Source of the DNA: Jiangella gansuensis DSM 44835
GTDB taxonomy: Bacteria > Actinomycetota > Actinomycetes > Jiangellales > Jiangellaceae
Direction: 5' to 3'
DNA length: 64,000 bases
NCBI RefSeq assembly: GCF_000515395.1
Contig: NZ_KI911782.1
Location: 1,093,090-1,157,089 of the forward strand
Position 1 is the stretch's first letter; each line of letters begins with the position of its first letter. This document shows positions 1 through 64,000 of this stretch, piece after piece. The notes under the pieces are model-generated. The model saw only the letters and a program-made list of their open reading frames with translations, made no database searches and had not been told where the DNA came from. The position numbers and the translations under genes were made by a program.

Positions 1-2
1 AT

Positions 3-347
3 GCGCGTCCGGACGGCCGCGACGGCAACGGCAACGGCGACGGCGACGGCGGCAAGGCGGCGGTGCCGTGCGAACTGCTCGGCGGTGTGGTCGTCCCCGG
101 AACCTTGCCGGTGGGTCACGTCGTCGGGCTGCGCCGCGGCGGTGCGGAGACGGCGCTGACGCCGATGCCGGCCGGTGAGGTGCTGACCCAGGTCCTCGCC
201 GCGTCGTTCAACCACTACCGGCACGGCGCCGCGGCCTGGGAGGCTGCCGCCGTGGTCGCCAGGCAGGCGCGGGGCTGGTGGCTCGACGTCGCCGACGTGC
301 ATGCCGCGGCCGAAGCCGTCGCCGGGCTGCCATACTCGCCGGCGTGA
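3..347 (+). CDS. 3' end of an unidentified protein (5' truncated by window edge)
   Basis: The reading frame is open from the first bases of the window to the TGA at 345-347, so only the C-terminal ~115 residues are visible. The first 20 codons are a low-complexity Asp/Gly/Asn stretch encoded by repeated GGCAAC/GGCGAC units, which looks like a flexible linker. The rest is a compact Ala/Val-rich segment. A GTG at 63 could be a start, but the uninterrupted frame upstream favours a longer protein. The stop overlaps the start of the glycosyltransferase (GTGA), so the two are probably co-transcribed. I do not recognise the family. Confidence 0.6.
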   Translation, partial: ARPDGRDGNGNGDGDGGKAAVPCELLGGVVVPGTLPVGHVVGLRRGGAETALTPMPAGEVLTQVLAASFNHYRHGAAAWEAAAVVARQARGWWLDVADVHAAAEAVAGLPYSPA

Positions 348-1171
348 CCAGCATCGTCGTTCCCGCCCACAACGAGGAGCGGGTTCTGGGCCGGTTGCTG
401 TCGGCCTTGGTCGCCGACGCGGCACCCGGTGAGCTCGACGTCGTCGTCGTCGCCAACGGTTGTTCCGACGCCACCGCTGAGGTCGCGGCCGGCTTCGGCG
501 GCGTTCGGGTGGTCGAGACACCGGTGCCGTCGAAGAGCGGGGCACTGCGGCTCGGCGACGCCGCCGCCGCGGGCTATCCGAGGCTGTACGTCGACGCCGA
601 CGTCGTGCTGCGGACCGCCGACGTGCGAGCGCTGACCCGCGCTCTGGCGACACCGGGAGTACTGGCCGCCGGCCCGGTGCGGCAGCTGCCGATGGACGGC
701 GTGCGATGGCCGGTGCGCTGGTACTACGACGTGTGGCAACGGCTGCCCGCGGTGCGCGACGAGCTGTTCGGGCGCGGTGTCGTCGTGCTCGCCGAGGCGG
801 GGCACGCCCGCCTCGGCGAATGGGGCGACGTGATGGCCGACGACCTCGCCGTCGCGACCGCCTTCGACGCCGCCGAGCGCGTGGTCGTGCCGGATGCCGT
901 CGTCGAGATCCGGCCGCCGCGAACCTACGCCGATCTGTTGCGCCGCCGGGTCCGGGCGATGACCGGCAACGCCCGGCTCGCGGCGGCGCGTCCGGCGGGC
1001 CGGCGACTGCCCAGGACGGGGGCGCGGACGCTGGCGCGGCTCGTGGCCGCCGACCCGCGGCTGGCACCCAAAGCCGCGCTCTTCCTGGTGACGGCCGTGG
1101 TGGCGCGGCTGCGGGCTCGGCGCGCGGATCCCGGGACCTGGCTGCGTGACGAGAGCAGCCGCACGCCTTAG
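344..1171 (+). CDS. Family-2 glycosyltransferase
   Basis: A 275-residue protein that begins directly with the GT-A fold signature (SIVVPAHNEERVLGRLL), followed by the beta-strand VVVVANGCSDAT and the metal-binding acidic motif YVDADVVL near residue 87. These are the nucleotide-sugar and divalent-metal binding parts of GT2 enzymes. The GTG at 344 is chosen because it overlaps the upstream stop and leaves no extra residues before the first GT2 strand. A more distal in-frame start at 278 would add a Arg-rich, implausible leader. There are no clear transmembrane segments, so it is probably cytoplasmic or peripheral. The sugar donor and acceptor cannot be deduced. Confidence 0.85.
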   Translation: MTSIVVPAHNEERVLGRLLSALVADAAPGELDVVVVANGCSDATAEVAAGFGGVRVVETPVPSKSGALRLGDAAAAGYPRLYVDADVVLRTADVRALTRALATPGVLAAGPVRQLPMDGVRWPVRWYYDVWQRLPAVRDELFGRGVVVLAEAGHARLGEWGDVMADDLAVATAFDAAERVVVPDAVVEIRPPRTYADLLRRRVRAMTGNARLAAARPAGRRLPRTGARTLARLVAADPRLAPKAALFLVTAVVARLRARRADPGTWLRDESSRTP

Positions 1172-1209
1172 GCCCGTTCGGTATCAGCCGCCGTACGAGC
1201 ACACGCGAA

Positions 1210-1238
1210 GGCCCCGCTGACGCAGGGTCAGCGGGGCC
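1210..1238 (+). terminator. Strong hairpin, probable intrinsic terminator
   Basis: Twelve-base-pair perfect stem (GGCCCCGCTGAC / GTCAGCGGGGCC) with a five-base loop, 38 bp after the glycosyltransferase stop. It lacks a long U tract (CTCTGTC follows), as is common in actinomycetes. It lies between convergent genes and may serve both strands. Confidence 0.75.
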
Positions 1239-1364
1239 CTCTGTCGAACGAGGTCCGGCACCGATCACTCGGAGCTGCGGAGGGCTGTACAGCGCCCATG
1301 GACTACCACGCTGACACTGCGCACCAGACCACGAGCTGGGCACAACGAGTACCGGTGACTCGTG

Positions 1365-1709
1365 TCAGTCCTTCTTGACGTCGCCGCAGGAGAAGTCGGA
1401 GAGCACCAGCCGACCGGCCAGGTCGGTGCTGGCCGAGACCAGAGCACCCTCGGACTCGACGATGAAGTGCTGGGTGTTCCTGTTGACCTGCGACGCGCCG
1501 ACGACCCAGACGGTGCCATCGGAGAACGTCGCCGTGAGTGTGCCGGCGGCCGCTCTTCCGGTTTGGTTGTTGACGAAGTGGTAGGTTCCGACCGAGCCCT
1601 CCGGGCACGACTGTCCCGAACCGTTGGACAGATCGGCCGCCACCACCGGCGTGGCGATGGCTACGGTTGCCAGTGTCGTCAGACATGCGACGGCGAGATA
1701 CTTGCGCAT
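1365..1709 (-). CDS. Small secreted protein of unknown function
   Basis: A 114-residue protein with a typical signal peptide (MRKYLAVACLTTLATVAI, then ATPVVAAD with a likely AxA cleavage near residue 26). The mature part is about 90 residues with two cysteines (QSCPEG and FSCGD) that could form one disulfide. The start at 1709 is chosen because a run of six Gs (GGGGGG) lies six bases upstream as a ribosome-binding site; the longer in-frame version would bury the signal peptide. No family is recognised. It is presumably exported by Sec and folded outside the cell. Confidence 0.7.
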   Translation of the reverse strand: MRKYLAVACLTTLATVAIATPVVAADLSNGSGQSCPEGSVGTYHFVNNQTGRAAAGTLTATFSDGTVWVVGASQVNRNTQHFIVESEGALVSASTDLAGRLVLSDFSCGDVKKD

Positions 1710-1792
1710 GAGCTTGCCCCCCTTGCTGCGCCGCGACCCCCTATCGCGGCTGGTGAGCGACATTCTGGCACCATCGCGGCCATCGCACCAGA

Positions 1793-2617
1793 CTAATCAG
1801 CGCGCGGGCTCTCGCCCGGCGTAGGGCCGACGCCGGCGACCACGGCGGTGCGCGCGCCGTCGTCCGTCGTCGAGAGGTCGAGGTCAACCCAGGTGTCGTT
1901 GTTGTCCGTGGTCGCCTCGACGAAGTGGCCGCTCTCGTCGGCCTCCGCCCAGAGGCGGTACGGGCCGTCGGGCAGGTCGGTGACGTCGATGCTCTGGCCG
2001 GGCAGGTTCCATTCATACGTGTCACCCCAGCCCGAGGAGAGCCCCATCGTCAGCGTGAGCGCGTCCTCGGGCTGGCAGCCGTCGCGGTCGAAGACGGGGT
2101 CGTCGGGGCCCAGGTCGTCGAGTTCGCGGCCGAAGTCGTAGATGCAGAAGCCGACCTTGGCGTCCGTGAGCCCGTCCGGGGCCGGCGTCCCGCTGCCGTC
2201 GATGGCGACGAGCCGGTACGTGACGACCCGGCGGACGTGCCAGTGGTCATGACCGTCGCCGCCCCACTCGATTTCGGCATCGGTCGGCACCTCATCGATG
2301 CCGCCGCCGGAGTGGGTGATGACCTGGGTGACCACCCAGTCGTCGTCGACCGTCGGGCGGTCGACGACGAGCCTGAACTCGCCCTCGCCCACATTGACGA
2401 GCACCGAGCTGAACTCGATCTGCCAACCAGCGCCATGGTTCTTGGTATGGACGTCGACGGCCGGCGCGGGCGCGAAATCAGGCAGAACCGGATCGCCCAC
2501 CGGCGAGCCGGAGGGCTGGGGCACCGCCGGCTCGGCCGGGTCATCAGAGGCGTCGTCCTGGCAGCTGGCGAGAAACACCGGAAAGGCCGCGACGACCACC
2601 ATGCGCCGAAGGTTCAC
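1793..2617 (-). CDS. Lysyl-oxidase-like copper lipoprotein
   Basis: A 274-residue protein with a lipoprotein signal peptide (FLASC lipobox, Cys near residue 19). The core matches the lysyl oxidase family: a His-rich copper-site segment GDGHDHWHVRRVVTYRL around residue 125, the conserved VGFCIYD stretch, GCQ, and the GWGDTYEWNLPGQSIDVTDLPDGPYRL block near the C-terminus. Family members oxidise primary amines of peptidyl lysine using copper and a lysyl-tyrosylquinone. Membrane anchoring outside the cell fits oxidation of extracellular proteins or amines. Actinobacterial homologues are known, but their natural substrates are poorly defined, so the activity is inferred. Confidence 0.8.
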   Translation of the reverse strand: MNLRRMVVVAAFPVFLASCQDDASDDPAEPAVPQPSGSPVGDPVLPDFAPAPAVDVHTKNHGAGWQIEFSSVLVNVGEGEFRLVVDRPTVDDDWVVTQVITHSGGGIDEVPTDAEIEWGGDGHDHWHVRRVVTYRLVAIDGSGTPAPDGLTDAKVGFCIYDFGRELDDLGPDDPVFDRDGCQPEDALTLTMGLSSGWGDTYEWNLPGQSIDVTDLPDGPYRLWAEADESGHFVEATTDNNDTWVDLDLSTTDDGARTAVVAGVGPTPGESPRAD

Positions 2618-2680
2618 CGCCCGATCATTACAGACGGAGACGCGATCGCACCCAGGTCGGCCAGCCGGTTTTCGCGCGCG

Positions 2681-3514
2681 TCACCGGCTCAGGCGCTGGA
2701 ACCGGCGGACGGCGAGCGGCACGAAGACCGCAGTGATGATCAGCGGCCAGACCACCGCCATCAGCATCGCGTTCTGCTCGATCCAGGTGTCACCGGTGGC
2801 CACCGGGTTGCCGAACAGCTCGCGCGCGGCCGTCACCGTCGACGACACCGGGTTCCAGGCCGCGATGGTGCCCAGCCAATCCGGCATCTGCGACGGCGCC
2901 ACGAACACGCTGGAGATCATCGCGAACGGGAACGCCACCGCGAACAGGTTGCCGGCGGCCTCCTCGTTCGGCGCCATCAGCCCGAGCAGGATCCCGATCC
3001 AGATGAGAGCGAAGCGCAGCAGCAGGAACAGCCCGAACGCCGCGAGCGTCCCCAGCACGCCGCCGTCGGAGCGCCAGCCCACGACCAGTGCCGTCGCCGC
3101 CAGCACCAGCAGGTCCAGCCCGGCGCTGACGATGTCGGCCAGCCCGCGCCCAGTGACCGGGGCCGACGGCGCCATCGGCATCGAGCGGAACCGGTCGGTC
3201 ACACCCTTCGTGGTGTCGATGACCACGGCGTACGCGGTGTTCATGAACCCCATCGCCATGGTCATCCCGAACATGCCGGGCATCAGGTACTCGCGGTAGT
3301 CGCCGCCGCCGGGGACGCTCATGGCGCTGCCGAACACGTACCCGAACAGCAGTACCGAGACGATCGGGAAGCCCAACTGCCAGGCGATGTTGGCCGGCTG
3401 CCGGATCAGGTGGGTGAGGGTCCGCCGGGCGACGGTCCACCCGTCGACGATCGCCCAGTACAGCCGCCGCTCCGGTGCGTCGACGTCGATGCGGTCCAGG
3501 GTGGGCGTGCTCAT
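2681..3514 (-). CDS. ABC-2 type exporter permease (DrrB-like)
   Basis: A 277-residue integral membrane protein with about six hydrophobic segments and the ABC-2 permease pattern. It has a cytoplasmic N-terminus with [12 protein letters not shown], the [12 protein letters not shown] coupling-helix region in the middle, and a final ExAxRELFGNP followed by a last membrane helix. The start at 3514 overlaps the stop of the ATPase gene by four bases (ATGA), so translation is coupled. It pairs with the upstream ATPase as a half-transporter. The family exports drugs, antibiotics or lipids; the substrate is not visible here. Confidence 0.88.
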
Positions 3515-4476
3515 ACGGAGGCCTCCTCGTCGGTGCGGTGGCCGGTCAGGCGCAGGAACACCTCGTCCAGGGTGGGCCGGCGCAGGCCGATGTCGTCGAC
3601 GGCGATGCCCTCGTCCTGCAGGATGCGGGCCACCTCGGTGAGGGCGGACACCCGGTGCTCGACCGGCGCGCTGATGCGCCGGTTCTCGTCGTCGACGTCC
3701 GGCGCCGCCGCCGCGACCTTCCCGACGATCTGCAGCGCCACCGGCAGGTCGACGGAGTCCTCGAGGACGACCTCGATCTGGTCGCCGCCGATGCGCTGTT
3801 TCAGTGCGGCGGGAGTGTCGTCGGCGATGACCTTGCCGTGATCGATGACGGCGACCCGCTCGGCCAGCTGGTCGGCCTCGTCGAGGTACTGCGTGGTCAA
3901 CAGCACCGTGGTGCCACCGGCCACCAGGGAACGCACCGCGTCCCAGACGTCGCTGCGCCCGCGCGGGTCGAGGCCTGTCGTGGGCTCGTCGAGGAACAGC
4001 ACCTTCGGCGCCAGGATCATGCTGGCGGCCAGGTCGAGCCGGCGGCGCATGCCGCCGCTGTACTCCTTGGTGCCCTTGTCCGCCGCGTCGGTGAGGCCGA
4101 ACTGTTCCAGCAACTCGTCGGCCCGCGCCGACGCCTGCTGAGGGCTCAGGTGGAACAGCCGGGCGAACATCCGCAGGTTCTGCCGGCCGGTGAGGATCTC
4201 GTCGACGGCGGCGTACTGGCCGGTGAAGCCGACGCGCCGGCGGACCTTGCGGGGCTCGCGGCTGACGTCGTGCCCGGCCACCACGGCCCGGCCGCCATCG
4301 AGGCGCAGCAGGGTCGCCATGATGCGCACCGCGGTGGTCTTGCCGGCGCCGTTGGGGCCCAGGAGGCCGTAGACCATGCCCTGCGGCACGGCGAGGTCGA
4401 AGCCGTCCAGGGCGCTCTTCTCGCCGTACCGCTTCTGCAATCCCTCGGCGAGGATCGCATGTGTGGAGGTGGACAA
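3511..4476 (-). CDS. ABC exporter ATP-binding protein (DrrA family)
   Basis: A 321-residue ATPase with Walker [10 protein letters not shown] (residues 40-48), Q-loop FTGQY (~84-88), signature [12 protein letters not shown] (139-150), Walker B VLFLDEP (159-165) and a switch-region TTQYLDEAD. The DrrA-type C-terminal extension of about 80 residues, ending with the conserved [15 protein letters not shown], follows. This architecture is typical of daunorubicin-resistance-type exporters. It is the first gene of a two-gene operon divergent from a TetR regulator, with an inverted repeat between them, so induction by a compound bound by that TetR is likely. Confidence 0.9.
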
Positions 4477-4496
4477 GACGCTCCTTCCAAAACTGA

Positions 4497-4535
4497 GTAC
4501 GTCGTACGCACTCTACCACACCGCGTACGGCGTAC
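4497..4535. promoter_or_regulatory. Inverted-repeat operator between DrrAB operon and TetR gene
   Basis: GTACGTCGTACGC (4497-4509) is repeated in inverted orientation as GCGTACGGCGTAC (4523-4535), 12 of 13 positions matching. The pair sits in the short divergent spacer. Position and symmetry fit a TetR-dimer site controlling both directions. Confidence 0.7.
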
Positions 4536-4556
4536 CCGATTTTCTGCCACAGGCTA

Positions 4557-5306
4557 ATGTTCGTTCTGATGGCGGCAGAACACAGCGGTGGCGGCGACGT
4601 CAACAAGAGCCTGGAACTCCTGTGGGACATGCAGGAGAAGCCCACGCGCGGGCCGAAGCCCGGGCTGACGCTCACCCAGATCGTGGAGGCGGCGGTTGCG
4701 GTCGCCGACGTCGAAGGGCTCGCCGCGGTCTCCATGCGCAGGGTCGCCGCCGAACTCGGCGTCGGGACGATGTCGCTGTACCGCTACGTGCCGGGCAAGG
4801 CCGAACTGCTGGACCTGATGCTCGACCATGTGGCCGGGCCGGTCGACAGCGAGCCGGAGCCACTGCCGTTGCGCGACGCCCTGGAGCGGTTGGCGCACGG
4901 CATCTGGAAGCTCTGCCTCGACCACCCGTGGTACCCCCAGGTCGACCAGGTGCGCCCGCTGCTGGGCCCGAACAACATCGGCGCCATGAACAGCATCCTG
5001 ACGCAGCTCAAGCCGTCCGGTCTGCCGGACAAGGTGCTGGTCATGATGGTGTCGGTAGTCGAAGGGTTCGTCGTCGCGGTCGCCCGGGTCCAGGTCAACG
5101 GCCTCGAGGCGGAGAAGCGCACCGGCATCTCCGAGGAGGAGTTCTGGGCCGCCCAGGAACCGGTCCTGGTCAAGATGATGGAGACCGGCCGGTACCCCGC
5201 GCTCGCGGCCGCCGACGACGACACGTTCACGTTCGGCTACGAGGAGGTCATGGAGTTCGGACTCCAGGCCTTGCTCGACGGCCTGGAAGGCTACGTCACG
5301 ACATAG
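4557..5306 (+). CDS. TetR/AcrR family regulator of the divergent exporter
   Basis: A 249-residue protein with an N-terminal TetR helix-turn-helix: [22 protein letters not shown] followed by [25 protein letters not shown] (about residues 40-85). The C-terminal ligand domain, with an [23 protein letters not shown] end, resembles the TetR_C family found next to DrrAB exporters. The ATG at 4557 has no obvious Shine-Dalgarno sequence, and a second ATG at 4569 is equally possible. It lies divergent to the ABC exporter with a 39-bp operator-like repeat between them, so it most likely represses that operon and itself. Confidence 0.85.
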
Positions 5307-5493
5307 GCGGTGCGTCCGGGCCGTGGGCCGGGTGGTGCACCCACGTCACCCGGTGCGACCCGAAACCGGCGGCGTGCAGGCCGCCGTGGCCGAACGGGCG
5401 CCGGCACCGGTAGGACGGTGAGTACAGGTCGCGGCACGACTCGTCGTAGCTGGTGTAGGCGAACTCGAGGTCGAGACGCTCGTCGAGGCTCAT
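5296..5493 (-). CDS. Small Cys/His-motif protein, function unknown
   Basis: A ~65-residue product whose C-terminal half carries C-RRPFGHGGLHAAGF-x4-TW. This resembles the CxxPxGHxGxHxA...W pattern of many small actinomycete and actinophage proteins, which may be metal-binding. The start is uncertain: ATG 5493 is taken, but ATG 5556 or GTG 5598 would add an N-terminus of 21 or 35 residues. It lies downstream of the formaldehyde dehydrogenase on the same strand and overlaps the convergent TetR stop by about 11 bases. No function can be assigned. Confidence 0.5.
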   Translation of the reverse strand: MSLDERLDLEFAYTSYDESCRDLYSPSYRCRRPFGHGGLHAAGFGSHRVTWVHHPAHGPDAPPMS

Positions 5494-5614
5494 GGGAGCC
5501 ACCGCCTTCGCGGGGGTGCTGTGCAGGGCCGACCGCGACGATGCGGACCATTCCATGCTAATCACGCCGACCACCGCGACGGAGGCGGCGGCTCCCACCT
5601 GGTTGAACGCCCCC

Positions 5615-6829
5615 TCAGGCGATCATGCCGTGCGGGTCGAGGATGTACTTGCGGGGCGCCCCGTGGTCGAACTCGGTGTACCCCTGCGGTGCCTGGTCCA
5701 GCGGGATCACGGTCGCGTTGACGTTCTTCGCGATCTGCACACGGTCGTGCAGGATCGCCATCATGAGCTGCCGGTTGTACCTCATCACCGGGCACTGGCC
5801 GGTGGTGAACGCCAGCGACTTCGCCCAGCCCAGACCGAGCCGGATCGACAGCGACCCCTCCTTGGCGGCGTCGTCGGCGGCCCCAGGATCGCCGGTGACA
5901 TAGAGCCCCGGAATGCCCAGGGCGCCACCGGCTCGGGTGACGTCCATGACGGTGTTGAGCACCGTGGCCGGCCGCTCCTGCTGAGCCTCGTTGCCATGAC
6001 CACGAGCCTCGAAGCCGACCGCGTCGACGGCGCAGTCCACCTCCGGCTCACCCAGGATCTGCGCGATCTGGTCCTTCGGGTCGCCCTGTGAGACGTCGAC
6101 GGTCTCGCAGCCGAACGACCGGGCCTGGTCCAGCCGGTCCTTCTGCAGGTCTCCGACGATCACGACGGCAGCGCCGAGCAGGAACGCCGACGTGGCCGCC
6201 GCGAGCCCGACCGGGCCGGCGCCGGCGATGTAGACCGTCGAACCCGGGCCGACGCCCGCGGTGTAGCAACCGTGGAAGCCGGTCGGGAAGATGTCCGCCA
6301 ACATCGCCAGGTCGCGGATCTTCTCCATCGCGCGGTCCCGGTCCGGGAACACCAGCAGGTTCCAGTCCGCGTACGGCACCAGCACGTACTCGGCCTGGCC
6401 GCCCACCCAGCCGCCCATGTCGACGTACCCGTACGCTGAGCCGGGCCGGTCGGGGTTGACGTTCATACAGATGCCGGTCTTGCCCTCCTTGCAGTTGCGG
6501 CAGCGCCCGCAGGCGATGTTGAACGGCACCGAGACCAGGTCGCCGACCTTGACGTACTCGACGCCGGGACCGGCCTCGACGACCTCGCCGGTGATCTCGT
6601 GACCGAGGGCGAGGCCTTCGGGTGCTGTGGTGCGGCCGCGGACCATGTGCTGGTCGCTGCCACAGATGTTCGTGGCGACGACCTTGAGGATGGCGCCGTG
6701 CGGCAGTTTGCGCCCGACATTGCCTGGATTCACCCCCGGGCCGTCCTGGAGCTCGAACGTGGGGTAGTCGACGGACTCGACCTCGACGTGGCCCGGTCCC
6801 CTGTAGATGACAGCCTTGTTCTCAGGCAT
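5615..6829 (-). CDS. fdhA: Formaldehyde dehydrogenase, glutathione-independent (zinc ADH superfamily)
   Basis: A 404-residue medium-chain dehydrogenase, close to the usual ~398 of FdhA/formaldehyde dismutase. Catalytic zinc ligands appear as CGSDQHM (Cys56) and GHE (His77, Glu78); the structural zinc Cys cluster is CGRCRNCKEGKTGIC (residues 107-121). The Rossmann motif is AGAGPVGLAAA. The long insertion GYVDMGGWVGGQAEYV and NRQLMMAILHDRVQIAKNVNATVI are characteristic of this subgroup rather than of class III ADH. It oxidises formaldehyde to formate with tightly bound NAD(H). The ATG at 6829 fits the family N-terminus (PENKAVIYRGPGHVEVE). It appears monocistronic. Confidence 0.9.
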   Translation of the reverse strand: MPENKAVIYRGPGHVEVESVDYPTFELQDGPGVNPGNVGRKLPHGAILKVVATNICGSDQHMVRGRTTAPEGLALGHEITGEVVEAGPGVEYVKVGDLVSVPFNIACGRCRNCKEGKTGICMNVNPDRPGSAYGYVDMGGWVGGQAEYVLVPYADWNLLVFPDRDRAMEKIRDLAMLADIFPTGFHGCYTAGVGPGSTVYIAGAGPVGLAAATSAFLLGAAVVIVGDLQKDRLDQARSFGCETVDVSQGDPKDQIAQILGEPEVDCAVDAVGFEARGHGNEAQQERPATVLNTVMDVTRAGGALGIPGLYVTGDPGAADDAAKEGSLSIRLGLGWAKSLAFTTGQCPVMRYNRQLMMAILHDRVQIAKNVNATVIPLDQAPQGYTEFDHGAPRKYILDPHGMIA

Positions 6830-7004
6830 GTCGGTGCCTCTCCGGCCACGGTGGCGGGGCCGTCCACACTCGTCACCGTGCCCCCTCGAACTGACCTGGG
6901 ACGGCGACGGGCAAGGGAGCGACCTCGAAGACGGGGGCGGTTTCACTCGCCCGCACCTTCAACGTAGACCCGGTCCGTCAGGGCCGTCAACGGGCCTGAC
7001 GGCC

Positions 7005-7799
7005 TCACACCGCGAGATCGTCGGCTCGGACGCTGCGAGCCAATTTGCGCACCGCCCGACTGGCCCGCTGGCGCGCGGCCGGCCAGCTGATCCCGTGCCG
7101 CTCGGCGGCCGCCCGGCCGCCCTCCTGGCCCGGTGCCGGAGCGTAGATGTCGAGGACGAGGGTGGCGTCGGCGGCGCTGATAGTGCCCGCGTCCACCGCC
7201 CACGCCATCAGCTCGAGGAGCTCGAGGTCGCCGGTGCCGTCGTCGCCGCGCGCGGCCGCTTCGCCGAGGGCGTCGGCGACGGAGCCCGGTTCGGCCGGCG
7301 TCTCGGTGCGTGCGTGCGCCAGCTCGCGGCTGACCGCGCCGAGGGTGTCCATCGCGAGGTTCGCCGCCACCTTCGCCGTCCGGCGGTCGGTGGGGTACGT
7401 GGCGATGGTGGCCCACAGCGCGGCGACCGCGGCGTGCTCGAGGTTGTCGCGGCTGTCGCGGCCGATGTGCCCGGAAGCGATCCGGATCGCCTTGCCGAGC
7501 ATCAGCTGCAGCACCGTCCGGCCCGCGAGTGCGTCGCCGCCCTGGGCCAGCCGCAGCAGCGCCAGCAGGATGCCGTCGGCGTCGCGCCGGCCGGCGGTCT
7601 GGACCGCGAGCTCGACGTCGTCCAGACATCCGCAGCCGGCCAGCGGCGGGCTCTCGGCGGCCCAGCGCGCGACCGCGGCCGCGGTGCCGGCGTCGGTGCG
7701 CAGGCGGGCCCACTCGTCGTTGAGCCGGCCGGTGACACCGGAGCCGGTGCGACGCCGGGCGCCGGTGCGGGTGCGGGTGTCCTCGATGGTGACGCTCAT
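7005..7799 (-). CDS. Sigma-factor-like helix-turn-helix protein, function unknown
   Basis: A 264-residue protein with a helical body. Parts of it look like a divergent sigma-70 organisation: a central segment (AVAALWATIATYPTDRRTAKVAANLAMDTLGAVSREL) recalls region 2, and the C-terminus (GGRAAAERHGISWPAARQRASRAVRKL) recalls a region-4 helix-turn-helix. A short Cys pair (GCGCLDD) lies near residue 58. The start at 7799 (MSVTIED) is preferred over 7823. The upstream 75 bp contain four CTTGCCCG boxes. It could be an anti-SOS-like or phage-derived transcription factor, but no named family is recognised with confidence. Confidence 0.75.
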   Translation of the reverse strand: MSVTIEDTRTRTGARRRTGSGVTGRLNDEWARLRTDAGTAAAVARWAAESPPLAGCGCLDDVELAVQTAGRRDADGILLALLRLAQGGDALAGRTVLQLMLGKAIRIASGHIGRDSRDNLEHAAVAALWATIATYPTDRRTAKVAANLAMDTLGAVSRELAHARTETPAEPGSVADALGEAAARGDDGTGDLELLELMAWAVDAGTISAADATLVLDIYAPAPGQEGGRAAAERHGISWPAARQRASRAVRKLARSVRADDLAV

Positions 7800-7822
7800 G
7801 CGTCCCACGGTGCTGACCAGCA

Positions 7823-7875
7823 CTTGCCCGCCGGCTTGCCCGGACGGCGTTGACCTGCGGGCAAGGACTTGCCCG
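7823..7875. promoter_or_regulatory. Array of CTTGCCCG boxes upstream of the sigma-like gene
   Basis: CTTGCCCG occurs at 7823-7830, 7835-7842 and 7868-7875, and inverted (CGGGCAAG) at 7858-7865. The last two form a perfect palindrome with a 2-bp spacer. All lie 24-76 bp before the start at 7799, a position suited to autoregulation or activator binding. Confidence 0.55.
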
Positions 7876-7894
7876 CGGGTGAGGGGCGGTTGCC

Positions 7895-9169
7895 CTAGAG
7901 GCGGCCGCCCTCGTCGAGCAGGGTGATGACGGCATCGCGCGCCGCGGTGACCGTCATGGCCGACGTGTCCAGCACGAGGTCGGCGTCCTCGGGCGGCTCG
8001 TACGGGCTCGAGATGCCGGTGAACTCCGCGATCTCGCCGGCCCGCGCCTTCGCGTACAGGCCCTTGCGGTCACGTCGCTCGCACTCCTCGAGCGGCGCCG
8101 CGACGTACACGAGCAGGAAGTCGCCGTGTGCCTCGGCCATCCGACGGACGGTCGCGCGGGTGGCCGCGAACGGAGCGATCGGCGCGCAGACGGCCACGCC
8201 GCCGTGCTTGGCGATCTCGGCTGCCACGAAGCCGATGCGCTCGATGTTGCGGTCGCGGTCCTCCTTCGAGAAACCCAGCCCCGCCGAGAGGTTGCGCCGC
8301 ACGACGTCGCCGTCGAGCAGCGTCACGGTCCGGGTGCCGATCTCGGCGACCCGCTCGGCCACCGCCCGGGCGACGGTCGACTTGCCCGACCCGGACAGCC
8401 CGGTGAAGAAGAGCACCAGACCGCGTTCGTGTGGCAGCGGCCGCCACCGGCGCCAGGCGTGCAGGCTCGCGGTCGGCCAGCCGGCCGGTTCGGCCGCGGT
8501 GCCGTCGAGCCAGCAGTGCAGGGCGACGCGATCGGGCGGCTCGGCCGGTACGACCCGGGTGCCGCCGTAGGCCGCGGCGATCCGGTCGGCCAGCTCGTCG
8601 TCACGGGCGTCGCCGTACTGCGGCGCCGGCACCACGACCACCTCGGTCTGGCGGCCCTCGCGGCGCAGCTTGTCGCGGACGGTCAGGGCGCCGGACGTGA
8701 CGTCGGCGGTGTCGGGGCCGGGTACCGTGCGTGGCCCGTCCAGCACGACCAGCAGCACCGGCTGGCTCGGCTTCGCGGTGGCGGCGGCCAGCGTCGGCAG
8801 GTCGATCGGGTCGCGGACGACGACCGCGGCGGCATCGCTCAGCCGCAGCCGCCGCGGTGGCACCCGCAGCTGCGGGTAGGGGCCGCGCGGCTCGCCGCCG
8901 TCGGCGTCGGCGTGGGCTCGCCGGACCGGGCCGGTGACGGTGGTGCGGCGCTTCCGGGTGGCCGCCGACTCGACCGTCAGCGACGCCACCGGCGCACCTT
9001 CGGCGTCGGTGAGGGTCAGCTCGGCGCCGGGTTTGAGGCGTCGTCCGAGGACGGGTGGGACGTCGACGGCGACGGTGTCGGGTTCGATGCCGAGCAGCGC
9101 GAGCTCGACGGTCGCCAGGACGGCGGGGTCGGGGGTCAGGGTGGGACCGGGGGTCGGTTCGGCGGCCAC
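7895..9169 (-). CDS. cysC: Adenylylsulfate (APS) kinase with degenerate ATP-sulfurylase-like N-terminal region
   Basis: A 424-residue protein. The C-terminal ~175 residues are a full APS kinase: P-loop GLSGSGKST (257-265), LDGDVVRRNLSAGLGFSKEDRDRNIERIGFVA, the APS-site CAPIAPF stretch and a KGLYAKARAGEIAEFTGISSPYE lid. It would phosphorylate APS to PAPS. The N-terminal ~240 residues look like the PUA-like and nucleotidyltransferase parts of ATP sulfurylase (VPPVLGRRLKPGAELTLTDAEG). However, the catalytic QxRNPxH and HxxH-type motifs are not seen, so that part is probably non-catalytic. No cysN/D/H genes are nearby; the role could be PAPS for sulfotransfer rather than assimilation. Confidence 0.82.
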   Translation of the reverse strand: MAAEPTPGPTLTPDPAVLATVELALLGIEPDTVAVDVPPVLGRRLKPGAELTLTDAEGAPVASLTVESAATRKRRTTVTGPVRRAHADADGGEPRGPYPQLRVPPRRLRLSDAAAVVVRDPIDLPTLAAATAKPSQPVLLVVLDGPRTVPGPDTADVTSGALTVRDKLRREGRQTEVVVVPAPQYGDARDDELADRIAAAYGGTRVVPAEPPDRVALHCWLDGTAAEPAGWPTASLHAWRRWRPLPHERGLVLFFTGLSGSGKSTVARAVAERVAEIGTRTVTLLDGDVVRRNLSAGLGFSKEDRDRNIERIGFVAAEIAKHGGVAVCAPIAPFAATRATVRRMAEAHGDFLLVYVAAPLEECERRDRKGLYAKARAGEIAEFTGISSPYEPPEDADLVLDTSAMTVTAARDAVITLLDEGGRL

Positions 9170-9179
9170 GGCGCCCAGC

Positions 9180-9800
9180 TTAAAGCCGTCGCGAGGGGTC
9201 CACGAACGTGGCGGTGAGCAGAGCCGAGTACCGGCCGGCGAACTCGTCCGTCGTCCACGTGCGGTCGATAGTGAGGCGTTCCAGGAGGTCCCAGGACATC
9301 AGGGACCAGATCATGTCCCTGGCCGCGTCCACCGTCCAGGCCGGGTGCAGGACGCCGTCGCGCTCGAGCCACTCGGCCAGGCGGGTGCAACCGCGCAGCC
9401 AGTTGTCCATGGTGAACTGCCACATCGCCGCGGCGCCGGGGTCGTCGTGGCGGGCGGTCTCGACGGCCCGCGAGACCGAGAGGATGCGCGGGTGCGCGCG
9501 GGCGATGTGCGCGGCCCACTCCGTGAGCGCGCTGACCGCGTCCGGCGCGTCCCAGACCGCCTGCAGGGACTCGCCCAACCGTTCGGTCTCGCCGAGATGC
9601 CGGTACAGGGCGATGATCAGCTCATTGCGCGAGCCGAAGTGCAAGTACGCGGCGCGCCGCGAGACCCCGGCCCGCTCGGCGGCGGAGGTCATGGTCAGTG
9701 CCGGGAGGCCGTCCTGCTCGATCAGTTCCCGGGTGGCCACCAGCAAGGCGTGACGGGTGCGGCGGCTGCGCGCGTTGCGTGGGTCCTCGATCGAGGGCAT
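9180..9800 (-). CDS. TetR family regulator
   Basis: A 206-residue TetR protein. The DNA-binding domain is near the N-terminus: RTRHALLVATRELIEQDGLPALTM, then AAERAGVSRRAAYLHFGSRNELI (residues ~14-62). The rest is an all-helical ligand and dimer domain. The ATG at 9800 is preceded by AAGGAGCG, a good ribosome-binding site. It is divergent from a PPOX/F420-type gene, with three copies of a 13-bp motif in the spacer, so it most likely controls both genes. Confidence 0.88.
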   Translation of the reverse strand: MPSIEDPRNARSRRTRHALLVATRELIEQDGLPALTMTSAAERAGVSRRAAYLHFGSRNELIIALYRHLGETERLGESLQAVWDAPDAVSALTEWAAHIARAHPRILSVSRAVETARHDDPGAAAMWQFTMDNWLRGCTRLAEWLERDGVLHPAWTVDAARDMIWSLMSWDLLERLTIDRTWTTDEFAGRYSALLTATFVDPSRRL

Positions 9801-9819
9801 GGGGCGCTCCTTGCTGAAC

Positions 9820-9889
9820 TACATGCCATGTGAACTTTACCTCGCGGAAATTGCACGTGCTGTGTACATTAAACTACACGGCACGTGCA
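9820..9889. promoter_or_regulatory. TetR operator cluster (three TACAYRSCAYGTG-type sites)
   Basis: TGCACGTGCTGTGTA (9852-9866) and TACACGGCACGTGCA (9875-9889) form an inverted pair with 14 of 15 positions matching. A related site, TACATGCCATGTG, lies at 9820-9832 close to the TetR start. The shared core is TACAYRSCAYGTG. The sites cover the region between the divergent TetR and PPOX genes. Confidence 0.75.
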
Positions 9890-9915
9890 GTTCATGACTC
9901 GAGAAGGAGGGTCCG

Positions 9916-10260
9916 ATGAGCGCGTTCTCCGAGGCCGAACTGGCCTACTTCGCGTCCGGCCCAGGGCTCGGCCGGCTGGCGACGGTCGATGCCGCCGGCC
10001 GTCCCCGAATCGTCCCGCTGGGCTGGCGCTACAACCCCGACGAGGACGCGCTCGACCTCGGCGGCCACGACGTCGCCGCCACCCGAAGGTTCCGCGACGT
10101 CCAGCTCAACGCAGACGTCGCCTTCGTCGTCGACGACGTCCTGCCACCCTGGCAGCCGCGCGCCGTCATCGTGCACGGCCGGGCCGAGGCGATCCGGGAA
10201 CCGGAAGCGCTGATCCGGATCCGGCCGGACCGGGTGATCAGCTGGGGTCTGGACGGGTGA
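9916..10260 (+). CDS. PPOX-class F420-dependent oxidoreductase family protein
   Basis: A 114-residue single-domain split-barrel protein. It shows the flavin/F420-binding pattern LGRLATVDAAGRPRIVPLGWRYN at the N-terminus, a central AFVVDDVLPPWQPRAVIVHGRAEAI strand pair and the family's C-terminal RIRPDRVISWGL. Such proteins bind F420, FMN or haem and reduce small molecules. The start is supported by GAGAAGGAGGG seven bases upstream. It is divergent from and probably repressed by the neighbouring TetR. The substrate is unknown. Confidence 0.85.
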   Translation: MSAFSEAELAYFASGPGLGRLATVDAAGRPRIVPLGWRYNPDEDALDLGGHDVAATRRFRDVQLNADVAFVVDDVLPPWQPRAVIVHGRAEAIREPEALIRIRPDRVISWGLDG

Positions 10261-10262
10261 GC

Positions 10263-10922
10263 TCAGCCGCCGGCGACGGCCGCGACGGCCTCTGCGACCG
10301 GGATGTCGCCGCCGATCAGCTCGAGGGTGGAGCGGGCCGTCCGCGGCTCGTCCAGGAGCGCGAGCAGGACGGCGGCCACGTCGTCGCGGGTGACCTTGCC
10401 TCGTCCGGTGGAGTCGGCCAGCGTGACGGTGCCGGTTCCAGGGTCGTTGGTCAGCGCGCCGGGCCGCAGGATGGTCCAGTCGAGGTCGCGGCGGCGCAGG
10501 TCGGCCTCGCTGTCGCCCTTGGCCTTCTGGTAGACGGCGAAGACGTCGTCGGGGTCGCTCGGCGGCTCGGTCGTCGCTCCCATCGACGAGACCAGCAGGT
10601 AACGGCGCACCCCGGCGGCTTCGGCCGCATCGGCCAGCAGGGCCGCCGCCGCGCGGTCGACGGTGTCCTTGCGCGCCGCGCCGCTGCCCGGGCCCGCGCC
10701 GGCCGCGAAGACGACGGCGTCGGCATCATGCAGCTCCCGGGCCAGCTCGTCGACGCCGCAGTTCTCCAGGTCGAGGACGACCGCGGTGGCGCCGGCGGAG
10801 GCGAGATCGGCGGCATGATCGGGATTGCGGATCAGGCCGACCGCCTCGTCACCTCGCAAGGTGAGCAACCGCTCCAGCCGGAGCGCGATCTGACCGTGTC
10901 CGCCCGCGATGACGACCTGCAT
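10263..10922 (-). CDS. NAD(P)-binding atypical short-chain dehydrogenase
   Basis: A 219-residue Rossmann protein. It has the dinucleotide-binding motif VVIAGGHGQIALRLERLL at the N-terminus, GLIRNPDHA after strand 2, and VVFAAGAGPGSGAARKDTVD. The VSSMGA and YQKAKGDSE segments replace the usual SDR Ser and YxxxK. The DWTILRPGALTNDP block follows. This is the pattern of NmrA/SDR_a5 proteins such as YwnB, which often act as redox sensors or NAD(P)H-dependent reductases. It ends two bases from the convergent PPOX gene. The reaction is not predictable. Confidence 0.85.
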   Translation of the reverse strand: MQVVIAGGHGQIALRLERLLTLRGDEAVGLIRNPDHAADLASAGATAVVLDLENCGVDELARELHDADAVVFAAGAGPGSGAARKDTVDRAAAALLADAAEAAGVRRYLLVSSMGATTEPPSDPDDVFAVYQKAKGDSEADLRRRDLDWTILRPGALTNDPGTGTVTLADSTGRGKVTRDDVAAVLLALLDEPRTARSTLELIGGDIPVAEAVAAVAGG

Positions 10923-11085
10923 CCACGTACGTTAGCCGACCGTCATCCGCCGGGAAGCCCTGTGGCCGCCTTTGCTCATTGCAAAAGGCGCGCGAACAGC
11001 TTGTTGACCTGCGCCGTCGTCGCGCCTCGAGGTCGCGGCGGCGAGTGGGATACGCTCGCCACGCCGTCGATTCAAAGGGGCAGCG

Positions 11086-12117
11086 GTGAGAGCACTGGTC
11101 AAGGTCGGGCCGGCGGCCGGCGTCGAACTGGCCGAGGTCCCCATGCCGGAGGTCGGTGCCGGTGAGGCGCTGGTCCGGGTGCTGCGCACCGGCATCTGCG
11201 GGACCGACCTGCACATCGTGAACTGGGATCCGTGGGCGCAGGCGAACGTCCGCCCGCCGCTGATCGTCGGGCACGAGTTCGTCGGCGAGGTGGTCGAGGT
11301 CGCGCCCGGCAGCCGTGGTGTGCACGTGGGCGACATCGTCAGCGGCGAGGGTCACATCGTCTGCGAGCGCTGCCGGCACTGCCGGGCCGGCCAGCGGCAC
11401 CTGTGCCCGCAGACCGAGGGCATCGGCGTGCACCGCGACGGCGCGTTCGCCGAGTACGTCGCGATGCCGGCCGGCAACCTGTGGCGGCACCCGGACGACA
11501 TCGACCTCGACGCCGCCGCCGTCTTCGACCCCTTCGGCAACGCCGTGCACACCGCGCTCAAGTTCCCGGTCCACGGCGAGGACGTGCTCGTCGCCGGCGC
11601 CGGGCCGATCGGCATCATGGCCGCGCTGGTGGCCCAGCACGCGGGCGCCCGCAACGTCGTCGTCACCGATGTCAACCCGTACCGGCTGGAGCTGGCGGAC
11701 AGGCTGGGTGCCGGCACCACCGTCGACGTCCGCTCCACGTCGCTGGCGGAGGTGCGCGACGGCCTCGGCATGGCCGAAGGCTTCGACGTCGGCATGGAGA
11801 TGTCCGGCGACCCGCAGGCGCTGCACGACATGATCGACAGCATGGCCAACGGCGGTCGAATCGCCATGCTCGGGCTGCCGTCGAAGGAGAGCAGCGTCGA
11901 CTGGTCCAGCATCGTGCTGCGCATGCTGACCATCAGCGGCATCTACGGCCGGGAGATGTACGAGACCTGGTACCAGGCGTCGGTCCTGGTGGCGGCAGGC
12001 GTGGACATCTCCCGGGTGGTGACGCACCGGTTCGCCAGTACCGAGTTCCAGGCCGCGTTCGAGGCCGCCGGAAACGGGCACAGCGGCAAGGTCATCATCG
12101 AGTGGGCGTCGAGGTAA
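11086..12117 (+). CDS. tdh: L-threonine 3-dehydrogenase
   Basis: A 343-residue zinc-dependent medium-chain dehydrogenase, the usual Tdh length. Catalytic zinc motif CGTDLHI (Cys38) and GHEFVGEV; structural zinc cysteines [15 protein letters not shown]; the Tdh-diagnostic [24 protein letters not shown]; the [12 protein letters not shown] motif; and Rossmann [10 protein letters not shown]. It oxidises L-threonine to 2-amino-3-ketobutyrate with NAD+. The GTG at 11086 has AAAGGGG six bases upstream. It sits 22 bp before kbl, the next enzyme of the same pathway, so both are co-transcribed. Confidence 0.95.
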
Positions 12118-12139
12118 CAGAGGTAACAGGAGGTCGGCG

Positions 12140-13321
12140 ATGTACGGCGCGATGCGCGAGGAACTGCGGAAGAACCTCGACGAGATCCGGACGGCCGGGC
12201 TCTACAAACCCGAACACATCATCGGCAGCCCACAGAGCGCCCGGGTCACCCTGGCCGACGGGCGCAGCGTGCTCAACATGTGTGCCAACAACTACCTCGG
12301 CCTCGCCGACGACCCCGGCCTCATCGAGGCGGCGAAACGCGGCCTGGACGAGTGGGGCTTCGGGATGGCCTCGGTGCGGTTCATCTGCGGCACCCAGACC
12401 ATCCACACCGAGCTGGAGGGCAAGATCTCCCGGTTCCTCGGCACCGAGGACACGATCCTGTACGGCTCCTGCTTCGACGCCAACGGCGGACTGTTCGAGA
12501 CGCTGCTCGGCCCGGACGACGCGATCATCTCCGACGCGCTGAACCACGCGAGCATCATCGACGGGGTGCGGCTGTCCAAGGCGAGAAGGCTGCGCTACGC
12601 CAACGCCGACATGACGGAGCTGGAGGCCCGGCTGCGGGAGGCGAAGGACGCGCGGTTCCGGCTGATCGCCACCGACGGCGTGTTCTCCATGGACGGCTAC
12701 CTCGCGCCGCTGGACCGCATCTGCGACCTCGCCGATCAGTACGACGCGCTGGTCATGGTGGACGACTCGCACGCCGTCGGGTTCGTGGGCGCCAACGGCC
12801 GGGGCACACCCGAGCACTTCGGCGTCGCCGACCGCGTCGACATCGTCACCGGAACCCTCGGCAAGGCGCTGGGCGGCGCGAGCGGCGGCTACACGTCCGG
12901 GCGGGCGGAGATCGTCGAGTACCTGCGGCAGCGGTCGCGGCCGTACCTGTTCTCCAACTCCGTCGCGCCGTCCATCGTGTCCGCGGCGCTGGCCGTGCTG
13001 GACCGGCTCGAGAGTGGCGCCGAACTGCGTGAGCGGCTGCGGGAGAACACCGCGTTCTTCCGTTCCGAGCTGACGGAGCAGGGCTTCGACGTGCTGCCGG
13101 GGGAGCACCCCATCGTGCCGGTGATGATCGGCGACGCCACCCGCGCGGCCCGGTTGTCGGAGCTGCTGTTCGCCGAGGGTGTGTACGCGGTGAGCTTCTC
13201 CTACCCGGTGGTGCCGCAGGGCGCGGCGCGCATCCGCACCCAGGTGTCGGCCGCGCACACCCTCGACGACCTCCGGGACGCCGCCCGGGCGTTCGTCCGC
13301 GCCCGGGCAGCGCTCGGCTGA
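12140..13321 (+). CDS. kbl: Glycine C-acetyltransferase (2-amino-3-ketobutyrate CoA ligase)
   Basis: A 393-residue alpha-oxoamine synthase of fold-type I PLP enzymes. Visible landmarks are [26 protein letters not shown], the His of NHASIIDG, the PLP-aspartate strand [15 protein letters not shown] and the Schiff-base lysine in [13 protein letters not shown] (near residue 240). It cleaves 2-amino-3-ketobutyrate with CoA to glycine and acetyl-CoA, completing the Tdh pathway. AGGAGG lies just before the ATG. The preceding bases contain a short AGAGGTAACAG/AGGTAACAGG duplication without evident role. Confidence 0.95.
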
Positions 13322-13369
13322 CGAGTCCCGGCGGTGCATGCTAACCTGTGCATGCAGAGTGATGCATGC
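13319..13369 (+). promoter_or_regulatory. Promoter with three phased TGCATGC operator boxes upstream of vapB
   Basis: TGCATGC occurs at 13335-13341, 13349-13355 and 13363-13369, each exactly 14 bp apart. A -10-like TAACCT (13342-13347) lies between the first two, with a weak -35-like sequence around 13318-13324. Each box is itself nearly palindromic (GCATGC). This is the arrangement expected for cooperative autorepression by a ribbon-helix-helix antitoxin. Confidence 0.65.
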
Positions 13370-13394
13370 GCTGATTGAGGGCCGGGAGAAATCA

Positions 13395-13664
13395 ATGGCG
13401 ACGGTCCAGGTTCGTGATGTTCCTGACGAAGTGGCGGAAATCATCGCCGAAAAAGCCAGCGCCGAACACAAGTCCGTGTCGGCGTATCTCCGAGACCTCA
13501 TGGCGGCAGACGTGAAACTCGAACTCCAGAAGCGGGCCATCGCCCGGTGGGACGATAACTTGAAGCGGCTCCACGCAGAGCTCGGTATGCCGACGGCGTC
13601 TGATATCTCGGGCGCGGAGGTGATTCGCGAGCTCCGGGACGAGTACGAACGGGGCGACGGTTGA
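13395..13664 (+). CDS. vapB: VapB/FitA-type ribbon-helix-helix antitoxin
   Basis: An 89-residue protein. The N-terminus TVQVRDVPDEVAEIIAEKASAEHKSVSAYLRDLM is a canonical FitA/VapB ribbon-helix-helix DNA-binding domain, with the beta-strand VQVRDV and helices A and B. The C-terminal ~45 residues, rich in charged residues, would wrap around the toxin. The ATG at 13395 is chosen because the strand VQVRDV must be near the N-terminus and GGGAGAA precedes it. Its stop overlaps the toxin start (TTGA). It probably represses its own promoter through the three TGCATGC boxes. Confidence 0.9.
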   Translation: MATVQVRDVPDEVAEIIAEKASAEHKSVSAYLRDLMAADVKLELQKRAIARWDDNLKRLHAELGMPTASDISGAEVIRELRDEYERGDG

Positions 13665-14059
13665 TCGTCGTCGATGCCACGATCTGGGTCGACAGGCTGT
13701 GCGGAACGCTGCCGGAGGAACTCGCGGCGCTGATCCGGGCGGAGGGGTGCGCGGCCCCGGCCCATGTCGACTTCGAGGTCGGCTCTGGGCTGCTCCGACT
13801 GGAGCGACGCGGGATGCTGGCCGCTGGGCGCGCCGCCGTGCTGATCGAGGAGTTCAGCCGGCATCCGGTCGAACGCATCGGGCAGGCGCAGGACTTCGTG
13901 CGGGCAACGGGCCTCCTCGACAACAGCAGTTATGCCGATGCGCTGTACCTCGCGCTCGCCGAGCGGCTCGACTGCCCGCTGCTGACCAGCGACGCCGGGA
14001 TGAAGGCGGCTGCTCGAGTCGCCTCCATCCCCGTCGTCGACGCAACGATTGACGGCTGA
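13661..14059 (+). CDS. vapC: VapC PIN-domain ribonuclease toxin
   Basis: A 132-residue PIN protein. The acidic active-site set is visible: Asp5 in VVDATIWVD, Glu39 in HVDFEVGSGLL, Asp93 in [15 protein letters not shown] and a final Asp in LLTSDAGMK. These residues hold Mg2+ for endonucleolytic cleavage of RNA, usually tRNA or rRNA. The TTG start overlaps the vapB stop by four bases, so translational coupling keeps antitoxin in excess. The length and motif spacing are complete, so the toxin is expected to be functional. Confidence 0.9.
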   Translation: MIVVDATIWVDRLCGTLPEELAALIRAEGCAAPAHVDFEVGSGLLRLERRGMLAAGRAAVLIEEFSRHPVERIGQAQDFVRATGLLDNSSYADALYLALAERLDCPLLTSDAGMKAAARVASIPVVDATIDG

Positions 14060-14071
14060 CCGCTTGGACGG

Positions 14072-16276
14072 TTACGGCTGCGACCTCGCCGCAGGTACCT
14101 GCGGCTGGTCGCGGTCCGTGCCCAGGTGCTTCTCGAGCGCGGTGCCCTCGATGTCCACGTTCGGCAGCAGGCGGTCCAGCCAGCGCGGCAACCACCACGC
14201 GCGTTCGCCGACCAGCGCCAGTACCGCCGGCACGATGGTCATCCGGACCACGAAGGCGTCCACCGCGATGGCCACCGCCAGGGCGAAGCCGATCTGCCGC
14301 ACGTCCACGGCCTCGTTGAGGATGAAGCCGCCGAACACGCTGATCATGATCACGGCGGCGGCCGCGACCACCCGGGCGCCGTGCCGGAACCCGGTCTCGA
14401 CAGCCCGCCCGGCCGGCTCGCCGTGCACGTACGCCTCGCGCATCCGGGTGACCAGGAAGACCTCGTAGTCCATCGCCAGGCCGAACACCACGCCGATGAT
14501 GAAGATCGGCAGCATGCTGTTGATGAGCCCGGTCTCCTCGACGCCCAGCAGGCCGGTCAGCCAGCCCCACTGGAACACCGCGACCAGCGCACCGAACGAC
14601 ACCGCCATGGTCAACAGGAAGCCCAGGGTCGCCTTGAGCGGCACTACCAGCGACCGGAACGCCAGCATCAGCAGCAGGAACGACAACCCCACGACCACCA
14701 GCAGGTACGGCAACAGCGCGTCGCCGACCCGCTCGGAGAAGTCGATGAACAGCGCCGTCATGCCGGTCACCAGGACGGTCGCGCCGGTGGGCGCGTCGAG
14801 GTCGGTACGGATGGCCTCGACCAGCCGCTCGGTGTCCGCGCTGCCCGGGCCGGATGACGGTACGACGGTGACGACGGCGGTCCGGCCGTCCTCGTCGAGC
14901 TGCGGCGGCGCGACCAGCTCCACGCCGGACGTCTCGGTCAGGGCGGCGGCTACCTGCTCCGCGGCTGACTGCCCGTCGGCGCCGCTGTCTGCCATGTCCA
15001 CCACCACCAGCAGTGGGCCGTTGAAGCCAGGGCCGAAGCCGTCGGCGGTGAGGTCGTACGCCTTGCGCTGGGTGCTGTCCGGTGGGTAAGTGCCCTCGTC
15101 GGGAACGCCGAGGCGCAGGTCCGTCGCCGGCAGCGCCAGCACACCCAGCCCGACCACCGCGACGGCGAGAACGGCCACCGGGCGGCGGGTGACGAGGCCG
15201 ACCCAGCGCCGGCTCCAGGTGGGCCGGTCGTCGTCGGCCTCGGCATCACGCACCCGCAGGCCCGGCACCCGGACGGTGAGGAAGCGCCGCCCGGCGAACC
15301 CGAACAGGGCGGGCAGCAGCGTCAGTGCGATCACGACCGCGATCGCCACCGTCGCCGCGGCGGCCAGGCCCATCTCGGTGAGCACCGGGATACCCACGAC
15401 CGTCAGCCCGGACAGCGCGATGACCACGGTCAGCCCGGCGAACACCACGGCGGTTCCGGCGGTGCCGATCGCCCGTCCGGCCGCGTCGTCGCCGGAGCGC
15501 CCGATCAAGAGCTCGTGCCGGTACCGGGAGGCGATGAACAGCGCGTAGTCGATGCCGACCGCCAGGCCGAGCATGACAGCGAGGATCGGGGTGATCGAGC
15601 CGATGTCCACGAACCCGGTGGCCGCGGTGATCAGCGCGGCGCCGATGCCGACTCCCACGACGCCGGTGAGCAGCGGCATGCCGGCCGCGACCAGCGACCC
15701 GAACGTGATGATCAGGACGAGTGCGGCCACACCCAGGCCGATCAGCTCGCTGCCCAGTTCGGGCTCCTGCTCGACCGCGGTGCCGGCCAGCTCGACCGTC
15801 AGACCGGACGCGCGGCCGACGTCCGCGGCATCGTGCAGCCTCTCGCGGGTCTGCTCCTCCAACGAGAAGAAGTCGACGGCGTAGGTGACCTCGGCCAACG
15901 CGACCGAGCCGTCGGGTGAGACCAACTCGGCCTGGAACGGGTCGACCACCGAGGCGACCTGCGGGCCGGCGTCGACCGCCGCGATGGCGTCGTCGATGGC
16001 GGCCCGGTGCTCGGGGTCCGTGACACTCTCCGCGTCGGGGGCGGCGAACACCATGCGCGCGGCGGCACCGTCCGCCGACGACCCCGGGAACCGCTCCTCC
16101 AGCAGGTCGAACGCTTCCTGCGCCTCGGTGCCCGGAATGGAGAACGAGTCGGCCGTCGGCCCGGAGAGGGTGGCCGCCCCGACGCCCGCGAGCACCATGA
16201 TCGCCAGCCAGATCGTTCCCACCACCCCGCGGCGGCGGTACGAGAACCGGCCGATCCGGTACAGCAGGGTAGCCAC
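14072..16276 (-). CDS. MMPL/RND family membrane transporter
   Basis: A 734-residue protein with the MMPL duplication: two halves, each with one N-terminal helix, a large extracytoplasmic domain and five or six helices. The first helix is near residues 17-37. The proton-relay motifs are ILAVMLGLAVGIDYALFIASRYRHE in the first half and FIIGVVFGLAMDYEVFLVTRMREAYVHG in the second. The family exports lipids, siderophores or antibiotics using the proton gradient. It is a single gene converging on vapC, with 12 bp between. Upstream lies a set of nested inverted repeats without an adjacent regulator. The substrate is unknown. Confidence 0.9.
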   Translation of the reverse strand: MATLLYRIGRFSYRRRGVVGTIWLAIMVLAGVGAATLSGPTADSFSIPGTEAQEAFDLLEERFPGSSADGAAARMVFAAPDAESVTDPEHRAAIDDAIAAVDAGPQVASVVDPFQAELVSPDGSVALAEVTYAVDFFSLEEQTRERLHDAADVGRASGLTVELAGTAVEQEPELGSELIGLGVAALVLIITFGSLVAAGMPLLTGVVGVGIGAALITAATGFVDIGSITPILAVMLGLAVGIDYALFIASRYRHELLIGRSGDDAAGRAIGTAGTAVVFAGLTVVIALSGLTVVGIPVLTEMGLAAAATVAIAVVIALTLLPALFGFAGRRFLTVRVPGLRVRDAEADDDRPTWSRRWVGLVTRRPVAVLAVAVVGLGVLALPATDLRLGVPDEGTYPPDSTQRKAYDLTADGFGPGFNGPLLVVVDMADSGADGQSAAEQVAAALTETSGVELVAPPQLDEDGRTAVVTVVPSSGPGSADTERLVEAIRTDLDAPTGATVLVTGMTALFIDFSERVGDALLPYLLVVVGLSFLLLMLAFRSLVVPLKATLGFLLTMAVSFGALVAVFQWGWLTGLLGVEETGLINSMLPIFIIGVVFGLAMDYEVFLVTRMREAYVHGEPAGRAVETGFRHGARVVAAAAVIMISVFGGFILNEAVDVRQIGFALAVAIAVDAFVVRMTIVPAVLALVGERAWWLPRWLDRLLPNVDIEGTALEKHLGTDRDQPQVPAARSQP

Positions 16277-16286
16277 GGCATCCTCC

Positions 16287-16333
16287 GACAGTCACTAGCT
16301 TGTAGTTCAAACTCTCTCCTGAGAGTAACTGTC
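16287..16333. promoter_or_regulatory. Nested inverted repeats upstream of the MMPL gene
   Basis: GACAGT (16287-16292) pairs with ACTGTC (16328-16333). Inside them ACTCTC (16311-16316) pairs with GAGAGT (16321-16326) across a 4-bp spacer. They lie 11-57 bp before the MMPL start, where an operator or 5' leader structure would be. No regulator gene is adjacent. Confidence 0.45.
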
Positions 16334-16370
16334 AGATTCACCGGCGCGCAAGATCCCGCGAGCATCAGCC

Positions 16371-16441
16371 GGAATGATCACGTCCGGCATGGGTGCACCC
16401 GCTCCACCACCCATGCATGCCTGGTGAAGCGGGAGAACGCC
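16371..16441 (-). repeat. 72-bp hairpin repeat, copy A
   Basis: Read on the minus strand it runs from GGCGTTCTCCCGC to GTGATCATTCC. The core hairpin is CCCGCTTCACC / GGTGGAGCGGG around a GCATGC-containing loop. It lies between the divergent MMPL promoter region and the end of the M20 peptidase gene. It is about 71 bp because one T is missing near the end. Confidence 0.8.
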
Positions 16442-16463
16442 GCGGAAGGGGCGCCGCGGCGGG

Positions 16464-17582
16464 TCAGAGCGCGGCGATGAGCTCCGCCACCAGCTGTGCC
16501 CGCTCGGGCAGCGACTCGACGACCACCTGCTCGTGGGTCGCGTGCGCGCCGGCGCCGCGCGGCCCGAAGCCATCCAGCGTCGGGACGCCGAGTGACCCGG
16601 TGGTGTTGGTGTCGGCGCCGCCCGCGGCAGGGGCGCCGACGATTCGCTGGCCCACGCGCTCCGCCGCCGCCGTCACAGCGGTCAGCAGGGGCGACGGCGA
16701 CGCGGACCAGGTCGGCCGCCGCGACAGGACCTCGGCCGTCACCGTCGCGCCGGACCGGATCGGGCCCAGCGAGCCGAGCCCGTCCAGAACGATGCGCTCG
16801 GACTCCGCGTCGGCGAACCGCAGGCCAACGTCGGCCCAGGCCGACGCCGGGACGACGTTCGTCCGGCCGCCGCCGCCGATGGTCCCGACGTTGCACAGCA
16901 CCTCGCCGGGCGCGTGGCTGACGATCGTGCGGACCAGGATCAGCTGGTCGACCAGCTCGTCGACGGCTGAGACGCCGGCGTCGGGGTCCAGTGCGGCATG
17001 TGCCTCCACGCCGCGCACGGCGATCCGCAGGCGGGTGCTGCCGCGGCGGCCGGACTTCAGTGAACCATCGGGGTGCGGCGACTCGAACCCCAACGCGGCC
17101 ACCACGCCGTCGGCGCAGGTGCGCACCAGGGATGTCGCGGTGGGGGAGCCAACCTCCTCGTCGGCCACCACGAGCACCCGCACCGGCGGGTGCTCCCGGC
17201 CGTGCAGCAGCTCGAGTGCCGTCTCCATGACGACGAGCCCGCCCTTCATGTCGTAGGCGCCCGGACCGTGGGCGATGCCGTCGTCGACCCGCCACGGCAT
17301 GCCGTCGGCGAGCTGTCCGGCCGGCCAGACGGTGTCGTGGTGGCCGAGCAGCAGCACCGGCGCGGCCGCGACCTTGGCGCCGCTGCCGGGATGCTCCATG
17401 ACCAGGTGGTCGCCGCCCGGCGACGACACGCGGCGCACGGTGGCGCCCAACTCGCGGTGCCGGGCGAGCAGCAGCTCACCGAGTGCGTCGAGGCGCGCGG
17501 CGTCACCGGTAGGCGACTCGTGCCGGACGTAGGTCTCCAGCTGTTCGAGCATCGCGGCCGCCGATGGTGCTGTACGGTTCAT
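16464..17582 (-). CDS. M20 family metallopeptidase/amidohydrolase (probable N-acyl-L-amino acid hydrolase)
   Basis: A 372-residue enzyme with the co-catalytic di-zinc site of clan MH: GHHDTVW (His81, Asp83), the bridging Asp111 in GAYDMKGG, catalytic Glu142 and ligand Glu143 in ADEEVGS, and the final His in the HATHEQV segment. A lid/dimer domain is inserted in the middle. It resembles carboxypeptidase G2 and acyl-amino acid hydrolases. It is divergent from a GNAT-racemase operon; in the characterised N-succinylamino acid racemase pathway an M20 enzyme removes the succinyl group from the L-product. That role is inferred. A TATAGT box six bases before the ATG suggests a leaderless mRNA. Confidence 0.88.
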   Translation of the reverse strand: MNRTAPSAAAMLEQLETYVRHESPTGDAARLDALGELLLARHRELGATVRRVSSPGGDHLVMEHPGSGAKVAAAPVLLLGHHDTVWPAGQLADGMPWRVDDGIAHGPGAYDMKGGLVVMETALELLHGREHPPVRVLVVADEEVGSPTATSLVRTCADGVVAALGFESPHPDGSLKSGRRGSTRLRIAVRGVEAHAALDPDAGVSAVDELVDQLILVRTIVSHAPGEVLCNVGTIGGGGRTNVVPASAWADVGLRFADAESERIVLDGLGSLGPIRSGATVTAEVLSRRPTWSASPSPLLTAVTAAAERVGQRIVGAPAAGGADTNTTGSLGVPTLDGFGPRGAGAHATHEQVVVESLPERAQLVAELIAAL

Positions 17583-17588
17583 GGCGCA

Positions 17589-17604
17589 ACTATACGTTTC
17601 GTAT
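17589..17604. promoter_or_regulatory. Divergent control site: leaderless -10 (minus) and ATACG-N3-CGTAT palindrome
   Basis: On the minus strand TATAGT (17594 to 17589) is followed by six bases and the ATG at 17582, the spacing of a leaderless actinobacterial promoter. It overlaps a palindrome ATACG (17592-17596) / CGTAT (17600-17604). A repressor bound there would block the M20 promoter. The regulator is unknown. Confidence 0.5.
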
Positions 17605-17685
17605 CTTCGCATGATCCCGGCATCGGCGCCGGACGGTGCTGAGGTTGCGGTCCGTATGAAGGGCCGCTCCCGTGAAAGGGGAAGC

Positions 17686-18498
17686 ATGACGACGGCGCAG
17701 TTCCCGCTCGTCGAGCGGCTCTCCTCGGCCGCCGACCTGGCCGACGCCGCGCGGCTGTACCGCGAGGTGTTCGGCTACCAGGACGTCTCCCACTCGGTGA
17801 ACCCGCGGCTGCTGGCGTCGCTGGTGGCCAACGGCGGCTCCGTGGTGGGAGTCCGCGGCCCGGACGGCGCCCTGGTCGCGTTCGCGTACGGCTTCGTCGG
17901 CGTGGACGCCGGCGAGGTCTACCACTACTCGCAGGCCGCCGTGGTCGACGCCGGCCACCAGGGCCTGGGCCTCGGCCGGGCGCTCAAGCGCGGGCAGCGG
18001 GAGGTCGCCCTGGCCGGTGGGCAGACCCGGATGCGCTGGTCGTACGATCCGGCGCTGGTCCGCAACGGGCACTTCAACCTCGACGTGCTGGGCGCGGTCG
18101 GCCGCTGGTTCCGGCCCGACTTCTTCGGGCCCGGCACCGACCGGATGATCGTCGACTGGGACCTCGACGACGAGCGCCGGGCCCGCGAAGCGCCGGCACC
18201 CGCCGAGCCACCGGACGGACTCGCCGACCCGGCCGGCTGGCTGCGGCCCCGCACCTCCAGCCCAGAACGCCCGGAAGACCGGGAGCGCCCGGAAGACCGG
18301 GAGCGCCCGGAAGGCCGGGAGCTCCGGGACCACCCGGACACCTGGCTGCCGCTGCCGCTCGCGCCGGACCCGCGGCAGCAGGAGGCGCTCGGCCGCGCCG
18401 TCGCCGCACTGATCGGCACCGGTCACGTCGCGGTGTCGTGCCTCCGGCTGTCCGAGACGACGGCGGCCTATCGCTTCGTCCGGGCGGATCCGCGATGA
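17686..18498 (+). CDS. GNAT-family N-acyltransferase (candidate D-amino acid N-succinyltransferase)
   Basis: A 270-residue protein. The N-terminal ~170 residues are a GNAT domain: LADAARLYREVFGY, VAFAYGFVGVD, then the acetyl/acyl-CoA site QAAVVDAGHQGLGLGRALKRGQRE (motif A, Q/RxxGxG/A as GHQGLGLG) and the MRWSYDPALVRNGHFNLDVLGA stretch typical of the GNAT found beside MenC-like racemases. After it comes a low-complexity linker of three ERPEDR-type units, then a C-terminal ~60-residue domain. GAAAGGGG precedes the ATG. It overlaps the next gene by four bases. Specificity for D-amino acids and succinyl-CoA is inferred from the neighbouring racemase. Confidence 0.82.
   Translation: MTTAQFPLVERLSSAADLADAARLYREVFGYQDVSHSVNPRLLASLVANGGSVVGVRGPDGALVAFAYGFVGVDAGEVYHYSQAAVVDAGHQGLGLGRALKRGQREVALAGGQTRMRWSYDPALVRNGHFNLDVLGAVGRWFRPDFFGPGTDRMIVDWDLDDERRAREAPAPAEPPDGLADPAGWLRPRTSSPERPEDRERPEDRERPEGRELRDHPDTWLPLPLAPDPRQQEALGRAVAALIGTGHVAVSCLRLSETTAAYRFVRADPR
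18265..18318 (+). repeat. In-frame 18-bp tandem repeat (three units) inside the acyltransferase gene
   Basis: Three consecutive 18-bp units (18265-18282, 18283-18300, 18301-18318) differing at one or two positions encode an ERPEDR/ERPEGR linker between the GNAT domain and the C-terminal extension. It is likely prone to length variation by slippage. Confidence 0.8.
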
Positions 18499-19163
18499 CC
18501 GGCCCGGGTGCGCGCCGGCCACAGGCCGCCAACCGCGACCTCACCAGCCCGCACCAGCGCTTCGGCGCCCGCCTGCAGCGGCCGAAGTCCGCCGCGAACC
18601 TGCAGGCGCGCGTCATCGAGCAGGAGACCCGCACACTGGCCGAGGCGTTCGCCCGGGTCAGCGCGGACGGTTCCGTCGCGGCGGCCGCGGCCACGGTGGT
18701 GGCGGCGCGGCGCCGGTTCGTCGCCGGTACCGGCAAGGCGTTCGCGTACGCGTCGCTGCTGGCGGTGGACCTCTCCGCGGGCCTGTCGAACGTCACCCTG
18801 GTCGACGGGACGCTGGTGCGGCACGTGGACGTGCTGGCCGACGTCCGCGACTCCGACGTGCTGGTGGCCATCTCGTTGCGGCGCTATCGACGCGAGACGG
18901 TCGCGCTGGCCGAGCGGTTCGCGGCGGCGGGTGGCACCGTCGTCGCCGTCACGGATGCGGCCGGGTCGCCGCTGACGGCGGTGGCCGGCCAGTCGATCGT
19001 CGTGCCGACCGACAGCGCGTCGTTCGCGGACTCGCCGACGGCCGTCGCCGCGGTGATCCACTTGCTGGCCACGCTGACGACGGCGAGCGCGAAGGGCGCG
19101 CGGCGGCGGCTGGCGGAGCGCGACCGGCTGGCCGACGAACTCGACATCTACTGGGAGGGTTGA
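18495..19163 (+). CDS. SIS-domain protein (RpiR-like without its DNA-binding domain)
   Basis: A 222-residue protein. From about residue 75 it has a sugar isomerase (SIS) domain: RRRFVAGTGKAFAYASLLAVDLS, DSDVLVAISLRRYRRETVALAERFAAAGGTVVAVTDAAGSPL and a final helix. The preceding ~70 residues correspond to the linker helix seen in RpiR regulators, but the N-terminal RpiR helix-turn-helix is absent. SIS domains bind phosphosugars or related ligands. It overlaps the GNAT gene (ATGA) and is followed directly by the racemase. It could be a sensor needing a partner, or an isomerase-like enzyme; a transcription factor role is uncertain. Confidence 0.8.
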   Translation: MTGPGARRPQAANRDLTSPHQRFGARLQRPKSAANLQARVIEQETRTLAEAFARVSADGSVAAAAATVVAARRRFVAGTGKAFAYASLLAVDLSAGLSNVTLVDGTLVRHVDVLADVRDSDVLVAISLRRYRRETVALAERFAAAGGTVVAVTDAAGSPLTAVAGQSIVVPTDSASFADSPTAVAAVIHLLATLTTASAKGARRRLAERDRLADELDIYWEG

Positions 19164-19165
19164 CG

Positions 19166-20296
19166 TTGCTGGTCACCGAGGCCTCGTTGCACCTGGTCCG
19201 GCTGCCGCTGGTGCACGAGTTCCGCACCAGTTCGCACGCGAAGAAGCATCTCGAGCACATCCTCGTGCGGCTGACCGACGCGGACGGCGCCGTTGGCTGG
19301 GGTGAGATCGCCTCGCCCACGGACCCGTACTACTCGCCGGAGACGGTGGACACGTGCTGGCTGGTCGCCGAGCGGTACCTGTTGCCGGCGGTGGTCGGCC
19401 GGAGTTGGCAACACCCGTCGGAGGTAGCCGCCGCGTGGGCGAAGGTGCGTGGTCACCGCTTCGCCAAGGCCGGGGTCGACATCGCCGCGTGGGTGCTCTG
19501 GGCCACCGGGCGGGGCGTGCCGCTCGCGCAGGCCCTCGGCGGTACCCGCCGGTCGGTCGTCGCGGGGGTGTCGCTGGGCATCGAGCCGACCATCGACGCG
19601 CTGCTCGCCGAGGTCACCAAGCAGGTGGAGGCCGGGTATCCGCGGGTCAAGCTCAAGATCGCACCCGGCTGGGACGTCGAGCCGGTGCGGCAGGTCCGGC
19701 GGGCGTTCCCGGAGCTCATGCTGCACGTGGACGCGAACGGCGCCTACGGGGAGTCCGACGACGAGCTGCGGGCACTACGGGCGCTCGACGAGCACGGCCT
19801 GTCCATGATCGAGCAGCCGTTCGGCCCGCGGAACCTGCTGGCGCACGCGACCCTGCAGCGTGACATCGACACCCCGATCTGCCTGGATGAGTCGGTCGAC
19901 TCCGTCGACGACCTGCGCACCGCGCTCGTGCTGGGCGCGCTGAAGGTGCTGAACATCAAGGTGTCCCGGATGGGCGGGCTGGGCGCGGCCGTGCTCGCCC
20001 ACGACGTCGCCGGCGAGCACGGCATCCCGGTGTGGTGCGGCGGCATGCACGAGTTCGGGGTCGGCCGGGCCGCCAACGTGGCGTTGTCCAGCCTGCCCGG
20101 GTTCACGCTGCCGTCGGACGTGTCGGCGTCGGAGAAGTACTACGAGCGCGATGTGATCCTCCCGCCGGTCACCGCGGCCGCGGGCGTCGTCGAGGTCCCG
20201 GCGGTGCCGGGGCTCGGCCACGTCGTGGACACCGAGCTGATCGAAGCGGCCACGCTGCGGACCACGACCGTGCGCGCCGGCCGTCTCGCCGAATAG
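19166..20296 (+). CDS. N-succinylamino acid racemase / o-succinylbenzoate synthase-like enolase-superfamily enzyme
   Basis: A 376-residue enzyme of the muconate-lactonizing subgroup. The catalytic set is complete: KLK (Lys162, Lys164) in RVKLKIAPGWD, metal ligands Asp189 (VDANGAY), Glu216 (MIEQPF) and Asp241 (CLDESV), and Lys265 in NIKVSRMGG on the opposite face. This two-lysine arrangement supports 1,1-proton transfer (racemisation). TTG 19166 is preferred to TTG 19160 because GGGAGGG (19153-19159) is six bases before it. There are no menaquinone genes nearby, so racemisation of N-acylamino acids, using GNAT-made substrates, fits better than OSBS activity. Confidence 0.85.
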   Translation: MLVTEASLHLVRLPLVHEFRTSSHAKKHLEHILVRLTDADGAVGWGEIASPTDPYYSPETVDTCWLVAERYLLPAVVGRSWQHPSEVAAAWAKVRGHRFAKAGVDIAAWVLWATGRGVPLAQALGGTRRSVVAGVSLGIEPTIDALLAEVTKQVEAGYPRVKLKIAPGWDVEPVRQVRRAFPELMLHVDANGAYGESDDELRALRALDEHGLSMIEQPFGPRNLLAHATLQRDIDTPICLDESVDSVDDLRTALVLGALKVLNIKVSRMGGLGAAVLAHDVAGEHGIPVWCGGMHEFGVGRAANVALSSLPGFTLPSDVSASEKYYERDVILPPVTAAAGVVEVPAVPGLGHVVDTELIEAATLRTTTVRAGRLAE

Positions 20297-20308
20297 AACG
20301 GAGCCGTC

Positions 20309-21718
20309 ATGACAACGCCCGCCCTGCGGGACACGAACCGGGCGCCGGTCCCGGTGAAGAACGTCGTCGCCGCCGGCCTGCTGGTCGCCTCGCTGATCGC
20401 GGCGCTCGTGCTCAACCTCACCACCGACGAGCTGGGACTGTGGGGCCTGCTCCCCATCGTCGTGTACGCCGTCCTCGTCCTGCTCGAGGTCAACGTCGTG
20501 CTGGCGACCGGCGTGGCGATGGTGGTGGGGTTCGTGCTCACCGGTGCCGGGCCGCTCGAGATCAGCACGATGATGTCGGAGTCGCTGGGCTCGTTCATCG
20601 CGGTGATCGGGCTGATCATCATGCTCGGCGCCGGGCTGGGGCGTATCGCGTCTGACACCGGCGCGGCGCAGACGCTGGTGCGCGCGCTGCTGCAAGGTGT
20701 CGGGCTGAACAGCGCGGTGCGCATCCAGGTGGGCATCATGCTCGCCAGCACCGTGCTGGTCGGATCGCTGGGCACGCTGGCCGGGGCCAACGCGATCCTC
20801 GCGCCGATCGTGATCCCGGTGGCCGCCGCGGTCAGCCGGTCCCGCCCGTCCGTGGCGGCGATGCTGCACGCGGGCGGCGCCGCGGGGTTGATCATCGGGC
20901 CGTTCACGCCGCCGGTCGTGACCATTACCGGCGCGGCCGGTCTCAGCTACGTCGAGTACCTGCTCACCGCCGGGCTGCCGATGGCCGTCGTCACCTGGCT
21001 GACCGGCTTCTTCATGGCCCGCTACATCCAGCGCCGCACCGAGGCCGACCAGTACACGGAGCAGGAACTGGCCGGCCTGGACACCGGCTCGGAGCCCACC
21101 GGCCGCGAGAAGCGGGCCGCGTTCGCGTTCATCGGCACGCTGGTCGCGATGGCCGTGCTGGGCGTGATCCTGGAAGCCGGGTTCGCCTACGCGATCCTGG
21201 TCATGCTGGTCACCGCGATCGTGACGGCGTTCGCCGGCGGGATGCGCCCGGCCGACGCGCTGACCTCCTTCTACGCCGGGGCGTCGCAGCTGCTCTGGCT
21301 GTTCTTCCTCTTCTGGTTGTTCAACCCGCTGCTGGTGATGCTGGAGCAGTCCGGCGCGTACGGCGCGCTGCTGGACGCCCTGCAGCCGGCGCTGGAGGAC
21401 GCCGGCCCGTGGCCGTTCCTGATGCTCACCCTCCTGGTCGGCTGGCTGGGCGTGGCCGGTGCGGCCGTCGCCCAGGTCGCGCTGATCGACGAGCTGCTGT
21501 GGCCGCTGGCCGCGAGCGTCGGGGTACCGGCGACGGCGTGGGGTGCGGCGCTGCTCGGTGGTAGCCAGATCGACTGGTTCGGGCCGTTCCCCAACGCGGA
21601 CATGATCGGCCAGATGGGGCTGGCCCGCTCGTCCAACCTGCGGATGATGCTGGTCAACGGCTGGACGATCATGGCCGCCAACCTGGTGCTGTTCGCCGTG
21701 CTGTTCGCGGTGCTCTGA
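20309..21718 (+). CDS. Multi-pass ion-coupled permease (GntP/NhaC-like)
   Basis: A 469-residue membrane protein with about 11-12 hydrophobic segments. These include IGLIIMLGAGLGRIASDTGAAQTLVRALL, LGTLAGANAILAPIVIPVAAAV, GLIIGPFTPPVVTITGAAGLSYVEYL and an interruption rich in charged residues near residue 250. The re-entrant GANAILAPIVIP and GPFTPP motifs and internal repetition are features of the ion transporter superfamily (GntP, NhaC, DASS relatives). Co-location with racemase and deacylases suggests uptake of amino acids or N-acylamino acids, driven by H+ or Na+. The exact family and substrate are uncertain. Confidence 0.78.
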   Translation: MTTPALRDTNRAPVPVKNVVAAGLLVASLIAALVLNLTTDELGLWGLLPIVVYAVLVLLEVNVVLATGVAMVVGFVLTGAGPLEISTMMSESLGSFIAVIGLIIMLGAGLGRIASDTGAAQTLVRALLQGVGLNSAVRIQVGIMLASTVLVGSLGTLAGANAILAPIVIPVAAAVSRSRPSVAAMLHAGGAAGLIIGPFTPPVVTITGAAGLSYVEYLLTAGLPMAVVTWLTGFFMARYIQRRTEADQYTEQELAGLDTGSEPTGREKRAAFAFIGTLVAMAVLGVILEAGFAYAILVMLVTAIVTAFAGGMRPADALTSFYAGASQLLWLFFLFWLFNPLLVMLEQSGAYGALLDALQPALEDAGPWPFLMLTLLVGWLGVAGAAVAQVALIDELLWPLAASVGVPATAWGAALLGGSQIDWFGPFPNADMIGQMGLARSSNLRMMLVNGWTIMAANLVLFAVLFAVL

Positions 21719-21719
21719 G

Positions 21720-22535
21720 ATGTGGCCGGCGCCGCGGGCCGACCGGCTCCGTGCCGGGCTGGCCTCGCTCGCCGAGGCCGGCCCGGGGCGGTGGGCTTTC
21801 GCCGTGTGGGAGCAGGGGCGGCCGGTGGTCTCCCTGAGCGGTGCCGAGCCGGTGCCGGCGGCCAGCACCATCAAGGTGCCGCTGCTGGTGCTGGCGTTGC
21901 AGGACGTGGCCACCGGACGGCGCGATCTCGACGACGACGTGCCGGTGCCGGCGGAGCGTGCCGGCGGGGCCGGAGTGCTGCGGCTGCTGCCGTCGGTGCG
22001 GCGGCTGCGGTTCGCCGAGCTGCTGACCCTGATGATCGCCGTCAGCGACAACGCCGCCAGCAACCTGGTGATCGAACTGCTCGGCCTCGACGACGCCGAC
22101 CGGCGCCTCGCCGCGCTCGGCCTGACCGGCACCAGGCTGCGCCGCCGGCTGATGGACACGGAGGCGGCCCGGGCCGGCCTGGAGAACGTGACGACGGCCG
22201 ACGACCAGTCCCGGCTGCTCGACCGCCTGGCCGGCCCGGACCTGCTGCCGGCACCGTTGCGCGCCTTCGCCCTCGATGCGCTGGCCGAGCAGCAGGTCAA
22301 CGACCGGATGCCGACGCAGCTCGGTGACGACGTGCGGTGCCTGCACAAGACCGGTGAGCTCCCGGGCGTGCGGCACGACGTCGGCCTGCTCGAGTTCGAC
22401 GGACGGACGGTGGCGCTCGCCGCGCTGGGCACCGAGCTGACCGATCCGGCGACGCTGCGGCTGGCCGGCAGTGGGCCGGCAGGTACCGTGATCGGCGCTG
22501 CGGCACGGATGGTGGTGGAGGTGGCCCGGACATGA
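21720..22535 (+). CDS. Class A beta-lactamase-like serine hydrolase, apparently cytoplasmic
   Basis: A 271-residue protein with all three active-site elements of class A penicillin-recognising enzymes: STIK (Ser49-x-x-Lys), SDN (~residue 108) and KTG in HKTGELPG (~residue 211). An E-x-x-R-x-x-LEN-like omega-loop region (DTEAARAGLENVTT) is also present. There is no signal peptide; the protein starts directly with the enzyme fold, so it should act in the cytoplasm. It is translationally linked to the permease upstream (TGAGATG) and the D-aminoacylase downstream (ATGA). In this setting a D-amino-acid amidase or D-peptide hydrolase is more plausible than antibiotic resistance. Confidence 0.85.
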   Translation: MWPAPRADRLRAGLASLAEAGPGRWAFAVWEQGRPVVSLSGAEPVPAASTIKVPLLVLALQDVATGRRDLDDDVPVPAERAGGAGVLRLLPSVRRLRFAELLTLMIAVSDNAASNLVIELLGLDDADRRLAALGLTGTRLRRRLMDTEAARAGLENVTTADDQSRLLDRLAGPDLLPAPLRAFALDALAEQQVNDRMPTQLGDDVRCLHKTGELPGVRHDVGLLEFDGRTVALAALGTELTDPATLRLAGSGPAGTVIGAAARMVVEVART

Positions 22536-24103
22536 GTGAACTGGACGTCGTCCTGCGGGGCGGGACCGTGGTGGACGGTTCCGGCGGTGACCCGTTCGTC
22601 GCCGACGTCGGCATCGGCGCGGGACTGATCCGGGCCGTGTCCGCGGACCGGCTGAGCGCCCGGCGGGTCATCGACGCGTCGGGGCAGGTGGTGACGCCGG
22701 GCTTCGTCGACCTGCATTCGCACGCCGACTTCACCCTGCCCGGTTGGCCGGCGGCCACCACACAGATCTGCCAGGGGGTGACGACGCTTCTGGTCGGCAA
22801 CTGCGGATGGTCACCGTTCCCCGTCGGCGACCTGGCCGAGCTGCGGTCGGCCACCGCGTTCTTCGACCCCGATCTCGACTGGGCATGGAGCGACGTCGAC
22901 GGGTTCGCCACCGCGGCCGACGCCGTCCGGCCAGCGGTGAACGTCGCCCTGCAGGTCGGTCACTCCTCGCTGCGGCTGGCGGCGATGGGTGGCGCGGACC
23001 GGGCAGCCGATGCCGGCGACCTCGACCGGATGGCCGGGTGGCTGGGCGGCACGGCCGCACGCCTGCTGCACGGCTTCTCCACCGGCCTCATCTACGCGCC
23101 CGGCACCTACTCCGACGAGGCCGAGGTGCGGCACCTGGTGAAGGCCGCCGCGGCGTCCGGATTGCTCTACTCCACCCACATCCGCGACGAGTCGGCGGGG
23201 TTGCTGGACGCGATCGGTGAGGCCGTCGACGCCGCGGCCGCCGCCGGCGCCCGCCTGGAGATCTCGCACCTGAAGTCGATAGGGCCCGTCGACCACGGCG
23301 GCGTCCCAGCGGCGCTGGAGCTGATCGACGAAGCCGTGGCACGCGGCGTCGACGTGGCCGCCGACGTCTACCCGTACACCGCGTCGAGCACCACGCTGAC
23401 GTCGCGGCTGCCGGGCTGGGCCATGGACGGCGGCCCCGGCGAGCTGCTGCGCCGGCTGGCCGACCCGGCCGGGCGGGAGCGGATCGCGGCGGAACTGCGC
23501 GCGCAGACGGGAATCCTGCTCGACCCGGCCGGGGTCGTCATCGCCGAGCTGGGGCCAGGCCGGTACGCCGACGCGGCCGGAGCCAGCATCGCGGACATCG
23601 CCCGCCGCGACGGCGTCGACGCCGCCGAGGCGGTGCTGCGGGTCCTGGAGGCGCACGATGCCGCGGTCGCGGTGGTCAACCACGGCATGCGCGAGGACGA
23701 CGTCATCGCGGCGCTGCGCCACCCGCGGGTGTCGGTCGCCAGCGACGGCTGGGTACTGAAGCCGTCCGGCGCCGGCCGGCCGCACCCGCGCAGCTTCGGG
23801 ACCTTCCCGCGGGTGCTGGCGCGCTACGTCCGCGACCTCGGCGTGCTCTCCCTGCCGGAAGCGGTGCGCAAGATGACGGCGTGGCCGGCGGCCCGGCTGG
23901 GCCTGACCGACCGGGGCACGATCGCGCCCGGCAAGGTCGCCGACGTCGTCGTGCTGGACGCCGAGCGCGTCGCGGACACGTCGACGTTCGACCAGCCATG
24001 GCGGCTGCCCACCGGGATCAGCACCGTCCTCGTCGGCGGGCAGCCGGCGCTGGACGGCGGTGAGCCGACCGACGTCCGGGCCGGGCGCGTCCTGCGCAGG
24101 TAA
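22532..24103 (+). CDS. N-acyl-D-amino-acid deacylase family amidohydrolase
   Basis: A 523-residue metal-dependent amidohydrolase, the usual D-aminoacylase length. Landmarks: N-terminal beta-sandwich LDVVLRGGTVVDGSGGDPFVADVGI; metal site DLHSHADF (HxH); the GNCGWSPFP motif, where the Cys is a conserved ligand in this family; GLIYAPGTYSDEAEV; the THIRDES and EISHLKS histidines; and the metal-Asp in VASDGWVL. It hydrolyses N-acyl-D-amino acids to D-amino acid and acid. It closes an operon with GNAT, racemase, permease and serine hydrolase. This gives two routes for acylated D-amino acids: deacylation here or racemisation plus L-specific deacylation. Confidence 0.88.
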   Translation: MSELDVVLRGGTVVDGSGGDPFVADVGIGAGLIRAVSADRLSARRVIDASGQVVTPGFVDLHSHADFTLPGWPAATTQICQGVTTLLVGNCGWSPFPVGDLAELRSATAFFDPDLDWAWSDVDGFATAADAVRPAVNVALQVGHSSLRLAAMGGADRAADAGDLDRMAGWLGGTAARLLHGFSTGLIYAPGTYSDEAEVRHLVKAAAASGLLYSTHIRDESAGLLDAIGEAVDAAAAAGARLEISHLKSIGPVDHGGVPAALELIDEAVARGVDVAADVYPYTASSTTLTSRLPGWAMDGGPGELLRRLADPAGRERIAAELRAQTGILLDPAGVVIAELGPGRYADAAGASIADIARRDGVDAAEAVLRVLEAHDAAVAVVNHGMREDDVIAALRHPRVSVASDGWVLKPSGAGRPHPRSFGTFPRVLARYVRDLGVLSLPEAVRKMTAWPAARLGLTDRGTIAPGKVADVVVLDAERVADTSTFDQPWRLPTGISTVLVGGQPALDGGEPTDVRAGRVLRR

Positions 24104-24273
24104 AGCCGATGATCCTGGGGTGATCCCCGGTCCGGAACGGGGGTTACCCCCAGCACGGATCGGGGGTCTTCCGGGTTACCGCGTCGCGTCCTCGCGGCGA
24201 GAGTGAGTACCGCCACCGGCGAGCTCGACCGGCGGCGACGACACCACACCGACTCACCGCCGACGAGGACGCC

Positions 24274-26511
24274 ATGACCACGACCCTGCCCCTGGACCGG
24301 CCACCCGTTCCCGCCCCGCCACCGCCACCTGGACCGGGCCGCGGCCTGGTCGTCGGCGCGGCCCGATGGAGCGCCCACCACAAGTGGACCGCGCTGCTGC
24401 TCTGGCTCGCGTTCGTCGCCGCCGCGATCGTCGGCGGCGGCGCCGTCGGGACCCAGGAGGTGGCCGACGGCGACTACGGCATCGGTGCCTCCGCGGGCGC
24501 CGACAAGGCGATCGCCGGCGCCGACTTCGACGAACCGCACACCGAGTCGGTCCTGGTCCGGGCGGCCGACGGCGGCATCGTCGACCCGTCGTCGGATCAA
24601 CTCGCCGGACTGCGTGCCGACCTGGCAGCGGCGTCCGGCGTCGCTGAGGTCTCCAGCCCGCAGCCCTCCGCCGACGGCGCCGCGGTGCTCTACGAGGTCA
24701 CCCTCGACGTTCCCGAGGGCACCGACGCGGAGATGGACGACGCCGCCTCCGCGGCCGCCGCCGAGGTCGGCCGCGTCGTCGACGAAGCCGGCGCCGCCGC
24801 GCCGGAGCTGATGGTCGGCCAGGTCGGCGACGCGTCCCTGGACGCCGCGCTGGACCAGCTCTACGAGGACGACCTGCGCCGGGCCGAGTACCTGTCGCTC
24901 CCGGTCAGCCTGCTCATCATGGTCGTGGTGTTCGGCGCGCTGATCGCCGCGGCGGTACCGGTGCTGCTGGCGTTGTCGTCGGTGGTCGCCGCGATGGGGC
25001 TGTCGGCGTTCGCGTCGCACCTCATCCCGTCCAGTGACATGCTCGCCTCGGTGATCCTCCTGGTCGGCATGGCCGTCGGCGTCGACTACTCGCTGTTCTA
25101 CGTGCGCCGCGAACGTGAGGAGCGGGCGAAGGGCCGCGGCACCCTGGACGCCGTCACCGTCGCGGCGGCCACGTCCGGCCGGGCCGTCGTGGTCTCCGGT
25201 ATCGCTGTCATCATCGCGATGGCCGGCATGTTCTTCGCCGGCGAGGCGACGTTCGAGTCGCTGGCCGTGGGCACCATCCTGGTCGTGGCGGTCGCCGTCG
25301 TCGGCTCGGTGACGGCGCTGCCCGCGTTGCTGTCGATCTTCGGCCGGTGGATCGACCGGCCGCGCATCCCGCTGCTGTGGCGGCTGCGTCGCGGCGACGG
25401 AGCCGACTCACGGCTGTGGAGCGCGATCCTGCGGCCGGTGCTGCGGCACCCGCGCACCGCGCTGTTCGTCGGCGTCGCCGCGCTGCTGGCACTCGCCGCA
25501 CCCGCGCTGGGTATGAAGCTGTCGCAACCGGGCATCTCGGACCTGGCCCAGGACGTGCCCGAGGTGCAGACCTACGACGCCGTCACCGCCGCGTTCCCCG
25601 CCGAAGGGGCGTCGCACACCGTCGCCGTCTGGTCCGCCGACGGTGCGGCACTGGACACCGCCGCCGTCGACGACGCCGTGGCCGCGCTCGGCGACGACGT
25701 GACGGGTGACCCGCGGTTCGCGGTCGACGACGGACTGACGGCCGAGTACTCCGCGGACCGGTCGGTCGCCGAGATCGCGGTGCACGTGCCGTACGAGTCC
25801 GACGACGAGCGAGCCGAACAGTCGCTGGAGGTGTTGCGGAACGACCTGGTGCCGGCGGCCTTCGACGGGGTGGACGGGGCCGAGACCGGCGTCACCGGGC
25901 AGACCGCCGGCAACGTCGACTTCCGCGGCCTGCTGGCCGACCGGATGCCGATCGTGATCGGGTTCGTACTGCTGATGACGATCATGGTGCTGGTGATGGC
26001 GTTCCGGTCGCTGACCGTCGCGCTGACGGCGGCCGCACTGAACCTGCTGTCGGTGGCGGCGGCCTACGGCCTGCTGACCCTGGTGTTCCAGAACACGTGG
26101 GCGGAGTCGCTGCTCGGCTTCACCTCGACCGGGGCGCTCATCATCTGGCTGCCGCTGTTCCTGTTCGTCATCCTGTTCGGGCTCTCGATGGACTACCACG
26201 TCTTCGTGGTCAGCCGCATCCGCGAAGGCGCCCGGGCGGGCCTGACGACGCCGGAGGCAGTGCGCACCGGGATCGTCCGCTCCGCCGGGGTGGTGACCAG
26301 CGCGGCCGTGGTGATGGTGGCGGTCTTCTCGATCTTCGCCTCGCTCGGCGCGATCGAGTTCAAGCAGCTGGGCATCGGACTGGCCGCGGCGATCCTCATC
26401 GACGCGACCATCGTCCGGGCCGTGCTGCTGCCATCGTTGATGGTGCTGCTGGGAGAGCGGAACTGGTGGCTGCCCCGGCCGCTGAAGCGGCTGCCGGCGC
26501 TGGAGCACTGA
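24274..26511 (+). CDS. MMPL/RND family membrane transporter
   Basis: A 745-residue MMPL protein with Pro-rich cytoplasmic N-terminus (PPVPAPPPPPGPGR), first helix near residue 44, and the duplicated membrane modules. Key motifs are VILLVGMAVGVDYSLFYVRREREERAKG and FVILFGLSMDYHVFVVSRIREGARAG. It differs clearly from the MMPL at 14072, so it is not a recent duplicate. The 170-bp upstream region holds G/C-rich inverted repeats (TGGGG-TGAT-CCCC and GGGGGTTACCCCC, 24122-24156) but no recognised promoter or regulator. It is a single gene ending at a strong palindromic terminator. The substrate is unknown. Confidence 0.9.
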   Translation: MTTTLPLDRPPVPAPPPPPGPGRGLVVGAARWSAHHKWTALLLWLAFVAAAIVGGGAVGTQEVADGDYGIGASAGADKAIAGADFDEPHTESVLVRAADGGIVDPSSDQLAGLRADLAAASGVAEVSSPQPSADGAAVLYEVTLDVPEGTDAEMDDAASAAAAEVGRVVDEAGAAAPELMVGQVGDASLDAALDQLYEDDLRRAEYLSLPVSLLIMVVVFGALIAAAVPVLLALSSVVAAMGLSAFASHLIPSSDMLASVILLVGMAVGVDYSLFYVRREREERAKGRGTLDAVTVAAATSGRAVVVSGIAVIIAMAGMFFAGEATFESLAVGTILVVAVAVVGSVTALPALLSIFGRWIDRPRIPLLWRLRRGDGADSRLWSAILRPVLRHPRTALFVGVAALLALAAPALGMKLSQPGISDLAQDVPEVQTYDAVTAAFPAEGASHTVAVWSADGAALDTAAVDDAVAALGDDVTGDPRFAVDDGLTAEYSADRSVAEIAVHVPYESDDERAEQSLEVLRNDLVPAAFDGVDGAETGVTGQTAGNVDFRGLLADRMPIVIGFVLLMTIMVLVMAFRSLTVALTAAALNLLSVAAAYGLLTLVFQNTWAESLLGFTSTGALIIWLPLFLFVILFGLSMDYHVFVVSRIREGARAGLTTPEAVRTGIVRSAGVVTSAAVVMVAVFSIFASLGAIEFKQLGIGLAAAILIDATIVRAVLLPSLMVLLGERNWWLPRPLKRLPALEH

Positions 26512-26525
26512 CAGGCCGAGCCCCA

Positions 26526-26574
26526 TGATCATGTTCCCTCGCGGTCGATCAGTGACCGCGAGGGAACATGATCA
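26526..26574. terminator. Perfect 21-bp-arm palindrome, bidirectional terminator; repeated element copy 1
   Basis: Arms 26526-26546 and 26554-26574 are exact reverse complements, with a 7-base loop. The outer part reads TGATCATGTTCCCTCGCGG. It lies between two convergent genes, 15 bp after one stop and 10 bp before the other. The same outer arms recur at 49694. Confidence 0.85.
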
Positions 26575-26583
26575 CGGGATGGG

Positions 26584-27438
26584 TCAGCTGGTGAAGACCT
26601 CGACCTCGACCAAGCGCGAGTAGTCACCGTTGTTCGACGCGAGGCCTACGATCCGGACGGCGTCGGCGGTCACCGGCGGGAACGTCGACGTCACCCGGCC
26701 CGCGGAGTTGCCGCGCACCTCGTCGACGGTCTGCCAGCCGCCGTCCACCCGCACCTGCACGTCGAAGTCACGCAGCCCGTAGCGGGCGGCCGGGTAGCGG
26801 GCCGAGTCCAGCGTCCAGGTCTCCACCCGTCCGACGGTGGCCGGCGCGGCCATGGCGACGTCGTACGTGTCCGGGAAGACGCCGCTCGTGCCGTCGTTCC
26901 AGCCGGTCAGCGTGTCCCACTGCTCGGAGTCCGTGTTGCCGTCGGCCGCGCCGCACACGTCGAAGTTCGCGTGCGTCGACGACGCGGTCGCCTGCTCCCC
27001 GAGCGCCAGGTTGTCGCCCGGCCCCTTCGGCGGTAGCGGCAGCACCTCGACCGGCACGGTGAGCCGCGCACCGTCCGTCGTCACCCGCACGTCGTAGACG
27101 CCGGGCGCGGCGTCGCGCGGCACCGTCACGCCGACCCGCGCGGACACGGTGTGGTCCGGGTCCCAGGCGGGCAACCACGACGACACCAGCTCGCGGTCGA
27201 GCACGACCGGGCCGCCCGCTGCCAGCAACGCGTCGGCGTAGAGGTCCGCGGTGCTCGTGTTCGTCAGGCCGAGCTGGAACGAGCTGGGCAGGCAGGGCAG
27301 TCCGACCACCTCCACCCGCTCCGGCGTCGCCGACAGCCGGACGGGGTCGCGGTCCGGCCGGGCGGCCGTGCTGGCTGCCGCGCCGGCCACCCCGAGTACC
27401 GCGGTCGCCAGGACGACCACACCGATCTGCCGCTTCAT
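26584..27438 (-). CDS. Secreted protein with C-terminal discoidin (F5/8 type C-like) domain
   Basis: A 284-residue exported protein with signal peptide (MKRQIGVVVLATAVLGVAGAA). The first ~140 residues form a beta-rich domain (VRLSATPERVEVVGLPC... VYDVRVTTDGARLTVPVEVLPLP), like an NEW3/bacterial Ig-type module. The C-terminal ~140 residues match the coagulation factor 5/8 type C fold: NLALGEQATASSTHANFDVCGAADGN, WDTLTGWND, VGRVETWTLD and VRIVGLASNNGDYSRLVEVEVF. Such domains bind carbohydrate or other surface ligands. It overlaps the PhoD gene (ATGA) and so is a co-expressed secreted partner, perhaps a targeting or substrate-binding subunit. Confidence 0.85.
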   Translation of the reverse strand: MKRQIGVVVLATAVLGVAGAAASTAARPDRDPVRLSATPERVEVVGLPCLPSSFQLGLTNTSTADLYADALLAAGGPVVLDRELVSSWLPAWDPDHTVSARVGVTVPRDAAPGVYDVRVTTDGARLTVPVEVLPLPPKGPGDNLALGEQATASSTHANFDVCGAADGNTDSEQWDTLTGWNDGTSGVFPDTYDVAMAAPATVGRVETWTLDSARYPAARYGLRDFDVQVRVDGGWQTVDEVRGNSAGRVTSTFPPVTADAVRIVGLASNNGDYSRLVEVEVFTS

Positions 27439-29078
27439 CGCTGACCTCCCACGACGTGGATGGTGGGGTCGCCGTCGGCGACGGCGAGCCGGGCGCAGGT
27501 GGTGACGGCGCCGTCGGGGACGGTGACCCGGTCGGCCACGCGGAAGTCGGCCACCCACCGGTCGGGCGTGACCTCGACGCGCACGTAACCGCGCTGGAAG
27601 TTGCCGAACTTCACGTGCGGGTTCTCGTCGAGGATGGTCTGGCCACCCGGGTCGAGGTCGACGCCGTCGCGGCCGGAGCTGATGGACGTGCCGACGAACT
27701 CCGTCCCCACCACCGGTGCCGACTCGTCGGCGTAGTCGGCCTTCAGCTCCGACGCGACGCTGCGGTGCAGGTCGCCGGCGATGCTGACGAGGTTGCGCAC
27801 GCCTCGTTCGTAGGCGCCGCCCAGAACCCGCTGCCGCGAGGCGACGTAGCCGTCCCAAGTGTCCATCGGCACGATCACCTCCGCTCCGGCCCGGGTGTCC
27901 AGCTGCGCTATCGCCGTCTGGTGGGCCAGCACCTCCCACCGCGCCGAGCGCTCGGCGAAACCGTCCAGCAGCCAGCGCTCTTGCTCCGCGCCGGTGATGG
28001 TGCGGTTCGGGTCCAGCGAGCCGGGGTTGGGCGGGTCGGAGCCGTCGCCGGCGGCCTGGTCGTCGCGGTACTGCCGGGTGTCCAGCAGGTTGAACCGGAC
28101 CAGGTCGCCGTACTGGAACCGCCGGTACAACTGCAGGTCCGGGCCGGTCGGCGCCTGGGTCATCCGCACCGGCATGTGCTCCCACCAGGCCCGGAACGCG
28201 TTGGCGCGGCGGACCAGGAACTCCGGGCGGGTGGGGGTCGGTGTGTTGCCCTCTGGCACGTCGCCGGCCCAGTTGTTCTCCACCTCGTGGTCGTCCATGG
28301 TGACGATCCACGGCGCGGCGGCGTGCGCGGCCTGCAGGTCCGGGTCGGACTTGTAGAGCGCGTATCGGGCCCGGTACTCGTCCAGCGTGATCGTCTCGCG
28401 CAGGAAGTCGGCCGGGAGCTGCTGCTGACGCACCCCGGCGCCGACGCCCACGCCGTACTCGTACAGGTAGTCGCCGAGGTGGAAGACGACGTCGTGGTCC
28501 AGCGCCGCCAGGTCGCGGTAGGCGGTGTAGAAGCCCTCCCAGTACGCCTGGCAGGACGCGAACGCGAACGACAGCCCCGGTACCGGCTGCCCGGCGGCCG
28601 GCGCGGTGCGGGTACGCCCGACCGGGCTGACGTCGCGGCCCACCCGGAAGCGGTACCAGTAGTGCCGCCATGGACGCAGTCCCGTGACGTCGACGTGGAC
28701 GCTGTACGACTGCTCGCGCCGCGCCCGGGCGGTGCCGCTGCGGACGACGCGGCGGAAGCCCTCGTCCTCGGCCACCTGCCACTGCACCAGCACGGGCCGT
28801 GGCCCCAGGCCGCCGAACGGCTCCAGCGGCCGCGGCGCCAGCCGGGTCCAGATGACGACGGCGTCCGGGAGCGGATCGCCGGACGCGACCCCGAGGGTGA
28901 ACGGGTCGTCGGGCAGCCGGTTCAACTCGACGGCGGGCCCGTCCGCGGCCGCCAGGCCGGGCAGCGCACCCACCGCGGCCAGGCCCATGGCGGCGCCGGT
29001 GACGGTGAGGAACCTGCGCCGGGTCGCGTCGACGGCGTCGAGCCGGAGCGTCTGGAAAGGATCTCGGTCGGCAGTCAC
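27435..29078 (-). CDS. phoD: PhoD-family alkaline phosphatase/phosphodiesterase, Tat-exported
   Basis: A 547-residue enzyme with a twin-arginine signal (TRRRFLTVTGAAMGLAAVGALPGLAAA, about residues 16-42) and the PhoD entry motif FTLGVASGDPLPDAVVIWTRLAP. The metallophosphatase blocks are FAFASCQAY, DHDVVFHLGDYLYEYG, TMDDHEVENNWAGD, LLDTRQYRDDQ and VSIAGDLHRSVASEL. These bind Fe3+/Ca2+ and hydrolyse phosphate mono- and diesters outside the cell. The GTG at 29078 is chosen as the start that leaves a short n-region before the RR motif; this is not supported by a strong ribosome-binding site. It is followed by a discoidin protein with overlapping start. No Pho box is obvious. Confidence 0.9.
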   Translation of the reverse strand: MTADRDPFQTLRLDAVDATRRRFLTVTGAAMGLAAVGALPGLAAADGPAVELNRLPDDPFTLGVASGDPLPDAVVIWTRLAPRPLEPFGGLGPRPVLVQWQVAEDEGFRRVVRSGTARARREQSYSVHVDVTGLRPWRHYWYRFRVGRDVSPVGRTRTAPAAGQPVPGLSFAFASCQAYWEGFYTAYRDLAALDHDVVFHLGDYLYEYGVGVGAGVRQQQLPADFLRETITLDEYRARYALYKSDPDLQAAHAAAPWIVTMDDHEVENNWAGDVPEGNTPTPTRPEFLVRRANAFRAWWEHMPVRMTQAPTGPDLQLYRRFQYGDLVRFNLLDTRQYRDDQAAGDGSDPPNPGSLDPNRTITGAEQERWLLDGFAERSARWEVLAHQTAIAQLDTRAGAEVIVPMDTWDGYVASRQRVLGGAYERGVRNLVSIAGDLHRSVASELKADYADESAPVVGTEFVGTSISSGRDGVDLDPGGQTILDENPHVKFGNFQRGYVRVEVTPDRWVADFRVADRVTVPDGAVTTCARLAVADGDPTIHVVGGQR

Positions 29079-29178
29079 GCGCCAGAGCAGACCAGCCGCA
29101 ACCGACGCCAAAGCGGACGAACAGTGACCGATAGGCGAACTTCCACCGGGTGTGCAGTCAGGGTCTCGTCGCTGGCCG

Positions 29179-29207
29179 TTGGCACCGCCGAGACATATGC
29201 GTACCAT
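29179..29207 (+). promoter_or_regulatory. Leaderless promoter of the second vapBC
   Basis: TTGGCA (29179-29184), a 17-bp spacer, then TACCAT (29202-29207), followed by six bases and the ATG at 29214. There is no Shine-Dalgarno sequence. Hexamer spacing and distance to ATG match a leaderless actinobacterial transcript. Confidence 0.6.
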
Positions 29208-29213
29208 GTGTGT

Positions 29214-29438
29214 ATGGCTCGGTTGAATGTCTACGTCCCCGATGACCTCGCCGAAGAGGTCAGGGCGTCGGGCCTCAACGTCTCGCAGGTCGCGCAGCAG
29301 GCGTTGCGGCAGGAGCTCGACCGGCACAGAGCGGAGACATGGCTGGACCACGTCCGTCGCCGCCGATACGCCGGTGTCACGCACGATCAGGCGATGGCTG
29401 CGTTGGACGACGCCCGGGACGAGCTCGGCGCGCCGTGA
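29214..29438 (+). CDS. vapB: Type II antitoxin, short CopG/CcdA-like
   Basis: A 74-residue protein starting with ARLNVYVPDDLAEEVRASGLNVSQVAQQALRQEL, a ribbon-helix-helix domain of the kind paired with PIN toxins. The C-terminal ~35 residues (WLDHVRRRRYAGVTHDQAMAALDDARDEL) would contact the toxin. The ATG lies right after a consensus-spaced -10 element, so translation is probably leaderless. The stop overlaps the toxin start (GTGA). It is unrelated in detail to the antitoxin at 13395, so this is an independent locus. Confidence 0.85.
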   Translation: MARLNVYVPDDLAEEVRASGLNVSQVAQQALRQELDRHRAETWLDHVRRRRYAGVTHDQAMAALDDARDELGAP

Positions 29439-29839
29439 CACTGGACGCCGTGGTGGTCGACGCGTCCGCCGTGGTCGACCTCGTCGTGCCGACCGAACGA
29501 GCTGATGCGGTGGCGAGAACCATCGAGGGCCGCGCTCTGCATGCCCCGGCGCACCTCGATGCGGAGTTGCTGAGCGCATTCGGGCGGCTTCACCGCGCCG
29601 GCGCGCTGTCCGAGGATGATGTCGTGGAGCTCATCGATGTCGTGCGGCGCATGCCGGTCGTCCGTCATGCCGTGCCTGACCTGCTGGACCCGGCATGGGA
29701 GCACCGGCACGACACCAGGCTGACGGATGCTCTGTACCTGGCATTGGCGCAGCGGCTCGAGACGTCGCTTGTCACCACGGACGCACGGCTGGCCCGGGCG
29801 GGCTCGGCGGCGAACGTAGTGGTCCCTCTCGAGGGTTAG
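29435..29839 (+). CDS. vapC: VapC PIN-domain ribonuclease toxin
   Basis: A 134-residue PIN domain with its acidic quartet in place: Asp in [12 protein letters not shown] (~residue 9), Glu in [13 protein letters not shown] (~44), Asp in [13 protein letters not shown] (~98) and Asp in [11 protein letters not shown] (~116). It should be a Mg2+-dependent RNase held inactive by the overlapping antitoxin. It is 224 bp upstream of mfd, with nothing recognised in the spacer. The start is the GTG that overlaps the antitoxin stop. Confidence 0.9.
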
Positions 29840-30063
29840 AGCCTGCATCACACCGGAGCCCGCGACACCGGCGTGGCCGCGACGTGGACGAGGACTCAGT
29901 AGGGCCTCCAGACCGGTCCGGATCGCACCCCACACGCCATGCGGCCTGTACCGGTGAGCGGCGGCCGGGTTCGTGTCGTTGTCGGTGCCGCGGCGTAAAC
30001 TCCGTATCAGCACCCCCTCTCCGGCCTGGTTTGGGGGCACGTCTGTGTGCCCGGAAGGCGAGC

Positions 30064-33720
<3,657 letters not shown>

Positions 33721-33728
33721 GATGCGGC

Positions 33729-33774
33729 GCGGGCCATCCGTGCCGGGCGAAGCGGGCCATCCGGGCCGGGCGAA
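33729..33774 (+). repeat. 23-bp tandem duplication between mfd and the SurA-like gene
   Basis: Two adjacent 23-bp units (33729-33751 and 33752-33774), starting GCGGGCCATCCG and ending GCCGGGCGAA, differ at one base. They lie just after the mfd stop. Probably a local slippage product; no function is evident. Confidence 0.8.
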
Positions 33775-33811
33775 CCCGACGCACACCGACGCACCGACGA
33801 AGAGGATCACC

Positions 33812-34387
33812 GTGCCGACCATCCGACGCATCATCACGGCGTCCCTGGCCGCCGTCGCGGCCGTGTCGCTGGCCGCCTGCGACGCCGAGCAGATCGGTTC
33901 CGCCGTCGTGATCGACGGCGAGCGGTACACCGTCGAGGACCTGCAGAACGAGGTCGACCACGTCGAGCAGCTCGAGGGGTTCGACGTCGAGGCCGCCGGG
34001 GGGATGCCCGCGTTCCAGCGGCAGGTGCTGACCCGGTACATCCAGCACCAGATCTTCCTGCGGCTGGCCGAGGACGAAGGCATCGAGATCACCGAGGCCG
34101 ACATCGACGCAGCCATCGAGCAGTTCGAGCAGCAGTCCGGCGGCGACCTGACGCCCGCGCTGGAGCAGAGCGGCTACACCGAGGACGCGTTCCGTGCCGG
34201 CGTCGCCGACCAGCTGATCGCCGAGGCCTACGCCTCCGACACCGGTGCCGACAACGCCGTCCTCACCCAGACCATCATCGAGGTCGGCGACACGATGGAC
34301 ATCGAGGTCAACCCACGGTACGGCACATGGGGCGAGGACCTCGCCGTCAGCGCCGACACCGGGTCCATCTCCGAACCGGCGCAGTGA
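33812..34387 (+). CDS. SurA-N-domain lipoprotein (peptidyl-prolyl isomerase-like chaperone without PPIase domain)
   Basis: A 191-residue lipoprotein: signal peptide TIRRIITASLAAVAAVSLAAC with lipobox LAAC, then an entirely helical SurA N-terminal domain (VVIDGERYTVEDLQNEVDHVEQL, then FQRQVLTRYIQHQIFLRLAEDEGIEITEADIDAAIEQFEQ). There is no parvulin domain, as usual for the actinobacterial homologue between mfd and mazG. It probably assists folding of exported proteins at the membrane surface. The GTG at 33812 is chosen for the signal peptide. The stop overlaps the mazG start (GTGA), which indicates coupling. Confidence 0.85.
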   Translation: MPTIRRIITASLAAVAAVSLAACDAEQIGSAVVIDGERYTVEDLQNEVDHVEQLEGFDVEAAGGMPAFQRQVLTRYIQHQIFLRLAEDEGIEITEADIDAAIEQFEQQSGGDLTPALEQSGYTEDAFRAGVADQLIAEAYASDTGADNAVLTQTIIEVGDTMDIEVNPRYGTWGEDLAVSADTGSISEPAQ

Positions 34388-35337
34388 TCTCTCCCGGCCG
34401 GCTGGTCCTGCTCGCCACCAGCCCGCGGGTGGCGCCGGGCCTGCTGTCCGGGCGGGCCTGGGAGCTGCTGCGGGCCGGCCGGGTGCTGGCGGACGACGCG
34501 TCGCACCCGCAGCTCGAAGCACTCCGCGCGGCCGGCGTCGACGTGACGCTCGTCGACGAGCCGCCGTCCGTTGCCGCGGACGGCGAACTGGTGGTGTGGC
34601 TGCTGCCGCCGGACGACGACGGCGCCGAGGCGCTCGCGGCCGCGCCGGGCGCCCAGGTGGTCGTCGGCTCGGCGGACCTGCCCGGCGCCCGGCTGCTGGA
34701 CCTCGTCGCCGTCATGGACCGGCTGCGCTCGCCAGGCGGCTGCCCGTGGGACGCCGAACAGACACACCGCAGCCTGGCGACGTACCTGCTGGAAGAGACC
34801 TACGAGACGCTCGAGGCGATCGAAGCGGGTGACGACGACGACCTGCGCGAGGAGCTCGGCGACCTGCTGCTCCAGGTGGTGTTCCACGCCCGGCTGGCGC
34901 AGGAGCGCACGGCCACGCCATGGTCCATCGACGACGTCGCCGCCGGCATCGCGCAGAAGCTGATCCGCCGCCACCCGCACGTGTTCGCCGACGCGCACGC
35001 GCCCACCGCCTCCGACGTCGGGGAGCGGTGGGAGAAGCTGAAGCGCGCCGAGAAGGGCCGCGAGTCCGCCGTCGACGGTGTCCCGCTCGCGCAGCCGGCG
35101 CTGTCGCTGGCGGCGAAACTGGTGCACCGGGTCGAGAAGGCCGGGGTGACGGTGCCGACGCGCGAGATCCCCCTGCCGCCGGTGGCCTCGGCCGAGGACG
35201 TCGGCGACGCCCTGTTCGCGCTGGCTCGCACCGCCCGCGAACTCGGCGTCGACCCCGAGCAGGCGCTGCGCGACGCCGCCCGCCGCTACGTCAGCGCCGT
35301 TCGCGCCGCCGAGTCACCTCCGCCGCCCCCGAAATGA
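34384..35337 (+). CDS. mazG: Nucleoside triphosphate pyrophosphohydrolase MazG
   Basis: A 317-residue protein. The C-terminal ~200 residues carry the MazG fold: LRSPGGCPWDAEQTHRSLATYLLEETYETLEAI with the metal-binding ExxE, then DLREELGDLLLQVVFHARLA (ExxD), VAAGIAQKLIRRHPHVF and GERWEKLKRAEKG. It hydrolyses (d)NTPs to monophosphates and pyrophosphate to clean the nucleotide pool. The N-terminal ~115 residues are a poorly conserved Rossmann-like extension seen in actinobacterial MazG. GTG 34384 overlaps the upstream stop. After this gene the conserved order is broken by accessory DNA before eno resumes at 45070. Confidence 0.93.
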   Translation: MISPGRLVLLATSPRVAPGLLSGRAWELLRAGRVLADDASHPQLEALRAAGVDVTLVDEPPSVAADGELVVWLLPPDDDGAEALAAAPGAQVVVGSADLPGARLLDLVAVMDRLRSPGGCPWDAEQTHRSLATYLLEETYETLEAIEAGDDDDLREELGDLLLQVVFHARLAQERTATPWSIDDVAAGIAQKLIRRHPHVFADAHAPTASDVGERWEKLKRAEKGRESAVDGVPLAQPALSLAAKLVHRVEKAGVTVPTREIPLPPVASAEDVGDALFALARTARELGVDPEQALRDAARRYVSAVRAAESPPPPPK

Positions 35338-35468
35338 GGCTCTTCTGACGCTTCCGTGGGCGTCACGTCCGGGGAGCCGATTGCCTGCCTCGTCGCACAC
35401 TCGGCGAGCTTCACATCGTCGTTCCCGGTGGTGGCTGTAGAGCAGGTTGCCGCACTGTGCACCGTTCG

Positions 35469-35545
35469 GGTCACGTCACTCGCCACGCGGTCGGACTCTG
35501 GCGTTTTCACCGTCCGGTACGGCCTTCGAGGCGAGTGACGTGACC
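35469..35545. repeat. 16-bp perfect inverted repeat in gene-free region after mazG
   Basis: GGTCACGTCACTCGCC (35469-35484) and GGCGAGTGACGTGACC (35530-35545) are exact reverse complements 45 bp apart. A partial third copy (ACGTGACCCGG) follows at about 35559. The region 35338-35838 has no credible gene; this repeat and the next set are the only structure I see in it. Confidence 0.75.
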
Positions 35546-35653
35546 TGAAGGCCCGCTACGTGACCCGGCGACGACACATGTGGGCGGGTGGCCGGCTGGC
35601 CGCGGACTCCTGCAGGCGACCCCTGTGCCCTGGGGCGGAGTCGCTCGTGCACC

Positions 35654-35741
35654 TTGGCACGCGATATCGGCGCCTTGGTACGCGAACTCATCGCTCGAGA
35701 GTCCAGTTTCTCCCGGTTCGCGGAGTGATATCGCGTACCAA
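35654..35741. repeat. Three TTGGYACGCGA boxes forming an inverted repeat
   Basis: TTGGCACGCGATATC (35654-35668) is matched in inverse by GATATCGCGTACCAA (35727-35741), 14 of 15 positions. A third box, TTGGTACGCGA (35675-35685), lies between them. CCTTGGTACGC (35673-35683) also pairs with GCGTACCAAGG (35733-35743). It could be protein-binding sites or a degenerate element end. Confidence 0.65.
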
Positions 35742-35838
35742 GGCGCGAACCGCGCGATCTGTCCGCCGCGCCTCCAAGGGGCAACACTCCAGCCGGGCAA
35801 CCGTCGCACGCGGCCAGGCGGCCAGGCGGCCAGCAGCA

Positions 35839-35910
35839 GGCGAACTCCCGCTTCGGCAGGCAAGCATCCATGGTGCGGCGGGAACACCCATGCCGAACGT
35901 GATCATTTCC
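35839..35910 (+). repeat. 72-bp hairpin repeat, copy B (left of ISL3 remnant)
   Basis: From GGCGAACTCCCGC to CGTGATCATTTCC. It shares the GGCAAGCATCCATGG loop and ACACCCATGCCG segment with the other copies. The stem is weakened to CCCGC/GCGGG. It abuts the transposase remnant and is mirrored by copy C on the other side. Confidence 0.85.
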
Positions 35911-36174
35911 GGCTCTTGTGATCTGGCGAAGTGGCTGGCGTGGACCCAGCGCTGCCGCATCCCGGTCTTCGTGAACCTCGGACGAAAGATCAACAAGCGC
36001 CTCCACGCGATCCACGCCACCCTCGAACACGGCCTGTCCAACGGGCTCATCGAATCGACCAACACCAAGATCCGCCTCATCACCCGCGTCGCCTTCAGGT
36101 TCAATGACCCCGACGCCCTCATCGCCCTGGCCATGCTCTCCCTCAGCTACCGACCCGCCCTCCCCGGCCGATGA
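35911..36174 (+). pseudogene. ISL3-family transposase, C-terminal remnant
   Basis: About 85 codons from 35920 to the TGA at 36172 read AKWLAWTQRCRIPVFVNLGRKI, HATLEHGLSNGLIESTNTKIRL and ITRVAFRFNDPDALIALAMLSL, ending in PALPGR. This is the conserved C-terminal end of ISL3 transposases, including the catalytic Glu in GLIEST. The N-terminal ~340 residues with the other catalytic Asp residues are missing, so it is inactive. The bases right after copy B (GGCTCTT) and right before copy C (inverse GACTCTCCGACC) resemble ISL3 terminal inverted repeats, suggesting an internal deletion that kept both ends. Confidence 0.85.
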
Positions 36175-36200
36175 CCACCCACGGATCGGGTCGGAGAGTC

Positions 36201-36272
36201 GGAAATGATCACGTCCCCCATGGGTGTTCCCGCTCCACCAGGAATGCTTGCCACCTGTGGCGGGAGAACGCC
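36201..36272 (-). repeat. 72-bp hairpin repeat, copy C (right of ISL3 remnant)
   Basis: Inverted relative to copy B; on the minus strand it runs from GGCGTTCTCCCGCC to ACGTGATCATTTCC. Together with copy B it brackets 290 bp holding the transposase remnant. Similarity between B and C continues about six bases inward (CGGCTCT / CGACTCT). Confidence 0.85.
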
Positions 36273-36382
36273 TGGGGGCCCCTTCCGAAAGGCCGCTCCC
36301 CGCGACGGGAACCGCGGCCGGCGCGGGTAGCGTTGCTCCCCACAGACGACCGCGTCGACGTCGTCGAAGAGAGGGATGGACC

Positions 36383-36733
36383 GTGACCTGTCCGAAGTGC
36401 GGCGGCTCGATGAGGACGTTCGACCGCCTGGGCATCCATGTCGAGCAGTGCGACGCCTGCAAGGGCATCTTCCTCGACAAGGGCGAGCTGGAGCAGATCG
36501 TCGCCGCCGAGGAGCAGTACAACGCCGCGCCTCCGCCGCCGCTGGAGTACGGCGGCCCGCAGCAGCCCCCGCCGCCGCAGTACCGTGGCCGCCCGGACAG
36601 TCCGGGGCCGCGGTTCCGTGGCCGCCCCGACAGCCCGTCCCCGTACGGCTACGGCCGCGGCGGCTACTCCGATTCGCCGCGTCCCTACGGCAAGCGGCGC
36701 AAGCGCAGCATCTTCGACCAGCTCTTCGACTGA
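36383..36733 (+). CDS. TFIIB-type zinc-ribbon protein
   Basis: A 116-residue protein. The N-terminal ~45 residues form the zf-TFIIB zinc ribbon: CPKCGGSMRTF ... VEQCDACKGIFLDKGELEQIV, four Cys in two CxxC pairs. The central part is Pro/Tyr/Arg-rich with repeated GRPDSPGP units, and the C-terminus is basic (KRRKRSIFDQLFD). Proteins of this type are common and uncharacterised in bacteria; DNA or RNA binding is possible. The GTG at 36383 is required to keep the first CxxC. It is 18 bp upstream of a P-loop kinase gene. Confidence 0.85.
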   Translation: MTCPKCGGSMRTFDRLGIHVEQCDACKGIFLDKGELEQIVAAEEQYNAAPPPPLEYGGPQQPPPPQYRGRPDSPGPRFRGRPDSPSPYGYGRGGYSDSPRPYGKRRKRSIFDQLFD

Positions 36734-36751
36734 GCCGTTCGTCCGTCACCC

Positions 36752-37399
36752 GTGAACCTGCTCGTCTGTGAACGCTGCGGCGAGCGCACCGATCACCCCC
36801 AGGTCGAGTCCGGTGCGTTCGTGCGGTGCGTCCATTGCGGGCACCGCTGGCCGTTCCAACGGCTGCCGCTGCTGTGCGTGACCGGCCCGAGCGGCACCGG
36901 CAAGTCCGCCGTCGCCCGGCTGCTGGTGGACTCGCTGGCCGACCGGTTCGTCGTCCTGGAACAGGACGTGCTGTGGCAGGCCGGCCTGCGCGACGACGGC
37001 GGCGACCACCGGGTCTTCCGGTCCGCCTGGCTGCGGATGGCCGCGATGGTCCACCAGAGCGGCCGGCCGGTGGTACTGGTCGGCACGGTGGTCCCGCAGG
37101 AGCTGGAGCCGCTGCCGGAGCGGCCGTTGTTCGAACGCATCGACTATCTGTGCCTCACGTGCGATCCCGCCGTGCTGGCCGAGCGGCTGCGGGCGCGGCC
37201 GGCGTGGCGGGAGTGGGACGAGCCCCGCATCGCCGAGATGCTCGACTACGCCGCATGGATCTGCGAGAACGCCGCGCAGTTCGAGCCGCCGATGACGTTG
37301 CTGGACACCACCCAGGCGCCGGTCGACGAGACGGCCGCCGCGGTCCGCGAGTGGGTCGTCGGCCAGCCGGTCAGCGGAGCGCGGCCGCCTCTGCCCTGA
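36752..37399 (+). CDS. P-loop kinase-like NTPase with N-terminal zinc ribbon
   Basis: A 215-residue protein. The first 35 residues hold two CxxC pairs (CERCGERTD, CVHCGHRWPF), a probable zinc ribbon. Then comes Walker A TGPSGTGKSAVARLL (~45-59), a Walker-B-like strand RFVVLEQDVLW, and a lid region LRARPAWREWDEPRI. It resembles small nucleoside/adenylate kinase-like proteins of the AAA/kinase group. The substrate is unknown. It follows the TFIIB-type zinc-ribbon gene closely and may form an operon with it. Its 3' end overlaps the convergent TetR by 29 bp. Confidence 0.82.
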   Translation: MNLLVCERCGERTDHPQVESGAFVRCVHCGHRWPFQRLPLLCVTGPSGTGKSAVARLLVDSLADRFVVLEQDVLWQAGLRDDGGDHRVFRSAWLRMAAMVHQSGRPVVLVGTVVPQELEPLPERPLFERIDYLCLTCDPAVLAERLRARPAWREWDEPRIAEMLDYAAWICENAAQFEPPMTLLDTTQAPVDETAAAVREWVVGQPVSGARPPLP

Positions 37400-37991
37400 T
37401 ACCCGCCACCAGCAGCCGGACGCCGTACCGGTACTGCTCCTCCGACCCGACGGTGAACAGCTCCGCGCCCGGCGGAGCCGACGGCAGCGCTTCCAGCACC
37501 GTGCTCGCCTGGTGCCAGCGGTCGTCGCGGCTGCCGGCACGCACCGCCATCGCCAGTCCGGCCGCGATGTAGGCCACCAGGGCCTGGGATGCTCGCACCG
37601 CTTCCGCCGGCGGGAGCCCGGCGTCGCCCAGCGCCGTCAGCATCGCGGCCGCGAGCCGCCGGCCGTTCTCGCCCAGCGGTGGCCTGGACGCCACATGAGC
37701 CGCGATGCCTGGGTGTCGCAGCGCCGCCGCCCGGACGTCGTCGGCCACGCGCCGCAGCCGGTCGTCCCACGCCGTCGCCGGGTCAGGAACGGGGACGTCG
37801 GCGAGCGCGAGGTCCGCGACGGCGTCCAGCATCGCCATCCGGTCGGCGAAGTGCCGGTAGAGGGCCATCGGGTCGCAGCCCAGCTCGGCGGCGATGCGGC
37901 GCATGGTCATCGCTTCCGCGCCTTCGCGGTCGCCCAGCTGGAGGGCCGCGGTCGCGATCGACAACGGGGTCAGGAACGGGGTGCGCGCCAC
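37371..37991 (-). CDS. TetR family regulator
   Basis: A 206-residue protein. TetR helix-turn-helix: LSIATAALQLGDREGAEAMTM then RRIAAELGCDPMALYRHFADRMAMLDAV (residues ~10-58), followed by a TetR_C_1-type ligand domain. GTG 37991 is the farthest start that keeps the HTH near the N-terminus. It is divergent from a small membrane protein with two identical TGTCTAC-N3-GTAGACA palindromes in the spacer. It should therefore repress itself and that gene. Confidence 0.87.
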   Translation of the reverse strand: MARTPFLTPLSIATAALQLGDREGAEAMTMRRIAAELGCDPMALYRHFADRMAMLDAVADLALADVPVPDPATAWDDRLRRVADDVRAAALRHPGIAAHVASRPPLGENGRRLAAAMLTALGDAGLPPAEAVRASQALVAYIAAGLAMAVRAGSRDDRWHQASTVLEALPSAPPGAELFTVGSEEQYRYGVRLLVAGIRAEAAALR

Positions 37992-38021
37992 AGCTCCATC
38001 CTGCCGTCGTCGACTTGGGAA

Positions 38022-38069
38022 TGTCTACGACGTAGACACGCACGCAGAGGGCTGTCTACGCTGTAGACA
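38022..38069. promoter_or_regulatory. Two identical TGTCTAC-N3-GTAGACA operators
   Basis: Perfect palindromes at 38022-38038 (spacer GAC) and 38053-38069 (spacer GCT), 31 bp centre to centre, about three helical turns. They lie between the divergent TetR and membrane protein starts, which suggests binding of two TetR dimers on the same DNA face. Confidence 0.85.
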
Positions 38070-38100
38070 CGCGTCCGGCTCCGTTCGAAGGGAACCCACT

Positions 38101-38496
38101 GTGATCACCATGGCCCGCCTGGTTGCGGCCGCGACGAGCCTCGTCACGTTCGCGTACCTGTTCCTGCACGACTCGTGGCGCGCGGACAACCTGTTCCTGG
38201 TGCCGGACCTGCTGTTGTGCGCGCTGCTGCTCGCCGGCGCGATGACGCCCACGGCGTGGGTGGTGCCGGTGTTGTCGGCCGGGTTCGCACTGACGGCCGG
38301 GGTCCTCGTCACGTCGGTGTCGTCGTATGCCGTCGACGGTGAGCTCGGGGTGCCGAGCCTCCTCGGCGTGCTGCTCAGCGCCGTCATGGTCGTGCTGCTG
38401 GCGCGCCGGCAGGTCCAGCGGCACCCGGCCCGGCCGGTGCGGGACGGCGAACGCGCGGCGGCGGTCGGCCCGGCCGCCGGTCCCACCGTCCCCTAG
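38101..38496 (+). CDS. Small four-helix membrane protein
   Basis: A 131-residue protein with four hydrophobic segments (LVAAATSLVTFAYLFL, LLLCALLLAGAM, AWVVPVLSAGFALTAGVL, SLLGVLLSAVMVVLLA) and a basic, Pro/Ala-rich cytoplasmic tail. GTG 38101 is preferred over ATG 38110 because AGGGAA lies six to seven bases before it. No family is recognised. It is the likely target of the divergent TetR. The stop codon is the first base pair of repeat copy D. Confidence 0.75.
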   Translation: MITMARLVAAATSLVTFAYLFLHDSWRADNLFLVPDLLLCALLLAGAMTPTAWVVPVLSAGFALTAGVLVTSVSSYAVDGELGVPSLLGVLLSAVMVVLLARRQVQRHPARPVRDGERAAAVGPAAGPTVP

Positions 38497-38567
38497 GCGA
38501 GTTCCCGCCTCACCAGGCAAGCATTCATGGTGGAGCGGGCACACCCATGCTCCACGTGATCATTCGG
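38496..38567 (+). repeat. 72-bp hairpin repeat, copy D
   Basis: From GGCGAGTTCCCGCC to GTGATCATTCG. Hairpin CCCGCCTCACC / GGTGGAGCGGG around AGGCAAGCATTCAT. It begins at the stop codon of the membrane protein gene, so it could act as its terminator. Confidence 0.85.
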
Positions 38568-38622
38568 GAGCCGGGTATGAGGGTGTCGCCGCAGGTCAGT
38601 GCTGCCTACCTCCTGCGGAGGC

Positions 38623-38683
38623 TTGACAGGTCCGTCATGATGCCCGAATGTAGCCGATGTAACCGGTTAATGTAACCGGTATC
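38623..38683 (+). promoter_or_regulatory. Promoter and LacI-type operators of the sugar operon
   Basis: A consensus -35 TTGACA (38623-38628) and a 17-bp-spaced -10-like GAATGT (38646-38651) are followed by two direct repeats, ATGTAACCGGTTA (38658-38670) and ATGTAACCGGTAT (38671-38683). The first contains the palindrome TAACCGGTTA with the central CG typical of LacI-family operators. The LacI start is 17 bp further. Confidence 0.75.
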
Positions 38684-38700
38684 AGAGGAGCGTCCGGGCC

Positions 38701-39750
38701 ATGACCGAACACGACGGAGATGCCGTCAAGCGGCGGCGGGCGTCCGCCCGCGCCAGTGTCACCATCCGCGACGTCGCGCGCCATGCCGGGGTCTCGGTCG
38801 CCACCGTGTCGCGCGCCCTGCGCGGTAGCGACCTCGTACACCCGGCTACCCGCGAGCGGGTCGACGCCGCCATCGAGGAGCTGCGGTTCACCCCCAGCCA
38901 GCTCGGCCGCTCTCTGGCCGAGCGGAGACACGCCGCCAACGGCATCGTCTTTCCCGACCTGTCCGGCCCGTTCTACGCCGAGGTCGTGCTGGGTTACGAG
39001 GAGGTCGCGGCCACCCTCGGACGCTCGGTACTCATCCTGTCCACGCACAACCGCGACTCCGCCGACGACATGGTGCTCGACCTCGCCGGCCGGGTCGACG
39101 GGCTGGCCGTCTTCGGCCGCACCGTGCACGACGACGTCGTCGCCGAGGTCGTCCAACGCGGCGTCCCGGTCGTGCTCATGGCCCGCACCGAGGTCGCCGG
39201 AGCCGACTCCGTCCGCACCGAGAACGTGCTCACGGCGCACGCCGTCGTCGAGCACCTGGCCGCGCACGGGCACCGGCGGATGGTCTTTCTCGGCGACCCG
39301 GTCGACTCCACCGACGTCTCCGAGCGGTGGACCGGATTCCGGGACGCGCTCCAGCAGGCCGGTCTCGAGGCACCCGAGCAACCGATCACCGCGGGCTTCA
39401 AGGAGGACGACGGCGTCCGCGCTGCTGCCGACCTGCTGGCCGGCGGGCTACCGGACGTCGTGGTCTGCGCGAACGACGAACTCGCGCTCGGCCTCGTGGA
39501 GGCGCTGGCCGGCGCGGGGGTGCGGGTACCGGACGACGTCGCCGTCACGGGGTGGGACGACGTCATGGCGGCGCGCTACGCCGGGCTGACGACGGTGCGC
39601 CAGCCGATGCGCGACATGGGGGCCCGGGCGGCCCGGATGCTCGACGCCCGGATCAGCGGGGACGGTTCCGAACCGCGTCACGACGTACTCACCACCCAGC
39701 TGGTGGTCCGCCGAACCTGCGGGCCCCACCCTAAGGAGGCTCATCGATGA
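38701..39750 (+). CDS. LacI family repressor of the adjacent sugar operon
   Basis: A 349-residue LacI/GalR protein. The N-terminal DNA-binding domain is VTIRDVARHAGVSVATVSRALRGSDLVHPATRERV (residues ~20-55) with the hinge helix RFTPSQLGRSLAERR. The periplasmic-binding-type effector domain has NGIVFPDLSGPFYAEVVLGYEE, EHLAAHGHRRMVFLGDP, VVCANDELALGLVEAL and VTGWDDVMAARYAGLTTVRQPM. It is the first gene of the operon and overlaps the binding-protein gene (ATGA). Repression through the upstream AACCGGTT boxes would therefore be autoregulatory, with a glycan-derived sugar as inducer. Confidence 0.93.
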   Translation: MTEHDGDAVKRRRASARASVTIRDVARHAGVSVATVSRALRGSDLVHPATRERVDAAIEELRFTPSQLGRSLAERRHAANGIVFPDLSGPFYAEVVLGYEEVAATLGRSVLILSTHNRDSADDMVLDLAGRVDGLAVFGRTVHDDVVAEVVQRGVPVVLMARTEVAGADSVRTENVLTAHAVVEHLAAHGHRRMVFLGDPVDSTDVSERWTGFRDALQQAGLEAPEQPITAGFKEDDGVRAAADLLAGGLPDVVVCANDELALGLVEALAGAGVRVPDDVAVTGWDDVMAARYAGLTTVRQPMRDMGARAARMLDARISGDGSEPRHDVLTTQLVVRRTCGPHPKEAHR

Positions 39751-41054
39751 GTCGACACAGTTTGCCCTCGGCGTCCCGGCGGCGACGCCGCACACGTAGC
39801 GCGACCATCGCGGTCGTCACCGCGACGGCCCTCGCCCTGGCCGCCTGCGGCCGCGACGACGACGGCTCCGACGGCGAAGCCGCCCCCGCCGAGGAGATAT
39901 CGGAGGGCCCGGCCACGGGGACCATCGAGGTCTGGGCCATGGGCACCGAGGGCGAGGAGCTCGGCGCGTTCCTGGCCGGCTTCGAGGAGGAGAACCCCGA
40001 GGTCACCGTCGAGGTCACACCGGTGCCGTGGGAAGGCGCGCACGACCGCATCGCCACCGCCATCGCGGCCGGCGAGACCCCGGACGTCAGCCTCATCGGC
40101 ACCACGTGGATGGGCGAGTTCGCCGAGACCGGCGGACTGGAACCCACACCCACCGACCTGTTCAACGAGGACGACTTCTTCCCCGGGCCGTGGGACTCCA
40201 CCGTCGTGGACGGCACCTCGTACGGGGTGCCCTGGTACGTCGAGACCCGGGCGCTGTTCTACCGAACCGACCTGGCCCAGCAGGCCGGCCTGGAACCGCC
40301 CACCACCTGGGACGACCTGAAGGCGTTCGCGCAGGGCCTGCAGCAGGCCGGCGCCGAGCAGGGCATCTACCTGCAGCCGGGCCAGGGCGGTTCCTGGCAG
40401 ACCTTCATGCCGTTCGCCTGGCAGAACGGCGCCACGCTGACCGACGGCGACACCTACACGCTGGACAGCCCGGAGATGACCGAGGCGCTGGAGTTCTACA
40501 CGTCGTTCTTCACCGAGGGCCTGTCGCAGGACACGGTGCTGCAGCCCGGAGCGCTGGAGCAGCTGTTCGCCGACGGCGCCATCGGCTCGTTCAGCTCCGG
40601 ACCCTGGCACATCGGGCTGGTCCGCGACGCCGGCGCCGAGGGTGACTTCGACGTCGTCCCCCTGCCCGGTCTCGACGAGGCGCCCGGCGCGTCGTTCGTG
40701 GGCGGCGGCAACCTGGCCGTCTTCACCGACTCCGACAACAAGGACAGCGCCTGGAAGCTGGTCGACTACCTCACCCAGGTCGACGTGCAGCAGGCCTGGT
40801 ACGAGGCCATCACCGACCTGCCGTCGAAGCCGGCGGCCTGGGAGGACGGGCCGCTGACGGAGGACGAGATGGTCGCCACGTTCGGTGAGCAGCTCGAGCA
40901 CACCGAGGCGCCGCCGGCCGTCCCCACCTGGGAGCAGGTCGCCGCCGTCATCGACGCCAATGTCGAGGCTGCCGTCCGCGGCACCATGAGCGCCGCCGAC
41001 GCCGTCGCCGACATGCAGTCGCAGGCGTCGTCCATCGGGACCGGATTGCAGTAG
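39747..41054 (+). CDS. CUT1 sugar ABC transporter, substrate-binding lipoprotein
   Basis: A 435-residue extracellular solute-binding protein of family 1. Lipoprotein signal with ALAACG lipobox (Cys ~residue 34). Then GTIEVWAMGTEGEELGAFLAGFEEENPEVTVEVTPVPWEGAHDRI and GETPDVSLIGTTWMGEFAETGGLEP, the standard MalE-like N-lobe, plus a C-lobe with EFYTSFFTEGL and WKLVDYLTQ. It captures an oligosaccharide or sugar at the membrane surface. AAGGAGG lies eight bases before the ATG, and the gene overlaps the LacI stop. It is followed by two MalFG-type permeases; the ATPase (MsiK type) is presumably encoded elsewhere. Confidence 0.92.
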   Translation: MSRHSLPSASRRRRRTRSATIAVVTATALALAACGRDDDGSDGEAAPAEEISEGPATGTIEVWAMGTEGEELGAFLAGFEEENPEVTVEVTPVPWEGAHDRIATAIAAGETPDVSLIGTTWMGEFAETGGLEPTPTDLFNEDDFFPGPWDSTVVDGTSYGVPWYVETRALFYRTDLAQQAGLEPPTTWDDLKAFAQGLQQAGAEQGIYLQPGQGGSWQTFMPFAWQNGATLTDGDTYTLDSPEMTEALEFYTSFFTEGLSQDTVLQPGALEQLFADGAIGSFSSGPWHIGLVRDAGAEGDFDVVPLPGLDEAPGASFVGGGNLAVFTDSDNKDSAWKLVDYLTQVDVQQAWYEAITDLPSKPAAWEDGPLTEDEMVATFGEQLEHTEAPPAVPTWEQVAAVIDANVEAAVRGTMSAADAVADMQSQASSIGTGLQ

Positions 41055-41057
41055 CCG

Positions 41058-42008
41058 ATGGCCACCGCCACCTCGGCTCCGGCGGACCGCCCGGCACCCG
41101 TGGGCGGCCCGCCGGCCAGACGCCGCCGGACGCTGATGCGGCGGCGGCAGGCGCGCACGGCCTGGCTGCTGGCCATCCCGTTCCTCCTGCTGTTCGCCGC
41201 GTTCACCGCGGGCCCGGTGCTCGCGTCACTGTTCATGAGCTTCACCGACATGCGCAGCACCGACCTGCGTACGCCGCTGAACGTGGAGCTCGCCGGGCTG
41301 GACAACTACACCCAGCTGTTCGGCGACCCGCTGTTCCGGAAGGTCGCGGTCAACACGGCGATCTTCGTGCTGGTCGGCGTGCCGCTGACCATGGGACTCG
41401 CGCTGGCCGCCGCGGTCGGGCTGAACAGCATCACGCGGCTGCGCGCCTTCTTCCGGCTCGGCTACTACCTGCCGGTCGTCACCAGCATCGTCGCCGTCGC
41501 CGTGGTGTGGCGGTTCCTGCTGCAGCCGGACAGCGGCCCGATCAACCAGGTGCTCAGCGTCGTCGGCATCGACGGGCCGAACTGGCTGGGCAGCACCTCC
41601 CTGGCGCTGCCGTCACTGATCGCCATGGCCGCGTGGCGCAACCTCGGCACCCTGATGGTGATCTTCCTGGCCGGGCTGCAGACCGTGCCGAAGGAGATGC
41701 TGGAGGCCGCGGAGGTCGACGGCGCCGGGCGGTGGCAGCGCTTCCGGTACGTGACCCTGCCGCTGCTGCGCCCGACCCTGCTGTTCGGCGCGGTCATCAC
41801 CGGCATCGGCTACCTGCAGTTCTTCGAGGAGCCGTACGTCATGACCCGCGGCGGCCCGCTGAACGCCACCCGGTCGGTGTCCTTCTACATCTACGACCAC
41901 TTCGGTTTCGGCAACTACGGCTACGCCGCGGCGGCCAGTTACGTGCTGTTCGTGGCGATCGTGGTGCTGACGGCCGTCCAGTTCCGGCTGCTGCGGCCGA
42001 AGACGTGA
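41058..42008 (+). CDS. CUT1 sugar ABC transporter permease (MalF-like)
   Basis: A 316-residue protein with about six membrane segments. After a basic N-terminus (RRRRTLMRRRQARTAWLL) it shows VLASLFMSFTDM and the ABC permease EAA loop, EMLEAAEVDGAGRWQRFRYVTLPLLRPTLLFG. The end, ATRSVSFYIYDHFGFGNYGYAAAASYVLF, is typical of the UgpA/MalF type. It starts three bases after the binding-protein stop and pairs with the next gene to form the translocation channel. Confidence 0.92.
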   Translation: MATATSAPADRPAPVGGPPARRRRTLMRRRQARTAWLLAIPFLLLFAAFTAGPVLASLFMSFTDMRSTDLRTPLNVELAGLDNYTQLFGDPLFRKVAVNTAIFVLVGVPLTMGLALAAAVGLNSITRLRAFFRLGYYLPVVTSIVAVAVVWRFLLQPDSGPINQVLSVVGIDGPNWLGSTSLALPSLIAMAAWRNLGTLMVIFLAGLQTVPKEMLEAAEVDGAGRWQRFRYVTLPLLRPTLLFGAVITGIGYLQFFEEPYVMTRGGPLNATRSVSFYIYDHFGFGNYGYAAAASYVLFVAIVVLTAVQFRLLRPKT

Positions 42009-42019
42009 GGTGAGCGACG

Positions 42020-42919
42020 ATGACCACCTACACCCCGCCACCGGCCGGCATCGACGACGACGCCGGCACGCCCGCTCCCGCCCCCGGCGGAGGCGGCGGG
42101 AACGAGCGGAAGCCGTCCCGCTGGCTCTACGTGGTGCTGGCCGTCGGCGTTCTGGTCATGGCGCTGCCGTTCGTGTGGATGCTGCTCTCCTCGGTCAAGC
42201 CGGAGGCCGAGGTGCGCTCGGTGCCGCCGACCTGGCTGCCGGAGACGTTCACGCTGGAGAACTACCGCGAACTGTTCGACCGGCTGCGGTTCCCCACCTA
42301 CTTCTTCAACTCCACCCTGGTCGCGGTGGTGGTGACCGCTGGGAATCTGGTCTTCGGCTCGATGCTCGGCTACGCGCTGGCCAAGCTCGATTTCCGCGGC
42401 AAGCGGGTGGTGTTCGGGCTGGTCCTGGGGACGCTCATGGTGCCCGGCATGGTCACCTTCGTGCCGCTGTTCGTGCTGGTCAGCAACATGGGGCTGACGA
42501 ACACGTTCCCCGGGCTGTTCCTGCCGTACCTGGTCGGCCCGTTCGGGGTGTTCCTGATGCGGCAGTACTTCCTCGGCCTGCCCGACGAGCTCATCCAGGC
42601 CGCCCGGGTGGACGGCGCGGGCGAGCTGCGCATCTTCTGGAGCGTCATGCTGCCGCTGACCGGGCCGGCGCTGGCGACGCTGGGCATCCTGACCTTCCTG
42701 ACGTCGTGGAACAACTTCCTCTGGCCGCTCGTCGTCGCGCAGACCGAGGACATGTACACCCTGCCGGTGGCGCTGGCGCTGTACTCGGTGGGACAGAACG
42801 CCACCCAGTACGGGCTGCTGCTGGCCGGCGCGGTGGTCGTGGTGGTCCCGGTGATCGCGCTGTTCCTGGCGGTTCAGCGCTACTTCGTCCAGGGCATCGC
42901 CATGACCGGGATCAAGTGA
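42020..42919 (+). CDS. CUT1 sugar ABC transporter permease (MalG-like)
   Basis: A 299-residue protein: cytoplasmic N-terminus rich in Pro/Gly, about six membrane segments, and the EAA motif DELIQAARVDGAGELRIFWSVMLPLTGPALATL. WNNFLWPLVVAQTEDMYTLPVAL and the final VQRYFVQGIAMTGIK mark the MalG/UgpE type. It follows MalF by 11 bp and precedes the glycosidase by 22 bp, all co-directional. No nucleotide-binding subunit is encoded here, as usual in actinomycete CUT1 operons. Confidence 0.92.
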   Translation: MTTYTPPPAGIDDDAGTPAPAPGGGGGNERKPSRWLYVVLAVGVLVMALPFVWMLLSSVKPEAEVRSVPPTWLPETFTLENYRELFDRLRFPTYFFNSTLVAVVVTAGNLVFGSMLGYALAKLDFRGKRVVFGLVLGTLMVPGMVTFVPLFVLVSNMGLTNTFPGLFLPYLVGPFGVFLMRQYFLGLPDELIQAARVDGAGELRIFWSVMLPLTGPALATLGILTFLTSWNNFLWPLVVAQTEDMYTLPVALALYSVGQNATQYGLLLAGAVVVVVPVIALFLAVQRYFVQGIAMTGIK

Positions 42920-42941
42920 GAATCGCGAGAGGACCTGATAC

Positions 42942-44801
42942 GTGAGCAGTGACACCGACGCCCGATCCGACTTCGAGACGAGGCTGGGCAAAGCCAGCGG
43001 CGCGGCGGCCGGCACCGAGGTGGCGCTGCCGGCTCCGGACGGCTTGACCGCCCGGCCCGGCCGTGGCCAGGTCACCCTGAGCTGGGAGCCGGTCGCCGGC
43101 GCGGCCGGATACCTGGTGCACGTCGCCGCCTCGGAGGACGGTCCGTTCGAGCCGCTGGACCACCTGGGCCGCGACGTCCTCGCCGTTCCGCACGGCCCGT
43201 ACGTCGACACGACCGGCACACCGGGGGAGCAGCGGTGGTACGCGGTGGCGGCCGTGCCCGACGTCGACCAGGTGGGGACGCTGAGCGCGCCGGTGTCGTC
43301 GGCGTCCCTGCCGGATGACGACGGCGGCGAGCCGGTCACCGTCGTCGTCGTCGACGGCGGCGGTGACGACGGCGAGCTGGACCGGCCGTGGCGGCTCATG
43401 ATCGGCAGCGAGCACCTGTCGCACGCACTGTCGACCGAGCGCACCGGCGGGCAGGAGATCGGCGCCGAGCTGCGGGCCGCGCTGAAGGCCGCGCACGACG
43501 AGCTCGGCGTGCGGATGGTGCGCGCCCACGCCATCCTCGGCGACGACCTCGGCGTCTACCGCGAGGTCGACGGCCAGCCCGTGCACGACTTCAGCGGCGT
43601 CGACCGCGTCTACGACATGGTGCTCTCGCTCGGGCTGAAACCCGTCGTGGAGATCTCCTTCATGCCGCACGACCTCGCCGCGGACCCGTCGGCGACGGTG
43701 TTCGAATACGGGGCGATCATCTCGCCGCCGAAGGACTGGGACCGCTGGTACGACCTGGTCCGGGCGTTCGTCGCGCACCTGGTCGACCGGTACGGCCTGG
43801 ACGAGGTGCGCGACGAGTGGGCCTTCGAGGTCTGGAACGAGGCCAACCTCGAGGTGTTCTGGTCCGGCACCCCCGACGAGTTCTTCCGCCTGCACGAGGT
43901 GACCGCCCGCGCCGTCAAGGACGTCGACCCGGGGCTGCGGGTGGGCGGTCCGTCGTCGGCGGCGGCCGGCTGGGTCGACCAGCTGCTCGCGTACACCGAG
44001 GAGGCCGGCATCCCGCTGGACTTCGTCTCCACCCACACCTACGGCTCGCCGCCGCTGGACCTGCGCCCGATCCTGGAGCGGCACGGCCGCGCCGGCGTCC
44101 CGATCTGGTGGACCGAGTGGGGCGTCACCCCCACGCACTTCAACGAGGTCAGCGAGTCGGTGTTCGCCGCGGTCTTCCTGCTGCGCGGGATGCGCTCGGC
44201 GATGGACCGGCTGGAGTCGCTGTCGTACTGGGTGGTGTCGGACCACTTCGAGGAGCTGGGCCGGCCGCCGGCGCTGTTCCACGGCGGCTTCGGCCTGCGC
44301 ACCGTCGGTGAGCTGCGCAAGCCGCGGTGGTGGGCGCTGGCCATGCTGGAGGCGTTGCCGTCGCGGCGGCTCCCGGTCGCGCTGTCCGGCGACGGCGCCG
44401 GCGCGCTGGTGGAGGCGCTGGCCGCGACGTCGCGCGATGCGGACGGCCGGGTGGCCGCGCTGGTGTGGAACGGGACGCTGGACCAGTCGAAGGCGGCCGG
44501 GTCCGACGTCCTCGGCCGCCGGGTGGTGCTGCGGTTCACCGGCCTGGCCGACGGCACGTACGAGTTGCGCCACCACCGCGTCGACGACGACCACTCCTGC
44601 GTCCCGGCGGTGTGGCGGCGCATCGGCGGCGGCGCGGACTGGCCGTCGGACGAGCAGTGGGCCGAGTTGCGGGCCGCGGACCGGCTGGACGAGCTCCACC
44701 CGCCCCGCCGGGTGACGGTGACCGGCGGCACCGTGGACGTCGAGTTCGACCTGCCCAACCCGGCGATGTCCCTCGTGGAGCTGCACCCCGCCTCCGGGTG
44801 A
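42942..44801 (+). CDS. GH39-type glycosidase (beta-xylosidase-like), cytoplasmic, with N-terminal fibronectin-III-like domain
   Basis: A 619-residue enzyme. Residues ~30-130 form an Fn3-like beta domain (PAPDGLTARPGRGQVTLSWEPVAGAAGYLVHV). The (beta/alpha)8 barrel follows from ~145 with the clan GH-A acid/base Glu300 in FEVWNEANLEVFW and nucleophile Glu392 in WWTEWGVTPTHFNE. A C-terminal beta-sandwich follows. Together with SFMPHDLA and FVSTHTYG these match GH39 beta-xylosidases or alpha-L-iduronidase relatives. No signal peptide is present, so it acts on sugars imported by the upstream ABC system. GTG 42942 follows GAGAGGA. The actual glycoside is inferred only. Confidence 0.87.
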   Translation: MSSDTDARSDFETRLGKASGAAAGTEVALPAPDGLTARPGRGQVTLSWEPVAGAAGYLVHVAASEDGPFEPLDHLGRDVLAVPHGPYVDTTGTPGEQRWYAVAAVPDVDQVGTLSAPVSSASLPDDDGGEPVTVVVVDGGGDDGELDRPWRLMIGSEHLSHALSTERTGGQEIGAELRAALKAAHDELGVRMVRAHAILGDDLGVYREVDGQPVHDFSGVDRVYDMVLSLGLKPVVEISFMPHDLAADPSATVFEYGAIISPPKDWDRWYDLVRAFVAHLVDRYGLDEVRDEWAFEVWNEANLEVFWSGTPDEFFRLHEVTARAVKDVDPGLRVGGPSSAAAGWVDQLLAYTEEAGIPLDFVSTHTYGSPPLDLRPILERHGRAGVPIWWTEWGVTPTHFNEVSESVFAAVFLLRGMRSAMDRLESLSYWVVSDHFEELGRPPALFHGGFGLRTVGELRKPRWWALAMLEALPSRRLPVALSGDGAGALVEALAATSRDADGRVAALVWNGTLDQSKAAGSDVLGRRVVLRFTGLADGTYELRHHRVDDDHSCVPAVWRRIGGGADWPSDEQWAELRAADRLDELHPPRRVTVTGGTVDVEFDLPNPAMSLVELHPASG

Positions 44802-44824
44802 TCCACCGGGCGCTACTACCGCTC

Positions 44825-44876
44825 CATGGGTACCAGCCCCCTGTCGATCACGTCGTGGGGTTCCCCTGGTCCCATG
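44825..44876. other. Imperfect hairpin in the 268-bp spacer before eno
   Basis: CATGGGTACCAG (44825-44836) can pair with CTGGTCCCATG (44866-44876) with one bulge, extended by CCCC/GGGG inside. It may end the glycosidase operon. The rest of the spacer 44877-45069 shows no assignable promoter. Confidence 0.4.
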
Positions 44877-44964
44877 TGCTGGTGGCTGTGGCGGGACGTA
44901 CGGGTCGAAACTGGCCGTTTGGCGCACGGCCGGGCTGCACGGATGCCACGAGCGGGCCGGGTAG

Positions 44965-46350
<1,386 letters not shown>

Positions 46351-46361
46351 AAGGAGCAGCC

Positions 46362-46979
46362 ATGGCCACGTCGCGTCGTTCGCCCAGAGCCCGCCCTTCC
46401 GCGGGCGCTGGCACGACGCGACGACCGGGGGCGGGGCGGTCGAGCCGTCCGGCACCCCGCGCGGCCCGCGGTTCCGGCGCCGGCCGGTCCCGTACCAGCG
46501 TCGACCCGGCCACGCCGGCCGGCGCCCCGCCCGGGCCTCCGCCACCGCCGCCACGCCGGCCGCAAGCTCGCGGCGGCCGCCCGTCGGTCACCGGCCGCGC
46601 GGCCGTCCTGGCGCTGGTGCTCGCCGTCCTCCTGGTGTCGTACGCCTACCCGCTACGGGCCTGGTTCGACCAGCACCGGGAGCGTTCGGAGTTGCAGAGC
46701 GAGGCTGCCGAGCTGGAGGCCTCGGTCGAGCGGCTCGAGCAGGAGTTGCGGTTGTGGGAGGACCCCGCGTACGTCGCGGCCGCCGCTCGTGAGCGGCTCA
46801 ACTTCGTGCTCCCCGGCGAACAGAGCTACATCGTGGTGTCGGACGACACCGTGGACGACGACGCCGTGGGTGCCGACGGGCTGCCGCCGGCCGGCAACGG
46901 CACCTGGTACGAGCGCCTCTGGGCGTCCGTGACGTTCGCCGACGCCGCACCGCCCGACGGTTCCGAGGACGGCGAGTGA
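46362..46979 (+). CDS. ftsB: Septum formation initiator FtsB/DivIC family protein
   Basis: A 205-residue bitopic protein. A long (~75-residue) disordered Arg/Pro/Ala-rich cytoplasmic N-terminus with a PPPPPPRR run precedes one membrane helix (AAVLALVLAVLLVSYAYPL, ~80-98). Then comes a coiled coil (WFDQHRERSELQSEAAELEASVERLEQELRLW) and the family motif DPAYVAAAARERLNFVLPGE. It is part of the FtsQLB divisome complex. The gene is 11 bp after eno, with AAGGAG before the ATG, and is followed by an overlapping DUF501 gene. The unusually long N-terminus is common in actinobacteria. Confidence 0.92.
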   Translation: MATSRRSPRARPSAGAGTTRRPGAGRSSRPAPRAARGSGAGRSRTSVDPATPAGAPPGPPPPPPRRPQARGGRPSVTGRAAVLALVLAVLLVSYAYPLRAWFDQHRERSELQSEAAELEASVERLEQELRLWEDPAYVAAAARERLNFVLPGEQSYIVVSDDTVDDDAVGADGLPPAGNGTWYERLWASVTFADAAPPDGSEDGE

Positions 46980-47479
46980 TCGCACCCCAGCCCAGCCAGC
47001 TCGACCTCGAGACCGTCACCCAGCAGCTCGGCCGCCCGGTCCGGGGCGTGCGCTCCATCGCGGCCCGTTGCGGCACCGGCCACCCGTCCGTCGTCGAGAC
47101 CGAACCGCGGCTGCCCGACGGCACCCCGTTCCCGACGCTCTACTACCTGACCTGCCCGCGGGCCGTGGCCGCCGCGTCCACCCTGGAATCGCTGGGCCTG
47201 ATGCGCGAGTGGACCGACGAGCTGGCCGCCGACGCCGAGCTGGCCGCGGCCTACCGGTCCGCGCACGAGTCGTACCTCGCCCGGCGCGAGGCCATCGGGC
47301 ACGTCGAGGAGATCGCCGCCGTGACGGCGGGTGGCATGCCCGACCGGGTCAAGTGCCTGCACGTGCTGGTGGCGCACAGCCTCGCCGCCGGTCCTGGTGT
47401 GAACCCGCTGGGCGACCGGGCGCTGGAGCTGATGGCGCCGTCGTGGCGGCCCACCGCTTGCGACTGGAGGCCGGCATGA
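46976..47479 (+). CDS. DUF501 family protein
   Basis: A 167-residue protein of the DUF501 family, defined by its place between ftsB and ppx in actinobacteria. Recognisable blocks are VRSIAARCGTGHPSVVETEPRLPDGTPFPTLYYLTCPR and IAAVTAGGMPDRVKCLHVLVAHSLAAGPGVNPLGDRAL. The conserved Cys/His residues (ARCGTGHP, YLTCPR, KCLHVLVAHSLA) suggest metal or nucleotide binding. It overlaps both neighbours (GTGA and ATGA), so its expression is tightly linked with cell division and polyphosphate genes. No experimentally established function is known to me. Confidence 0.92.
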   Translation: MIAPQPSQLDLETVTQQLGRPVRGVRSIAARCGTGHPSVVETEPRLPDGTPFPTLYYLTCPRAVAAASTLESLGLMREWTDELAADAELAAAYRSAHESYLARREAIGHVEEIAAVTAGGMPDRVKCLHVLVAHSLAAGPGVNPLGDRALELMAPSWRPTACDWRPA

Positions 47480-48405
47480 CCCGTGTCGCCGCCATCGACT
47501 GCGGCACCAACTCGGTCCGGCTGCTGGTCACCGACCTCGTCGACGGCCGACAGGCCGACCTGGACCGGCGGCTGGAGATCGTCCGGCTCGGTCAGGACGT
47601 CGACCGCACCGGCCGGCTCGCCCCTGAGGCGCTGGAGCGTACGTTCGCCGCGCTGCACGGATACGCCAACGTCATCGACTCCCTCGGGGTGGAGCGGGTC
47701 CGGATGGTCGCCACCAGCGCCACCCGCGACGCCGCGAACCGCGACGAGTTCGTCGCCGGTGTCGTGGGCGTTCTCGGTGTCGAACCCGAGGTGGTGTCCG
47801 GCGCCGCCGAGGCCGGGTTGTCCTTCGACGGGGCGGTGCGTGGGCTGGCGGGGTCACCCGGCGACGCGGGCGGGCCGTACCTCGTCGTCGACATCGGCGG
47901 CGGGTCGACGGAGCTGGCCCTCGGCACGTCCGGGGTGACGGCCGCCCGCAGCGTCGACATCGGCTGCGTCCGGCTCACCGAGCGGCGCTTCCGCGCCGAC
48001 CCGCCGTCGCCCGACGACGTCGCAGCCGCCCGCGCCGACATCGAGGCCGCCCTCGACGACGCCGCCGGCGTGGTGCCGCTCGGCGAGGCCCGCACGTTGA
48101 TCGGCCTGGCCGGATCGGTGACCACGGTCGCCGCGCTGCACCTGGGGCTGCGGAACTACGACTCCACGGCCATCCACCACAGCCGCATCCCGGCTGGCCA
48201 GGTGCGTGCTATCAGCGACCAGCTGCTGGCGATGCCCCGTGCGGAGCGCGCCGCACTGGGGCCGATGCACCCCGGCCGGGTCGACGTCATCGCCGCCGGC
48301 GCTCTGGTGCTGCGCTGCGTCGTCGACCGCGCCGGGGTCGACGAGGTCCTGGTCAGCGAGCACGACATCCTCGACGGCATCGCCTGGAGCTTGGCGCCGG
48401 CCTGA
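47476..48405 (+). CDS. ppx: Exopolyphosphatase / guanosine pentaphosphate phosphohydrolase family protein
   Basis: A 309-residue protein of the ASKHA fold. Phosphate-1 motif VAAIDCGTNSVRLLV, catalytic region MVATSATRDAANRDEF with VVSGAAEAGLSFDGAV (catalytic Glu), and phosphate-2 motif LVVDIGGGSTELALG. GLAGSVTTVAAL and the C-terminal VLVSEHDILDGIAW follow. It is the short form without the C-terminal HD-like domain, as in mycobacterial Ppx1, hydrolysing short-chain polyphosphate. The ATG overlaps the DUF501 stop. Confidence 0.93.
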   Translation: MTRVAAIDCGTNSVRLLVTDLVDGRQADLDRRLEIVRLGQDVDRTGRLAPEALERTFAALHGYANVIDSLGVERVRMVATSATRDAANRDEFVAGVVGVLGVEPEVVSGAAEAGLSFDGAVRGLAGSPGDAGGPYLVVDIGGGSTELALGTSGVTAARSVDIGCVRLTERRFRADPPSPDDVAAARADIEAALDDAAGVVPLGEARTLIGLAGSVTTVAALHLGLRNYDSTAIHHSRIPAGQVRAISDQLLAMPRAERAALGPMHPGRVDVIAAGALVLRCVVDRAGVDEVLVSEHDILDGIAWSLAPA

Positions 48406-48556
48406 CAGCCTTCACAACCGGTGCCCGGGGCCGGCGTCCGGCGCCGGCCGGCGAGACGTCGTCCGCCGTTCAACGCGCGGGGGTGGTGCGGTTCGCCGCC
48501 GGCCGGTCACCATCGACGCCACGGGGTGCCGCCGAGCTCGAAGGAGACGTCACGAC

Positions 48557-49687
48557 ATGCCCGCTGCCCTGACCCGCCGCACCGTCCTCGCCGGGGCGTC
48601 CGCCGCCGGCCTCGCGTTCGCGTTGCCCGGCGTCGCCGCCGCGCAGTCCACCGCGTATGCCGCCTTCCGCGTCGTCCGAACCCGCCCGGACACGCCGAGC
48701 CGGCCGGAGATCACCCTGCCCGCCGGGTACCAGATCCTGGCCGGCGATCGGTATTCCGTGGCCAGCCGTGCCGAGTACTACACGTTCGTCACCGGGCCGC
48801 GGAACGACGCCGGCATCGATGTCGGCATCCGGTGGCCGGGCGTCGCCGTCGAGACCGTCGTCCACCAGGACACCCACCTGCCGATGCGCCCGGACCCGCT
48901 CGACCGCGACCGGTTCACCGTCACGCTGCCGGTCCGGCTGTCCACCGCCGACGCGAACCAGCCCACCTTGCAGGTGTGGAGTCACCCGGACGTCCGGCCG
49001 GGTATGCATTGGCGCATCGAGCACAACGACCCGGACCGGGTGGCCGGCCCGTGGACGACGGTGCCGTGGCCGGCCGGCCAGGTGCGCTCGGTGATCCACC
49101 AGTTGGTCGCGGCGCACCTCATCTGCCAGGAGTCCGGGCTGGTGGCGACGGCGGCCGCGAAGGGCCACCGGTTCGTCCTCATGGGCTTCGAGACCAACAA
49201 CACCCTGCACGCGGACAACCCGCCGCACTGGCACATCTCCTACAACTCGGGTCCGGACTTCAGCGCCAGGACCCACAATCCGCACTTCTGGCTCGACGGC
49301 GACGGCCGCAACTACTACAACGGCATGGACGTCACCGGCCTGGGCCGGCTGCGCTACTACGTCGGCGACCCGGCGCCGGTGTACGACTTCGTCGGTTCCG
49401 CGAACGGCGGCCGCGGCGACCTCGTCGTCACCTTCACCCTGCGCGAGGACGGGGGCATCGACATCGCGCCGCCGAGCGGTCCGGCGTACGCCATCGCCGC
49501 CGGTCGCGCCGGCGACCTGCTCGACGAGGTGACCGTGCTGCGCGGCGGCGAGCCGTGGCTGCGGGTGTCGACGACGGACCGGGTCGGGCTGGGCGTGCTG
49601 TCGATCGCGGTGGAGGGTCTGGCCGACCGGGCCGAGAGCCGCTCGACCGTGCTGCGCTACGACCGTCTCACAGGCGTCCTGCGCTGA
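48557..49687 (+). CDS. Tat-secreted protein of unknown function
   Basis: A 376-residue exported protein with twin-arginine signal LTRRTVLAGASAAGLAFALPGVAAAQS. The mature part is beta-rich with many aromatic residues and a conserved-looking centre: HRFVLMGFETNNTLHADNPPHWHISYNSG followed by THNPHFWLDGDGRNYYNG. The clustered His/Trp/Asp residues there suggest a metal- or sugar-binding site. GAAGGAG precedes the ATG. I do not recognise the family. It is followed seven bases later by the repeated palindromic terminator. Confidence 0.85.
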   Translation: MPAALTRRTVLAGASAAGLAFALPGVAAAQSTAYAAFRVVRTRPDTPSRPEITLPAGYQILAGDRYSVASRAEYYTFVTGPRNDAGIDVGIRWPGVAVETVVHQDTHLPMRPDPLDRDRFTVTLPVRLSTADANQPTLQVWSHPDVRPGMHWRIEHNDPDRVAGPWTTVPWPAGQVRSVIHQLVAAHLICQESGLVATAAAKGHRFVLMGFETNNTLHADNPPHWHISYNSGPDFSARTHNPHFWLDGDGRNYYNGMDVTGLGRLRYYVGDPAPVYDFVGSANGGRGDLVVTFTLREDGGIDIAPPSGPAYAIAAGRAGDLLDEVTVLRGGEPWLRVSTTDRVGLGVLSIAVEGLADRAESRSTVLRYDRLTGVLR

Positions 49688-49693
49688 CTCCCA

Positions 49694-49742
49694 TGATCAT
49701 GTTCCCTCGCGGGCCGGAGAGGCCCGCGAGGGAACATGATCA
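49694..49742. terminator. 22-bp-arm palindromic terminator, repeated element copy 2
   Basis: Arms 49694-49715 and 49721-49742 are perfect reverse complements with a 5-base loop GGAGA. The outer 19 bases equal those of the element at 26526; only the inner stem pairs and loop differ, in a compensated way. It starts seven bases after a stop codon. Confidence 0.85.
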
Positions 49743-49760
49743 CGGCCCGGGCTTGGCAGA

Positions 49761-50618
49761 ATGGCGTGCGTGCAACCGCATCCGATCACGGGGAAGCCGT
49801 TCGCCAGCCCGGTCCCGCCGGGGACCGGTTGGCCGGACGACCCCGCGGATGCCGCGACGCCGGTGGCCACGTCCGCCGACGACGTCGAGGCGCTGGCGGC
49901 CGGCGCGTCGCTGGACGAGGTGACGGCGCGGTCGTCGGTGTGCCGGGCCTGCCCGCGGCTGGTCACCTGGCGTGAGGACGTCGCCGCGGCCAAGCGGAAG
50001 TCGTTCGCCGGCCAGCCGTACTGGGGCCGGCCCACGCCCGGCTGGGGCGACCCGGAGCCGGGCATCCTGATCATCGGGCTGGCGCCCGCGGCCAACGGCG
50101 GCAACCGCACCGGGCGCATCTTCACCGGCGACCGCAGCGGCGACTGGCTGTTCGCCGCCCTGCACCGGGCCGGGCTGGCCAACCAGCCGACGTCCGAGCA
50201 CGCCGGCGACGGACTGCGGCTCACCGGTGTCCGGGTGGCCGCCACGGTGCGCTGCGCCCCGCCGGACAACAAGCCGACCCCGGCCGAGCGGGACGCCTGC
50301 GCACCGTGGATCGAGCGCGAGACCGAGCTGCTGCTGCCGTCAATGCGGGCCGTCGTCGCGCTGGGCTCGTTCGCGTGGACGGCGGCGTTGCGCACGCTCG
50401 GCCGGTCCGGGCTGGCGGTGCCGCGCCCGCGTCCGGTGTTCGGGCACGGCGCGGAGGCGGAGCTGAGCCCGTCGCCGGAGCCCGGCGCGGCGCCCCACCC
50501 GGTGGTCGTCGTCGGCAGCTACCACCCCAGTCAGCAGAACACGTTCACCGGCAAGCTCACCGAAGCGATGCTCGACGACGTCTTCGGGCGCGCACGGCAG
50601 CTCGCCGGGCTCGGGTAG
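49761..50618 (+). CDS. Type-5 uracil-DNA glycosylase (UdgB-like)
   Basis: A 285-residue glycosylase. Fe-S cluster cysteines begin with [12 protein letters not shown] (~residues 55-58), with later Cys in ATVRCAPP and RDACAPW. Motif [27 protein letters not shown] and the active-site end [22 protein letters not shown] fit family 5, in which the catalytic Asp of other UDGs is absent. It removes uracil, and in family 5 also hypoxanthine and ethenocytosine, from DNA. This suits a very GC-rich genome exposed to cytosine deamination. ATG 49761 is used; GTG 49770 is possible. It begins 18 bp after the palindromic terminator. Confidence 0.92.
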
Positions 50619-50655
50619 GGATTCCAGGTCGTGGCTACGAGCCGGTCCACCACCG

Positions 50656-50727
50656 GGGGTTCTCCCGCCTCACGGGGCAAGCATTCCTGGTGAAGCGGGA
50701 GGACCCATGCCGGACGTGGCCATTTCT
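50656..50727 (+). repeat. 72-bp hairpin repeat, copy E
   Basis: From GGGGTTCTCCCGCC to GTGGCCATTTCT. Stem CCCGCCTCAC... / ...GTGAAGCGGG around GGGGCAAGCATTCCTG. It sits in the 283-bp spacer after the glycosylase and may terminate it. It is the most diverged at its 3' end. Confidence 0.82.
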
Positions 50728-50836
50728 TTCTCTCGAAAAGGTGTCTGACCTGGGCGGATGGTGTCGTCTGCGCTGCCAGGGCCGGGCTGGTCGAGTTGAA
50801 ATGCCCGCGACTGACGTCCAGGATGGGGCCGCCCGT

Positions 50837-50862
50837 GCTTATCGTTCGGCTGAACGATAAGC
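50837..50862. promoter_or_regulatory. Perfect operator palindrome upstream of the peptide ABC operon
   Basis: GCTTATCGTTC (50837-50847) and GAACGATAAGC (50852-50862) are exact inverse copies with a 4-bp spacer, 40 bp before the first gene. The likely ligand is the TetR encoded last in the operon (58013). Confidence 0.75.
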
Positions 50863-50901
50863 CTTGGCCGGAAGTGCTCAGCACCAACACCGGGAGGCAC
50901 C

Positions 50902-52452
50902 GTGACGTCCGCGATCGACCGCCGCAGCCTGCTCGCCGGCGCTCTCGGCGGCGCTGCGGCACTCGGTCTCGCGGCCTGCGGCGCGCCCGCCCTCAGCGTC
51001 CCGGACCGGGCCGCCACCGGTACCGCCCGCGGCGGCGGGACGATGCGCATCGCCAGGCCCGCCGCGAGCGCGGCCGAGACGCTGGACCCCGCCAGCTCGC
51101 TGTCGGCGTACGAATACCTCGGAGCGATCTACAACCGGGTCGTCCGCCTGGACCGCAACGGCGAGACCGTCCCCGACCTCGCGACGGACTGGTCGCTCAA
51201 CGCCGACGCGACGGTATGGGACTTCCGGCTGCGGTCCGGGGTGCGCTTCCACGACGGCCGGGCGCTGACCGCACGCGATGTCCGCTACACGTTCCAGCAC
51301 ATCCTCGACCCCGAGGTGGCCTCGCCACAGGCCGGGACGCTCTCGCTCATCGAGAGCATCGACGCTGTCGACCCGACGACGGTGCGGTTCCGGCTCAGCA
51401 CCCCGAACGCCGAGTTCCCGTCGCTGCTCACGGCATACCAGTGCTACGTCATCCCCGAGGACTCCGCGGACACGATCGGGAGCACCGGCATCGGGACCGG
51501 ACCCTTCGTGCTCGACAGCTACACCCCCGCGGGCGCCGGTGCGGTCCGGGCCAACGAGGACTACTTCGACGGCCGGGCCACCCTCGACCGGATCGAGTTC
51601 TTCTCGATCCAGGACACCTCGGCCAGGGTCAACGCTCTGCTGTCGCGGCAGGTGGATCTGCTGTCGCAGACCAACCTCGACAACCCGACCGCGCGGGTGG
51701 TGGCCAACTCACTCGGGACCACGGTCGCGACGGTCCCGAACGCGCAGTGGTACACGATCCCGATGCTCGCCACCAGCGAGGAGTTCGCCGACCCCTTGAT
51801 GCGCCGGGCCATGAAGCTGGCCTACGACCCGCAGGCCGTGCTGGCGACCGCGCTGCAGGGCACCGGCACGCCGGGCTGGGACAACCCCGTCCCGCCGCAG
51901 CTCAGCGCGTTCCTGGAGTACGAGCGCGAGTACGACCCCGACCAGGCACGCGCGATCCTCAAGCAGCTCGGCCGTGAGGACTTCACCACCCGCATCCACA
52001 CGTCGGCGTACGAGCCGAACTTCACCGCGATCGCGACGGCCTACGCGGCCCAGGCCGCACAGGCCGGTATCGACCTGCGCATCACGAACGAGGCCGCCGA
52101 CTCCTACTACACGCAGATCTGGATGGCCCGGCCGCTCATGGTGAGCTACTGGTTCACCGGCCGCCCGGTGGACCAGCTGCTCAACCAGATCTTCCGCTCC
52201 GGGTCGAGCTACAACGAGTCGGCGTGGTCGAACCCGCAGTTCGACCAGCTGCTCGACGCGGCGCGTGCCGACACGACCGAGGCGACGCGTCGCCAGAAGT
52301 ACCAGGACGCGCAACGGCTCGTCATCGACGACGGCGCCGCCATGACGCCGGTCTTCGGCGACCGCCTCGTCGGCCTGTCGGAGGACGTCGTCAACTACGA
52401 CGAGTACGGCTTCGAGTTCGACTACCTGGCCCTCGGCCTGACGGAGGGCTGA
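50902..52452 (+). CDS. Peptide/opine ABC transporter substrate-binding lipoprotein (family 5)
   Basis: A 516-residue solute-binding protein. The signal has both an RR (DRRSLLAGALGG) and a lipobox (LAAC, Cys ~30), so it may be exported by Tat. Family-5 landmarks: GGTMRIARPAASAAETLDPASS, YNRVVRLDRNGETVPDLATDWSLNADATVWDFRLRSGVRFHDGRALTARDVRYTFQHILDP, and the RRAMKLAYDPQAVL segment. It binds peptides or similar amphiphilic ligands in DppA/OppA-type systems. It is the first gene of a six-gene operon. GTG 50902 follows GGGAGG with a 5-base spacer. Confidence 0.92.
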   Translation: MTSAIDRRSLLAGALGGAAALGLAACGAPALSVPDRAATGTARGGGTMRIARPAASAAETLDPASSLSAYEYLGAIYNRVVRLDRNGETVPDLATDWSLNADATVWDFRLRSGVRFHDGRALTARDVRYTFQHILDPEVASPQAGTLSLIESIDAVDPTTVRFRLSTPNAEFPSLLTAYQCYVIPEDSADTIGSTGIGTGPFVLDSYTPAGAGAVRANEDYFDGRATLDRIEFFSIQDTSARVNALLSRQVDLLSQTNLDNPTARVVANSLGTTVATVPNAQWYTIPMLATSEEFADPLMRRAMKLAYDPQAVLATALQGTGTPGWDNPVPPQLSAFLEYEREYDPDQARAILKQLGREDFTTRIHTSAYEPNFTAIATAYAAQAAQAGIDLRITNEAADSYYTQIWMARPLMVSYWFTGRPVDQLLNQIFRSGSSYNESAWSNPQFDQLLDAARADTTEATRRQKYQDAQRLVIDDGAAMTPVFGDRLVGLSEDVVNYDEYGFEFDYLALGLTEG

Positions 52453-52457
52453 TCCAC

Positions 52458-53465
52458 GTGCTGCGCATGATCGCGGTCCGGCTGGCGACCTCCGTCGTCA
52501 CACTCCTGCTCGCCTCGTTCTTCGTCTTCTTCGCCGTGCAGGCGCTGCCCGGCGACGTCGCCGAACAGCTGCTCGGGCAGAACGCCACTCCCGAGGCGGT
52601 CGCAGCGCTGCGCGACACCCTCGACCTGGACACCAACGTCTGGGCGCGGTACCTGAACTGGATCGCCGCCGCTTTCACCGGCGACTTCGGGACCTCCCTG
52701 GTGTCGGGTGAGGCGGTGTCGTCGATCGTCTGGACGGCGTTCTCGCACTCCCTGCTCATCGCGGTCCCGGCGATCGTCGTGGGCATCACCCTGTCGCTGC
52801 TGATCGGGATCCTGACCGGCGCGCGCCGCGGTACGGCGACCGACTCGGGGTTGTCGGTGCTCGCGCTCGTCGCGATGAGCATCCCGGAGTTCGTCGTCGC
52901 GACGGTGCTCGTGCTGACACTGGCCATCGCGATCCCCGTCTTCCCGGCCGTCGTCCTGCGGGGACCCGATGCCACCGTGGGAGACCTGCTGCCCGCCGTC
53001 GTACTGCCCGCGGCCACGCTGGTGATCGCCATGGCCGCCTACGTCATCCGCGCGATGCGCTCGTCCACAGTCGACGGCCTGACGACGGAGTACGCGACCA
53101 CCGCGGCACTCAAGGGCGTGCCCCGCCGCCGGGTGCTGTGGCGCCACGTCGCGCCCACCGCCGTGCTCCCGGTGCTGCCGGTGATCTCGATCAACGTGGC
53201 ATGGCTGTTCGGCGGCGTCGTGGTGGTCGAGTCGGTCTTCAACTACCCGGGACTCGGTACGCTCATGATCGAATCCGTGTCGAACCGCGACCTGCCGGTG
53301 CTGCAGGCGATCGCCGTGCTCAGCGCGCTCGTGTACGTCACGGTCAACCTGGTGGCCGACCTCCTCGCGCTGGTGGCCGATCCACGGCAACGCACCCTGC
53401 ACCAGCGGCACCGGCGCCGGACACCGGCCCAGGCGCCCGCCCCAGCGCAGGAGGTGCCCCGATGA
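52458..53465 (+). CDS. Peptide-type ABC permease (DppB-like)
   Basis: A 335-residue permease. The N-terminal helix VRLATSVVTLLLASFFVFFAVQALPGDVAEQLLG is the DppB entry pattern with the PGD motif. The EAA loop is EYATTAALKGVPRRRVLWRHVAPTAVLPVL and VESVFNYPGLGTLMIESVSNRDLPVLQAIA follows. About six membrane helices; the tail is basic and Pro-rich. GTG 52458 is preferred to ATG 52467 since GGAGG lies 10 bases upstream. It overlaps the next permease (ATGA). Confidence 0.92.
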   Translation: MLRMIAVRLATSVVTLLLASFFVFFAVQALPGDVAEQLLGQNATPEAVAALRDTLDLDTNVWARYLNWIAAAFTGDFGTSLVSGEAVSSIVWTAFSHSLLIAVPAIVVGITLSLLIGILTGARRGTATDSGLSVLALVAMSIPEFVVATVLVLTLAIAIPVFPAVVLRGPDATVGDLLPAVVLPAATLVIAMAAYVIRAMRSSTVDGLTTEYATTAALKGVPRRRVLWRHVAPTAVLPVLPVISINVAWLFGGVVVVESVFNYPGLGTLMIESVSNRDLPVLQAIAVLSALVYVTVNLVADLLALVADPRQRTLHQRHRRRTPAQAPAPAQEVPR

Positions 53466-54307
53466 GCACCCGTACCCGTCTCGGCTCCGGGCTCTCCGCC
53501 GGCACCCGCCTCGGCATCGCGCTGGTCGGGTTCACGGTGCTGCTGGCGGTCCTGGCGCCCTGGATCGCGCCGCACGACCCGGTGGCCACCGACGCCGACA
53601 ACGCCCTCGCCGGCGCCAGTTGGAGCCACTGGCTGGGCACCGACCAGTACGGCCGCGACATCCTGTCGCGCACCCTCGAGGGCGGCCGGTTCGCGCTGCT
53701 GGTGTCCGCGCTCGCGACCACGGCCGCGGTGGTCGTCGGGACGCTCGTCGGCACCGTCGCCGCGTACTACGGCCGCTGGGTCGACGGCGGCATCACCCGG
53801 GTGCTCGACGCCGTCCTGGCCGTGCCGTCGGTGCTCGCGCTGCTGCTCATCGTCTCGGTGTTCGGCAACGCCGTCCCGGTGCTGGTGCTGGCCATCGGCA
53901 TCGTCTACGTCCCGGCGGTCGCTCGGGTGGTGCGCGGCGCCGCCCGTCCGGTGCTGGCGTCCGGGTACGTGACGGCGGCCCGGGCACGGGGGGAACGTTC
54001 ATTGGCGGTCATTCGCCGCGAGGTGCTCCCGAACATCCTCGACACCGTGCTCGTCGAGTTCGCGATGCGCGCCTCCTGGGTGGTGCTGCTGATCTCGACG
54101 CTGTCCTTCCTCGGGTTCGGTGTGAACCCGCCGACCCCCGACTGGGGCCTCATGATCCAGGAGAACCGCACCGCGCTGACGGTCGCACCGGCCGGGACGC
54201 TCGCGCCGATCGTCGCGCTCGCGCTGCTCGTCGTGGGCCTCAACCTCGCCGCCGACGGCCTCGGCAAGCACGTCGGTGTGGACCGCGCCCGACGAGGAGT
54301 CCTCTGA
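53462..54307 (+). CDS. Peptide-type ABC permease (DppC-like)
   Basis: A 281-residue permease with the DppC signature region HWLGTDQYGRDILSRTLEGGRFALLVSALA. The EAA motif is YVTAARARGERSLAVIRREVLPNILDTVLVEFAMRASWVVLLISTLSFLGFGVNPPTPDWGLMIQENR. About six membrane helices. It pairs with the DppB-like subunit. The stop and the ATPase start overlap (TGATG), keeping all transporter parts translationally coupled. Confidence 0.92.
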   Translation: MSTRTRLGSGLSAGTRLGIALVGFTVLLAVLAPWIAPHDPVATDADNALAGASWSHWLGTDQYGRDILSRTLEGGRFALLVSALATTAAVVVGTLVGTVAAYYGRWVDGGITRVLDAVLAVPSVLALLLIVSVFGNAVPVLVLAIGIVYVPAVARVVRGAARPVLASGYVTAARARGERSLAVIRREVLPNILDTVLVEFAMRASWVVLLISTLSFLGFGVNPPTPDWGLMIQENRTALTVAPAGTLAPIVALALLVVGLNLAADGLGKHVGVDRARRGVL

Positions 54308-56025
54308 TGACGCAGCCGAGCCAGGTGGCGCAGGTCGACGGCCTCACGGTCTCCTACCGCGCCGGAGACCGCCGGGTCGTGGTGGTCGAGGACGTCTCCT
54401 TCACGCTGCACCGCGGCCGCACACTCGGGGTCGTTGGCGAGTCCGGCAGCGGGAAGTCGACCGTCGCCCGCACCCTGCTCGGCCACCTGCGCGAGGGGGC
54501 GGCCGTCGACGCCGGCACGGTGACGGTGTTCGACGACGACGTGTTCGCGCTGCCCGCGCAGCAACTGCGCCGGTTGCGTGGTGGCACGGTGGCCCTCGTC
54601 GCGCAGAACGCCGGCCAGGCGCTGACGCCGTCGATGCGGGTCGGTGCCCAGATCCGCGAGGCGCTCGCGGTGCACGGTCTGCCCCACGGCGACGACCGCG
54701 TCGCCGAGCTGCTGACGCTGGTGCGGCTGCCGTCGCCGCAGGCGCTCGCCAGGCGTTACCCGCACGAGCTCTCCGGTGGGCAGCAGCAGCGGGTCGCGAT
54801 CGCGATGGCCGTCGCGACGGATCCGAAGATCCTCGTGCTGGACGAGCCGACGACGGCACTCGACGTCATCACCCAGGCGGCCGTGCTCGCTCTCGTCGAC
54901 GACCTGCGTGCGCAGCTGGGCATGGCGGTGCTCATCGTGAGCCACGACCTCGGCGTGGTCTCCGCCGTCGCCGACGACGTCCTCGTCATGCGCGACGGCC
55001 GGGAGGTGGAGCACGGCCCGACGCGGCGGGTTCTGGAGTCGCCTCGCGACGAGCACACCCAGGCCCTGATCGACGCTGCGCCGCGCATCCACGGCGTCGA
55101 GCTGCCGGCCGGCCGGCACGACGACGACATCGTCCTGCGCTGCGCCGGCCTGGACATCCGGTACCCGCGCTCGCCGCGGCTGGCGGTCAGCGGGTTCGAG
55201 GTGCAGGTGCGCCGCGGCGAGACTGTCGCGATCGTCGGGGAGTCCGGCAGCGGCAAGTCGACCGTGGCCACCGCACTCGCCGGCCTGACCGGGGTGGAAC
55301 GGGGTACCGCGGAGCTGTTCGACGCGGACGGAGGCCGGCACGACCTCGTGGCACCGGTGCACAGGCGCGCCGTCGACGTGCGCCGCTCGGTCCAGCTGGT
55401 GTTCCAGAACGCCGACCTCGCCCTCAACCCGCGCCGCACGGTGGGTGACGCGATCGCCCGGCCGCTCCAGGTCTTCGGGCGCGGCTCCGGCCGGAAGGCC
55501 GCCCGGGAGACCGTTGACCGGCTGCTCGGGGAGGTGGGGCTCGGCCCGGAGTACGCGCGGCGACTGCCGTCCCAGCTCTCCGGTGGGGAGCGCCAGCGGG
55601 TCGGCATCGCGCGGGCCTTGGCCGCCGAGCCGACGCTGCTCATCGCCGACGAGATCACTACTGCGCTCGACGTCTCGGTCCAGGCCGCGGTGCTCGAGCT
55701 GCTCGACGGGCTGCGCCGGTCGCGGTCGCTGTCGTGCCTGTTCATCGGGCACGACCTGGCGGTGGTGCGCAGCGTCGCCGACCGGATCGTGGTCATGAAG
55801 GACGGCCGCGTCGTCGAGACCGCCCCGACGGCGCAACTGTTCGGCGACCCACGGCATCCGTACACCCGGAGCCTGCTGGACGCCGTCGTCGAACCCGGGC
55901 ATGCGCAGCTGCCCGGCAGCGACGCCGACGCGCGGACCATCGTCATCGACCCACACGCGCAGCTGCTCGACCTGGGCGGAGGTCACCGGGTCCGCGCCGA
56001 CGAAGGGGTGCTCGCCAGCACATGA
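54307..56025 (+). CDS. Fused DppD-DppF dual ATP-binding protein
   Basis: A 572-residue protein containing two complete ABC ATPases in one chain. Domain 1 (~1-275): Walker A GESGSGKSTVART, signature LSGGQQQRVAIAMA, Walker B ILVLDEPTTALD. Domain 2 (~280-560): Walker A GESGSGKSTVATA, signature LSGGERQRVGIARALA, Walker B LLIADEITTALD. The oligopeptide-specific C-terminal tails (DPRHPYTRSLLDAV) follow. In many bacteria these are separate dppD and dppF genes; the fusion fixes stoichiometry. Domain 2 has a Walker B end DEITTALD instead of DEPTSALD, which still keeps the catalytic Glu. Confidence 0.92.
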   Translation: MTQPSQVAQVDGLTVSYRAGDRRVVVVEDVSFTLHRGRTLGVVGESGSGKSTVARTLLGHLREGAAVDAGTVTVFDDDVFALPAQQLRRLRGGTVALVAQNAGQALTPSMRVGAQIREALAVHGLPHGDDRVAELLTLVRLPSPQALARRYPHELSGGQQQRVAIAMAVATDPKILVLDEPTTALDVITQAAVLALVDDLRAQLGMAVLIVSHDLGVVSAVADDVLVMRDGREVEHGPTRRVLESPRDEHTQALIDAAPRIHGVELPAGRHDDDIVLRCAGLDIRYPRSPRLAVSGFEVQVRRGETVAIVGESGSGKSTVATALAGLTGVERGTAELFDADGGRHDLVAPVHRRAVDVRRSVQLVFQNADLALNPRRTVGDAIARPLQVFGRGSGRKAARETVDRLLGEVGLGPEYARRLPSQLSGGERQRVGIARALAAEPTLLIADEITTALDVSVQAAVLELLDGLRRSRSLSCLFIGHDLAVVRSVADRIVVMKDGRVVETAPTAQLFGDPRHPYTRSLLDAVVEPGHAQLPGSDADARTIVIDPHAQLLDLGGGHRVRADEGVLAST

Positions 56026-58016
56026 GAAGGGTCGACATCGACGCCGCGATCGAGGTGCGTGACCTCTGGATCCCGATGCCCGACGGTGTGCGGCTGCGGG
56101 CTCGGGTGTGGTTGCCCGCGGACGCCGAGCGGCACCCGGTTCCCGCGTTGCTCGAGTACCTGCCCTACCGGCTCGACGACTGGACCTCCGTCCGCGACAG
56201 CGAGCGGCACCCGTACTACGCCGCGCACGGCTACGCCTCGGTGCGGGTCGACGTCCGCGGCACTGGCAGCTCCGGTGGGCTGTTCGACGACGAGTACTCC
56301 CCGGCGGAGCTCGACGACGGCGTCGCGGTGGTCGAGTGGCTGGCCGCGCAGCCATGGTGCTCGGGCGGCGTCGGGATGTTCGGTATCTCGTGGGGCGGCT
56401 TCAACGCGCTGCAGGTGGCCGAGCGGGCTCCGGAGGCGCTGCGGGCCGTCGTCACCGTCTGCTCCGCCGACGACCGCTACGACAACGACGTCCACTACAT
56501 CGGCGGCGCCGTGCTCGGGGTGGACATGGCGGCGTGGGCCGGCACCATGCTCGCCTTCGCCGCCCGGCCGCCGCGCCCGGAGGTCGTCGGTGAGGGCTGG
56601 GTGCAGCAGTGGCGCGAACGCCTCGAACACCAGCGGCCGCTCGCGCCGGTGTGGCTCGGCCACCAGGAGCGCGACGCGTACTGGTGCCGGGGGAGCGTCT
56701 GCGAGAACTACGCCGGCATCCGCGCCGCGGTCCTCGCCGTCGGCGGATGGTCCGACCCGTATCGCGACACCGTGCTCCGGCTGCTGCGCAACCTCGACGC
56801 CCCGGTGAAGGGCATCATCGGGCCGTGGTCGCACCAGTATCCGGACCGCGGCCTGGCGCCAGGCCCGAGCATCGGGTTCCTGCAGGAGACGCTGCGCTGG
56901 TGGGACCGGTGGCTCAAAGGCATCGACACCGGCGTGGAGGCGGAGCCGGACCTGCGCGCCTGGGTCAACGACCCCGAACCGCCCGCCACGTACGTCGAGA
57001 CCCGATCCGGCCGATGGGTGGGGGTGCCCTGGCGCGGCGAGCCCGTGCACCGTGAGTTCTCCCTGGGCGCCGGACGGGTGCCGGTGCGCTCGCCGTGGGC
57101 GACCGGTCAGGACGCGGGCAGGTTCTTCCCCTTCGGCAACGCCGCGGACCTGCCGCCGGATCAGCGTGCGGAGGACGGCCGGTCGGTCTGCGTCGACTTC
57201 CCGGTGCACGACACACCCGTCGAGCTGCTCGGCAACCCGGTGGCGCGGCTGCGGCTGCGCTCCACCCACGACCGGGGTCACGTCATCGTGCGGCTGTGCG
57301 ACGTCGCGCCGGACGGCTCGTCGACGCTGGTCACCCGGGGCGTGCTCAACCTGGTCAAACGCGCGGGCATGGACCGGGGGACGCCGCTCGAACCCGGTGT
57401 GGACGTCGACGTCGAGGTGCCGCTGGTCTCGGCCGGCTACCGGTTCGACCCCGGCCACCGTATCCGAGTGGCGCTGAGCAACCACTACTGGCCGTGGGTG
57501 TGGCCGCACGGCGTCGACGACACCCTGGACGTCGACCTCGGCGCCAGCACACTCGCCGTACCGCTGGTGGACACCGACGCCGCCGCTCCGGTCGCTTTCG
57601 AACCGGCCGAGCACGCGCGACCGATCGAGATCGCCGTGCCCGACGGCGCGGACGACCCGCGGCCGGAGCGCCTGGTACGCCATGACGTGGCCCGCGGCGA
57701 GACGGTGCTCGAGGTGGACCCGGCTTACGGCGGCACCCGGCACTACCCGGACGGGTTGAGCTTCCTCGAGTCCGCCGAGGAGATGTACGCGGTGCGTGAA
57801 GGCGATCCGTCGTCGCCGCGGGCGGAGTCGCGCTGGCGGATCCGCCTGTCCAACCACGGCTGGGTGGCCGACATCGAGACCCGCTCGGTCGTCACCGCCG
57901 ACGCCGACGCCTTCTACGTCCAGAACCATGTGCGTGCCGAGGCCGAGCACGACGGCGTCCGGGAGACCGTCGCCGAGCGGACGTTCCGCGACGTCGTCCC
58001 GCGGACCTCGGCATGA
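56022..58016 (+). CDS. CocE/NonD-family alpha/beta hydrolase (X-Pro dipeptidyl-peptidase-like)
   Basis: A 664-residue serine hydrolase of the S15/CocE type. The nucleophile elbow GISWGG (Ser123), acid Asp245 in GGWSDPY and His271 in GPWSHQY give a complete triad. The N-terminal IPMPDGVRLRARVWLP and VDVRGTGSSGG oxyanion region are typical. A C-terminal jelly-roll (from ~residue 330, PVARLRLRSTHDRGHVIVRLCDVAPDG) completes the fold. There is no signal peptide, so it probably cleaves an ester or peptide brought in by the ABC transporter encoded just upstream. It overlaps the ATPase and TetR genes by four bases each. Confidence 0.9.
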   Translation: MRRVDIDAAIEVRDLWIPMPDGVRLRARVWLPADAERHPVPALLEYLPYRLDDWTSVRDSERHPYYAAHGYASVRVDVRGTGSSGGLFDDEYSPAELDDGVAVVEWLAAQPWCSGGVGMFGISWGGFNALQVAERAPEALRAVVTVCSADDRYDNDVHYIGGAVLGVDMAAWAGTMLAFAARPPRPEVVGEGWVQQWRERLEHQRPLAPVWLGHQERDAYWCRGSVCENYAGIRAAVLAVGGWSDPYRDTVLRLLRNLDAPVKGIIGPWSHQYPDRGLAPGPSIGFLQETLRWWDRWLKGIDTGVEAEPDLRAWVNDPEPPATYVETRSGRWVGVPWRGEPVHREFSLGAGRVPVRSPWATGQDAGRFFPFGNAADLPPDQRAEDGRSVCVDFPVHDTPVELLGNPVARLRLRSTHDRGHVIVRLCDVAPDGSSTLVTRGVLNLVKRAGMDRGTPLEPGVDVDVEVPLVSAGYRFDPGHRIRVALSNHYWPWVWPHGVDDTLDVDLGASTLAVPLVDTDAAAPVAFEPAEHARPIEIAVPDGADDPRPERLVRHDVARGETVLEVDPAYGGTRHYPDGLSFLESAEEMYAVREGDPSSPRAESRWRIRLSNHGWVADIETRSVVTADADAFYVQNHVRAEAEHDGVRETVAERTFRDVVPRTSA

Positions 58017-58636
58017 CCAGGCGCCGGTTCCCGCCGGCGGCCCGTCGCCAGCAGATCGTCGACGCAGCCCGCTCGGTCATCGTGCAGCGTGGCCTCGCCG
58101 TCGCCTCGCTGCGCGACATCGCCGCCGCCGCGGGCGTGTCGATCGGCACCGTCACGTACCACTTCTCCGGCGTCGACGAGATCCTCAGCGCCGTCGTCGT
58201 CGCCGAGTCCGAACGGTTCTACGCCGACATCGTCGCCGCAGCCGATGCCGAACCGGATCCCTGGCGGGCGTTGTACCACCTCATCGATCCGCTGTTCGCC
58301 GACTCCGCCGAGGTCGAGGCCCACTGGCGGATCTGGGCGGACTACTGGGCCGTCGTGGCCCGGCGCCCGGAGATGGCCGACGCGTACGCCACTCGCATCC
58401 GGCACTGGGAAGCGTGCTGTGCGCGCATCATCGCGCGAGGCGTCCGGACCGCGGTGTTCGCATCGGTCGATCCGGAGAGCGTGGCGCTCAAGCTGGCGGC
58501 CTACTCCGACGGCCTCGGCACCCAGCGCGCGCAGGGCGCCGCGGGGCTCACCGCCGAGATGGCGCACCGCTGGATGGTCGAGTTCGCGCAGCTGCTGCTC
58601 CGGCCGGGGACGGGACGGGGGTCGCCGCGGGTTTGA
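58013..58636 (+). CDS. TetR family regulator, likely repressor of its own operon
   Basis: A 207-residue TetR protein. HTH region: PPAARRQQIVDAARSVIVQRGLAVASL then RDIAAAAGVSIGTVTYHFSGVDEILSAV (residues ~5-55). The ligand domain has HWRIWADYWAVVARRPEMADAYATRIRHWE. It is the last gene of the ABC/hydrolase operon and overlaps the hydrolase gene. No other regulator is near the perfect palindrome at 50837-50862, so that is its best candidate operator, with induction by the transported compound or its hydrolysis product. Confidence 0.9.
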   Translation: MTRRRFPPAARRQQIVDAARSVIVQRGLAVASLRDIAAAAGVSIGTVTYHFSGVDEILSAVVVAESERFYADIVAAADAEPDPWRALYHLIDPLFADSAEVEAHWRIWADYWAVVARRPEMADAYATRIRHWEACCARIIARGVRTAVFASVDPESVALKLAAYSDGLGTQRAQGAAGLTAEMAHRWMVEFAQLLLRPGTGRGSPRV

Positions 58637-58698
58637 CCGCCGCGCCACCGTCGGATCGGGTCCGGACGCCGGTGTGTGCGAGCACACCAGCCAAACTA

Positions 58699-58728
58699 CT
58701 TGTGAACGCATTCACAAGGTCCTAGTGT
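58699..58728 (+). promoter_or_regulatory. Rex operator overlapping the ndh promoter
   Basis: CTTGTGAA (58699-58706) and TTCACAAG (58711-58718) form a perfect palindrome. It contains TGTGAACGCATTCACA, an exact fit to the Streptomyces Rex consensus TGTGAAC-N3-TTCACA. The -35 TTGTGA (58700-58705) lies inside it, 17 bp before -10 TAGTGT (58723-58728); ATG follows after six bases. Confidence 0.88.
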
Positions 58729-58734
58729 GGAGAC

Positions 58735-60114
58735 ATGAACGGGATAGCTGGACGGGTCGGCCCGCCGCACATCCTCATCGTCGGCGGCGGCTACGTCGGT
58801 ATGTACACGGCGCTCGGACTGCAGCGCCGGCTACGCAAGGGACAGGCCCGGATCACCGTGATCGATCCGCGGTCCTACATGACCTATCAGCCGTTCCTCC
58901 CGGAGGCTGCGGCGGGTTCGCTGGAGCCCCGGCACGTCGTCGTGCCGCTGCGTAAAGTGCTCAAGCGCTCCCACGTCATCACCGGCGAGGTCACCTCCAT
59001 CAACCACGCCGAGCGGACGGTGGACGTCACCCCGGAGGGTGGTGAGCCGTACAAGCTCGGTTACGACATCATCGTCGTCGCCCTGGGCGCGGTGTCGCGG
59101 ACGCTGCCGATCCCCGGCCTGGCTGATGTCGGAATCGGCTTCAAGCAGGTCGAAGAGGCCATCGCGCTGCGCAACCACGTCCTGGACAAGCTGGACATCG
59201 CCGCGTCCACCACCGACGAAGCGGTGCGGCGCCGGGCCCTCACGTTCGTCTTCGTCGGCGGCGGGTTCGCCGGTGTCGAAGCACTGGGCGAGCTGGAGAA
59301 CATGGCGCAGTACGCGCTGCGTTACTACCCGCAGCTCAGCCCGCGCGACATGCGCTGGGTGCTGGTCGAGGCGGCCGGTCGCATCCTGCCCGAGGTCGGG
59401 CCGGAGATGGGCGTCTACACGGTGCAGGAGCTGAGCAAGCGCGGCATCGAGATCCGGCTGGAGACCAGGCTGGAGTCGTGCGTCGACGGCCACGTGGTGC
59501 TCTCGAAGGGCAAGCCGTTCGAGTCCGACACCATCGTGTGGACCGCCGGCGTGAAGGCGAACCCGGTGCTCGCCCAGAGCGATCTGCCGCTGGACGAGCG
59601 GGGCCGGGTGCGGTGCGTGCCCGAGATGCGCATCGACGGCGTCGAGGACGCGTGGGCGGCCGGCGACAACGCCGCCATCCCGGACCTCACCGCCGACCAG
59701 CCGGGCGTCATGACCGCGCCGAACGCCCAGCACGCGGTGCGCCAGGCCAAGCTGCTGTCGAAGAACATCGTCGACACCCTCGAAGGCAAGGTCCCCGAGC
59801 CCTACAAGCACAAGTACATCGGCTCCGTGGCCAGCCTCGGCCTCTACAAGGGCGTGGCGCACACGTACGGCGTCAAGGTGCGAGGCTTCCTGGCGTGGTT
59901 CATGCACCGCACCTACCACATGAGCAAGATGCCGACGTTCAACCGCAAGGCCCGCGTGCTCGTGGACTGGACGATGGCGTTGCTGTTCAAGCGGGAGGTC
60001 GTCACCCTCGGGCGGATGCGGATGCCGCGCGAGGACTTCCGCCGGGCCGCGGAGCCGGGCGTGCCCGGCAAGCCGGCCACTCCATCGCAGGAGTCGCAGC
60101 GCCGCTCCGCCTGA
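58735..60114 (+). CDS. ndh: Type II NADH dehydrogenase
   Basis: A 459-residue NDH-2 flavoprotein. FAD-binding motif HILIVGGGYVGMYTALGLQRRL (~12-33), NADH-binding motif FVFVGGGFAGVEALGELENMA (~173-193), the quinone-site AQHAVRQAKLL region with preceding AWAAGDNAAIPD, and a C-terminal membrane-binding amphipathic segment (ARVLVDWTMALLFKREVVTLGRM). It transfers electrons from NADH to menaquinone without proton pumping. A Rex palindrome covers its -35 box, so expression should rise when NADH/NAD+ is high. A -10 box six bases before ATG suggests a leaderless or very short leader transcript. Confidence 0.95.
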   Translation: MNGIAGRVGPPHILIVGGGYVGMYTALGLQRRLRKGQARITVIDPRSYMTYQPFLPEAAAGSLEPRHVVVPLRKVLKRSHVITGEVTSINHAERTVDVTPEGGEPYKLGYDIIVVALGAVSRTLPIPGLADVGIGFKQVEEAIALRNHVLDKLDIAASTTDEAVRRRALTFVFVGGGFAGVEALGELENMAQYALRYYPQLSPRDMRWVLVEAAGRILPEVGPEMGVYTVQELSKRGIEIRLETRLESCVDGHVVLSKGKPFESDTIVWTAGVKANPVLAQSDLPLDERGRVRCVPEMRIDGVEDAWAAGDNAAIPDLTADQPGVMTAPNAQHAVRQAKLLSKNIVDTLEGKVPEPYKHKYIGSVASLGLYKGVAHTYGVKVRGFLAWFMHRTYHMSKMPTFNRKARVLVDWTMALLFKREVVTLGRMRMPREDFRRAAEPGVPGKPATPSQESQRRSA

Positions 60115-60199
60115 CGTTCCGCCTCAAGCCGCAACTCCCTGGCGGCTGTCGGTACTGGTCGATAGCGTGGCTGGTGATGGCGAGGACGGGGAGGTCGCC

Positions 60200-61492
60200 A
60201 TGTCCACAGGCGGTGCGGCCGTGCGCATCAGCGGCTTGATCGAGCGGCTCCTGGGTCAGCCGTTGCCACTGGCCATCCGGACGTGGGACGGCAGCCGTGC
60301 CGGCCCGGACGGTGGCCCGACGGTGGTGGTCAACTCCCGCCGGGCGTTGCGCCGCCTGTTGTGGCAGCCGGACGAGATCGGACTCGGCCGGGCCTGGGTG
60401 GCGGGCGAGCTCGACGTCGAGGGCGACCTCGACACCGCCCTCACCCGGCTCGACCACATGCTGCGTGAGCTCACCGTCCGGCCGCGGCTCACCGCCGCCG
60501 AGCGTGCCGAGGTCGTGGGGCTGGCGGTGGTGCTCGGTGCGGTCGGCCCGCCGCTGAAGCCGCCGCCGGAGGAGATCGTGCTGGCCGGCGACCGCCACTC
60601 ACGCGGTCGCGACCGTGCCGCCATCAGCCACCACTACGACGTCGGCAACGACTTCTACGCGGTGGTGCTGGGTCCGTCCATGGTCTACTCGTGTGCCTAC
60701 TGGGCCGACGGCGCGGCCACGCTCGAGGACGCCCAGCGGGCCAAGAACGAACTCATCTGCCAGAAGCTCGGGCTCCGGCCGGGCCAGCGGCTGCTGGACG
60801 TCGGCTGCGGCTGGGGCTCGCTGGTCCTGCACGCCGCCCGTGAGCACGGTGTGCGGGCGGTGGGCATCACGCTGTCCGCCCCGCAGGCCGAGTACGCCAA
60901 GCAGCGGGTCGCCGACGCCGGGCTCACCGACGTCGTCGAGGTCCGCCTGCAGGACTGGCGCGACGTCACCGACGGGCCGTACGACGCCATCGCCAGCGTC
61001 GGCATGGCCGAGCACCTGGGCGCGGGGGCGTGGCCGACGTACGCCGAGCGGCTGTATGAGCTGCTGCGGCCCGGCGGCCGGTTGCTCAACCACCAGATCG
61101 TCCGGTCCGGCCGGCCGCGATCCGGCGGGATGGCCCGGCCCCGTCGCACCTTCATCGATGCCTACGTGTTCCCCGACGGCGAGCTCATCCCTGCTGGTGA
61201 GGTGGTCACCCGGCTGGAGGTCGCCGGCTTCGAGGTCCGCGACGTGCATGCCTTGCGCGAGCACTACGCCCGCACGCTGCGTGCCTGGGTGGCCGGGCTG
61301 GAGGCGGGCTGGCATCGCGCGGTCGAGGTGGCCGGCGAGGGCCGGGCCCGGGTGTGGCGGCTGTACATGGCGGCGTCGGCGGTGTCGTTCGACGCCGGGC
61401 GTATCGGAGTCGACCAGATGCTGGCGGTCCGGCCCTATCCGGACGGGCGGAGCGACATGCCGATGACGCGTCCGGTTGGATGGAGCCTGTGA
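60200..61492 (+). CDS. cfa: Cyclopropane-fatty-acyl-phospholipid synthase family methyltransferase
   Basis: A 430-residue SAM-dependent enzyme. The N-terminal lipid-binding domain has VVVNSRRALRRLLWQPDEIGLGRAWVAGELDVEGDL. The SAM domain has the family opening ISHHYDVGNDFYAVVLGPSMVYSCAYW, motif I LLDVGCGWGSLVLHAA, and the catalytic region ASVGMAEHLG, RLLNHQIVRS and RRTFIDAYVFPDGEL. It methylenates or methylates unsaturated acyl chains of phospholipids. ATG 60200 is chosen because GGGGAGG lies five bases upstream; the GTG at 60167 is less likely. It overlaps the ACT-domain gene. Confidence 0.92.
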   Translation: MSTGGAAVRISGLIERLLGQPLPLAIRTWDGSRAGPDGGPTVVVNSRRALRRLLWQPDEIGLGRAWVAGELDVEGDLDTALTRLDHMLRELTVRPRLTAAERAEVVGLAVVLGAVGPPLKPPPEEIVLAGDRHSRGRDRAAISHHYDVGNDFYAVVLGPSMVYSCAYWADGAATLEDAQRAKNELICQKLGLRPGQRLLDVGCGWGSLVLHAAREHGVRAVGITLSAPQAEYAKQRVADAGLTDVVEVRLQDWRDVTDGPYDAIASVGMAEHLGAGAWPTYAERLYELLRPGGRLLNHQIVRSGRPRSGGMARPRRTFIDAYVFPDGELIPAGEVVTRLEVAGFEVRDVHALREHYARTLRAWVAGLEAGWHRAVEVAGEGRARVWRLYMAASAVSFDAGRIGVDQMLAVRPYPDGRSDMPMTRPVGWSL

Positions 61493-62010
61493 GCCTCATC
61501 GCCGTCACCGTCATCGGGCACGACCGACCCGGCATCATCGCCGACGCCACCGCCGGCCTGGCCGGTCTGGGCCTGAATCTCGAAGACTCGACCATGACCC
61601 TGCTGCGCGGACATTTCGCCATGATGTTGATCTGCCGCGGCGACAGCGCGCCGGCCGCCGTCGAGGACGCGCTGGCTCCGCTGGCCGCCGACGGACGGCT
61701 GATGGTGTCCGCGCGTGCCGTGCCCGACGAGGGCGATCCGAACGGCCGCGACTCGCGCCCGTACGTCCTCACCGTGCACGGGGGCGACCGGCCCGGCATC
61801 GTCTCGGCGGTCACCCGCGTCGTCGCCGCGGCCGGCGGCAACATCACCGATCTCACCACCCGGCTCACCGGCGACCTCTACGTCGTCGTCGCCGAGGTCG
61901 ACCTGCCCGCCGGAGCCGACGAGTCCGCCGTCGCCGGGGCGCTGCGCGCGGTCGGCGGCGAGCTCGGCGTCGGGGTGACGTTGCGACCGCAGGAGACCGA
62001 CGTCCTGTGA
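61489..62010 (+). CDS. Two-ACT-domain regulator (GcvR-like)
   Basis: A 173-residue protein made of two ACT modules: LIAVTVIGHDRPGIIADATAGLAGLGLNLEDSTMTLLRGHFAMMLIC and YVLTVHGGDRPGIVSAVTRVVAAAGGNITDLTTRLTGDLYVVVAEVDLP. This layout is that of GcvR-type amino acid sensors. GTG 61489 (overlapping the upstream stop) is taken as start; ATG 61480 is an alternative adding three residues. It probably binds glycine or another amino acid. The target is unknown; the overlap with cfa and def points to one operon. Confidence 0.85.
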   Translation: MSLIAVTVIGHDRPGIIADATAGLAGLGLNLEDSTMTLLRGHFAMMLICRGDSAPAAVEDALAPLAADGRLMVSARAVPDEGDPNGRDSRPYVLTVHGGDRPGIVSAVTRVVAAAGGNITDLTTRLTGDLYVVVAEVDLPAGADESAVAGALRAVGGELGVGVTLRPQETDVL

Positions 62011-62552
62011 GCATCGCCGACTGGACCGAGGCGGACCTCGGGGTGGCTGGCCGCGTGCTGCCCGTCGTCCGCGCACCTGCCCCCGTGCTGTCGGCGCCGT
62101 CGCCGCCGGTGGACCCGGCCGATCCGGCCGTCGTCCAGCTGGCCGCCGACCTGGTGGAAACCATGCGCGTCTCGCCCGGCTGTGTCGGCCTGGCCGCCGT
62201 ACAGGTCGGCGTCGCCGCCAACATCTTCTGCGTCGACGTCAGCACCCATCCCAAGACCCGCACGTCGCACGGCACGTTCGCGCTGTGCAACGCCGAGGTC
62301 GTCGACGCCAGCCGGAAGGAGAAGGGCCGGGAGGGCTGCATGTCCGTCCCCGATCTCACCGGCGACGTCAAGCGGGCCACCCGGCTGACCGTGCGTGGCA
62401 CCGTGCCCGGCAGCGGCGACGAGGTCGTCATCGAGACCGACGCCTTCGAAGCCCGGGCGCTGCAGCACGAGATCGACCACTGCGCGGGGTTCCTTTTCCT
62501 CGACCGGGTGGCCGGAGCGCACGCCGTCTACCCACGGCAGACGTATCTGTAG
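62007..62552 (+). CDS. def: Peptide deformylase
   Basis: A 181-residue deformylase. The three metal-site motifs are present: GCVGLAAVQVG (for GxGLAAxQ), EGCMSVP (for EGCLS, Cys ligand) and QHEIDHCAGFLFLDRV (for HExDH, catalytic Glu). In motif 1 the usual G-x-G-L-A-A is CVGLAA. It removes the formyl group from nascent N-terminal Met using Fe2+ or similar. The GTG at 62007 overlaps the ACT gene. Because a second def gene is common in actinomycetes, this may be the accessory copy. Confidence 0.92.
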   Translation: MSIADWTEADLGVAGRVLPVVRAPAPVLSAPSPPVDPADPAVVQLAADLVETMRVSPGCVGLAAVQVGVAANIFCVDVSTHPKTRTSHGTFALCNAEVVDASRKEKGREGCMSVPDLTGDVKRATRLTVRGTVPGSGDEVVIETDAFEARALQHEIDHCAGFLFLDRVAGAHAVYPRQTYL

Positions 62553-62672
62553 GCACGGATTCGATGTCGAAGGGATCGACGGGCACCGAGCACAATGTCG
62601 CGGTTCGCCGAGCCGTGCTACCGTTCCCGGCGCCCGTTCGTCCCCGTCACCGGTGCCGGATACTGGGGATGA

Positions 62673-62746
62673 GCCCCCGTAGCCCAATCGGCAGAGGCAT
62701 CGGCCTTAAAATCCGAACAGTGTCGGTTCGAACCCGACCGGGGGCA
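62673..62746 (+). tRNA. Class-I-shaped tRNA with UAA anticodon (nominal Leu), identity doubtful
   Basis: A 74-nt cloverleaf. Acceptor stem GCCCCCG/CGGGGGC with discriminator A; D-arm GCC...GGC with GG in the loop; anticodon loop CTTAAAA with anticodon TAA at 62707-62709; five-base variable loop; perfect T-arm GTCGG-TTCGAAC-CCGAC. Leu tRNAs normally have a long variable arm, which is absent. The top pair of the anticodon loop stem is a C-T mismatch. CCA is not encoded. A -10-like GATACT lies at 62659-62664. It may be a functional odd tRNA or a decaying one. Confidence 0.75.
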
Positions 62747-62861
62747 CGCGCAGGATGCACCCAAGCCCTGACCTGGTGCAGCTGTGTGATCGGCAGGAAG
62801 GACCACGCTCAGGGCCGCCTCGTCGTTCCGGTGGTGGATCGTGATCGTGAGCTCTGACATC

Positions 62862-62919
62862 ATCGGAACCCCGTTGGGCGTGCTGGCTTGCTGGTTGGTG
62901 GCGGCAAGGGGGTTCCGAT
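62862..62919. repeat. 11-bp inverted repeat in the spacer between the tRNA and mazF
   Basis: ATCGGAACCCC (62862-62872) and GGGGTTCCGAT (62909-62919) are exact inverse copies, 36 bp apart. The spacer 62747-62933 otherwise shows no credible gene. It may be a terminator for mazF or a trace of an element inserted beside the tRNA. Confidence 0.5.
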
Positions 62920-62933
62920 CGGACTGGGTCGGA

Positions 62934-63272
62934 TCACAGGTCGATGACACGTCGTAGTCCGGCGTCGACCGCGTTGAGTAGATTCTCCGGGAGATTGGTC
63001 CCAGTCGGTTCGATGACCGCCCGGTCGACCGTCATCGGCTGGGAGACGTTCACGACCGAGTCCTTCGGCAGGCCAGAGGCGAGTGCTGGCACGAAGACGT
63101 TACCGGGATGCCTCGCCAAGGCGGTGTTCGAGGTCACCGGAAGCACGATGACAGTCGAGATGCGGGACTTGTTGTAATGGTCGGACTGGACCACGATCGC
63201 GGGGCGTCGTTTGGCCGGCGCGCTGCCCCGTGGTTCGCCGAAGTCGACCCAGCACACCTCACCGCGTCGCAT
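62934..63272 (-). CDS. mazF: MazF-type endoribonuclease toxin
   Basis: A 112-residue PemK/MazF fold protein: MRRGEVCWVDFGEPRGSAPAKRRPAIVVQSDHYN at the N-terminus, then STVIVLPVTSN, GNVFVPA, and the SVVNVSQPMTVDRAVI stretch with the catalytic Arg/Thr region. It cleaves mRNA at short sequence motifs. ATG 63272 overlaps the antitoxin stop by one base (TGATG); GTG 63275 is an alternative. It is downstream of and co-transcribed with the antitoxin. Confidence 0.92.
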   Translation of the reverse strand: MRRGEVCWVDFGEPRGSAPAKRRPAIVVQSDHYNKSRISTVIVLPVTSNTALARHPGNVFVPALASGLPKDSVVNVSQPMTVDRAVIEPTGTNLPENLLNAVDAGLRRVIDL

Positions 63273-63520
63273 CACCACTCGTCGGACGCCTCGACCAGGT
63301 GGGTGTTCGCGGCTCTGCGCCACTCGGTGCTCTCGTCGCCGGGCTGGCCGACGTCATCGATGGCGTGGTCGATCTGCGCGGTCAGCTCCGCGCCGTCGAG
63401 CTCGTCGGCGTAGTGCTCGGCGGCGCGCCGGTAGAACTCCGACCGCGTCATCCCGTGCTTCTGGGCGATGCGGTCGAAGCGCATGGCCGCGTGGTCCGGG
63501 AGGCTGATCGCTGTCTTCAT
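63272..63520 (-). CDS. mazE: MazE-type ribbon-helix-helix antitoxin
   Basis: An 82-residue protein. The N-terminus MKTAISLPDHAAMRFDRIAQKHGMTRSEFYRRAAEHYADEL is a ribbon-helix-helix domain (strand KTAISLP, then two helices) of the MazE type paired with actinobacterial MazF. The acidic C-terminus neutralises the toxin. Before the ATG the minus strand reads TACCGT then six bases, compatible with a leaderless promoter. Confidence 0.88.
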   Translation of the reverse strand: MKTAISLPDHAAMRFDRIAQKHGMTRSEFYRRAAEHYADELDGAELTAQIDHAIDDVGQPGDESTEWRRAANTHLVEASDEW

Positions 63521-63714
63521 GCCACCACGGTATAACTTTTCCTACCCCGGATGCCACAGGCGTGGTCCGGCGGTGATCGTCGTAGACCCCTGTCCGGAAT
63601 CGTTCGGGTTCGTTCTCTCGGGCGGTCTGCCCACGGACGATCGTGGAGTCCGGTGACACCGGCCGTCGAAGCGCCGAGACCGACGGGACGGCCACGAAGG
63701 AGAGGAACAGTCAA

Positions 63715-63924
63715 GTGAAGAGGATGCTCAAGCGTGGCATCGCGTCCGTGGTCCTTGCCGGCGGCTTGGCTCTGGGCGTCGCGGGCGCGGCGGCCGCGTA
63801 CCCGGGGACGGACGACGGGATCTTCCCGCCGCCCGAGCCGCCGATCATCGTGGACCCGGGCCGCCCCGGGCCCGACGTCGGCATCTATCCGCCGCCGGAG
63901 CCTCCCATCAGGATGCCGTTGTAA
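63715..63924 (+). CDS. Small secreted proline-rich protein
   Basis: A 69-residue protein with signal peptide (LKRGIASVVLAGGLALGVAGAAAAY, cleavage after AAA). The mature peptide of about 42 residues is built from two near-identical units, DDGIFPPPEPPII and DVGIYPPPEPPIR, joined by VDPGRPGP. GAAGGAGAGG precedes the GTG with about eight bases spacing. No cysteines are present. No family is recognised; the polyproline units suggest an extended cell-wall or protein-binding peptide. Nothing is seen in the last 76 bases of the window. Confidence 0.72.
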   Translation: MKRMLKRGIASVVLAGGLALGVAGAAAAYPGTDDGIFPPPEPPIIVDPGRPGPDVGIYPPPEPPIRMPL

Positions 63925-64000
63925 CCGGACACGAGCATCTCGCCGAGAGCCGACGACACCGGGCAGACAGCGCATCAGCCTGGTGCCGTCCTGGCGCGGG

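Follow-up and report, generated by a model that had tools for sequence, protein, structure and literature searches.

A candidate D-amino acid salvage cluster with a conserved palindrome and a likely SIS-domain regulator in Jiangella gansuensis

In 2006, Sakai et al. (Biochemistry 45:4455) reportedly described a pathway in Geobacillus kaustophilus, built around the N-succinylamino acid racemase (NSAR), for the irreversible conversion of D- to L-amino acids. NSAR enzymes are widely used as biocatalysts, yet the accessible literature says little on what they do in organisms other than Geobacillus. Among the regulators to be compared below, RpiR proteins normally bind DNA through an HTH_6 domain. 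A secondary account (PMC8762209, citing Sakai 2006) records a CoA-dependent GNAT whose products are N-acetyl- and N-succinyl-D-Phe, D-Tyr and D-Trp.

The window analysed here, a stretch of 64,000 nucleotides of Jiangella gansuensis DSM 44835, contains a related set of genes between positions 16464 and 24103 (Table 1). These genes are real; the start of M20 was set from homologues, and GNAT probably starts at 17686 rather than at 17581. Gene content, motifs, folds, synteny, and the conservation of an operator and its tracking with the SIS gene were computed. The initial annotation had described one overlapping operon, which is correct for the plus-strand genes, since they overlap or abut one another, but not for M20, which lies on the minus strand and diverges from them across the 103-bp gap. 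It had also named six gene types, all of which are present, and had overlooked both a seventh gene, encoding the SIS protein, and the operator. The SIS gene is located between GNAT and the racemase, and its start overlaps the GNAT stop. A sigma-70 promoter scan of the divergent region gave no match.

Table 1. Features of the locus, in positions of the window
Position	Strand	Feature	Basis
16464..17582	-	M20 metallohydrolase, carboxypeptidase G2-like; proposed N-acyl-L-amino acid deacylase	PF01546, CPG2 1cg2
17583..17685		Divergent intergenic region between M20 and GNAT, 103 bp	
17591..17605		Operator-like palindrome TATACGTTTCGTATC (consensus GATACGNNNCGTATC)	Conservation in upstream regions of relatives
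17686..18498	+	GNAT-fold acyltransferase; proposed acyl-CoA:D-amino acid N-acyltransferase	PF00583 in relatives, AF2 fold, NSAR adjacency
18495..19163	+	SIS-domain protein, RpiR/MurR-derived, without HTH_6; proposed regulator	PF01380, AF2 fold, operator tracking
19160..20296	+	Enolase-superfamily N-acyl/N-succinylamino acid racemase, TTG start	2ggg/1r0m, TIGR01928, invariant residues
20309..21718	+	Ion-transporter-superfamily permease (CitMHS/GntP/Na_H_antiporter-like)	Domain match and relatives in Jiangellaceae
21720..22535	+	Class A beta-lactamase-like serine hydrolase, probably cytosolic; possible D-stereospecific amidase/peptidase	PF13354, motifs, 4ewf
22532..24103	+	D-aminoacylase / N-acyl-D-amino acid deacylase-type amidohydrolase	PF07969, 3gip, 1m7j

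The three enzymes first recognised as the core, an M20 amidohydrolase, a GNAT and an enolase-superfamily racemase with both catalytic lysines, were borne out. M20 matches PF01546 (E 2e-26) and the CPG2 structure 1cg2 (E 5e-31), and carries the metal and catalytic motifs HHDTV, YDMKGG, DEEVG, GFES and GAHATH. Although the GNAT by itself has no Pfam match at E<=0.001, PF00583 is found in 45 of 48 relatives, and the AlphaFold model of the Jiangella protein (pLDDT 91) adopts the GNAT fold. The racemase, with domains PF13378/PF02746, matches the structures 2ggg/1r0m (E 1e-90) and has the residues expected of an NSAR in the MLE subgroup of the enolase superfamily; the lysines K164, K166 (KxK) and K267 and the acidic metal ligands D191, E218 and D243 are invariant in 86/86 NSARs. 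So is the second-shell R270 (in KVSR), which by its position after the distal Lys we take to be the equivalent of Amycolatopsis R266, the Arg that Truong in 2021 reportedly linked with NSAR specificity.

For comparison with the Bacillota pathway, Lysinibacillus sequences stand in for those of Geobacillus. The Jiangella GNAT is 27% identical to the GNAT of the Lysinibacillus M20-GNAT-NSAR cluster and the NSARs are homologous at 40%, with the same three-step logic; however, the Jiangella NSAR falls in a separate clade with strong support (100/100), and its M20 is of another subfamily. Actinobacterial M20 is CPG2-like, and BLAST against the M20 beside Bacillota NSAR is not significant (E 0.14); the Lysinibacillus protein matches TIGR01891, whereas M20 of this cluster matches CPG2-like families, so that, as judged from their sequences, the two are not orthologous. 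Jiangella further adds the SIS gene, the operator, the permease, the D-aminoacylase and the class A-like hydrolase.

A gene-neighbourhood survey of 246 Actinomycetota genomes found 47 of 51 GNAT places beside an NSAR, the two being linked within 3 kb on one strand in 47/51 and 47/52 places, with a genome co-occurrence of 46/2/4/194 (p 1e-42). GNAT and NSAR also adjoin on Deinococcus, Bacillota, Sulfitobacter and Streptomyces plasmids. Of 80 close loci, 69 have M20. Among 20 distant actinobacterial loci, by contrast, 17 showed no M20 near GNAT-NSAR, which indicates that the cluster can do without the deacylase. The M20-GNAT-SIS-NSAR core is syntenic over many actinobacterial genera. Here the GNAT, NSAR and M20 genes lie together, as in the NSAR pathway, and the inference that they convert D- to L-amino acids by such a route has good support. 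The proposed match to the enzymes of the known pathway is supported in part, by the near-obligate GNAT-NSAR pairing, the frequency of M20 in close loci, a separate MenC, a second cluster in the same genome and the CoA-dependent GNAT on record; orthology of M20 is not supported. Since the pairing extends over Actinomycetota and beyond, D-amino acid conversion can be argued to be the common natural job of NSAR.

The second NSAR cluster (C1:3377204-3391409) has M20, GNAT, NSAR, D-aminoacylase, serine hydrolase and transporter functions, but is built differently. Identity to the first cluster is 48% for NSAR, about 40% for the D-aminoacylase and 38% for M20; a dipeptide ABC transporter and S9 and CubicO hydrolases are present, and a PucR-type regulator takes the place of SIS. 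Its NSAR is very near that of Amycolatopsis (547 bits). The initial annotation knew of no description of the full combination, and none was found in the open-access literature; that the combination is unique is nevertheless not supported, as equivalent sets occur in this genome, on a Streptomyces plasmid and in Haloactinopolyspora. New in this analysis is the palindromic operator in the divergent promoter, with an HTH-less SIS protein as its likely regulator.

The SIS protein matches PF01380 (E 1e-13), and the best fold match of its AF2 model (pLDDT 87) is the SIS domain of the RpiR protein 3sho (TMt 0.84). It shares this effector fold with RpiR/MurR regulators (3sho, MurR 7en5-7en7), and in Priestia and Sulfitobacter NSAR has a full-length RpiR gene as its neighbour; unlike RpiR/MurR regulators, the Jiangella protein has no HTH_6 in a Pfam search. 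Only 2 of the 25 sequences searched match HTH_6, by length those of Priestia and Sulfitobacter. An HTH hidden within the gene was rejected, given that in most loci the SIS start falls on the GNAT stop. Likewise, N-terminal extensions of 60-85 residues (L045, L053 and the outgroup L160) were considered as HTH_6 relics and discarded, as the profile comparison was not significant; a Pfam search of P0008 returned no HTH.

The palindrome GATACG-N3-CGTATC sits in the divergent M20/GNAT promoter and, at a match of at least 10/12, in 62 of 68 upstream regions of loci with SIS. Across relatives, the 23.45 kb upstream of GNAT contain 83 sites and 1.28 Mb of other sequence 20, a 226-fold enrichment. The site is the only ATACGNNNCGTAT in the 5.59 Mb genome, where about 0.7 copies are expected from base composition by our own estimate, and a reversed control pattern also occurs; uniqueness in the genome, taken alone, is weak evidence, and it is the positional and phylogenetic evidence that carries the case for the operator. 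The operator tracks the SIS gene, being found in 64 of 70 loci with SIS and in 0 of 9 without, and this holds even within Nesterenkonia; Leifsonia, an apparent exception, does have SIS, placed at the opposite end of its cluster.

This enrichment in the promoter, together with the tracking, suggests that the SIS protein is the likely regulator, one that would bind DNA without an HTH. Tentatively, and with a little less than even confidence, we propose that this RpiR-family protein recognises the palindrome through a conserved, arginine-rich stretch near its N-terminus (NRxLxSPxxRFGARLQRxSSA). Its ligand would be an intermediate of the D-amino acid salvage route rather than a sugar phosphate, since SLRRYRRET, with R130-Y131 invariant, stands where MurR has its sugar-phosphate loop SYSGSKKE. 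It is also possible, if somewhat more doubtful, that an unlinked HTH regulator binds the operator and that SIS is an enzyme or a ligand-binding partner of a cluster enzyme. The lack of HTH_6 would fit this, as would the occurrence of SIS folds in isomerases and the fold of the protein itself, which matches RpiR regulators and phosphosugar isomerases alike; the tracking of operator with SIS, including Nesterenkonia and the resolved case of Leifsonia, and the full-length RpiR genes beside NSAR argue against it. The SIS gene and its operator offer a testable regulator devoid of the domain with which its family binds DNA, as well as a route to the inducer and thus to the natural substrate.

Taken as a whole, the locus is probably a regulated D-amino acid salvage cluster. 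We infer every catalytic step, the stereospecificity, the acyl group, the transport substrate and the binding of SIS to DNA. The permease would import N-acyl-D-amino acids or small D-containing compounds, from which the D-aminoacylase, possibly assisted by the class A-like hydrolase, would free the D-amino acid in the cytosol. GNAT would then N-acylate it from succinyl-CoA or acetyl-CoA, the racemase would interconvert the N-acyl-D and N-acyl-L forms, and M20 would hydrolyse the L form, so that the net flow would run from D to L; the SIS protein would control the divergent M20/GNAT promoter through the palindrome. Peptidoglycan had been suggested as a source of the D-amino acids, for which no supporting evidence was found.

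The permease, class A serine hydrolase and D-aminoacylase were confirmed by domain and structure matches and by motifs, and form a separable module. The permease is a member of the CitMHS/GntP superfamily by domain search, and in other Jiangellaceae its relatives (81-84%) adjoin the genes for a class A-like protein and a D-aminoacylase; the whole part is absent from the same site in other Jiangella, and in other clades dipeptide ABC transporters, M19 dipeptidase and class C-like hydrolases occupy the same slots. The D-aminoacylase matches PF07969, with 3gip and 1m7j as best PDB matches (E 9e-78 to 2e-69). It is homologous to these D-aminoacylase/N-acyl-D-glutamate deacylase proteins over most of its length and keeps the metal ligands with family spacing (H62, H64, C91, H216, H246 and D405), although more residues precede the last ligand than in 1m7j. 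This enzyme could undo the GNAT step, a point against the salvage reading, as are the absence of the module in other Jiangella, the distant loci with no M20 near GNAT-NSAR and the lack of HTH_6 in the SIS protein.

The D-aminoacylase and M20 would between them cover both enantiomers, and the former adjoins NSAR in about 31/80 loci. The cluster might thus scavenge N-acyl-DL-amino acids, with D-aminoacylase cutting the N-acyl-D form, M20 the N-acyl-L form, the racemase letting either serve, and GNAT secondary. We regard this as unlikely, given that the most constant partner of NSAR is GNAT and that the D-aminoacylase is optional.

Two MmpL-type pump genes flank the cluster. Their vicinity to GNAT and the class A-like hydrolase could indicate detoxification or defence, in which acylation by GNAT would serve against toxic D-amino acids or an antibiotic, aided by the hydrolase and the pumps, and conversion to L is not the point. 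The class A-like protein matches PF13354 (E 3.5e-59) and structure 4ewf (E 5e-22), has the motifs SxxK 49-52, SDN 109-111 and KTG 210-212, and scores 73 bits with the class A equivalog model, far under the cutoff of 200. By eye its sequence shows no evident signal peptide. It is probably cytosolic, and it is rare (2/80 loci). As GNAT is tied to NSAR and not to MmpL in most genomes, and the transporters of several relatives are dipeptide importers, a defensive function seems quite improbable.

An o-succinylbenzoate synthase (OSBS) role of the racemase in menaquinone synthesis, as in its automatic annotation (menC, from TIGR01928 at 300.6 bits, cutoff 200.65) and in keeping with the promiscuous OSBS activity often found in NSAR enzymes, was rejected as very improbable, since the genome has a dedicated actinobacterial MenC (C1:296023-296976, 437 bits, cutoff 288), the neighbours are amino acid enzymes and R270 is invariant. 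By the near-obligate pairing of GNAT with NSAR, it can be argued that many genes labelled menC are mis-named.

The initial annotation described six genes in one overlapping operon for D- to L-amino acid conversion and salvage. Those six are present, but a seventh, encoding a SIS-domain protein, had been overlooked, and while the plus-strand genes do abut or overlap, the M20 gene is divergent. Because of these overlaps and abutments, the layout fits a single plus-strand transcript with M20 apart. The window lies within a single contig of the 5.59 Mb Jiangellaceae genome (G000 C1:1093090-1157089), and its closest relatives are Jiangella species.

Features of the window cluster (window positions) and of a second N-succinylamino acid racemase (NSAR) cluster in the same genome
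Feature	Position	Strand	Remark
M20 metallohydrolase	16464-17582	minus	
Divergent M20/GNAT gap			103 bp
GNAT-fold acyltransferase	17686-18498	plus	
SIS-domain gene	18495-19163	plus	
Enolase-superfamily racemase	19160-20296	plus	TTG start
Permease	20309-21718	plus	
Class A beta-lactamase-like hydrolase	21720-22535	plus	
D-aminoacylase-like amidohydrolase	22532-24103	plus	
Second NSAR cluster (loci L159, L117)	G000 C1:3377204-3391409		D-aminoacylase, dipeptide ABC transporter, S9 and CubicO hydrolases, M20, GNAT, NSAR, PucR-type regulator (transporter, S9, CubicO and PucR named by similarity and reading)

Every family in the cluster is supported by Pfam, NCBIfam and PDB sequence searches, which upheld the earlier M20, GNAT, racemase, permease, class A-like and D-aminoacylase-like assignments. 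The window GNAT alone is too divergent for a Pfam match at E ≤ 0.001; PF00583 is matched by 45 of 48 relatives, and the AlphaFold model (pLDDT 91.1), which has an additional C-terminal part past the GNAT core, matches GNAT structures (682 Foldseek hits at E ≤ 0.001). N-acylamino acid racemases of Deinococcus, Thermus and Amycolatopsis are the closest matches of the racemase, and both catalytic lysines noted earlier (K164/K166 and K267), together with D191, E218, D243 and second-shell R270, are invariant in 86/86 relatives. Every carboxypeptidase G2 motif is present in M20, and no D-aminoacylase metal ligand is missing from the amidohydrolase; SxxK, SDN and KTG occur in the class A-like protein. 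A menaquinone role for the racemase was rejected because the same genome encodes a dedicated actinobacterial MenC (C1:296023-296976), which scores 437 bits where the cutoff is 288.

The cluster is predicted to carry out the steps of the published NSAR pathway (Sakai 2006, as cited in PMC8762209). D-amino acids would be imported or released, N-acylated by GNAT and racemised as N-acyl-amino acids by NSAR, and the L form would be hydrolysed by M20, with the SIS protein controlling the cluster at an operator. Nothing in our findings singles out peptidoglycan, suggested initially, as the D-amino acid source. We read the cluster as a variant of a known pathway, with an unusual, testable regulatory arrangement.

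The cluster is real and conserved. The gene-neighbourhood survey proposed in the initial annotation found the core genes widespread and linked: among 80 close loci from the GTDB collection, GNAT lies near the racemase in 78, M20 in 69 and SIS in 69 (hand count), and the order M20(-)/GNAT(+)/SIS(+)/racemase(+) extends across at least 23 genera or lineages. In 246 evenly drawn Actinomycetota genomes, 47/51 GNAT places and 47/52 racemase places are neighbours (within 3 kb, same strand); 46 genomes have both, two GNAT only, four the racemase only and 194 neither (Fisher p 1e-42, kinship ignored). Plasmid-borne GNAT relatives were inspected in Lysinibacillus, Deinococcus, Priestia, Sulfitobacter and Streptomyces; each adjoins a menC-labelled gene. 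M20 is a less constant partner, detected near the pair in only 3/20 distant actinobacterial loci, and the M20 adjoining the Lysinibacillus NSAR belongs to a different subfamily from that of the window (E 0.14 between them).

A separable module is made up of the permease, the class A-like hydrolase and the D-aminoacylase. The window and Haloactinopolyspora (65-82% identical) both have it beside NSAR genes, and it stands alone outside any NSAR cluster in Jiangellaceae of other genera (L162-L165); a further locus, L161, has the hydrolase and D-aminoacylase, with no permease match seen there. In other Jiangella the module is absent at the corresponding site, MmpL directly following the racemase. 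Thus, the full seven-gene combination is rare; its parts and logic recur. The second cluster's NSAR, of Amycolatopsis type, is very near that of Amycolatopsis (547 bits), and a class A-like hydrolase is also present in a relative's version of this cluster (L167). Between the two clusters, which have functions in common, M20, D-aminoacylase and NSAR are only 38-48% identical; it is therefore no local accident that a D-aminoacylase, a serine hydrolase and a transporter accompany M20/GNAT/NSAR. The equivalent places in Microbacteriaceae are taken by a dipeptide ABC transporter, a C39-like peptidase, an M19 dipeptidase and a class C-like hydrolase. MmpL-type transporters flank the window cluster at 14072-16276 (-) and 24274-26511 (+), the latter confirmed by Pfam.

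In its AlphaFold model (pLDDT 87) the SIS protein adopts the RpiR/MurR effector fold, the best match being RpiR SIS domain 3sho (TMt 0.84). The SIS start codon and the GNAT stop overlap in most relatives. MurR, a sugar-phosphate binder, has the loop SYSGSKKE where the SIS protein has SLRRYRRET, with R130 and Y131 invariant, so the ligand of the SIS protein may be something else. On the racemase tree the window enzyme falls in its own clade with 100/100 support, apart from the types of Amycolatopsis-like, Deinococcus and Bacillota racemases; SIS presence requires 5 changes on this tree against 31 by shuffling, with Leifsonia scored as lacking SIS. Across a sample of 246 genomes, this SIS family (E ≤ 1e-25) is confined to the two whose racemases are closest to that of the window.

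The M20/GNAT gap contains the palindrome GATACG-N3-CGTATC (17591-17605, TATACGTTTCGTATC). AACGTAT words occur in 38/64 divergent gaps, whereas in shuffles no word exceeds 12. Sites number 83 within the 23.45 kb lying upstream of GNAT genes, while 1.28 Mb of other sequence has 20, a 226-fold difference in density. Sites matching at least 10/12 palindrome positions were first counted upstream in 62/68 SIS-bearing loci against 2/11 without SIS; both exceptions were Leifsonia, whose SIS gene in each genome sits at the distal end of that larger cluster, and corrected tracking gives 64/70 against 0/9 (p 2e-8, kinship ignored). Both states, with and without SIS and operator, occur in Nesterenkonia. 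The site is absent in G203, the sole outgroup, where the SIS protein is extended at its N terminus. The HTH_6 domain was not found in the SIS protein of the window by Pfam. From the co-occurrence we infer that the SIS protein itself binds the operator, which could possibly be bound by an unlinked regulator instead. L072, L073 and L074 have additional strong sites close to dipeptide-transporter genes, which would put transport into the same regulon.

N-terminal extensions of 60-85 residues in the SIS-family proteins L160:2753-3775 (-), L045:9130-9384 and L053:9126-9383 resemble a worn HTH_6; their profile comparison was not significant. L056, one of the nine loci without SIS, has a SIS relative elsewhere in the same genome, but that relative has no operator nearby. 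L181 (G269:C1:275048-275692) is a SIS-family relative with one TGA inside the match; it comes from a Nesterenkonia genome in which SIS is missing from the NSAR locus.

A dispersed repeat, an imperfect palindrome about 60-75 bp long, occurs at 16371-16434, directly downstream of M20, and at 35857-35910, 36201-36252, 38503-38565 and 50659-50718, with about 40 places genome-wide; copies other than the query are 82-90% identical to it. The window also carries a likely FitA-like RHH antitoxin (slightly below the Pfam cutoff) and PIN-domain toxin pair (13338-13664 and 13661-14059) and a PemK/MazF-like toxin with RHH antitoxin (Pfam; 62934-63323 and 63272-63520, minus strand).
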